From a virus: a DNA stretch of 32,110 bases. Location: positions 1-32,110 of the IMG/VR virus record IMGVR_UViG_3300025280_000104, one strand, 5' to 3'. Numbering within the stretch: the stretch's first letter is position 1; each line of letters starts with the position of its first letter. This document shows positions 1 through 32,110 of this stretch, piece after piece. The translations under genes were made by a program, and so were the position numbers. The notes under the pieces were generated by a model that had not been told where the DNA came from, made no database searches, and saw only the letters and a list, made by a program, of their open reading frames with translations.

Positions 1-2
1 AT

Positions 3-1028
3 ATGGACGGGGCTGGATCTGGCGCGGCGGTAATAGATGCGTTATCTAATCTGCAATTAGCCACTATAACAGCGTCCGGTGATATTACTTCCAGTGGCAC
101 GTTTAATGCTTTAGGCGACACTGCGGCTAGCGACAAAGCTGCCATGGGGTATACTTCTGCCGAGGGCCTTATCCTCACAGGCCAAGGCTCGACCAACGAC
201 GTAACGATCAAGAATGACGCCGATGCCGACGTTATTACCATTGCGACGGGTGCGACGAACGTCGATGTGGTTGGAGACTTAACGGCGGCTACGCTCAATG
301 CGGACGGTGACACTTCCGCCAGTGACAATGCAGCTATCGGTTATACAAGTGCCGAAGGCATTATTATTACGGGGCAGGGCTCGACCAACGATATTACGCT
401 CAAGAATGATGCGGACGGAGAAGTCTGTGGCGTTCCCACGGGGACGGATGACTTGCGTTTTCCCGACGATGCAAAAGCGGAGTGGGGGACGGGTGGTGAC
501 CTACAGATTTATCACGATGCGTCGAATAGCTACATAACCGACAACGGGACTGGCAATCTTAAAATAGGAAGCGGCAATCAGGTTGATATTCTCGGAACTG
601 CCGAGACGCTCGCCACCTTTGTCGATGATGGTGCCGTTAGCCTATATCACAATGATGGTGTGAAAATTGCTACGACAGCTACCGGGATTCAGGTAACCGG
701 GACAGCCCTTGCTACAACCGACACAGATACAAGTAATACAGGTGATGTAACACTTGATTTTCAGACGAATCAGAACTTCGTTTTGACCTTCACAGGTAAT
801 GTAACTCTTGTTAACCCTTCAACGGAACAGGTTGGTCAAAGCGGAATAATTGTTTGTATTCAAGACGGGACTGGGTCCAGAACCCTCAGTCTGGGCACGG
901 ACTATGAGACCGCTGGGGCGGCTGGAATAACTCTCAGCACCGCTGCCGATGCTGTCGATATAATTCCGTACTTTGTCCAAAGCGCCTCGAACATACTTCT
1001 CGGAGCGGTGCAGAAGGCTTTCGCATAA
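3..1028 (+). CDS. Tail fibre / structural protein, probably 5'-truncated
   Basis: The frame is open from the first bases of the window, so the ATG at 3 may be internal and the true start may lie upstream. The visible 341 residues are rich in G, T, D, S and A with alternating beta-strand character. Two near-identical units occupy about residues 38-76 and 102-140 (GYTSAEG, TGQGSTND, KNDAD), 64 residues apart. Residues 161-196 carry the GTGGDLQIYHDASNSYITD motif that recurs in tail fibres of marine phages. The C-terminal third (DVTLDFQTNQNFVLTFTGNVTL) looks like another beta-rich unit. It leads the tail gene cluster and its TAA shares one base with the next ATG. Role in virion adsorption or as a fibre scaffold is inferred from motif and context; the receptor is unknown. 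Confidence 0.8.
   Translation: MDGAGSGAAVIDALSNLQLATITASGDITSSGTFNALGDTAASDKAAMGYTSAEGLILTGQGSTNDVTIKNDADADVITIATGATNVDVVGDLTAATLNADGDTSASDNAAIGYTSAEGIIITGQGSTNDITLKNDADGEVCGVPTGTDDLRFPDDAKAEWGTGGDLQIYHDASNSYITDNGTGNLKIGSGNQVDILGTAETLATFVDDGAVSLYHNDGVKIATTATGIQVTGTALATTDTDTSNTGDVTLDFQTNQNFVLTFTGNVTLVNPSTEQVGQSGIIVCIQDGTGSRTLSLGTDYETAGAAGITLSTAADAVDIIPYFVQSASNILLGAVQKAFA
114..422 (+). repeat. Two tandem coding repeats in the tail fibre gene
   Basis: Two copies of a unit of about 39 codons (114-230 and 306-422), start to start 192 bases, encode nearly the same peptide with conservative changes (for example AAMGYTSAEG versus AAIGYTSAEG). The DNA has diverged at many third codon positions, so the repeat is maintained at protein level. 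Confidence 0.8.
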
Positions 1029-2215
1029 TGGTTTTAAGTAACGCACAATGGTTCACAGCACCCAGTACCCCGGCAACACTTGTATTTAATGAGGTGTTGA
1101 CTAGCACGTCAGCTTCAACGCACACATTTACGGGTGTGGATTTTGGTACGGCGGCTGCTGACAGACGTATCTTAATCGGTATTAGTGTCAACTCAAGTCA
1201 AGACCCAACCTCTTTTTCAGGAACGATTGGCGGGGTGGCTGTTTTCCTTGTGGCGGGGTTGCAGGTAACTGGGGGTCAAGCTGCGGCTTTGATGATGGCT
1301 AATGTTCCGACAGGAACTTCTGGAACGGTTTACATAAGCCACAATACCGGCTCCGTTGCTGTCGGTGTCTGGTCATTATATGATGCGGCACCGGGGGTCT
1401 ATGATTCAGCTACTGATGACTCAGACAATGAGGCTAATACGTCGGGAACTCTCGACGTTCCGGCGAGTGGGATTGCGTTCGGGATCGCTAGTACAGGGTC
1501 TGGTGCTACTAACACTTTCGCATGGACGGGTGCTACGGAAAATTATGACAGTGCCACTGGTCAGAATTATATCAACGGGTCGGGTGCATCGGTTGAAGTT
1601 CCAGCGGGGGATTCGTCTTTAACCTTAACAGCTGCAAGAACCGGTGGTTCCGGCGACACTTGGTTTGCTGGCGCATTTGCATCCTTTGGGCCGATAGGTG
1701 ATTGGGTGGTGGTAGTTCCCGGTGAATGGTCTGGTAAAACAGGTAATTTCACCCTTTCAAGTAACGATGCAGTTGGGAGTGCGGCTGCGGATCAGGCGGT
1801 AAGATACGATATTGCCTTTGATGGTGATTTCACGCTTGAAGGAAATACTGTCGGTGGTACTGGCAACAATCAGTTTGGAGTTTATGCTACATCAGAAGAT
1901 GCTAGTTTTAATGAGGACTGTCCTTCTCTGGATATTGGCGTTACTAACCGTTGGGATATTTCAGCCTCTCCCATGAACTCAATGTCTTTCGATGGTACAA
2001 GAGAGAACACCTGCACAGCACTTGCAGACGGAGACTACTGGCAAATAAAAAGGGTTGGCAGTACCTTCTCATTCGCACTCGACAATACCACCCAGAACGG
2101 CACTTCTCTTGTTGATCAGGGAGATTGGACTACAACTTCATCCACTGAAGTTCGTTTTGATGTTGTTTGTGGTAGAGCCGATGCAGGTTGTAAGAATCTT
2201 AAATATACAAATTAA
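1028..2215 (+). CDS. Structural (tail/adhesin-like) protein, 395 aa
   Basis: The ATG overlaps the TAA of the upstream fibre gene by one base. The protein is rich in G, T, S and A, with almost no lysine over long stretches and many alternating hydrophobic strands, as in beta-sandwich virion decorations. Residues 30-230 (VDFGTAAADRRILIGISV and following) form one beta-rich module, and residues 233-395 (WVVVVPGEWSGKTGNFTLSS and following) look like a second, carbohydrate-binding-like sandwich domain. I do not recognise a named family. Placement between the fibre gene and a small tail-associated gene suggests a fibre or adhesin component on the virion surface. The function call rests on composition and context only. 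Confidence 0.75.
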   Translation: MVLSNAQWFTAPSTPATLVFNEVLTSTSASTHTFTGVDFGTAAADRRILIGISVNSSQDPTSFSGTIGGVAVFLVAGLQVTGGQAAALMMANVPTGTSGTVYISHNTGSVAVGVWSLYDAAPGVYDSATDDSDNEANTSGTLDVPASGIAFGIASTGSGATNTFAWTGATENYDSATGQNYINGSGASVEVPAGDSSLTLTAARTGGSGDTWFAGAFASFGPIGDWVVVVPGEWSGKTGNFTLSSNDAVGSAAADQAVRYDIAFDGDFTLEGNTVGGTGNNQFGVYATSEDASFNEDCPSLDIGVTNRWDISASPMNSMSFDGTRENTCTALADGDYWQIKRVGSTFSFALDNTTQNGTSLVDQGDWTTTSSTEVRFDVVCGRADAGCKNLKYTN

Positions 2216-2226
2216 AGGTGAGATAA

Positions 2227-2769
2227 ATGGCAACGATACTTAGACACGCGGCGACGGGCCAGACGCTTCGCGCAGGTAGGGGGTGGAAGGACGAGAACGG
2301 TATCCAGCATCCGCCAAACTGGAACATCTGGTCCGCCGAGGAGAAGACTGCAGCTGGCATCACCGAGATAGTGCAGGCGAGTCCTCCAGATTCAAGGCTG
2401 TATACGTGGTCGTATAATGCGGATGGCACCATCAACAAGACAGCCAAGGCTCTGGCCGATAGCGGTTCGGGAGACACCTTGGTCCTTGGCGTTAAATCCA
2501 ATTTGAAGCAGGCCGTGAACAGCCAGCAAGGTTCGTTACTCGATCAAACCGACTGGTACATCATTCGCAAGGCCGATAACGCGACGGCAATCCCCTCGAA
2601 TATCCAGACATGGCGCGATGCAATCCGCACTAAAGGCGATGCGATGAAGTCGGCCATTGACGGCGCAGCGGACACGGACGCCGTCGCAGCTTTGTTCGTG
2701 GTGTATGAAGAAGACGGCGAGACGATAAAATCCGGCATCCTTTATGATTGGCCCGAGTTGGGGACGTAA
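2227..2769 (+). CDS. Tail-fibre-associated protein, DUF4376-like (180 aa)
   Basis: An AAAGGTGAG ribosome-binding site lies six bases before the ATG, so the start is well supported. The N-terminal half contains a tryptophan-rich segment (PPNWNIWSAEEKTAAGITEI) followed by YTWSYNADGTINKTAK. The second half (about 95-150) has a WYIIRKADN...TWRDAIRTKGDAMKSAID pattern resembling the helical DUF4376-type region seen at the end of phage tail-fibre assembly proteins. The stop directly abuts the ATG of the 763-aa tail gene. A fibre accessory or assembly role is inferred from resemblance and position; I am only moderately sure of the family. Confidence 0.75.
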   Translation: MATILRHAATGQTLRAGRGWKDENGIQHPPNWNIWSAEEKTAAGITEIVQASPPDSRLYTWSYNADGTINKTAKALADSGSGDTLVLGVKSNLKQAVNSQQGSLLDQTDWYIIRKADNATAIPSNIQTWRDAIRTKGDAMKSAIDGAADTDAVAALFVVYEEDGETIKSGILYDWPELGT

Positions 2770-5061
2770 ATGCCTCTCTCCAAGATCACCTTTCGTCCCG
2801 GTGTCAACCGCGAGACGACCTCCTATGGTGATGAGAATGGCTGGTATAATTCCGACCTGATCCGTTTCCGAAAGGGGCGTCCCGAGAAGATGGGCGGCTG
2901 GGAACGGTTAAGCAGCAACACCATAGAGGGGACCGGAAGGTCCCTTCACGTATGGGCCGCGCTTGACGGCTCCAAGTACATGGGCCTCGGTACGGAAACC
3001 AAGTTCTATATCGAGGAAGGCGGCGGTTATAACGACGTAACGCCGATCCGGGCTACGACCACCCTCGGGGCCAATCCTCTCAAGACCGGGTCCGCTTCCA
3101 GCGGCATATTGACCGTGACGGCACCATCCCACGGTGCGGTGGACAACGACTTCGTCACGTTTTCCGGCGCTACGACCACGGACGGCGTCACCGCTGCACA
3201 GATCAATACGGAATTCCAGCTTACGCTTATCGACTCCAACAGCTATACCGTGACGACGGAAGGCTCGGCATCTTCCGGCGATACGGCGGGCGGCGGCTCT
3301 GCGGTCGTGGCGGAATACCAGATCAATACGGGGTTGAACACGGTCGTGACCGGAACGGGCTTCGGTGCGGGGACCTGGGGCGGTCTTACGTCTACCTATT
3401 CCCAGACGACGCTTAACGATAGCGGCGGGATAAGCGACTCGGACACCTCGTTCACGTTGACGAGCGCATCCGATTTCGAGACGGCCTCGACAACCACCGG
3501 AGCCAACCTCACGGCTTCCAGTTCCTCCATAGCAGCCGCCAATTCCAGTGCTTTCCCCAGCAAGGGAACGATCCTGATTGGTAGCGAGAAAATCCGCTAC
3601 GGCACGAACGCGTCCAACGTCTTTGGCGAACTCACCCGTGGCGAAGACGGGACGACCGCCGCCAGTTCATCAAGCGGCGCGGCCATTACCTTCGTCGGGT
3701 TGATGCTGATCGAAGACGAGCTTATCCAGTATACGGGGAAGTCCACCAATCTGATCAACGCGGGCGTTGTTCGCGGGGTGCGGGGGACGACCGCCGCAGC
3801 CCATGCAGATGGCTTGGCTGTCAAGGAAGCGAACGCCTTCGTCGGATGGGGAGAATCCTCCACCACTGCCGCCGAGACGGGTTCCAACATCCGGTTGTAC
3901 ACGCAGGACAACTGGGGTGAGGACCTCATCTTCAACGTCTACGACGGTGCTCCGTATTACTGGGATAAGACCCTTGGCCTTGGAGCGCGGGCCACCACCT
4001 TTGCCTCGCAGACCGGCGCTTCGGATGCACCGACGATAACGCGAAGGATCATGGTATCCGGCGCGGATCGCCACGTCGTCTGTTTTGGATGCAATCCGAT
4101 CAACGAGACCGACCAGGATCTGCTCATGGTGCGCTGGTCCGATCAGGAAGACCCTGTAGACTGGACCCCGACCGCGACCAACACGGCGGGTTCCCAGCGG
4201 ATTTCGTCCGGTTCCGAGATCATATCGGCCCAGAAAACGCGTCAGGAGATGCTCATCTGGACCGACACCTCCCTTCACGCCATGCGTTTTACCGGGCCTC
4301 CCTTTACGTTCGGCATTTCGATGCTGGCGAACAACGTCTCGATCCTCGGTCCCAACGCCGTCACCACCGTGGGCGACAAGGTATTCTGGATGGACCGTGA
4401 GAACTTCTACGTCTACACGGGCCGTGTACAGGTGATCCCCTGCACCCTTCTGCGCTACGTGTTTGACGACATCAATCTCGACCAGAGCTTCAAGTGCTTT
4501 GCGGCGTCAAACAAGATGTTCGACGAAGTGTTCTGGTTCTATCCCACTTCCGACAGCGACGAGATCGACCGCTACGTCAAGTTCAACTTCACGGAAAACA
4601 CCTGGGATCTGGGATCACTCTCCAGAACGGCATGGGTGGACTACGGCATCCATGACAATCCGCGTGGCTCCGGGGCCGTCAGTAGCGTGAACTACATCTA
4701 CATCCACGAACTCGGGCAGAACAACGACGGCTCGGCCATGACGGCTTTCATCGAGTCGGCGGATTTCGACCTTGGCGATGGCGACCACTTCATGTTCATG
4801 AGCCGCGTGGTTCCCGACATCTCCATAACGGATACGAGCGGGGATTCGTCAGGAACCGTGGACTACATCGTCAAGACGCGGAACTATCCCGGTGACTCCC
4901 TTACCACGAACTCGACCAATTCCGTGACGCCGACGACACAGCAGTCTTTTGTACGGGCGAGATCCCGCCAAGCCGTCATGAGAATCCAGAGCGCCTCGAC
5001 CGACCTGGCGTGGACCCTGGGCGATCTTCGTCTCGATCTTCGCCCTGACGGGAGACGCTGA
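2770..5061 (+). CDS. Large tail protein (tail-tube / head-closure type), 763 aa
   Basis: The start FRPGVNRETTSYGDENGWYN, then DLIRFRKGRPEKMGGWERL, is a pattern I know from conserved tail proteins of marine podoviruses and T7- or P22-like tails. In the middle (about 60-370) are low-complexity, beta-rich repeats (GSASSGxxT, TLTSASDFET, IGSEKIRYG, IEDELIQYTG) that look like inserted immunoglobulin-like or decoration modules. The conserved body resumes around 375-720 (LYTQDNWGEDLIFNVYDGAPYYWD, VFWFYPTSDSDEIDRYVKFN). It likely forms part of the tail tube or stabilises packaged DNA at the portal. It abuts the upstream gene, and its TGA overlaps the next ATG by one base. Whether it is P22 gp10-like or T7 gp12-like cannot be settled by eye. 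Confidence 0.85.
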   Translation: MPLSKITFRPGVNRETTSYGDENGWYNSDLIRFRKGRPEKMGGWERLSSNTIEGTGRSLHVWAALDGSKYMGLGTETKFYIEEGGGYNDVTPIRATTTLGANPLKTGSASSGILTVTAPSHGAVDNDFVTFSGATTTDGVTAAQINTEFQLTLIDSNSYTVTTEGSASSGDTAGGGSAVVAEYQINTGLNTVVTGTGFGAGTWGGLTSTYSQTTLNDSGGISDSDTSFTLTSASDFETASTTTGANLTASSSSIAAANSSAFPSKGTILIGSEKIRYGTNASNVFGELTRGEDGTTAASSSSGAAITFVGLMLIEDELIQYTGKSTNLINAGVVRGVRGTTAAAHADGLAVKEANAFVGWGESSTTAAETGSNIRLYTQDNWGEDLIFNVYDGAPYYWDKTLGLGARATTFASQTGASDAPTITRRIMVSGADRHVVCFGCNPINETDQDLLMVRWSDQEDPVDWTPTATNTAGSQRISSGSEIISAQKTRQEMLIWTDTSLHAMRFTGPPFTFGISMLANNVSILGPNAVTTVGDKVFWMDRENFYVYTGRVQVIPCTLLRYVFDDINLDQSFKCFAASNKMFDEVFWFYPTSDSDEIDRYVKFNFTENTWDLGSLSRTAWVDYGIHDNPRGSGAVSSVNYIYIHELGQNNDGSAMTAFIESADFDLGDGDHFMFMSRVVPDISITDTSGDSSGTVDYIVKTRNYPGDSLTTNSTNSVTPTTQQSFVRARSRQAVMRIQSASTDLAWTLGDLRLDLRPDGRR

Positions 5062-5228
5062 TGGCAAAGCTACTGGACCACAGTATGCCCATGGCGCCTG
5101 ACGATTACGAGGCGGACACTTTCGTTCGCATCCTCCGGGATCTCGAGATGGCGCTGACGAAGATGGACTTCCCGGACATAGTCAGTGGTAAGGACGACAC
5201 CAACGGCGTTAGCTGGTTTATGGAATAA
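5061..5228 (+). CDS. Small conserved tail-region protein, 55 aa
   Basis: This short gene fills exactly the space between two larger genes: its ATG overlaps the preceding TGA by one base and its TAA overlaps the following ATG by one base. The product begins MAKLLDHSMPMAPDDYEADT, is acidic, has a helical middle (FVRILRDLEMALTKMDFP) and ends WFME. Codons favour C/G in the third position as in its neighbours. Small proteins of this kind sit beside the large tail protein in related marine phages. A role as virion or tail-assembly component is inferred from position only. Confidence 0.8.
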   Translation: MAKLLDHSMPMAPDDYEADTFVRILRDLEMALTKMDFPDIVSGKDDTNGVSWFME

Positions 5229-5548
5229 TGGCTTCTGCGTACAAAAACATAGCTGCTCTGGTGGGCGCGACGGGTGACGTGACCATTTACACCTGTCCAA
5301 CGGCCACGGAAGCCATTGTAAAAAACCTCAATTTGTATAATAGTCACTCCGGTACGATAGTAGTGTATCCGAAGATAACCGACAGTTCCGCGTCCGTGAC
5401 GGTTACGCTGGGAAAAGACAGCATCGGAACTCTCGCAGATACGTCTCTCGCTGGCCCTTTCGTACTCGAGGCCAGTGATACGCTCATATTAAATTGTGAC
5501 ACGGCATCGAAGATTTATGCCTTCGCGAGCGTTCTGGAGATATCCTGA
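5228..5548 (+). CDS. Small structural protein, 106 aa
   Basis: It starts and ends with one-base stop/start overlaps (TAATG before, TGATG after). The product is almost entirely beta-strand-forming (YKNIAALVGATGDVTIYTCP, then KNLNLYNSHSGTIVVYPKI, then PFVLEASDTLILNCDTASKIYAFAS), which fits a small jelly-roll or tail-associated protein. Proteins of this length and pattern commonly accompany tail genes in marine phages. No catalytic motif is visible. A virion decoration or tail accessory role is likely but unproven. Confidence 0.75.
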   Translation: MASAYKNIAALVGATGDVTIYTCPTATEAIVKNLNLYNSHSGTIVVYPKITDSSASVTVTLGKDSIGTLADTSLAGPFVLEASDTLILNCDTASKIYAFASVLEIS

Positions 5549-7377
5549 TGTACTCATCCCCCAAATATAGTGGTGAACCGACTGCCCAGGCTCTGGCCAC
5601 CGGGCTGGCGACACTGGGCCGTTACGGCGACGACTACATGGTCCATGCGTCGGAAGGGGAAACCATCATTCCGGGGGAGATATTTGAGGCCAACCCCCGT
5701 CTGAAGCAGGATCTCTTCCGCCAGATGACGATGATGGGGATCGAGGACCCCAATCGTTACGTCGTTGGCAACTCTCTTAATTCCCTGAACCCGATCACCG
5801 GACAACCGGAATTCTTCTTCAAGAAGATATGGCGGGCCGCGAAGAAGGTCCTCAAGAAAGCCGCTCCCGTTCTCGCGCCGATTGTCGGCAATTTAATTGC
5901 ACCGGGTATCGGCGGCATCATTGCATCGGCCCTGACCACCAAACTTATGGGAGGGTCGTGGGGCGATGCGCTGAAGTCGGGTGCGCTTAGTTGGGCTGGC
6001 CAAGGCTTGGTGGGTGGTATTGGTGGACTTGGAGGGGAAGGATTTATGTCCGGAGTGGGCAAGGGCCTGATGTCTCCAGTAGATGCCGTAGGTGGTTTGT
6101 TTAGTGGGGGCGTTCAAAGTCCCCTTTCTCAAGGTATTTTTGGTCCCCGCGGAATAGACCTTCTTCCATCATCGTGGAGTGGAGGATCTGCTGGCGCAGA
6201 GGCACTTAAACAAAGTGGATCCATGAGTCTTTTCCCAATGTATCAAGATGCCGACGCTCTTGGGGCAGCGGGTGTTCGCATGAGTCCTAGTGGTCAATTA
6301 GCCCCGACAGCGCGAAGCGTTGGACAAAGTCTTGCAGTACCTCAAGGTGGACAGACAGCGGAAAATATTTCTTCTGCGTGGGATTTTCAGCCTTCAGAGG
6401 CGATGATTCCGGAAGAATATACACCTATGGCGAGTGGTTTGGGTTTTGAATCAGGTGAATGGACCCCGGCGGCTCGCGTGGCACCAGCAGTAAGTGCGCC
6501 TGAATACGACTATTTTAATCGGCTAGAGGTATCTCCACCCCGTCTTCCAACCGCATCAGAGTTTGCTACTCCAGCATACAATCAGAGCATAGATTCCGCT
6601 CATGTGGAAGCAGATAAACTCATCGCTGCTGGCGATTTGGCAGAAGCGCAGAGAGGGACCTATGTTAATGCTAGGGCGATTGAAGGCAAGAATCCGCTAG
6701 TGGCTACGCAAGTGGCAACAGAGACGGCGACAATAGAGCCAATAACAAAACCATGGACAGCGGAAGCGGTAGCCGCTCGCCAAACGGATACTCCTTCTGC
6801 TAAAGGCACAGCAAAAGAGTTGTCGATGATGGAAAACATAACGGGCAAAGTGCTGGCTGGGGGTGTTCCTGCTGCTCTGGCACTTGTCATGACAGAAGAG
6901 GAAAAAGAGAAGGCTGCGTCTCTTCCAGAAGGCAGTCAGGAACGGGAAGCGTATACCGCTTGGCAGAAATTGGACAGAACCTCTGACGAAGCACGTAGGC
7001 TCTACGGAATATGGATGGGGCCACCAGTGCATTCAGCCAAAAATCTCGCTAAAATTGCAGGCATCACAGAAGAGCAGGCGTGGCAACAACCGCAATTCAT
7101 CTATGGTCCGCGTAATGTTCAATCCGCACCCAACCTCTTAAATATTCTTAAAAAGCCCGGTCTAGCAGGTGAATGGAGTGCCCCGACCGCTCTTGGCGCT
7201 CGCGGCGGCGAGGTCGTTGGTCCCGGTTCAGGGACCTCCGACAGCATTCCCGCCAGACTTTCGGATGGTGAGTTTGTCATGACGGCGGATGCCGTGCGGA
7301 ATGCAGGCAATGGTAATCGTAATCTTGGAGCGGCCCGAATGTATGACATGATGTCACGATTCGAGAGGATGGGATAA
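5548..7377 (+). CDS. Internal virion / ejection-type protein, 609 aa
   Basis: The N-terminal 150 residues contain a basic amphipathic and hydrophobic block, FFFKKIWRAAKKVLKKAAPV (about 89-108) followed by LAPIVGNLIAPGIGGIIASA, a likely membrane-active segment. The C-terminal end (about 545-609) carries GGEVVGPGSGTSDSIPARLS, DGEFVMTADAVRNAG and AARMYDMMSRFERMG, a tail motif that I associate with marine podovirus internal proteins. The centre (about 150-540) is low complexity and uses more A/T-ending codons than either end. The gene sits at the head of a block of large internal proteins, suggesting it is packaged in the capsid and released with DNA to cross the cell envelope. The exact family is not named here. 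Confidence 0.8.
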   Translation: MYSSPKYSGEPTAQALATGLATLGRYGDDYMVHASEGETIIPGEIFEANPRLKQDLFRQMTMMGIEDPNRYVVGNSLNSLNPITGQPEFFFKKIWRAAKKVLKKAAPVLAPIVGNLIAPGIGGIIASALTTKLMGGSWGDALKSGALSWAGQGLVGGIGGLGGEGFMSGVGKGLMSPVDAVGGLFSGGVQSPLSQGIFGPRGIDLLPSSWSGGSAGAEALKQSGSMSLFPMYQDADALGAAGVRMSPSGQLAPTARSVGQSLAVPQGGQTAENISSAWDFQPSEAMIPEEYTPMASGLGFESGEWTPAARVAPAVSAPEYDYFNRLEVSPPRLPTASEFATPAYNQSIDSAHVEADKLIAAGDLAEAQRGTYVNARAIEGKNPLVATQVATETATIEPITKPWTAEAVAARQTDTPSAKGTAKELSMMENITGKVLAGGVPAALALVMTEEEKEKAASLPEGSQEREAYTAWQKLDRTSDEARRLYGIWMGPPVHSAKNLAKIAGITEEQAWQQPQFIYGPRNVQSAPNLLNILKKPGLAGEWSAPTALGARGGEVVGPGSGTSDSIPARLSDGEFVMTADAVRNAGNGNRNLGAARMYDMMSRFERMG

Positions 7378-8414
7378 TGGCTGACGTAACAACAACAGAA
7401 TCAATCGTTCGCCAAGCCCCGTATCTCGAGGACTTCCAGAAGCGCATTCTCGAGGCCGGATTCGCTCGCGGGGAAACCCCCGTCGATATTCCGGCCATTC
7501 AGGTCGCCGGTCTGGACCCACTTTCGCAGCAAGCGGCCACGGTCGGTGCGGGCATCGGCCAGTACCAGCCTTATCTGACGACGGGCGCCGAGACGTTAGG
7601 AACGGGATTGGCGGCTCTCCAGCAAGGCGCCGCGGGCGCCCCGGCCCTTTTCGCGCAGGCGGCGCAGCAAGCAGCGGGCGCCGCGGGCCAGTACGATCCC
7701 ACATCGGCTGCGGCGTTCATGGACCCCTATCAACAGGCCGTCACGCAAGAGGCTCTGGCCGAGTACCAGCGGCAGGCTGACATACAGCAGAACCAGCTGG
7801 CCGCACAGGCGGTGCAAGGTGGCGCTTTCGGTGGTGGCCGATACGGCATAGCACAGGGAGAACTCGGACGAGGGCTCGCGGACATCCAGAGCCGCCGCAT
7901 CTTCGAGGACCTGTCCCGTAATTTCAATCAGGCCCAGAACGCGGCACAGACGGCCTTCGAGGCCCAGCAGAAACGACAGCAGGGCGTGGCCCAGCTACTC
8001 GGTCAGGTTGGCGTGGGGCAGACGCAGGCGGCAACCCAGCTGGGCGCCGGGATCGGCACGTTCGGCACGCAACAGGCCAATCTTGCCGGCATGGGTCAGG
8101 GGCTGGTGGGCCAGGAAGCGCAACTCCTTTCGCAACTCGGCGCGACCCAGCAGACACAGGCCCAGAGGGAACTCGACGCAGCGCGACAGACACAGTTGCA
8201 ACAGGCTTACGAACCCTTCCAGAGAATCAGTTACATGAGCGATATCTTCAAACCTTCCATTGGATCGGCGGGCACGACTCTCGGCACACAGGTAGCCCCC
8301 TCACCAAGTCCGATATCCCAGGCAATTGGCGCCGGTATCGCCGGACTGGGTATCAACAAGTCACTGGGGAATCCGTTTGGTAAGATGGTGCAAGGATGGG
8401 ATTGGTTTAATTAG
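7377..8414 (+). CDS. Internal virion protein, Ala/Gln-rich helical, 345 aa
   Basis: The ATG overlaps the previous TAA by one base. The start (TTESIVRQAPYLEDFQKRIL) and the segment AFMDPYQQAVTQEALAEYQR...QAVQGGAFGGGRYGIAQGEL are typical of long helical internal proteins of marine phages. Alanine, glutamine and glycine dominate from residue 50 to 285, with heptad-like spacing suggesting a coiled-coil or rod-like bundle. The C-terminus (QAIGAGIAGLGINKSLGNPF) is glycine-rich and hydrophobic. No enzymatic motif is visible. It probably works with the flanking large proteins in DNA ejection, by analogy with the internal core proteins of T7-like phages. Confidence 0.8.
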   Translation: MADVTTTESIVRQAPYLEDFQKRILEAGFARGETPVDIPAIQVAGLDPLSQQAATVGAGIGQYQPYLTTGAETLGTGLAALQQGAAGAPALFAQAAQQAAGAAGQYDPTSAAAFMDPYQQAVTQEALAEYQRQADIQQNQLAAQAVQGGAFGGGRYGIAQGELGRGLADIQSRRIFEDLSRNFNQAQNAAQTAFEAQQKRQQGVAQLLGQVGVGQTQAATQLGAGIGTFGTQQANLAGMGQGLVGQEAQLLSQLGATQQTQAQRELDAARQTQLQQAYEPFQRISYMSDIFKPSIGSAGTTLGTQVAPSPSPISQAIGAGIAGLGINKSLGNPFGKMVQGWDWFN

Positions 8415-8415
8415 A

Positions 8416-10968
8416 ATGAGAAACCTGAAGACACGGCCCATAAGATCGGTTCTGGCACGGCGTAGAATGTTCGCCAACGGCGGCATGATGGCCCCGAACA
8501 TCGCACCACAGCAGGGTCCAGCCGGCATCCTCGCATCTTCCCAGCCGTTGATGCAGGCCGCAGGGCGGTCCTTTGTCGATAGCATGACGCAAGACGCCGT
8601 CAACCCCATGGGCGGCGGTACGCTGGCCATGGCGGAAGGTGGGGTGGCGAGGTTCCAGGATGGTGGCTCCAATTCTCAACGCATTCAATTGGGTCTGGGC
8701 GCCGCCCCTGAAGCGATAGAAAGAAGATATCTAGCTACTCCGAGGGAAAGGTCCCAAGAGATATTTCCCTATGAATCTGGTTTAACGGGCGGTTTTATCG
8801 GTCCCCAGCCTTTACTAAAAGAAGACCGAACTCCAAGGAGTCCGCTTGAAAAATTTGTACGCTCCCCACTTCAAGCCATAGACCAACTGGGCAGAATTTT
8901 ATCCCAAGGTAATGCAATTGCTGGAAGAGCAATAGAGGACTTTGGCCAAACAGTAATTACTACCCAGCATCCAGACGTTGATCATTTTACGCATTTCAGT
9001 CAGATCAGAGTAGTGAACCAACTTTTAAGACGCATGCCTCGCATTAAGGGAGTCCATCCTAATCAAATTGCAGAGGAGATACATGCTGCGGCTAAAGAGT
9101 TACAGGCAAATGACCCAACTATCTCAGGGGAGAACTTGGCAGAACAAATTTCAGAACGGGTGTATGGAAAATACGAAGCGGAGTTAGGTTTTGCACAAGT
9201 TGATATGCCGGCTTTTGTAGAAGCTGAAGAAGCCATGGGAGGAATTGATACGGCGGAACCTCCCGCAGAAATAGAACCCGGTGGGGATATTGACCTTGGG
9301 CTGGCGACCCCAGACGAGATATATGATTACACTGAAACAGGGGTGTCAGCGCCAGAACCAGAACCCGAACCAGAGTCAGCTGACGCTTTGGACAGAGAGG
9401 CGATGTTAGAAGATACCTTTATTGGGATAGGGGAGGTTCCTTTCCGGGAGTCCGCAGATTACGGCACGCTGACCAAATATCTCGCGGGTGGCGGTCAAGA
9501 AGATGCTCCTGCCGCCGTTGTCAACAAGGCAGCGGACGATATCTTTGCGACGGCGTTGAACGCGGCGAAAGGCAAAACATTTGACGCCGAAGCTCTCAAG
9601 ACGGAGATTGACGCCCTTCTTCCCAAGACCAAAGACGATCCTGAAATGGAGGGCCTTTTGATTGCTATGATGGGCGCAGCCATTATGGGCGGTGAAAGTT
9701 CAAATGCCTGGACTAATATCGGGAAAGGTGTCGAAAAAGCTCTACCTGCCTTGATTAATTTTAAAGGGAAGCAGGCCGAAGCTGAACGTGCTCGCGACAT
9801 GGCGGTAGCCAAGCTTGCTATTGGAACAAAACTATCGAGAGAGACCGAAAATATAGCCAACATAAGGGGTATCGAGAGAGAACAACGAGCAGCGACTAAT
9901 GCGGAACGTGTTGCGGCCCGGGCGGAAGCGGCTGCTATTCGTAAAGAAAATCGAAAAACAAAGATGTATACTGTTCTTAAACCCGCAACTATTTCCTTGA
10001 ATGAAATTGATCCCGAAGCGGCCGAAGGCGAAATGTTTACAATTCCGGCCCTATTTTCCATTCCCTTGAACGAGGCTTCCGCGAAACGGCTTTCGGGTCT
10101 GGGTGTTTCGATATCGTCGGATGTCAAAATAGATTATGACGATATTGTGGAGGCTAATACAAAAGTTAGTGGTATTAGCGGAATGACTTCTAAACAAATA
10201 AACGATTTGACTAAAAATGAGAAGATGACCGTGTTCAAATTTGGTACTGCGCCTGGAGCACAAATTTATTTCCGTACTCCAAAAGAATACGGAGTGCAGA
10301 CGCGCCTGGCAACGGAAGATATGATGCAGCCGGGAATGTGGAAAAAATTATATTCTGCTTATAGAACTTATCAAGACCCGCTCTTGGTTTTGTACGGCAG
10401 ATTCGATACTTTGAAGCAATATGTTAATCCTGATGGCTCATTGAGTGAGGATGGAAAGTCAAAAGTAACGGGTTATAATGTTATAAAAGAAAGGATAGGA
10501 GATAAATTAACAGGTATGGGCTTCGGTTGGTCAAAAAACCTTGGTAAAGCACTGCTTGGTGGCAAGGACCAATCAACGATGAGTAAATTTGAAGCAGAGG
10601 CAAGAATCGTTTTAGCGCAGATTGCGCCTCTTTATCTAGGGGAAAGCGGCAGAACAATTTCTGATGCTGATCGAATCAGGGTAGCTTTGGCTTTGGGATT
10701 TAAGGTAGATCAAGATTTAGCGGGACAAACGAATCCCATACTTAAAATAACTGGTTTCGATGATACCTTTTTTACTAATCCCAACGCCATTGAAAATGCT
10801 TTAAACAAAACACAAAGCATTGTGAGAAAATACATTGACCAAGGGAACAATGAAATGGCGGGATACTTAAATCAATTCTCCAGACTGTTAGACAAAGATC
10901 CCGAGTTAAAGCGGCAAATCAAACGCCCAACTCTTGGTGATCCTTTGGTCTTCAACGCTACCATATAA
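8416..10968 (+). CDS. Large internal virion protein, 850 aa
   Basis: I place the start at the ATG at 8416, one base after the upstream TAG; an in-frame ATG at 8326 would overlap the upstream gene heavily. The product starts basic (MRNLKTRPIRSVLARRRMFA) then has a glycine/proline/glutamine region (GGMMAPNIAPQQGPAGILAS, MAEGGVARFQDGG) typical of HMO-2011-type internal proteins. There is a P/E repeat (PEPEPEPES, about residues 314-322). Residues about 470-530 form a long charged helix (KGKQAEAERARDMAVAKL and following). The C-terminal part (about 620-850) looks globular. Codon use shifts from C/G-ending at the start to A/T-ending later, a mosaic pattern. The role in capsid core and ejection is inferred. 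Confidence 0.8.
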   Translation: MRNLKTRPIRSVLARRRMFANGGMMAPNIAPQQGPAGILASSQPLMQAAGRSFVDSMTQDAVNPMGGGTLAMAEGGVARFQDGGSNSQRIQLGLGAAPEAIERRYLATPRERSQEIFPYESGLTGGFIGPQPLLKEDRTPRSPLEKFVRSPLQAIDQLGRILSQGNAIAGRAIEDFGQTVITTQHPDVDHFTHFSQIRVVNQLLRRMPRIKGVHPNQIAEEIHAAAKELQANDPTISGENLAEQISERVYGKYEAELGFAQVDMPAFVEAEEAMGGIDTAEPPAEIEPGGDIDLGLATPDEIYDYTETGVSAPEPEPEPESADALDREAMLEDTFIGIGEVPFRESADYGTLTKYLAGGGQEDAPAAVVNKAADDIFATALNAAKGKTFDAEALKTEIDALLPKTKDDPEMEGLLIAMMGAAIMGGESSNAWTNIGKGVEKALPALINFKGKQAEAERARDMAVAKLAIGTKLSRETENIANIRGIEREQRAATNAERVAARAEAAAIRKENRKTKMYTVLKPATISLNEIDPEAAEGEMFTIPALFSIPLNEASAKRLSGLGVSISSDVKIDYDDIVEANTKVSGISGMTSKQINDLTKNEKMTVFKFGTAPGAQIYFRTPKEYGVQTRLATEDMMQPGMWKKLYSAYRTYQDPLLVLYGRFDTLKQYVNPDGSLSEDGKSKVTGYNVIKERIGDKLTGMGFGWSKNLGKALLGGKDQSTMSKFEAEARIVLAQIAPLYLGESGRTISDADRIRVALALGFKVDQDLAGQTNPILKITGFDDTFFTNPNAIENALNKTQSIVRKYIDQGNNEMAGYLNQFSRLLDKDPELKRQIKRPTLGDPLVFNATI

Positions 10969-10979
10969 AAGGTCATGTA

Positions 10980-13900
10980 ATGGGTGTTGTCAGAATAAAA
11001 GTTCCTCAAGGGATTGCTACAGTTACGATTGCAGGGGATGTCCCTACCCCCGAGGAAATGGAACGGGTGCGTAAGCACTTCTCTGCTGATGCTCCTTCTA
11101 TTGATGCCGAGGATTTCCGTGTGGTTGAGGACGAGACGGCCACCGAAACCACTGTAACTGAAACTGAACAAGAGACCGTCGAAGAACCAGACGGGGAAGT
11201 CAAAGATACTTTATTACGGTATATGACGGGCCGAATGGATACTGACGAGGAGAAGCAAAATCTCCTCAATCAGCTTCTCGGGGAAGGTGCTAGTCGAAGA
11301 CTTTCGGAAGACACTTTCGTCATCGACCAGGAGAAGGTCGCTCCAGAGATACGCGAGAAGTATGGACTGGCCGACTCTGGAACAATCTATCTCGACAAGC
11401 CCGGTTTCACTGGGATGGACATTATAGATTTTGGTGGTGAATCGGGTCCTTCGGTCGCCGCAGCCATTGGCGCCAGCATCGCGGTCACAGGGGTTGGATT
11501 TATTCCCGGCATGGCAATTGTCGGTGGGTCAGCCGCACTAGCAAAAGCCGCTGACGAAAGCATTGAATGGGCACAGGGTTTGAATCGTCAGTCCGCTGGA
11601 CAAGTCGCTGCCTCGATTGCTACGGAGGGGGTTCTCAACGCCGTTTTTGAAGGTGCGGGAAGAATTGTTGCAAAGGGGGTCGGTCGCTTGATTAAGGGTC
11701 CCGGCCCCCAGATCTCCGCACAGCGTATTGATGAGCTTGTTGAAACGGGAATGTCAGCCCGACGAGCCCGGACGGTGGCCCGTGAAGAAGCCCTGTCTCA
11801 GTATAGAAGGATGGTGGCCGCTGGTGCCCGACCAACTGTACAGGCTGCGGTTGGTAAATCATTGGCGGCACGGGCGCTTGCCGTGAATGAAAAGATCATG
11901 CCGAACCCCAGAGTGGGTGAAGAGAATGTTCGGTTCGTTGAACAAATGCTCAAGAATGTTGACGAGGGCGTGATCACACAGGAAGAAGCCCTGGAAAGAT
12001 TGTTTGCTAATAATCAGGCAATTTCCAATTTAATCAGCCAGAATTTGGCCGATCCGGACAAGGCTTTCAAACTCAGCAAGCAACATCTGGACGATGTCGT
12101 CAAAAAGGAACTGGATCGATTTGAAGCCATATTTGTTCCATCTACAAAACTCCCGGAGGAATACTCCGAATCTGCCCGTCTGGTCTCTAGTTTGTTCAAA
12201 ACAGAATCCCAGAACCTGTACGAGTTGGCCAAGCGTACCATGGGTGCGGATGGAGAATTTTCGAGCAAGCCGATAATTGACGCTTTGGAAGAGTTGGCTG
12301 CAGACAACCCCTTTGTTCAATACACAGGGAGTTTGTTTAATACGCTTAAAGACCCAAAACATGCAACTATGTCGATTGATCGACTACAGCAACTTAAAGC
12401 AGCTCTCCGTTTGTCCGCAGGAGATCCCGATCTTGTTGCCCCCGCTGCTCAAGCCGGGATTGGTAAACTCATTACCTCAATTGATGACTTGCTCGACGGT
12501 AAATTCTTAGAATTGTCCAGAAATCTGGCTCGAGGTTATAAGATCGAACGGCATTCCGCAGGGGCAGTTGATGCAGCAGGCAAAGCAGTAGGGGGCCGAT
12601 TTTATACCGTTCCCTTGGGGCCTGGAGAAAAGGAATCTCTCCGTCAAGGTTTAGGCCAGTGGAAAGAAGCAAATGTCTTCTATGGCGAGGGTCAAGAACA
12701 GTTCAATAACGTCGCCGTAAACAATATCGTTAAGCAGGCCAAGGATCGCTACTTTACCAGTAACTTGGAAGTAATGAGAACAACCGTGGATGCTGGGAAT
12801 GCCCCGAAACTCCAGATGTATCTGGATGCAATTACCCCGACCTCGAACATGGCACAACGGCTTGTACAGTCAGGGGCAACGGAAACAGTTGAACGTGTAC
12901 GCGCTCTGGTGGACGGCGACCAATTCGTAGCGGCGCAGGACTTGGTATTTGAATCTGGGCTAAGTTCCGTTCTTCCGAAAATCCAAGGGTTTATGGAGCA
13001 GCTTCCCCGCAATGATGTGTTCAGGGTCATGCAGAAGCAGGCGTATCTGGAAGAACTTGATAACGCCCTTTATCTTTCCCGCGCCGGCACTGACCCCAAA
13101 ATGATTCGCGAGTCCGTTCGGAATGGGCTGGCGAAACATTGGATTGATGCAAAAAAACTAAAATCTCAGGAACTAGGTCAGTTCTCTCCAACCAAGTTTG
13201 CGGATCACTTCTCTGAACTGGGACCGAAGATGCAAGATACATTGTTCGGAACCGAGACCGCCGCGACCATGCGTGAAGCCATGGATGCTTTCAGACTAAC
13301 GGCCATGGATTCGCAGAACGCTGCAAAATTCTTCGATACCATGCCAACAATGGTCAATCAGCCTTTGAGAGAGGGCATACAATCCCTGAAAGAGATTTCG
13401 GAACAGGCTGTTTCTGAATCCAGTGATGCCGTTCTTAAAGCAGTTAGAAGTGGAGAGATAACCAGTCCAAAAGACTTAGTAGCAGGTCTTTTAGATAACC
13501 CTTCCTCCTACAAGAGACTTTCCTCAGTCATCGGGGATACGGAACTTACGAAGGTGGGGGGTGTTAAAGACATGGTAATGAACAACCTCATACACGCCAA
13601 TATAGGAAAAACACCTTTCAACGAGGCCCACATCCAGAGTGGCGCGTGGGGAAAAGCGTTGAAAGACAATATCTTTTCACAGAACAAGAACGGTGCCTTG
13701 AATACTATTCTGGGGGTGGATGTCGTTAAGGCGTTGGATAGTATAGCCGATGACGCAATCAGAATCTCCGACGTGCCTATCAAAGGATTTGGTGGTATCG
13801 CTGCGGCCCCCGCTGCCATCGCCATGATTGGACTGATTGCTTCGGGTCAATGGATAACAGCAGGTGTGACCGCGGGCACCGTTGTTGGTCTCTCTCGTAT

Positions 13901-14327
13901 TCTCCGAAACAAGGGCGTTCTTAAATTACTTACCTCCTCGAAGATGCGGGCGTCGGAATACAACAAGGCTTTGGCGGCTGGAGCAAAGCTACCCACACTG
14001 GCAAGAGCGCGGGAAGCCGGCGAGATAACCTACGCCTTGAATCGGATTGGATCGATACTCGCATCCGAGACGGCCATTGCTACGGGAGCGGGGGTTGGTC
14101 TCATGGGTGAAATGGAAGATGAATCCACCAAGATAGCACAACGAACGGTTAGGGATATTCAACAAGGACGCCGACAACCTACAACACGTACACCTCGTAC
14201 TAGATCTGATATACCTCCCTTAATTTCAAGAGAAGAATGGTATGGAGCCCGACCTGTCCCCAGAGGTCTGGATGCCTTGCGCCAAGTTGAACAGAACAAA
14301 TTACTTGGGATAGCACCGGGGCAATAA
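10980..14327 (+). CDS. Very large internal virion / ejection protein, 1115 aa
   Basis: The start is supported by AAAGGT eight bases upstream. The N-terminus (MGVVRIKVPQGIATVTIAGD, then PTPEEMERVRKHF) is a short leader pattern seen in the largest internal proteins of related phages, followed by an acidic Thr/Glu-rich stretch (about 45-80). A glycine-rich hydrophobic segment lies at about 166-190 (AAAIGASIAVTGVGFIPGMA) and another near 937-977 (GGIAAAPAAIAMIGLIASGQ), both candidate membrane-insertion elements. The rest is long, charged alpha-helix. By size, position and pattern it probably plays the role of the T7 gp16 core protein, spanning the envelope during ejection, but I see no lytic transglycosylase motif. 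Its stop overlaps the endolysin start. Confidence 0.8.
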   Translation: MGVVRIKVPQGIATVTIAGDVPTPEEMERVRKHFSADAPSIDAEDFRVVEDETATETTVTETEQETVEEPDGEVKDTLLRYMTGRMDTDEEKQNLLNQLLGEGASRRLSEDTFVIDQEKVAPEIREKYGLADSGTIYLDKPGFTGMDIIDFGGESGPSVAAAIGASIAVTGVGFIPGMAIVGGSAALAKAADESIEWAQGLNRQSAGQVAASIATEGVLNAVFEGAGRIVAKGVGRLIKGPGPQISAQRIDELVETGMSARRARTVAREEALSQYRRMVAAGARPTVQAAVGKSLAARALAVNEKIMPNPRVGEENVRFVEQMLKNVDEGVITQEEALERLFANNQAISNLISQNLADPDKAFKLSKQHLDDVVKKELDRFEAIFVPSTKLPEEYSESARLVSSLFKTESQNLYELAKRTMGADGEFSSKPIIDALEELAADNPFVQYTGSLFNTLKDPKHATMSIDRLQQLKAALRLSAGDPDLVAPAAQAGIGKLITSIDDLLDGKFLELSRNLARGYKIERHSAGAVDAAGKAVGGRFYTVPLGPGEKESLRQGLGQWKEANVFYGEGQEQFNNVAVNNIVKQAKDRYFTSNLEVMRTTVDAGNAPKLQMYLDAITPTSNMAQRLVQSGATETVERVRALVDGDQFVAAQDLVFESGLSSVLPKIQGFMEQLPRNDVFRVMQKQAYLEELDNALYLSRAGTDPKMIRESVRNGLAKHWIDAKKLKSQELGQFSPTKFADHFSELGPKMQDTLFGTETAATMREAMDAFRLTAMDSQNAAKFFDTMPTMVNQPLREGIQSLKEISEQAVSESSDAVLKAVRSGEITSPKDLVAGLLDNPSSYKRLSSVIGDTELTKVGGVKDMVMNNLIHANIGKTPFNEAHIQSGAWGKALKDNIFSQNKNGALNTILGVDVVKALDSIADDAIRISDVPIKGFGGIAAAPAAIAMIGLIASGQWITAGVTAGTVVGLSRILRNKGVLKLLTSSKMRASEYNKALAAGAKLPTLARAREAGEITYALNRIGSILASETAIATGAGVGLMGEMEDESTKIAQRTVRDIQQGRRQPTTRTPRTRSDIPPLISREEWYGARPVPRGLDALRQVEQNKLLGIAPGQ

Positions 14328-14773
14328 TGCAACTCTCCGACCACTTCTCCTTGCGTGAGTTGACCAAGTCGCAGACCGCGGAGCGTCTGGGCATTGCCAA
14401 TGAACCCGATGACGAGGCGGTCGAGAACCTCATCATACTCTGTGACATGATCCTCGAGCCGGTTCGCAATCACTATGATACGCCGTTCGTTCCCAACAGC
14501 GGCTTCCGGTGCCTGGAGCTTAACCGGGCCATCGGCTCGTCCGACACGTCGCAGCACACGACCGGAGAGGCCGTCGATTTCGAGGTTCCCGGCGTTCCCA
14601 ACAAGGACCTCGCTCTCTGGGTCAAGGACAACTGCAAGTTCGACCAGTTGATCCTCGAGTTCTACAAGGACGACGATCCGGCCAGCGGCTGGGTCCATTG
14701 CAGTTACGTCATTGATGGCGACAACCGCCATTCCGCACGGATCTTCGACGGCAAGACGTGGAGCGATCTGTAG
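14327..14773 (+). CDS. Peptidase M15-type endolysin, 148 aa
   Basis: The length and motif order match the small phage M15 peptidases (Peptidase_M15_3-like) that cut peptide cross-bridges of peptidoglycan. Zinc ligands are visible as H77 and D84 in SQHTTGEAVDFE and H124 in GWVHCSY; E111 in FDQLILEF is a reasonable catalytic acid. The segment VPNSGFRCLELNRAIG (55-70) is the usual arginine/serine part of the fold. No signal peptide or membrane segment is present, so release needs a holin, not identified among the late genes here. The ATG overlaps the upstream TAA by one base. Host lysis is the likely role; acting as a virion-borne wall enzyme is an alternative because it is embedded in the virion gene block. 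Confidence 0.93.
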   Translation: MQLSDHFSLRELTKSQTAERLGIANEPDDEAVENLIILCDMILEPVRNHYDTPFVPNSGFRCLELNRAIGSSDTSQHTTGEAVDFEVPGVPNKDLALWVKDNCKFDQLILEFYKDDDPASGWVHCSYVIDGDNRHSARIFDGKTWSDL

Positions 14774-15523
14774 ATGGCTACTGAACGGGAACGATGGGAA
14801 GCAGAGGGACGCCGCGATAACCGTCCCCAGCAGCAAGAACCCCCACCAATTGTCCCTCATCATCGCGATTGGGACGTTACAGATCCTGAGACACAACAGC
14901 TAGGTGGGTACAGCACTTCCGATAGAGGTGGTGTTTCCAGATCCCAGTTTAATATACGGACACCTGAAAAAGGTCTGCAAATTGGCCCTGTAAATTTATC
15001 AGGGGCATATAAATCACAAACTCAAAGCGTAACTCCTGAAGCTCTAGGGATGTCCGAAGACTTCTTGCAATTTATGCGAGAACGAGGAACACCCGTACAG
15101 AGTCGAGAAGATGAATCCAGCACTTGGAATGTTGGTATCGCGGCCCATCTACCGGGCGGCGTTCTCCCTCCTTTTATGGAGAAAGTTCTTCGTCCCCAAT
15201 CCGTTAATGTTAGGTATGGTCAGAGCGAACAAAATGTAACAAATCCTTATGGACAAGAGTTTGAAAAATCCGACAGGATGCGCGGCATAGGTGGGCAAGC
15301 ACAGATCCTGAGAGGAATGTTCGGAGAAAAGGCTCCTTCGGTTGGGGTCCGATACATGGAACCAAACCTTCGAGACCAAGTTCTTTCCGGTAGTATTGGA
15401 GTTCCTGTCGCTAGAGGAAATGTGGAACTTTATGGTTCCAGGAACATAAATGAAGACCGTCCTAATGAAGGAATAATTGGACTAAGGGGGAAGTTTCCTC
15501 TTCCTCTATTTCGGACTGATTAA
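14774..15523 (+). CDS. Late-region protein of unknown function, 249 aa
   Basis: It begins directly after the endolysin stop. The N-terminal 45 residues are charged, with a QQQEPPPIVPHH stretch, and are probably disordered. The remainder has alternating polar/hydrophobic strands: SVNVRYGQSEQNVTNP, PSVGVRYMEPNLRDQVL, GNVELYGSRNINED, GIIGLRGKFPLP. These end in a pattern resembling transmembrane beta-hairpins, although no signal peptide is present. I do not recognise the family. Codon use is more A/T-rich than in the neighbouring endolysin gene. Together with the next gene it forms a two-gene appendix to the virion block, and its TAA overlaps the following ATG by one base. Confidence 0.7.
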   Translation: MATERERWEAEGRRDNRPQQQEPPPIVPHHRDWDVTDPETQQLGGYSTSDRGGVSRSQFNIRTPEKGLQIGPVNLSGAYKSQTQSVTPEALGMSEDFLQFMRERGTPVQSREDESSTWNVGIAAHLPGGVLPPFMEKVLRPQSVNVRYGQSEQNVTNPYGQEFEKSDRMRGIGGQAQILRGMFGEKAPSVGVRYMEPNLRDQVLSGSIGVPVARGNVELYGSRNINEDRPNEGIIGLRGKFPLPLFRTD

Positions 15524-16608
15524 TGGCCAACGAACGTCCCGAAGAATTTGCTCGAATACCTTTAACGGTACAAAACCCCACAATGGGGTCGCGGCCCCCG
15601 CCTCAAATAGAACAATCAGGTATTGCTTCCCTTCGCCCAAGAAAACAATCAGGTATTGAGTCTCTCTTGGGAACTCTCGCACCAGAAGACGCTAAAATAG
15701 TTGAGAGTTGGTTAACACAGGATCCGATGGCAGCATTGGGCGCGGAAGCTGTTGGAATAAGGGCAATAAGAGTTCGAGGAGACACATATAGTAGTAGTGG
15801 ATGGGCGCCTATAGCTTTTGATGATATTACGGAAGCCCATACAAAGGAACAAATAGAAACAGGCAGGGGAATGCATAAACCGCATTTATGGGCTATAAAT
15901 GATTGGATTCAAACCATGTATGGGGATAAGGAAAAAAATTGGGAAGGAACCTCTCCCTACAAGGAAACCATAAGAGATAGTATGTTCGATGAACGCGGTA
16001 TACTGCGACCATATGTTGCATATGGTGGTGGTGTGAGAAAAACAATGACTCCAGAAGAAAAGAGGGCGGATTATTTGCACGATTTATTTCATGAATTACG
16101 CCACATAGGCGATTACATCGTAGCCAGACAAGCTTCGGTCGATGACGATATAATTGACGAAGAGACAGGCAAGCCAATTAAATACGAAACAACACTTACA
16201 GAAAGATATGATCCAAATAGAGCTTTAAGTTTTTCCAATTGGGGAGCAAGAGGGATTAAAGATGAGCCCTACTCTAGAATGGTGGATGATACAGCGGCAA
16301 AATATTTAGAAGAAAGAGGCTTGATTAGAGGGTCCAGTACAGGCACAGAGTGGGCTCGCCGTAGAGAAAAGCATGGATACATACCGGAACGATATCCGGG
16401 TGATCCATTTGCTGGACGAGAACGTGGTGGGGCTACCGGCGAAAGTGATCCTCTTCAGCATCCGGCCCAGGAAGCCGCTTTATTTGAACTGCTTCAACGT
16501 AGAAATGAAGGGCGTATGGCTTCGGATCTCAGGGATTTTATGACTAACGTCCGTGCGGACAAATCTCAACAGGCTCGAGATGCTATCACCGAATATTTTG
16601 CGGATTAA
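15523..16608 (+). CDS. Putative zincin-like metalloprotease, 361 aa
   Basis: The sequence LHDLFHELRHIGDYI contains an HExxH zinc-protease motif (H190, E191, H194) within a predicted helix. This is the hallmark of zincins; a third zinc ligand cannot be assigned by eye. The N-terminal 50 residues are proline-rich with a doubled QSGIxSL element (about residues 31-37 and 42-48). A C-terminal region (about 310-361) is helical and charged. There is no signal peptide or membrane segment. It is the last gene of the late + unit, so a role in virion maturation, or a protease injected with the virion, is possible. The motif is short and could be coincidental; I do not recognise the full-length family. 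Confidence 0.7.
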   Translation: MANERPEEFARIPLTVQNPTMGSRPPPQIEQSGIASLRPRKQSGIESLLGTLAPEDAKIVESWLTQDPMAALGAEAVGIRAIRVRGDTYSSSGWAPIAFDDITEAHTKEQIETGRGMHKPHLWAINDWIQTMYGDKEKNWEGTSPYKETIRDSMFDERGILRPYVAYGGGVRKTMTPEEKRADYLHDLFHELRHIGDYIVARQASVDDDIIDEETGKPIKYETTLTERYDPNRALSFSNWGARGIKDEPYSRMVDDTAAKYLEERGLIRGSSTGTEWARRREKHGYIPERYPGDPFAGRERGGATGESDPLQHPAQEAALFELLQRRNEGRMASDLRDFMTNVRADKSQQARDAITEYFAD

Positions 16609-16611
16609 CGG

Positions 16612-18540
16612 CTATTTCGCTGACCCCCACGACGCCCCCAGTCCCACATCGACCTTGGACGGGATGCGGAGTTCCGGGATGCAATTCTCCATCAGTTCCT
16701 TGATCGCGGCCACCTGACCATCGTCCTCTATCGAAAAGCATAACTCGTCATGAACGGTGAGCATGGGCCAATGGCCATTGTCCATGCAGTCCTTCATCGC
16801 CTTTTTCGTCTGATCGGCTGCGGATGCCTGTATTAATCGGTTAAGCGATTTGTACACGAACGCAACCTGATACTTGACGGGGTTCAGGTCCTTCCAGTTA
16901 TCGGGCCGTTCTTCCTCCGGCGTCTCCAGGATATCGCGCCACCGCTCTTCCAGCTTGTCCACATGGATCGAGGGCTTCATGGTTTTTGAGTAGCCCATCA
17001 ACTCCCTCATGGGGAAGCGGCACTTCCTCCCGGCCAGCGTTTGGATTTCGGTGCGTCGGGATGCGACCTGCATGACTGCCGTCGCCAGCGCCCTGATGAA
17101 AGGGACCTTCTCGTCGTACTCCTGACGAAGCGTCCGTGCCTCTTCAAAGGTAATGTCTCCCATCGTCTGTGCCAGCTTGCCGAGACCCATGCCGTACATA
17201 ATCCCGAGAGAGATCGTTTTTGCATCGCGCCTTTCGACGCCGGCCAGATCGGCGATGATCTGATGGAAGTCGATGTCGTCGCTCTGGTACTGGCGGACGA
17301 TCTCCACCACCTTCTCGTCGTCCTTGGTCTCCGACACCAGAGAGGCGTAGTGCATGAGCCACCTTGGCTCCTGGGCCGAGTAATCAAAACTCCCCCATCG
17401 GCACCCGTCCTCCGGGATGAACAGACCGCGGATCAGTTCCTTGATCTCCGGATGCCGTGACGGCACCTGTTGCAAATTGGGATTGCTGGACGAAAATCGC
17501 CCCGATACCGTACCGCCGTCCTCCGACCGCAGCTGGTTGAACTGGCAGTGGATGCGGCCCTCGTACTGATGCTTGAGGATGGTATCGATGAAGGTCGTGT
17601 TCGCCTTGTTGTACTCCCTGATCTCCAGAATCTTGCGAGCGATGGGGTGACTGTGGCCGCTCAGAAACCGCTTGGTGAAACTGGGCGCCTTGGATTTCTC
17701 GGTCTCCTCGTACTCAAGGCCCAGACTCTTGAAGACCTTGGCAAGGCTCTTGGCGTTCCACGGCTCGAGGTCCACGCCGGTCTCGCCATGCACCTCCTTC
17801 AAAAGGGCTTTCTCCTTGCCCTCGAGAAGGGTCTTGGTCGCTTGGGCCTTTTCCACATCCACCCGGACGCCGCGCCGCCGCATCTCGAACACCATGGGCA
17901 ACAGCGCGAGTTCCAACTCCAGTATCTCCTCGCAGTCCTCTTCCTTCAGCTTTCGATGGAGGACGCGCCATAGATTAAGGGTGAGACTCGCGTCCATCTC
18001 GGCATAGGCCGCGACACGTTCGGCTGGCAGTTTCCACATCTCGGCCTTGGCGTCCACGCCATGCTGGGCTGCGGCTCGCTTCAGTTCGTCTTCGAGCTTC
18101 TTCTGGCCGAGATACACGGACCCCAGAGCATTGAGGGAATAGCTGAACCGGTTTTCATCCAGCAGCGGCGCCGCGATCATGGTGTCGAGAATCTGGCCCT
18201 TGACCGTTATTCCCTCGTCCAGCAGCCAGCCCAGATCATACTGGGCGTTGTGGAAGACCACGGCCATGCCGTGGTCCAGTTGGTCCTGGAGCCATCTGAG
18301 TACAATGTCCTTCGCCATATTGCCCCCACCTTGATGGGCAATCGGCAAATAGGCATTCCAGTCAGAGGATGCGACGGCAACTCCAATGAGGTTGCCATCT
18401 TTCCGTGGCCATCCCGGCCCCAGGTCTCGGAGATGCGGATCTCTGGTTTCGACATCGACCGCTATGATCTTCTCACCGGACAGATCAGGTAGAAACTCCG
18501 GTGGAGACCAGACGGACTCGTCAAACAGATCTTCACGCAT
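16612..18540 (-). CDS. polA: Family A DNA polymerase with 3'-5' exonuclease domain, 642 aa
   Basis: Replicates the phage genome. The proofreading exonuclease has its three motifs: D29 and E31 (AVDVETRD), D102 (FHNAQYD), Y179 and D183 (YAEMD). The polymerase domain has motif A with D386 (SFDYSAQEPRW), motif B with R437/R438, K441 and Y449 (RRDAKTISLGIMYG) and motif C with H597, D598 and E599 (TVHDEL). The residue matching E. coli Phe762 is leucine (L445). There is no 5'-3' exonuclease domain, as usual for phage enzymes. I chose the ATG at 18540, which overlaps the helicase TGA by one base; a GTG at 18543 would add one residue. It is the last gene of the replication unit, and its stop lies three bases from the stop of the converging late unit. 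Confidence 0.97.
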   Translation of the reverse strand: MREDLFDESVWSPPEFLPDLSGEKIIAVDVETRDPHLRDLGPGWPRKDGNLIGVAVASSDWNAYLPIAHQGGGNMAKDIVLRWLQDQLDHGMAVVFHNAQYDLGWLLDEGITVKGQILDTMIAAPLLDENRFSYSLNALGSVYLGQKKLEDELKRAAAQHGVDAKAEMWKLPAERVAAYAEMDASLTLNLWRVLHRKLKEEDCEEILELELALLPMVFEMRRRGVRVDVEKAQATKTLLEGKEKALLKEVHGETGVDLEPWNAKSLAKVFKSLGLEYEETEKSKAPSFTKRFLSGHSHPIARKILEIREYNKANTTFIDTILKHQYEGRIHCQFNQLRSEDGGTVSGRFSSSNPNLQQVPSRHPEIKELIRGLFIPEDGCRWGSFDYSAQEPRWLMHYASLVSETKDDEKVVEIVRQYQSDDIDFHQIIADLAGVERRDAKTISLGIMYGMGLGKLAQTMGDITFEEARTLRQEYDEKVPFIRALATAVMQVASRRTEIQTLAGRKCRFPMRELMGYSKTMKPSIHVDKLEERWRDILETPEEERPDNWKDLNPVKYQVAFVYKSLNRLIQASAADQTKKAMKDCMDNGHWPMLTVHDELCFSIEDDGQVAAIKELMENCIPELRIPSKVDVGLGASWGSAK

Positions 18541-20063
18541 CACATCTCATAAAATTCTTTGGTCTCTGGCATCATGATATGAAGGGACTGCTTTGTTCTC
18601 GTCACCGCCACGTAGTACACCCGATGCTCGATTGACGGATCTCTTCGATAAGTCTTGTGCGCCGCATAGGATAGATCCGGAACGACCACTATATTATCAC
18701 ATTCACCGCCCTTCATGGAGTGAATTGTGCTGATCTTGATTCGCGGATTCTTGACATTATCTTGTCGTTTCAATGCGTTGAGAACGTAATTCTTGGTCTC
18801 AAGGTCGATCTTGTTGAGCGCCCGATGCCACCTTGTGTCGTCTTCGACCAGAAGGCCCAGGGTATCCCGAGCCTGTGGCAGCGTTGTCATGAAGTCCTCG
18901 TCCAGCGAGCGCAGTTCCTTCGACCTTGGACCATGGCCCCTGGTGTATCCCTCGCCGGCTCGCATGAAGGTGTAGATGTTCCGGATTTTCTCGGGGGGCA
19001 ATGCATCCCCTCGCGTCCAGGATTCCCAGTCGGTGATCGCTTCATAGGTCTTGGCCGGAATGCTGGGATGACCAAACCGCGAGTAGACCCAGCCCTCATC
19101 ACGCAGAGCATTGGCGTACCGAGTGGCAATGCGGTTGGTCCGCGCCATGATGCACCATTCTCCCTCCTCGAGGGGAACGTCCCAGATGCTCTGGTGATAG
19201 TGGACCGAGCCATCCTCTTCTTTTGGACGCCACGCCTTCGGCGCCCGGTCCTCGATCTGGCAGACAATCCGCTGGGCCTCTTTCCACGGATCCCGCGGCA
19301 CCCGGTGGGATTGCTCCAGCACGGTCTTCTTCTCTGTCGCCCGGAGAAAGGCACCCACATCGGCACCCTGGAAATTCATGATGGCCTGATCGTCGTCACC
19401 GACGAAGACCTGTATGTCCGGGGACTGCCTCAGAACATCGATCATCCTCCACTGCAACGTCGAAAGATCCTGCGCCTCGTCAACGTACAGCGCCTCGATA
19501 GGGGGCGGAGAATCGCTCAGGATGAATTCCGCGATCATGTCAGTGAAATCAATTTTGTGACGGTTCAGTTTATAGTCATCGTAGGCGGCGACCAGTCTGC
19601 TGAGTTCGGACCAGTGTATAGAGTAATCGCCGGCCTCGTTATAGATCTCCTCCAGCGTGAGCATTTTGCTCCGCGCCAGATGGTACAGGTGCATGTAGTG
19701 GTCGCCCTTTGACACACCGAGCGTGTCGAAGTCAGTCTCGATGTCCGAAGACTTTTTGGTGCCGAAGGGTATCCCTACCTCGCGCCCGATCTCCGCGAGA
19801 TCGGCTGACCCCATGACATCACCAGTGGAATAGCCGCCGGCCCAATAGGCCATGGAGTGCAGGGTTCGGAAATGGGTCAGGTCCCGTTCGTCCACGCCCA
19901 TGTCCCTTTGCACCCTGGTGCGGCTTTCCGTGGCGGCGCGTCGAGTGAACGACACGCAAGCAATCCGGTCAGGGGGTATGCCGTCTTCCAGACACTTCCT
20001 TACCTTCTCCGAAATACTTTGCGTCTTGCCGGTTCCGGGCGGTCCTAGAACGGTCTCATGCAT
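18540..20063 (-). CDS. UvrD/Rep-like superfamily 1 helicase, 507 aa
   Basis: An ATP-driven DNA helicase, probably unwinding at the fork or in recombination. SF1 motifs in order: Walker A GPPGTGKT (7-14), motif Ia VSFTRRAATES (37-47), TLHSMAYWAG (67-76), Walker B YVDEAQDLS (193-201), motif III VGDDDQAIMNFQGA (221-234), motif IV QSHRVPRDPW (251-260), motif V STIHSMKGGECDNIVVVPD (445-463) and motif VI YYVAVTRTK (483-491). It is shorter than host UvrD (about 720 aa), with reduced insertions, which is usual for phage versions. Upstream are the XF1762-like and primase genes; downstream is the polymerase, overlapped by one base. The set reads as a replisome operon. Confidence 0.96.
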   Translation of the reverse strand: MHETVLGPPGTGKTQSISEKVRKCLEDGIPPDRIACVSFTRRAATESRTRVQRDMGVDERDLTHFRTLHSMAYWAGGYSTGDVMGSADLAEIGREVGIPFGTKKSSDIETDFDTLGVSKGDHYMHLYHLARSKMLTLEEIYNEAGDYSIHWSELSRLVAAYDDYKLNRHKIDFTDMIAEFILSDSPPPIEALYVDEAQDLSTLQWRMIDVLRQSPDIQVFVGDDDQAIMNFQGADVGAFLRATEKKTVLEQSHRVPRDPWKEAQRIVCQIEDRAPKAWRPKEEDGSVHYHQSIWDVPLEEGEWCIMARTNRIATRYANALRDEGWVYSRFGHPSIPAKTYEAITDWESWTRGDALPPEKIRNIYTFMRAGEGYTRGHGPRSKELRSLDEDFMTTLPQARDTLGLLVEDDTRWHRALNKIDLETKNYVLNALKRQDNVKNPRIKISTIHSMKGGECDNIVVVPDLSYAAHKTYRRDPSIEHRVYYVAVTRTKQSLHIMMPETKEFYEM

Positions 20064-20124
20064 CGCTATGCCTTAATTTCTGTGAAGGGGGTTAATATAA
20101 TTTAAGGCGTTGATCAAAACGGTT

Positions 20125-20577
20125 TCATGTATTCTCATTAGAAACCCCCCACCGGAATTTAAGTTGGCCGTAAATCGGTTGCCATTCCCTTTGTCTAGTG
20201 CTTCGATTCCAGTCGCCGGGTTTTGTTTCTCCCAAAATCTTCCAGCCCGCTCCCCGAAGGCTTGCACCACTTTCTGATTGCAATGTGTATGTGATCATTC
20301 TTTTTCCGCCCATCTGTTGCCAGATACGCCAACACCGTCCGTACAAAAAGCTACAGGCGTTTCTAGGGGCATCGTTCTGTACACAACAACGAGTAACCTC
20401 GGCTGTAAAACCATCATCCATGGATCTAGCAACTGGGCGCCCAACTATAGCCACCCCAAACAAACCATCTTCGTTAGTCGCCCCAATGGAAAACTTTCCC
20501 CCTTGAACGGCTTTGTTGTGTCGATGAAAGTTCTCCACGAACTCGTTAGCCTCTCTCAAAGTGACGGGTACGATCAT
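20125..20577 (-). CDS. XF1762 family protein, GNAT-like fold, 150 aa
   Basis: The sequence closely follows the XF1762 family: MIVPVTLREANEFVENFHRH, then FGVAIVGRPVAR (about 72-83), TAEVTRCCV (about 90-98), DAPRNACSFLYG and RMITYTLQSESGASLRGAGW. Members are common in phages and prophages and are thought to have an acetyltransferase-like (GNAT) fold, but their substrate is not known to me. I start it at the ATG at 20577, which overlaps the primase TGA by one base; the open frame continues upstream only as an antisense-like extension inside the primase. Its place between primase and helicase suggests a replication or nucleotide/DNA-modification accessory role. Confidence 0.88.
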   Translation of the reverse strand: MIVPVTLREANEFVENFHRHNKAVQGGKFSIGATNEDGLFGVAIVGRPVARSMDDGFTAEVTRCCVQNDAPRNACSFLYGRCWRIWQQMGGKRMITYTLQSESGASLRGAGWKILGETKPGDWNRSTRQREWQPIYGQLKFRWGVSNENT

Positions 20578-22109
20578 CAAAACGGTGGATCCTCCTCCTC
20601 GAAAGTGACCGCCGGGAGGTCCACTTCGCCGCGCTGCATCTCCGGGACGTGCCACACCCGCACCGATTTCCATTGATCGTTGTTGTCAACGAAGCGGTAC
20701 GTGCGGCTTGCGTCGTCGCCATTGTTCATTTCCTTGAGGCGTTCGGTGATCTGGCCTCGCGTATAGAGATTGAAGTTATTGCGCTTGAGAAATTCCTGGA
20801 GAGCGGAGAGTTTGAAGTACGTTACGCCGTCCTCGGTCCACGGCTTTCCGGTTATTAATTCCTCCGGACTTTGCGCGGCGATACGACTGGTGCAAAAGAC
20901 CTCCAGCAACTCCACGAACAACCCCTTCTGGGTCAACTCCTCCGGCACTGTAATCCGCGTGGCATCGGCAAGAAGATTGTCGATGGCATCGCGCCAGTCG
21001 GCTTCTTTCATCCGCGCCGGCATCTTGTACATCTGCTCCATGCATGCTCGCTGGAATTCCACCTGCATCTGTAGCTGCTTGGTCGAGAGTTCGAGCCTCG
21101 ATCCATTGACATCGATGAACCAGACGGGCGGCTCCGACTCCACTACCGTCAGTCCCCCCAGAACGGGGAAGGTTTCGGCGTCCCCGACTCCGTACTTCCG
21201 GCTACGGCACAAGGACTTGTTGCAGTGGCTGTGGATCGGTTCCTGCTTGCATGTGTAGTAATACTCTTTCTTGTTAAGCTGCTCCTGGATGCTGACCACT
21301 TCACGGGCCGGCAATGGCGGCGAGCAATAATCCTGATTGTGCTTTTCAAGCAGTCCTTTCCAGTCGTTTGGCGCGGCCTGCTTGTAATAGATGCCAATGT
21401 TCAAAAGCGTCATGTTGCGGCCCCCTTCCGGGATGCCATACTCGGTCAGCTGCTGGCAACACGGTGGACCGTCCGGAAGGATGTCTTTCTTGCCCAGCTT
21501 GATCTCAACGAGTTGTTTGGCGGTAATCCGCGACTTCTCGGCAATCTCGACAAATTCCTCAAGCGACAGGGACGAGCCGTCTTTGCGGACGGCATAGCGC
21601 GTTGTGTACTTCGCGTTCTGATAGGGGAGGTTGAGGGACGAACCCGTATCGCCGCGTTCGACCTTGATCTCCTCCTGCCGCGGGAAAATCTCGGCGTTCC
21701 CCCAGCCCAGCACCGATGCGAACTCGGCCAGCCTGTCGCGCATTTCCGCGCACGATATGCTCTCTGTCATGAAAAGGTATAAATGAGCGCCGCCTGATTT
21801 TGAGCGGCACAGAATGAGCGGAAGCTTAAAGCGTTTAATTTTTACCAGTAGCTGGACGTGATCCAGATGGTAGTCATCGATGTCGAGAGCGCCGAATCGG
21901 CAATGGTTGGTCTCATCAATAGGTATCGACCCGACGCCAAGCTTCCCGTCCAGATGGTTCTGGATGAGTTCAAGGGTCAAGGGCTGGCGAATAATCTCGT
22001 ATTTCGCCTGCTGCTTTGAGCCTCGTTTCTGCCCGAGAACGTCGGCTTGTGCGTGTGCGCTTCGTGATCCTGTAAAAAGGTCAAGGAAGCGTGTTGCGAT
22101 GTCCACCAT
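20577..22109 (-). CDS. Archaeo-eukaryotic-type DNA primase (TOTE-like), 510 aa
   Basis: Primes DNA synthesis. The AEP catalytic core is visible: the DxD pair D76 and D78 (FGALDIDDY), the SKSGGAHLYLF motif with H109, AEIFPRQ (139-145), and SLNLPYQ (158-164). This combination is typical of the TOTE/BT4734-type primases of phages. A C-terminal PriCT-like zone has a cysteine/histidine cluster (C287, H295, C296, C301; YYYTCKQEP, HCNKSLCRSRKYG). No helicase P-loop is present, so unwinding must come from the separate helicases. The protein ends FEEEDPPF, an acidic-aromatic tip like that of SSB proteins. I use the ATG at 22109; a TTG at 22118 would add three residues. A GC hairpin precedes the start and no good ribosome-binding site is visible. 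Confidence 0.93.
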   Translation of the reverse strand: MVDIATRFLDLFTGSRSAHAQADVLGQKRGSKQQAKYEIIRQPLTLELIQNHLDGKLGVGSIPIDETNHCRFGALDIDDYHLDHVQLLVKIKRFKLPLILCRSKSGGAHLYLFMTESISCAEMRDRLAEFASVLGWGNAEIFPRQEEIKVERGDTGSSLNLPYQNAKYTTRYAVRKDGSSLSLEEFVEIAEKSRITAKQLVEIKLGKKDILPDGPPCCQQLTEYGIPEGGRNMTLLNIGIYYKQAAPNDWKGLLEKHNQDYCSPPLPAREVVSIQEQLNKKEYYYTCKQEPIHSHCNKSLCRSRKYGVGDAETFPVLGGLTVVESEPPVWFIDVNGSRLELSTKQLQMQVEFQRACMEQMYKMPARMKEADWRDAIDNLLADATRITVPEELTQKGLFVELLEVFCTSRIAAQSPEELITGKPWTEDGVTYFKLSALQEFLKRNNFNLYTRGQITERLKEMNNGDDASRTYRFVDNNDQWKSVRVWHVPEMQRGEVDLPAVTFEEEDPPF

Positions 22110-22125
22110 CGAGATCAAAGAAGTA

Positions 22126-22147
22126 GGCCCCCGCTACGGCGGGGGCC
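22126..22147 (-). terminator. GC-rich hairpin between ssDNA-binding protein and primase genes
   Basis: A perfect 9-bp stem (GGCCCCCGC / GCGGGGGCC) with a 4-base loop. On the - strand it follows the SSB-like gene stop by 6 bases and is followed by TACTTCTTTGATC, so it has a weak T-rich tract. It may be a leaky terminator or mRNA-processing/stabilising hairpin that lowers primase expression relative to SSB; its base sits 16 bases before the primase ATG. Confidence 0.65.
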
Positions 22148-22153
22148 ATTGCT

Positions 22154-22948
22154 TCAAAACGGCACATCGTCATCGAGGGTGAGGACTTGATTCGTTATTG
22201 CTTCCGGCGCGGGTGCCGCGATTTGTAATCCCCCCGCTTTGATCGTGCTGTACATTTCCTGTCCGCTGACTGTTAACGGCGAGGTGAGATAATCCTCAAT
22301 CGGTATCCGTTCTTTGTGGGTAATTACCCAACTGTACCAACTCCCCTTGTCATTGCTGTCTTCAGCAGTTCTTAACACGTATGTGTTACACCAAGGAGGC
22401 ATCAGCTTCCCGTTATGCTTCTGTGTAAACATCAAGGAGTTCCATTTCTTGGACCTTTGTATTTGCGTTTTCTTCATAGAAAGGATCGCGCTCTCCAAGG
22501 AACCGTCTTCATGAACAATCTGAACCCAATGCTGGGCCGTTCTAATCAATTCGTTACCACTCTCCAGACGTTCAAAGGCGTTCTTTTTGTCCCATACGGC
22601 ATTCTTTACTTCCGTTGAATCTGGCGAAAGTTCACCAACAAAACCCCCACCGTTGTCCAACGGAATCCACTCCAGATATTTCATCTGGAAATAGACGGGA
22701 AGAACCGTGATGCCTTCGTCGCCGTCCCACACCTGATTGGTGATGCTGTTGAAGATATCGCCAGGAGACGCTTCCGCAATGTATTCCGGCGCGTTTTTCT
22801 TGAGTTGGGGATTTCCCGTCTGAACCATACTAACAAAGGGAATCTGAAGATTATCCTTACCAACCTCCTCAAACCCCATTCCGACCGATTCCGCCAAAGC
22901 CGCTTCTGCTGCGGCCAAGGCCGCGTTACCGTTTCCGTTTTTTGCCAT
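22154..22948 (-). CDS. Putative ssDNA-binding protein, 264 aa
   Basis: An AAAGGAG site lies eight bases before the ATG. The protein has an alanine-rich N-terminus, then GMGFEEVGKDNLQIPFVSMV (23-42) and QTGNPQLKKNAPEYI, a pattern seen in conserved phage replication-region proteins, and further strands and aromatics (KYLEWIPLDNGGGFVGELSP; NSLMFTQKHNGKLMPPWCNT) consistent with an OB-like fold. The last residues, LTLDDDVPF, match the acidic-aromatic tip of SSB and T7 gp2.5, which contacts polymerase and helicase partners. It sits immediately upstream of the primase in the replication unit. Binding of single-stranded DNA is inferred from tail and context; no standard SSB sequence signature was recognised. 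Confidence 0.82.
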   Translation of the reverse strand: MAKNGNGNAALAAAEAALAESVGMGFEEVGKDNLQIPFVSMVQTGNPQLKKNAPEYIAEASPGDIFNSITNQVWDGDEGITVLPVYFQMKYLEWIPLDNGGGFVGELSPDSTEVKNAVWDKKNAFERLESGNELIRTAQHWVQIVHEDGSLESAILSMKKTQIQRSKKWNSLMFTQKHNGKLMPPWCNTYVLRTAEDSNDKGSWYSWVITHKERIPIEDYLTSPLTVSGQEMYSTIKAGGLQIAAPAPEAITNQVLTLDDDVPF

Positions 22949-22951
22949 CGT

Positions 22952-23527
22952 TCATGCTCCTTTGATCTTGGCAACCGTTCCAACACTTGCGTTAAAGATT
23001 TCGAGATCGATTTCTTTACCGTTTCCAACATACTCTTTGATGATTTTCTTGAGTGTCATCGGTTCGACCCAAGTTACTGCATCCGTGGGGAAGCCCTGAG
23101 ACTCTAGATCCGCCTGTAGCGCCTTGGCGCGATTGTCCTCGGTCACACCAAAAGACACAGTGATCTTGTTCTTGATGAAATCGGACGCACCAATTTCTCC
23201 CAAGTGAGTAAGAGCTATGTCTTTTTGAATTGGATCTTTAGGCATCGTGCCGCTGACGAATGTCGTCAGGGACACCGTGTTTCCCTCGACCTCTACCTTG
23301 TCCAACCCGATCTCCTGCATCTTGGAAGGGATCAAATCGAACAAGTAACGCTGTCTTTGTGCTTTGAGATCTTTGACCTCGGCCTCTTTGGCTGCAAGAA
23401 CCTTCTCGACGGAAGTAACTTGCTTGATGAGTCCAGAAAGTTCCGTTCCGGCCTCGGTCGTCAGGTTGGAAAATGCGTCGGCGTCTGCTTCAAATTGTTT
23501 CCATGCATCTGCTTCACTGTCTGTCAT
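22952..23527 (-). CDS. Conserved phage replication-region protein, 191 aa
   Basis: The first 60 residues are acidic then coiled-coil-like (LSGLIKQVTSVEKVLAAKEA, about 30-49, on to QRQR at 60). The middle has a strand region (KVEVEGNTVSLTTFVSG), and the end reads EPMTLKKIIKEYVGNGKEID and IFNASVGTVAKI, a C-terminal pattern I associate with a phage family found next to SSB-like proteins. It has no enzymatic motif. It is translationally linked to the upstream gene by a TAATG overlap, and the next gene's ribosome-binding site lies in its last codons. It could be an SSB partner or a nuclease inhibitor, but its function is unknown. Confidence 0.8.
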   Translation of the reverse strand: MTDSEADAWKQFEADADAFSNLTTEAGTELSGLIKQVTSVEKVLAAKEAEVKDLKAQRQRYLFDLIPSKMQEIGLDKVEVEGNTVSLTTFVSGTMPKDPIQKDIALTHLGEIGASDFIKNKITVSFGVTEDNRAKALQADLESQGFPTDAVTWVEPMTLKKIIKEYVGNGKEIDLEIFNASVGTVAKIKGA

Positions 23528-23877
23528 TAACGTATCTCCTCGCCAGGTTTAAGTTCTGCCTCTACTTTACTCAAGTCGATCCTTACTGGGTAGTAATCAT
23601 TCTCCATTCTGTCCCACTTGAGCAGATTGACGCGGCCACCATTGATTTCCGCGGCAATGGCAAAAGCCACGCCGATGATGGCTGGGTCGCCCATGGCCAG
23701 AAGCCAGTCCTCGTCGCCGAACCCGTCAAGCTTGGCACGGATTTGCGCTACGATCCTGTCAGGGAAAAGATGAAGCTGTTCGTAGGCTGCGGTAAGAGCT
23801 TCGAGATCCCCCCATCTGATTGCGGACACGATGTCCACGCGAGGGTTCTCCTGTGTCACATATACTTTGGCTGTCAT
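23527..23877 (-). CDS. Conserved phage protein at head of replication unit, 116 aa
   Basis: I start it at the ATG at 23877; a GTG at 23886 would add three residues. The N-terminus reads MTAKVYVTQENPRVDIVSAI and the C-terminal half DEDWLLAMGDPAIIGVAFAI, then VNLLKWDRMENDYYPVRIDL, a recognisable phage family that often begins replication operons. The GDP...LKWDR...YYPV pattern is distinctive, but I know no biochemical role. It is the first gene on the - strand side of the divergent gap, so its product is probably made first in this unit. Confidence 0.82.
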   Translation of the reverse strand: MTAKVYVTQENPRVDIVSAIRWGDLEALTAAYEQLHLFPDRIVAQIRAKLDGFGDEDWLLAMGDPAIIGVAFAIAAEINGGRVNLLKWDRMENDYYPVRIDLSKVEAELKPGEEIR

Positions 23878-23922
23878 GGCTCTCACTTTCTCAAGCGGTA
23901 CGGAGACACCTTAACCCACGAT

Positions 23923-23937
23923 CTTGTACATTACAAG
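23923..23937. promoter_or_regulatory. Operator-like inverted repeat in divergent gap
   Basis: CTTGTA-CAT-TACAAG is a perfect 6-bp inverted repeat with a 3-base spacer, inside the 108-base gap between the divergent replication and helicase/nuclease units. The gap is AT-rich, with TAATAT at 23945-23950 and TTATAC near 23953 as weak -10 candidates for the + unit. The site is well placed for a dimeric regulator acting on both directions; the wHTH and RHH-like proteins of unit C are possible binders. Confidence 0.45.
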
Positions 23938-23985
23938 CAGAAAATAATATTGTTATACCAGATAATGGGGTGTATAGTTTTCCCG

Positions 23986-25428
23986 ATGGAAGATTATGTG
24001 TACAAGACGAAGCCCTACGCGCATCAGGCCGATGTTCTAAAAGTGTCCTGGGACAAGGTCAACTGGGCCTATTTCCTCGAGATGGGTACGGGCAAGTCCA
24101 AGGTTTGCATCGACAACGCCGGCATACTCTACGAGTGCGGCGAGATCGACACCTTTATAGTTATTGCCCCCAAGGGCGTCTATCGCATCTGGGCCGAGAT
24201 CGAGATCCCGACGCACATGCCCGACCGGCTCGACGCCGAAGTCGTCCGCTGGCGCCCCAATCCGCCGGCGGCACTCAAAACGGCGCTGACGAGCCTTGCG
24301 GAGCCTGCAGAGGGCTTCCGGGTGCTGATCATGAACGTCGAGGCACTTTCCACCAAAAAAGGCCAACGCTTCCTGGCGAGCGTCCTACGGGCTTCCAAGG
24401 CACTTCTTGCGATTGACGAGTCAACCACGATCAAGTCGCCCCGGGCCTCGCGGACGAAGGCACTACTCAAGCTTGCCCCCCTGGCGGCTTACCGGCGCAT
24501 CCTGACCGGCTTCCCCGTTACGCAGTCCCCGATGGACCTCTGGGCGCAATGCCATTTTCTCGACGAGACGCTCCTCGGGGAGTGCGGCGACGACTTCTTT
24601 CATTTCCAATACCGCTACGCCATCATCAACCGACGGAACGTCGGCTCCCATTCCTTCAACGAGGTCGTGGGCTATCGAAACCTCGACGAACTTTCCGGAC
24701 TGTTGAGGAACTTTTCCTCGCGTATCCTGAAGGAAGAGTGCCTCGACCTCCCCGATAAAATCTACACCCGACGCAATGTCTCGCTGTCCGCCGAGCAGGA
24801 GCGCATTTACGAGGAGCTAAAGCGGTACGCCCTCGCGCACATAGAGGACGAGGAGTTCATGACGACGCAGAACGTCCTCACCCAGCTGTTGCGGATGCAG
24901 CAGGTACTGTCGGGCTACACCCTTTCGGACAGCGGCGAGGTCATAGAAATATCCGACAATCGGCTGAACGAACTGATGAGTTGTCTCGAGGAGACCGATG
25001 GCAAGGTCATCATCTGGTCGCGCTTCCGACGTGACGTAAGGCGGATCGCCGCGGCCATCGCCAAAAAGTACGGCGCCGACAAGGTGGTCACCTATTTCGG
25101 CGACACCTCCGATGACGACCGGAGCGATGCCCTGGCACAGTTTCAGCACGGTGACGTGCGGTTCTTTGTCGGCAATCCCCAGACCGGTGGTTACGGCATC
25201 ACGCTTACCGCTGCGCGGACCATGATTTATTTCGCCAACAGCTTCGATCTGGCCATCCGCATGCAGTCGGAAGACCGCGCCCATCGCATCGGGCAACTCG
25301 ACCACGTCACTTACATTGACCTGATCGCGGACGACACCATCGACACACGCATTGTCGATGCGCTCCGCGACAAGATGGACATCGCCAGTGTGGTGATGGG
25401 GGAGGAACTGAGGGAATGGTTGAAATAG
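23986..25428 (+). CDS. SNF2/Rad54-type superfamily 2 helicase, 480 aa
   Basis: An ATP-driven DNA translocase. Motif I is LEMGTGKSK (31-39), motif II AIDEST (142-147; the DES/T box of phage SNF2-like enzymes), motif III LTGFP (173-177), motif IV KVIIWSRFRRDV (340-351), motif V GGYGITLTAART (401-412) and motif VI MQSEDRAHRIGQ (426-437). The N-terminal YKTKPYAHQ is the Q-motif-like start. I prefer the ATG at 23986; 23965 is an in-frame alternative, and the open frame further upstream overlaps the divergent gene and lacks signal. No ribosome-binding site is obvious. The next gene, a PD-(D/E)xK nuclease, overlaps it by 13 bases, so the two probably work together, for example in fork remodelling, recombination or destruction of host DNA. 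Confidence 0.95.
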   Translation: MEDYVYKTKPYAHQADVLKVSWDKVNWAYFLEMGTGKSKVCIDNAGILYECGEIDTFIVIAPKGVYRIWAEIEIPTHMPDRLDAEVVRWRPNPPAALKTALTSLAEPAEGFRVLIMNVEALSTKKGQRFLASVLRASKALLAIDESTTIKSPRASRTKALLKLAPLAAYRRILTGFPVTQSPMDLWAQCHFLDETLLGECGDDFFHFQYRYAIINRRNVGSHSFNEVVGYRNLDELSGLLRNFSSRILKEECLDLPDKIYTRRNVSLSAEQERIYEELKRYALAHIEDEEFMTTQNVLTQLLRMQQVLSGYTLSDSGEVIEISDNRLNELMSCLEETDGKVIIWSRFRRDVRRIAAAIAKKYGADKVVTYFGDTSDDDRSDALAQFQHGDVRFFVGNPQTGGYGITLTAARTMIYFANSFDLAIRMQSEDRAHRIGQLDHVTYIDLIADDTIDTRIVDALRDKMDIASVVMGEELREWLK

Positions 25429-26015
25429 ATTATGGCACTAAAGCTGTTGAGACGGAGTATGCCGGAACAATTTTTCGTTCCAGGCTAGAGGCGCGATGGG
25501 CGGCTTTTTTCGATGTTCTTGGATGGCCCTGGGTTTACGAACCTTTTGACCTTGATGGGTGGTTTCCTGATTTCTTGTTGGAACCTGTTCATATGGGTTT
25601 TGAACAAAGTAGCCCCATTTTAGTTGAGATTAAGCCTATCAGCGGTTTTTGCCCGGAAACAGCTAAACGAATTTCAAGCGCTCTCGTTAAATCAGAAAAT
25701 GAACTAGAACCGTTGCTGCTGGGGTTAACTCCTCAGTTCAATATTCCGTATTACGAGACAGCGGTTGGTTGGCTGGGTGAAGACTATCAGGATCCGGAAT
25801 ACCCTCTCCATTATTTCGAGCATGCGGTTTTAAGACCAGGGGATGGAATACCTGGCAACACGAAAATTAAAGCAGATTTCTGCCACGAAAATGGTTACTG
25901 GAAGCACCGGATTACCGGTTATTACGATGGCATGATGGGAGGTTTGAAAACGCATGTGTGTCAGAGGTACTGGGGAGAAGCCTGCAACAAAGTTAGATAT
26001 CGTCCTAATAGTTAG
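25416..26015 (+). CDS. PD-(D/E)xK nuclease-like protein, 199 aa
   Basis: The start FRSRLEARWAAFFDVLGWPW (20-39) followed by WFPDFLL and ILVEIKPIS is the signature of a phage PD-(D/E)xK family, with E25, D52, E71 and K73 as likely metal and catalytic residues. The rest, to residue 199, has aromatic-rich strands (GYWKHRITGYYDGMMGGLKT) and cysteines of unknown role, making it longer than a minimal nuclease core. Its ATG lies 13 bases inside the helicase gene, indicating translational coupling. Its base use is visibly more AT-rich than the helicase, which suggests separate acquisition. Substrate is unknown. Confidence 0.85.
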   Translation: MVEIDYGTKAVETEYAGTIFRSRLEARWAAFFDVLGWPWVYEPFDLDGWFPDFLLEPVHMGFEQSSPILVEIKPISGFCPETAKRISSALVKSENELEPLLLGLTPQFNIPYYETAVGWLGEDYQDPEYPLHYFEHAVLRPGDGIPGNTKIKADFCHENGYWKHRITGYYDGMMGGLKTHVCQRYWGEACNKVRYRPNS

Positions 26016-26017
26016 AA

Positions 26018-26038
26018 ACCAAGGAGAGAATTGATGCC
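26018..26038 (+). repeat. 21-base exact direct repeat, copy 1 (ribosome-binding region)
   Basis: It contains AAGGAGAG and TTGATGCC, so it is the ribosome-binding site and start of the wHTH gene. An identical 21-base copy lies 322 bases downstream at 26340-26360. Confidence 0.95.
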
Positions 26039-26381
26039 GGATGTTAAAGTACCAGACGACCTGTTCGATCCGGAGCTAGCGGCCCGCCGAGATGATGTTG
26101 ACACCAGTCACGCGGCGGCTGAGTCAATGATTGGCACCGCGCAACGGCATCATCGCCTGATCATGAACGTGATGCGTAATGGTGGCTTGTGGTCAGCCCA
26201 GGAAATAGCCGAGGCCACCTCCATTGATTACGTCGCAGTCAGTCGAAGAATGTCCGAGCTTCGACGTAACGGAGTTGTTCATCGTACCGACGAGAAACAC
26301 CGCAATCGAAGCGGACGCGAGGCCTACAAATACACCCTGACCAAGGAGAGAATTGATGCCCAGAACCAAGTCCAGAGCTAG
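26034..26381 (+). CDS. Winged-helix DNA-binding protein, 115 aa
   Basis: AAGGAG sits eight bases before the ATG at 26034; a TTG one codon earlier is not needed. Residues about 40-105 form a winged-helix domain: HRLIMNVMRNGGLWSAQEIA, then the recognition helix in DYVAVSRRMSELRRNGVVHR and a basic wing (KHRNRSGREAYKYTL). The pattern resembles MarR/IclR-like or phage MazG-region wHTH proteins that test for repeat steps (SAQEIAEAT). It may repress unit C or the divergent gap. Its last codons are the second copy of the 21-base repeat, so its C-terminal residues TKERIDA are encoded by the next gene's ribosome-binding region. Confidence 0.87.
   Translation: MPDVKVPDDLFDPELAARRDDVDTSHAAAESMIGTAQRHHRLIMNVMRNGGLWSAQEIAEATSIDYVAVSRRMSELRRNGVVHRTDEKHRNRSGREAYKYTLTKERIDAQNQVQS
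26340..26360 (+). repeat. 21-base exact direct repeat, copy 2
   Basis: Identical to 26018-26038. Here it is both the end of the wHTH reading frame and the ribosome-binding site plus start (ATG at 26356) of the RHH-like gene. Confidence 0.95.
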
Positions 26382-26556
26382 GAAATTCAAGTCCGTCGCC
26401 GTTCCGTTCGATACCTGGAAGGCCCTCTGGGCCATGGCCGAACAGAATCACCGGTCGCCGTCCCAGCAAATTGCCTTCCTCGTAGACGTGACGAGAAAAA
26501 GTCCCCTCGACAAGGAAGTCCTGTCCATGTACTCGCAGATCAAACGGGCCTTGTAA
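26356..26556 (+). CDS. Ribbon-helix-helix-like small protein, 66 aa
   Basis: It starts at the ATG in the second copy of the 21-base repeat, 26 bases inside the wHTH gene. After a basic N-terminus (MPRTKSRARK) comes a strand (FKSVAVPFD), a helix (TWKALWAMAEQN), a turn (HRSP) and a second helix (SQQIAFLVDVTR), which is the layout of Arc/MetJ-type ribbon-helix-helix DNA-binding proteins. Such proteins bind as dimers to short inverted repeats. Regulation of phage transcription is the likely role. The family match is by pattern only. Its TAA overlaps the next ATG by one base. Confidence 0.75.
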   Translation: MPRTKSRARKFKSVAVPFDTWKALWAMAEQNHRSPSQQIAFLVDVTRKSPLDKEVLSMYSQIKRAL

Positions 26557-26807
26557 TGGATTATTTCTACAAGGAAGCCCACGCCCTCGCGGAGTCGGCG
26601 GCTGAAGATATGTCGGGGGCGGCTCAGACCGTCGTCCTGTTCAGGGTGGCCCTCGAGCGGGGGTCCGCAGAGATCGGCATGATGCCGACCATCCATCTTC
26701 TGTCGAAGCTGTTGACGACGACCTTCGGAATCATGGCCGGCGACGATGACGTTTCGTTCGATAATGTTCTCGACGGCTTCGACGTGGAAGACGAAACGCC
26801 GCATTAA
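26556..26807 (+). CDS. Small acidic protein of unknown function, 83 aa
   Basis: Last gene of unit C, joined to the RHH-like gene by TAATG. It is acidic, with helices (YKEAHALAESAAEDMSGAAQ, TIHLLSKLLTTTFGIMAG) and a D/E-rich end (GDDDVSFDNVLDGFDVEDET). Codons favour C/G in the third position like its neighbours. I do not recognise a family. The close pairing with a small DNA-binding protein suggests a partner or modulator, but that is conjecture. Confidence 0.7.
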   Translation: MDYFYKEAHALAESAAEDMSGAAQTVVLFRVALERGSAEIGMMPTIHLLSKLLTTTFGIMAGDDDVSFDNVLDGFDVEDETPH

Positions 26808-26872
26808 GTGCGCCTAAAGGGACCAACTCCTCCTAACTCGTTGAACTTTAAGGAGATGTCCGCTAAATCGGA

Positions 26873-27013
26873 TCACCCCTGACCGCGCCGCCGCTTTCGC
26901 GAACCACGGAACGCCGACCTCGGCCCTGGGGTCTTCCGGTGATTGAACGGGCGCGGTCGTCCGCGGCGCCGGGTTCTGGGGGACACGTCGTAAATGGCGC
27001 CGGCTTTTTTCAT
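26873..27013 (-). CDS. Arginine-rich basic small protein, 46 aa
   Basis: The ATG overlaps the TGA of the upstream zinc-ribbon gene in an ATGA junction, the same coupling used elsewhere in this operon. The product starts MKKAGAIYDVSPRTRRRGRP and ends RGSRKRRRGQG, with about 15 arginines and 4 lysines. Third codon positions are strongly C/G, as in real genes here. It would bind nucleic acid or other acidic partners. It is the last gene of unit D, and its 5' end overlaps a hairpin/T-run that could terminate the opposing unit. It could be a chance frame in GC-rich DNA. Confidence 0.5.
   Translation of the reverse strand: MKKAGAIYDVSPRTRRRGRPRPFNHRKTPGPRSAFRGSRKRRRGQG
26964..27010 (+). terminator. 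Possible intrinsic terminator of unit C
   Basis: A 7-bp stem (CGGCGCC / GGCGCCG) with a 25-base loop is followed by GC and six T residues (27005-27010). It lies 157 bases after the last + strand stop codon. The long loop is unusual, and the region overlaps the start of the small arginine-rich gene on the other strand. Confidence 0.4.
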
Positions 27014-27408
27014 GGTGTGTCTCGCTTCACAAAGGCATGATCCCGAGAATCAATGCGGTGGTCAGCGGGCGCCAAGTACCAGTCGTACTTGTTGTTGGCC
27101 TCGCCGCAATGGGTGCAGACCAGGGCCGACCACCTGAAATTATAAACGTGGGTGATGCCATTGCAATCCGGCTCCGGGCAGAGAATACGCTTGCCGGATT
27201 TGCCCGGATGCGTCCACTTCGGAACGCGTTCGAGAGTGTCTCTTGCAACAGAAAGACCGTCATTGAGGGCGACGGATTTTTTGTGGTAATTGCCGGTTGG
27301 CTCTGAGGGTTTTGAGTCATTAGCAAACAAAGCGTTAAGGCCTGGTTCAAGTTCCTTCGACAGCGTCCCAGCTTTGGGTTTCTTTCGTTTCTTTAACCAT
27401 CCAAACAT
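27010..27408 (-). CDS. Zinc-ribbon protein, 132 aa
   Basis: A clear AGAGGAAAG ribosome-binding site precedes the ATG. The N-terminus is strongly basic (MFGWLKKRKKPK). Near the C-terminus C77-x4-C82 and C98-x2-C101 (CPEPDCNGITHV; LVCTHCGEAN) form a likely zinc ribbon with an aromatic strand between the pairs. Such ribbons bind nucleic acid or polymerase subunits. It overlaps the preceding 57-aa gene by 16 bases and the following 46-aa gene by four. A role in early takeover of transcription is possible, but no family is recognised. Confidence 0.8.
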   Translation of the reverse strand: MFGWLKKRKKPKAGTLSKELEPGLNALFANDSKPSEPTGNYHKKSVALNDGLSVARDTLERVPKWTHPGKSGKRILCPEPDCNGITHVYNFRWSALVCTHCGEANNKYDWYLAPADHRIDSRDHAFVKRDTP

Positions 27409-27566
27409 CTGTTCTTTCCTCTATCGTAGTTTGCGCGGATCGATGCCGCGTGTTGCATCCAGAGATCCCGGATGTCAGGGTCGTGCGCCCTGGCCGCTGC
27501 CTCGAGGCACCGGTCAATGCGCCAGAAGCATAGTTCCAGGTCGTCCAGTTGTCGCTCTGATGTCAT
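27393..27566 (-). CDS. Small helical protein, 57 aa
   Basis: This gene is short but well supported: its ATG overlaps the TGA of the 388-aa gene (ATGA) and its 3' end overlaps the next gene start by 16 bases, with that gene's ribosome-binding site inside it. The product, MTSERQLDDLELCFWRIDRC and on to WMQHAASIRANYDRG, is predicted to be all-helical. No family is recognised. Confidence 0.7.
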   Translation of the reverse strand: MTSERQLDDLELCFWRIDRCLEAAARAHDPDIRDLWMQHAASIRANYDRGKNRCLDG

Positions 27567-28729
27567 GCACTTGTCCCCCCCACCCTTCGGCCTTCTTCAT
27601 TCTCGATACCGGTGTACCAGTCTCCGATTTCCTTCATATCTATGTATCCCGTGTGATCCTCGTCGTCGGCTACCGAATGCGATTTGACATCCAGCGTCGA
27701 CAAGTCCTGATGATGCCATCCCGGCACCGTGATGTTGATGCTGTAACCATTCCAGATGAACTTGCGATGTCCCCTGAAGTGCGTCCTTACATAAGTCTCG
27801 CCACCTGTCTGGAGGTCTCTCTTGTGGGCGCGGACAATGTGAAAGATGGGTTTACGCTGGCCGCTCGGTGTCTTGTAGACCTCCCTGTCCTTGAAGAAGT
27901 AAGGTGTTCGAAGGATCGAGATAGAAAACACGGCAACCAAGCCGTCCTTGGTCACATGGACCTTGGTCATTTCTTCGTGCTGCCGGGAGAAGGCGTTCAC
28001 CGCCGTGATGAAACTGCCGATGAGGAGGACTTCGACCTCCATGCCACGTTCCTTCGCCCAATCCTTGAAAAACGGATGGATACTCCATTTCCGGTTTGGC
28101 ACATTGAAGGTTCGGCCTTTCGATCCCCAGCTGCTTCTTCGCTTGGATCGCACGCGGACGGGTACGTTCGTCAGCGTCTTCAGGCATTTTATGTCGCCGT
28201 CTTCTGAGACGTGCAGGGCATACTCGCCCACCATGGCGGTTTTGTTCTTGTCCTCCCAGAAAAAAGCCATGGTGTAGATGTCGCCACCGCCCTGCACCCG
28301 TTGGATCTCCTGCGGCGCTCTCTTCTTGTCGTATTTCTGGAAGTAGATGAGGCTGGGAAATATTTTATCGTCGTCATCGTTTGCTCTGTAGCGATAGCCT
28401 GTATAAAACGCCGCGAAGGACGGGCGGTGCGTTTTCCACCATCCGCGCATGTGACGATACTCCTCGAAATCCCAGGCGTTCTCAAAACTCCACATATCGG
28501 CCATGACGAAGGCACCGACCTTCTTGTAGAGGTCGTATGCCTCGCGGTCGTGTTTCTTCATTCGCTTCAAAACTCTGAACTGGTCGTCCAGATAATCGAG
28601 GATGTTGGCCTTGAAGCTGTAGAGATCTGGTTCTCTCTCGGGCTTGGGGGCTGCGAGCGCCTTGGTCGGCTGCTCTTTTCCGATCCAGAGCAATAGCAGC
28701 AGATAAAACCGTTTTATTTGCGCGACCAT
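27563..28729 (-). CDS. Unknown phage protein with hydrophobic N-terminus, 388 aa
   Basis: The largest gene of unit D. The first 30 residues have basic residues, a hydrophobic core FYLLLLLWIG (8-17) and ALAAP (25-29), resembling a short signal peptide or signal-anchor. The rest is soluble and aromatic-rich, with SFENAWDFEEYRHMRGWWKT (about 81-100), KIFPSLIYFQKYDKKRAPQE and FSISILRTPYFFKDREVYKT. No catalytic motif or known family is seen. Its start directly abuts the TAA of the upstream gene. It may be a membrane-associated or exported early protein; the export idea is inferred from the N-terminus only. Confidence 0.75.
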   Translation of the reverse strand: MVAQIKRFYLLLLLWIGKEQPTKALAAPKPEREPDLYSFKANILDYLDDQFRVLKRMKKHDREAYDLYKKVGAFVMADMWSFENAWDFEEYRHMRGWWKTHRPSFAAFYTGYRYRANDDDDKIFPSLIYFQKYDKKRAPQEIQRVQGGGDIYTMAFFWEDKNKTAMVGEYALHVSEDGDIKCLKTLTNVPVRVRSKRRSSWGSKGRTFNVPNRKWSIHPFFKDWAKERGMEVEVLLIGSFITAVNAFSRQHEEMTKVHVTKDGLVAVFSISILRTPYFFKDREVYKTPSGQRKPIFHIVRAHKRDLQTGGETYVRTHFRGHRKFIWNGYSINITVPGWHHQDLSTLDVKSHSVADDEDHTGYIDMKEIGDWYTGIENEEGRRVGGTSA

Positions 28730-29302
28730 TTATTCCTCCACAAATCGGTCAGGGGCGGGTTCGTCGCTCAGCGAGTTCTCCTTCAACCCTTTCAATTCCT
28801 CCTCCATCTCCCTGATTCTAGTCTGACTGCGCGAGCGGTATTCATTAAAGCGTTGTTTTACCGCCGCAAGATGTTGAGTGCCTTCCTCTTCGACGCTTAC
28901 CCCAGTCTCGAGCCAGCGAACGATCCATGCGTTCACCGACTGGCCTCGGCGTTTTGCGAGCGCGTCGATCTTGATTTTCAGATCGGAGGTCATCCGTAAA
29001 GTCCCGCGATACTCGGACAGGTCATCGTGTGATAACAACTCACACTCCTCGGAGTGTTCCCGCAGCCATGACTTCGCTTGCTCAAGGGTCACAGGACGCA
29101 GATCACGGCGTTGAAAGGAATAGGGGTCTCCGTTAGCCTTAAACCGAGAATAACGCGAGCAGTAGGCGACAAAGTAGTCGCCACGTTTCCTCGTTTTGAA
29201 AAGCGCCCTGTCGGCGGACCCCGCAATCTCCATCGCGGTCTCCGTGTTGTAGGTGCGATGGTCGATTATACGCTTGATCCTGTGATTAAAGATTCTGGTC
29301 AT
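28730..29302 (-). CDS. Two-domain protein with ribbon-helix-helix-like region, 190 aa
   Basis: AAAGGAGA lies before the ATG. Residues 1-90 resemble a small phage/plasmid domain that begins YNTETAMEIA and continues FKTRKRGDYFVAYCSRYSRF and PVTLEQAKSWLREHSE. Residues about 100-133 (GTLRMTSDLKIKIDALAKRR, then SVNAWIVRWLETG) look like a HicB/ParD-type ribbon-helix-helix. The C-terminal 45 residues are a charged coiled coil (YRSRSQTRIREMEEELKGLK). The combination suggests a DNA-binding regulator that dimerises through the RHH and coil. Target unknown. Confidence 0.8.
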   Translation of the reverse strand: MTRIFNHRIKRIIDHRTYNTETAMEIAGSADRALFKTRKRGDYFVAYCSRYSRFKANGDPYSFQRRDLRPVTLEQAKSWLREHSEECELLSHDDLSEYRGTLRMTSDLKIKIDALAKRRGQSVNAWIVRWLETGVSVEEEGTQHLAAVKQRFNEYRSRSQTRIREMEEELKGLKENSLSDEPAPDRFVEE

Positions 29303-29314
29303 CGAGTTCTCCTT

Positions 29315-29452
29315 TCATTGTCGCAGCCATTCTTCCTCTTCCGGTGTTTGTGGAACCGTGTCGTGGATGACCGGTTCGTCGGGTTCCCCCAAAGAAATGA
29401 CGGCGATCACCGGAACCCCGCCGTCTTTCTTAATTGGTAATCGGTATTTCAC
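29315..29452 (-). CDS. Small acidic protein, GTG start, 45 aa
   Basis: The GTG start overlaps the TGA of the preceding membrane peptide gene (GTGA). The product begins VKYRLPIKKDGGVPVIAVIS and ends TPEEEEWLRQ, with a strand-rich middle. The upstream part of this open frame is Cys/His/Arg-rich and looks like antisense of the neighbouring genes, so it is excluded. Coupling to two membrane peptides suggests a soluble partner, but function is unknown. Confidence 0.6.
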   Translation of the reverse strand: MKYRLPIKKDGGVPVIAVISLGEPDEPVIHDTVPQTPEEEEWLRQ

Positions 29453-29535
29453 AAGACACCCATGATGACGCCGACAATCAGGGCGCCGGCAATAGTGCCG
29501 ATGGTGTACAGAGCAACGGCTTCCAGGACGATCAT
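29449..29535 (-). CDS. Tiny single-span membrane peptide, 28 aa
   Basis: Almost the whole product is one transmembrane helix with a single acidic residue (E5) near the N-terminus and two GxxxG packing motifs (G13-G17 and G22-G26). GGGAG is seven bases before the ATG, which overlaps the TGA of the 46-aa membrane gene by one base. It could oligomerise in the inner membrane as a holin-like, antiholin or superinfection-exclusion peptide. The case rests on start signals, overlap and hydrophobicity. Confidence 0.6.
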   Translation of the reverse strand: MIVLEAVALYTIGTIAGALIVGVIMGVL

Positions 29536-29675
29536 CACAAAGCTCCCAAGCCGGCAATCACACTGCCGATGAAGATTAGTGCAAAAAATTCCCAGCCCAT
29601 TCTCGACTCCCAGTGTTTAGGATTGGTAATGATTTTCCAGAGCTTCCTCATGAAGCCCACCCCATTGGCGCTCAT
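29535..29675 (-). CDS. Small C-tail-anchored membrane protein, 46 aa
   Basis: AAGGA eight bases before the ATG at 29675 is one of the better start signals in this operon. The first 26 residues are soluble and basic (MRKLWKIITNPKHWESR); the last 20 (MGWEFFALIFIGSVIAGLGA, ending L) form one transmembrane span. The basic side would stay in the cytoplasm by the positive-inside rule. It overlaps the previous gene by 59 bases and the next by one. An in-frame ATG at 29651 is a possible alternative start. Holin-like function is possible but not shown. Confidence 0.65.
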   Translation of the reverse strand: MSANGVGFMRKLWKIITNPKHWESRMGWEFFALIFIGSVIAGLGAL

Positions 29676-29838
29676 TTAATTTCCTTTCAAGCCACTTGGC
29701 TCGCTTGCCACGGACCTCCAGCCAGAGGTCCGTGATCCACAAATACGGCTCGCCAACCGAAGGCGATGCGCTTCCAATCTCATAGCATACCGTCACGGGC
29801 ATGCCATGCCTGACGGTGGTGTCGAATTCAATCGCCAT
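29617..29838 (-). CDS. Conserved small phage protein, 73 aa
   Basis: The product MAIEFDTTVRHGMPVTVCYE, with GEPYLWITDLWLEVRGKRAK and an end WGGLHEEALENHYQS, follows the layout of small phage early proteins that have two beta strands, a proline region and a C-terminal helix with EEALE-like residues. Its ATG is 11 bases inside the upstream zinc-ribbon gene. Its 3' end is shared with the start of the 46-aa membrane gene. Function unknown. Confidence 0.75.
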   Translation of the reverse strand: MAIEFDTTVRHGMPVTVCYEIGSASPSVGEPYLWITDLWLEVRGKRAKWLERKLNERQWGGLHEEALENHYQS

Positions 29839-30037
29839 TTGTGACCGTCCGATCCGAAGTGACCTCGCCCTGATTGTTGCAATGCTCGCAGTCGGCGGCT
29901 ACGTCCGCAACGAGGACGTAGCCGTTGCCGTGACACACGGGACATGGAACGAGTTTTTCTGCCATTGCTGCGGGGACTGTGTCCCACATTTTGAGGGCGT
30001 TAGACAGGGGGCGATTAAAAGGATCCGCAGAACTCAT
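29828..30037 (-). CDS. DnaJ-type zinc-ribbon protein, 69 aa
   Basis: C32PVCHGNGY and C50EHCNNQGE form two CxxC pairs (C32/C35 and C50/C53), close to the CxxCxGxG repeat of the DnaJ cysteine-rich domain. There is no J-domain, so it is a minimal zinc finger rather than a co-chaperone. GGAG before the ATG supports the start. It overlaps the preceding gene by 23 bases. It may bind protein partners or nucleic acid during early infection. Confidence 0.8.
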   Translation of the reverse strand: MSSADPFNRPLSNALKMWDTVPAAMAEKLVPCPVCHGNGYVLVADVAADCEHCNNQGEVTSDRTVTNGD

Positions 30038-30419
30038 AGCCCTCTCCTACATATCCGCCGGTGATTTCAAACTCTGGCCAGTCCTGTTGAAGTTTTGCGA
30101 TGACCTTCTCGGGTGGTGACCACGCGGTGTCGAATTTATAGGTGAGCATGACGCAACTTGCGTACTCTTGCTCTTCGACTTCAACGTGGCAAGCGTCCCA
30201 CTTGGTGTCCCAATTCTCGCGTTGCCAATCATACCAGTTGGGAATGCCCTTGTCGGCGCACTCCTTACGTTCCTTCTCGCCGAGATTACCGTGGAACATA
30301 TCCGCCGGCGGTGGAATGATCTTCTCAAAAGAGAAACCCTCCCCCATGTGCTTTTTGAATTTGAGGATGTCTTTTGGGGTTCCCGTTATCTCAACGGTGT
30401 TCGCGGTCCAGTTAGGCAT
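30015..30419 (-). CDS. DUF1281/Api92-like ferredoxin-fold protein, 134 aa
   Basis: I start it at the ATG at 30419, with GAGGAG eight bases upstream; the extra open frame upstream lies inside the 63-aa gene. The N-terminus MPNWTANTVEITGTPKDILK and the segments NWYDWQRENWDTKWDACHVE, TYKFDTAWSPPEKVIAKLQQ and EITGGYVGEGYEFCG match the Api92/YubB-like family common on plasmids and phages. The family has a ferredoxin-like domain and unknown function. It is part of the overlapping chain of unit D. Confidence 0.9.
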   Translation of the reverse strand: MPNWTANTVEITGTPKDILKFKKHMGEGFSFEKIIPPPADMFHGNLGEKERKECADKGIPNWYDWQRENWDTKWDACHVEVEEQEYASCVMLTYKFDTAWSPPEKVIAKLQQDWPEFEITGGYVGEGYEFCGSF

Positions 30420-30603
30420 GTGTGTTCTCCTCGTCCTCTTGCGCCCAGTACTCGTCCACGGTGCAGTCGAACACGTAATGACCACGCCCGTGACTGTTCG
30501 CCAAATCCTTGGCTTTCTCCAAAGATAGCTGTTCGTCCCCCGGACCAGCGAGGAAGACGCCTAGATCCGTGCCTTGATGGCAAGTTGCCACGCAATACTT
30601 CAT
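30412..30603 (-). CDS. Small early protein, 63 aa
   Basis: The ATG overlaps the previous TGA in an ATGA junction, and the 3' end overlaps the next gene by eight bases. The product, MKYCVATCHQGTDLGVFLAG and on to GRGHYVFDCTVDEYWAQEDE, has a mixed alpha/beta pattern and an acidic end. No family is recognised. The consistent coupling and length support a real gene. Confidence 0.75.
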   Translation of the reverse strand: MKYCVATCHQGTDLGVFLAGPGDEQLSLEKAKDLANSHGRGHYVFDCTVDEYWAQEDEENTHA

Positions 30604-30827
30604 TGGGACATCTCCCCCCTGATTGCACTGGCGGCGTTGACGAGCCGTCGTGCAAATTCCATGATCTTGTGGTAGTCCGACATATAGCAGTCGCCATCGA
30701 GTTGTTGCATGGTGTCAAAAGAATCGCTCACCAGGTCATCGGCCAAAAGAATCCACTCTTCCGCCGTGACAGGCTTGTCGTAACCCCAGTTCAGGGTCTT
30801 TGGTTTGGGTGTCGGTTTTTTGGTCAT
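30600..30827 (-). CDS. First small protein of unit D, 75 aa
   Basis: I start it at the ATG at 30827, which has AAAGGAGA upstream; the frame continues upstream as far as 30902 but has no start signal there. The product starts MTKKPTPKPKTLNWGYDKPV and continues AEEWILLADDLVSDSFDTMQ, an N-terminal basic/proline stretch and a helical body. It follows the regulatory gap and is likely the first protein expressed from this unit. Function unknown. Confidence 0.75.
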   Translation of the reverse strand: MTKKPTPKPKTLNWGYDKPVTAEEWILLADDLVSDSFDTMQQLDGDCYMSDYHKIMEFARRLVNAASAIRGEMSQ

Positions 30828-30915
30828 CACTTTCTCCTTTCTGATGAGGGGGGAGTGTCGCACGATTTTCCATGGGGTGCAAGCCCTTTGTACACTCGTC
30901 ACGTATATACAGCCA

Positions 30916-30937
30916 TTTCAAAAAAAAGGTTTTGAAA
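30916..30937. repeat. AT-rich inverted repeat
   Basis: TTTCAAAA and TTTTGAAA form a perfect 8-bp stem separated by six bases. It is too AT-rich for a strong terminator and could be a protein-binding site or an easily melted element. Confidence 0.5.
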
Positions 30938-30959
30938 AATAAAAAATGGACGAAAAAGA

Positions 30960-31072
30960 GTGTAAAAGTGTAACAAGTGTCCGAAAACGTACTGTAAGTC
31001 GTTGAAATTTATAATATCACCTCGTTACACTGGCCGTTACACCCCGTTACAATTTGGTACGCTACGTTACAC
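30960..31072. repeat. Iteron-like CGTTACA repeats and inverted copies
   Basis: CGTTACA starts at 31023, 31035, 31045 and 31065, spaced 12, 10 and 20 bases, close to whole turns of the helix. The inverted core TGTAAC lies at 30969-30974. A longer inverted pair, AAAAGTGTAAC (30964-30974) and GTTACACTTTT (31066-31076), flanks the array. The layout resembles an iteron array for an initiator or regulator protein. Confidence 0.7.
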
Positions 31073-31097
31073 TTTTCTGGCCGAATCAGGAATTTGC

Positions 31098-31129
31098 CAA
31101 TTTTCAAAATTGAGCGTATTTTGAAATAC
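31098..31129. promoter_or_regulatory. Two adjacent operator-like palindromes
   Basis: CAATTTT-C-AAAATTG (31098-31112) and GTATTT-TG-AAATAC (31116-31129) are perfect palindromes, three bases apart, overlapping the -35 zone and spacer of the candidate promoter for the terminase unit. This layout fits repression or activation by a dimeric regulator. Confidence 0.55.
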
Positions 31130-31139
31130 CTTCTATATA
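31110..31139 (+). promoter_or_regulatory. Candidate promoter of terminase unit
   Basis: TTGAGC (31110-31115) and TATATA (31134-31139) are separated by 18 bases, matching bacterial sigma-70 elements at 4 of 6 positions each. The ATG of the small terminase gene follows 11 bases after the -10 element, so the leader would be very short. Confidence is limited because such AT-rich matches arise by chance. Confidence 0.35.
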
Positions 31140-31149
31140 GGGGCAACTC

Positions 31150-31734
31150 ATGAAACGACGTGTTGACACTAAAGCGGAAGAGATTGAAGAGGCATATGGC
31201 CGCAAGATCACCAATCGTCAGAAGACGTTTGCGCGGCACTATGTGGACGGACTGCACTCAAATGCGGAGTGCGCGAGGATGGCTGGATACTCCCAAAAGT
31301 ACGCTCGCATCCAAGCGTATAAACTTTTGAGCCAGACTTACTTTCCGCATGTCGCGGAGTTCATCGAGGAGTTACGCGAGGAACGCGAGCGAAAATACGG
31401 CGTGACCTTGATGGGTCAACTCAAGCGGCTGCGCGAGCTTTCGCTTGGCGCCGAAGATCAGGGACAGTTTTCGGCGGCGATAAATGCCGAGAAGACACGA
31501 TCCGCTCTTGGCGGACTCACGGTGGACAGGCGTGAGACAAACCACTTCCACGCGATTGAAAACATGAGTCGCGAGGAGATTGAAACGCGCCTTTCGGAGA
31601 TACGAAAGAACCACCCCAGTGCTTTTGTCGATGCAGACTTTAAGGTGATTGATGGCAACGCTGAAACCGGAAGCGAGCCTGTGGAAGAAACTGAAGGGGA
31701 AGCTACCCCCGCATTGGAACACCACACGGATTGA
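31150..31734 (+). CDS. terS: Terminase small subunit, 194 aa
   Basis: The N-terminal helix-turn-helix region (KITNRQKTFARHYVDGLHSN, 19-38, then ECARMAGYSQKYARIQAYKL) is the signature of Terminase_2-type small subunits, which recognise the packaging site and load the large subunit. Residues 70-140 are helical and charged, as needed for ring assembly. The C-terminal 30 residues are acidic and low complexity, and their DNA is also read as the start of the next gene. The large terminase would be expected downstream of the window. AGGGG upstream of the ATG is a weak ribosome-binding site. Confidence 0.88.
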   Translation: MKRRVDTKAEEIEEAYGRKITNRQKTFARHYVDGLHSNAECARMAGYSQKYARIQAYKLLSQTYFPHVAEFIEELREERERKYGVTLMGQLKRLRELSLGAEDQGQFSAAINAEKTRSALGGLTVDRRETNHFHAIENMSREEIETRLSEIRKNHPSAFVDADFKVIDGNAETGSEPVEETEGEATPALEHHTD

Positions 31735-32104
31735 AAACCGCGTAGGTGCCGGCGTTCCCGACGTTCATATATGTGCGGAGGGTGTTCCGTTCTGGCTGGA
31801 ACTCAAGACTACTAAAACATCTCGCGTTAATATCTCCTCTTCTCAAGTCGCTTGGAATTTTGCGTATGCCAAATCTGGCGGCGTAAGTTTCTTCCTTATT
31901 AGCCCCCTCTTGTCCCCGAACCTATATCTGTTTGACGGGGTCCACGGTCGGGAGCTCCTGGACCACGGTTTGCGAACTGGGCAGTCGGGGTCGGGGTCCG
32001 TGACCGCGGTCCCATGCCTGTGGTCGGGGTCGGACTGGTCGGGGTTGGTGGTCGGGATGCTCGAGGTCGCTCGAGGTCGGGTCGGGGGTCGGGGTCCGAG
32101 CTAG
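31652..32104 (+). CDS. VRR-NUC-like (Holliday-junction resolvase-type) nuclease, 150 aa
   Basis: The start is the ATG at 31652, preceded by AAGGTG; a TTG one codon earlier is an alternative. It lies 83 bases inside the terminase gene. The core has RIENRVGAGVPDVHI (26-40), FWLELKTTKTS (48-58) and SQVAWNFA (64-71), with E29, D37, E50, K52 and Q65 as likely catalytic residues of a PD-(D/E)xK nuclease of the VRR-NUC group. Proteins of this type in phages resolve branched DNA before packaging. From about residue 109 the sequence is Gly/Ser/Val/Arg-rich and is encoded by GGTCGGG-type repeats, so the C-terminus may be extended or rearranged relative to homologues. Confidence 0.87.
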   Translation: MATLKPEASLWKKLKGKLPPHWNTTRIENRVGAGVPDVHICAEGVPFWLELKTTKTSRVNISSSQVAWNFAYAKSGGVSFFLISPLLSPNLYLFDGVHGRELLDHGLRTGQSGSGSVTAVPCLWSGSDWSGLVVGMLEVARGRVGGRGPS

Positions 32105-32110
32105 GTCGGG
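31985..32110 (+). repeat. GGTCGGG-type G-rich repeat tract
   Basis: The last ~125 bases are built mainly of GGTC and TCGGGG words, with G runs of three to five at short intervals on the + strand and hardly any on the - strand. The tract covers the end of the nuclease gene and runs to the edge of the window. Confidence 0.85.

Follow-up and report, generated by a model that had tools for sequence, protein, structure and literature searches.

A conserved tiny membrane-peptide gene of uncultured phages carries the sequence signature of a second, internal start

The window analysed here is the whole 32,110-nt stretch of virus record IMGVR_UViG_3300025280_000104. Near one end it carries three tiny genes on the minus strand, followed by a gene with a DNA-binding region and preceded by two further small genes (Table 1). 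A preliminary description of this DNA, made from the sequence alone, had listed the three as frames of 46, 28 and 45 codons. All were found, and comparison with related contigs backs them as genes. The claimed overlaps were borne out, at 1 nt (TGATG) between genes 1 and 2 and 4 nt (GTGA) between genes 2 and 3, as was the claim that two of the three have clear ribosome-binding sites: Shine-Dalgarno (SD)-like sequences precede gene 1 (AAAGGAA) and gene 2 (GGGAG), and gene 3 is without one. An overlap absent from that description is the 59 nt that the upstream 73-aa gene shares with the start of gene 1. Gene callers routinely miss peptides of 20-40 residues. The M15 peptidase of the window, an endolysin-family enzyme, is encoded outside the cassette, 15 kb away.

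The window polymerase is 65-81% identical to its counterparts in many marine virus contigs, the longest of which reach 56-58 kb, and one 6.1-kb contig (L001) matches the window at 99.7%. Beyond the DNA-binding gene, the product of positions 27563-28729, 388 aa long, matches no Pfam or PHROG family and has one relative, 24% identical, in contig L073.

Table 1. Features of the cassette and its surroundings in the 32,110-nt window.
Feature	Position	Strand	Remarks
Gene 1 as first called, 46 aa, MSANGVGFMRKLWKIITNPKHWESRMGWEFFALIFIGSVIAGLGAL	29535..29675	-	SD-like AAAGGAA before M1
Gene 1, conserved part and putative long form, 38 aa	29535..29651	-	Basic amphipathic N-terminus and one transmembrane (TM) helix
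Gene 1, inferred short form, 21 aa, MGWEFFALIFIGSVIAGLGAL	29535..29600	-	Internal Met start
Internal Shine-Dalgarno-like GGGAG	29607..29611	-	6 nt before internal ATG
Gene 2, 28 aa, nearly all TM helix, MIVLEAVALYTIGTIAGALIVGVIMGVL	29449..29535	-	
Gene 3, 45 aa, soluble, MKYRLPIKKDGGVPVIAVISLGEPDEPVIHDTVPQTPEEEEWLRQ	29315..29452	-	GTG start
Upstream 73-aa gene	29617..29838	-	Weak phrog_18992 match, E 1.3e-4, unknown function
Small CxxCxGxGY zinc-motif protein	29828..30037	-	Weak DnaJ-type zinc-motif match below cut-off
Downstream 190-aa gene, ribbon-helix-helix (RHH)/Arc-like DNA-binding region	28730..29302	-	phrog_795 1e-6, Arc-like phrog_582; sub-threshold HicB/RHH in Pfam
M15 peptidase (endolysin family)	14327..14773	+	PF08291 7e-20; phrog_894 endolysin 9.6e-42

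On sequence comparison, gene 1 is a member of a previously unnamed family of membrane peptides. It was first seen in six contigs in a search of relatives, and scanning 2.9 million viral contigs with an alignment then brought the number to 61. The preliminary description had proposed looking for conserved frames at the same place in related phages; the gene 1 frame is open in all 61 contigs, with no frameshift or stop. These contigs represent 45 distinct places, as counted from contig fragments, all of them in uncultured phages. A second scan using a broader alignment added zero viral contigs, and there was no convincing gene 1 homolog among 50,697 records of cultured phages. One further match, in a small contig assigned to a Bacteroidetes MAG, probably reflects the mis-binning of a phage contig. 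A diverged homolog in G028 occupies the same spot, between the zinc-motif gene and a methylase.

The alignment of gene 1 (A4, 26 distinct rows) has the consensus MKKIWKxIRNKxxWESRMGWEYFALIFIGSLIAGL. Residues 1-8 of the 46-aa frame show no conservation in relatives. Conservation in the window starts at M9, and the conserved product is thus 38 aa, although, given the SD-like sequence at M1, translation may also include the first eight residues. The helix is under purifying selection (dN/dS about 0.19). The N-terminal extension, at 0.69, is also coding, as second codon positions vary least, and its net charge is basic in each of the 26 sequences, including where it is cut down to MKRKKK. AlphaFold predicts N-terminal helices followed by a TM helix at residues 20-36 of the 38-aa product, with low to moderate confidence (pLDDT 76). 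Within the helix, a small-xxx-small pair at positions 30 and 34 is conserved. The family of unknown function PHROG 26051 weakly matched gene 1 positions 2-35 in five of the 26 members, at a best E of 0.014 that is not significant, and the PADLOC models of known anti-phage defence families gave no match for the peptides of genes 1, 2 or 3.

A second feature of gene 1 lies within the frame. In a non-redundant set of 25 sequences (<93% identical), the internal methionine (M26 of the 46-aa frame, M18 of the 38-aa form, position 29600) and the glycine after it are invariant in 25 of 25, an invariance that the scan patterns may themselves have favoured in part. The nucleotides before this ATG are nearly fixed as TGG GAG AGT AG(A/G) ATG, beyond the needs of the protein. 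The glutamate codon is GAG in 22 of 23 relatives, the serine codon AGT in 19 of 21 (vs about 12% of Ser codons) and the arginine codon AGA or AGG in 20 of 21 (vs 23% of Arg codons), counts that are indicative, since the gene 1 sequences are related to one another and so do not give the codon tests independent samples. The pattern continues after the ATG, where Glu is GAA in 23 of 24 and TAT occurs in 19 of 23; later helix codons (Gly29, Ser30, Leu, Ile) vary normally. In the window the serine is TCG, and GAG, GGGAG and the spacing are retained. The predicted anti-SD pairing energy at M18 has a median of -7.3, a value that 6% of internal Met codons attain. The search did not create the fixed codons as an artefact, because its patterns were defined on amino acids and back-translated into all possible codons. 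No consensus RNA structure was found around the internal start.

Could the motif instead be the end of an overlapping gene? At some loci the upstream zinc-motif gene does stop at a TAG within it, but the motif persists with no real gene ending there in, for example, L091, L096, L099, L103, L105, L118, L119 and L149. Because many relatives thus have no neighbouring gene that ends at the motif, overlap cannot explain it in those cases, and we rejected this account as a general one. At the level of nucleotide pattern, the fixed synonymous positions before M18 are what an internal ribosome-binding site would be expected to leave behind. Together, the invariant Met, the constrained SD-like GGGAG and the always-basic extension indicate a long and a short (21-aa) product. 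Gene 1 thus appears to be made as two versions from two in-frame starts, each with a putative ribosome-binding site, the longer version bearing a basic extension. This two-start signature hints at a regulated, membrane-acting switch.

Genes 2 and 3 recur jointly in one other, diverged lineage (L144, L145/L146, L148), where they encode 20 and 46 aa and keep the same order and 4-nt overlap, as the proposed check at the same place had asked. The 20-aa counterpart of gene 2 (MLEAYAIFWITAVVVGILFL and variants) lies between genes 1 and 3 and retains the LEA/LEV start; conservation of gene 2 rests on two diverged lineages, a thinner basis than that of gene 1. The preliminary description had drawn attention to the helical character of gene 2 and its two GxxxG motifs. 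The helical character is kept in the relatives; the motifs are present in the window but are not conserved, because the 20-aa relatives hold a single Gly. Gene 3 is 59-63% identical to its relatives at the protein level, with 24 invariant positions, and its DNA differs from theirs at 52-53 of 123 nt (dN about 0.36, dS saturated). Its AlphaFold model, a confident one, is a beta-beta-beta-alpha arrangement (pLDDT 88), for which a fold search returned no structural match, with nothing below E 0.6. The description of the cassette as membrane peptides with a soluble partner, encoded by real tiny genes, is supported.

The genomic setting of gene 1 is largely constant. In 40 of the 45 distinct places it lies in an island bounded by the small-terminase gene and a helicase gene; the other five fall between UvrD-like helicase and DUF6378-polymerase genes, which is not a lysis or structural cluster. 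Within the island, a C5 cytosine methylase (PF00145) directly follows gene 1 at 27 of 40 loci, and another DNA methyltransferase (phrog_757, 1.6e-68) and the zinc-motif gene precede it at many. The 190-aa RHH/Arc-like gene takes the place in the window where this methylase (Dcm) follows in most relatives. A functional tie between gene 1 and the cytosine methylase was rejected, as the peptide outlives the enzyme: gene 1 is kept in the window, L091, L094, L096 and L100, where the methylase is absent or a remnant. Remnants of the methylase start (MITTLDLFAG..., MITGIGGFALGLEATGFF...) stand directly behind an intact gene 1 in L094 (~2214) and L096 (~4111) and point to recent methylase loss.

A SleB-type cell-wall hydrolase with a secretion signal (PF07486, 2.6e-20; phrog_938 endolysin) is encoded within 3 kb downstream of gene 1 at 13 of the 24 loci that are long enough; none was found in the window. 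In L146 (5854-6339) and relatives, such a SleB/Hydrolase_2 protein with a secretion-signal-like N-terminus sits inside the terminase-helicase island. Many relatives have it on top of the conserved M15 peptidase encoded elsewhere, and thus two endolysin-type enzymes per genome.

Is gene 1, then, a holin? Having seen no holin beside the endolysin, the preliminary description offered the cassette as a possible missing lysis timing module. As stated, this is not supported: the holin candidates of relatives lie outside the range of the window. Their apparent absence is an effect of where the fragment ends, because those candidates are ~8 kb past the small terminase gene, and the window stops a few hundred bases beyond that gene. 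In G018, a 57.8-kb relative that bears genes 1-3, a holin-like gene (phrog_2359, 1.1e-4) lies between the large terminase and portal genes. The same region holds an Rz-like spanin (phrog_739, 4.5e-14) together with an overlapping frame of lipoprotein-like character, possibly an Rz1 counterpart. At the corresponding place, G007 (55.8 kb) encodes GTA_holin_3TM (PF11351, 2.1e-22), a stronger call than that in G018; neither record is certified complete, and the large terminase and portal of both were named from sequence and position. The cassette of G018 lies about 13 kb from its holin-like gene and spanin, and so outside the lysis cluster to which a holin gene would belong. The lysis-like cluster of G018 (L156:18720-20000, L157:1-1427) also includes a membrane protein with an EF-hand-like motif.

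No convincing holin was found beside the M15 peptidase in nine relatives examined, and curated holin profiles from Pfam and PHROGs gave no significant match to the 26 gene 1 members. The weak matches (PF04531, E 0.031; phrog_297, E 0.048) occurred in one member of 26 each, and we rejected these holin hits as weak. A separate protein of 70-71 aa, whose N-terminus is coiled-coil-like and which has a C-terminal TM helix, is kept in the 56-58 kb relatives (L157:9793-10005; L159:16225-16440; the L172 region). Its layout resembles that of hemolysin XhlA (in one, phrog_937 at E 0.014).

A start pair combined with a basic extension is a hallmark of the lambda S and S21 holin genes (PMC9671378). Like the dual-start holin/antiholin genes of lambda (S105/S107) and phage 21 (S68/S71), gene 1 has two putative starts with SD-like sequences, the longer product adding basic N-terminal residues. 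It differs from them in having one TM segment rather than three or two, in starts that are 6 to about 27 codons apart rather than 2-3, in lying away from endolysin and spanins, and in matching no family. Class III holins such as T4 t likewise have one TM segment and a cytoplasmic N-terminus, which for gene 1 is predicted, but their large periplasmic domain (PMC9636201) is absent from gene 1, where at most a few residues follow the helix and the putative short form is 21-25 aa; gene 1 falls outside this class. Single-span membrane proteins that influence lysis are documented (PMC13056207; PMC12642591). Among them, LysF1b of mycobacteriophage cluster F1 is, like gene 1, a single-span phage membrane protein, and it can affect lysis beside another holin-like protein; it differs from gene 1, whose N-terminus is predicted to be cytoplasmic, in being N-out with a charged cytoplasmic tail and in sitting in the lysis cassette (PMC13056207).

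Gene 1 is probably not the main lysis trigger of these phages. The genes, their conservation and the sequence signature at the second start are observed; as an explanation of them, the best in our view, held tentatively and at somewhat less than an even chance, is that gene 1 is a two-form, accessory membrane effector of takeover or exclusion. The cassette would be an accessory set of tiny genes in the small-terminase/helicase island, probably expressed before the late genes. Gene 1 would supply a single inner-membrane peptide made at two lengths. The long form (38-46 aa), from the upstream start, has a positively charged amphipathic extension that should keep its N-terminal end cytoplasmic; the short form (21 aa), from the internal Met and its own putative ribosome-binding site, would have little beyond the helix and no basic anchor. 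The two would associate through their shared helix, and their ratio would set activity. Another bare helix would come from gene 2 and a small soluble partner from gene 3, both genes being stop-start coupled and present in some lineages only.

The most likely use of such an effector would be modification of the inner membrane during takeover, for example to exclude other phages or to give protection together with the DNA methyltransferases nearby. Small early phage membrane proteins, T4 Imm for instance, serve exclusion and host takeover. By description, gene 1 can be likened to Imm-type proteins in that both are small membrane proteins whose genes stand apart from the late genes for lysis and structure. 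The suggestion of an early exclusion or host-takeover set, also made in the preliminary description, is compatible with the methyltransferase-rich neighbourhood, which as such is weak evidence for function. In its specific form, the proposal is of a two-start switch in a single-helix peptide: a 21-aa bare helix would be controlled by a 38-46-aa, basic-anchored version, and marine phages would reuse the pair, away from the lysis cluster, as a portable effector at the membrane. The second bare helix and the 45-aa beta-beta-beta-alpha protein would be its optional partners. We regard this specific form as possible, with real doubt.

Secondary lysis regulation is the strongest rival to an accessory takeover effector, because two starts with a basic extension mark the lambda and phage 21 holin genes. 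Here gene 1 would act in holin/antiholin-like fashion from its two starts, the long basic form restraining the short one until triggering, together with the downstream secreted SleB-type hydrolase. The echo of the dual-start motif (PMC9671378), the closeness of the hydrolase at about half of the long-enough loci and the precedent of lysis pathways with extra single-span membrane proteins (PMC13056207) speak for it. We nevertheless consider it unlikely, if a serious contender: relatives have their holin candidates elsewhere, strongly in G007 and more weakly, with a spanin, in the cassette-bearing G018; no hydrolase is present in the available sequence around the five polymerase-side places or was found in the window; and holin-family matches are single and weak. 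Gene 1 could also be a membrane tether that recruits a neighbour to the inner membrane, be it the cytosine methylase, the zinc-motif protein or replication proteins. A tether would suit its position immediately before the methylase, usually with a stop-start overlap, and between helicase and polymerase genes at five places. But the peptide persists where the methylase is missing or a remnant, the two neighbourhoods have no partner in common, and a short form that lacks the cytoplasmic extension would have nothing to tether with, all of which make a tether distinctly unlikely.

Two readings would deny the peptides any function. If the frames were leader or coupling peptides, translation would matter for the next gene and the products would be functionless themselves, as the stop-start overlaps with downstream genes at most loci might suggest. 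Against this, the amino acids of the helix are conserved while third positions are free, net charge is conserved, and gene 1 is kept before unrelated downstream genes; we judge leader peptides to be very improbable. Frames of such shortness commonly arise at random, but gene 1 is conserved across two neighbourhoods and tens of phage lineages, and gene order is retained in diverged relatives. Chance open frames without function can practically be dismissed for the cassette, and for gene 1 conservation refutes them.

The gene 1 peptide is kept across many uncultured marine phages, and its family offers specific sequences that can be put to the test. Should the two forms both be produced and oppose one another, they would rank with the smallest known regulated membrane switches, and dual-start control would be shown to extend beyond lysis genes. 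At the far side of the island, the small-terminase frame of the window (31150-31734) and the next, nuclease-like frame (from 31649) overlap by ~85 nt (31649-31734), and the two frames are arranged likewise in G018 and G007.
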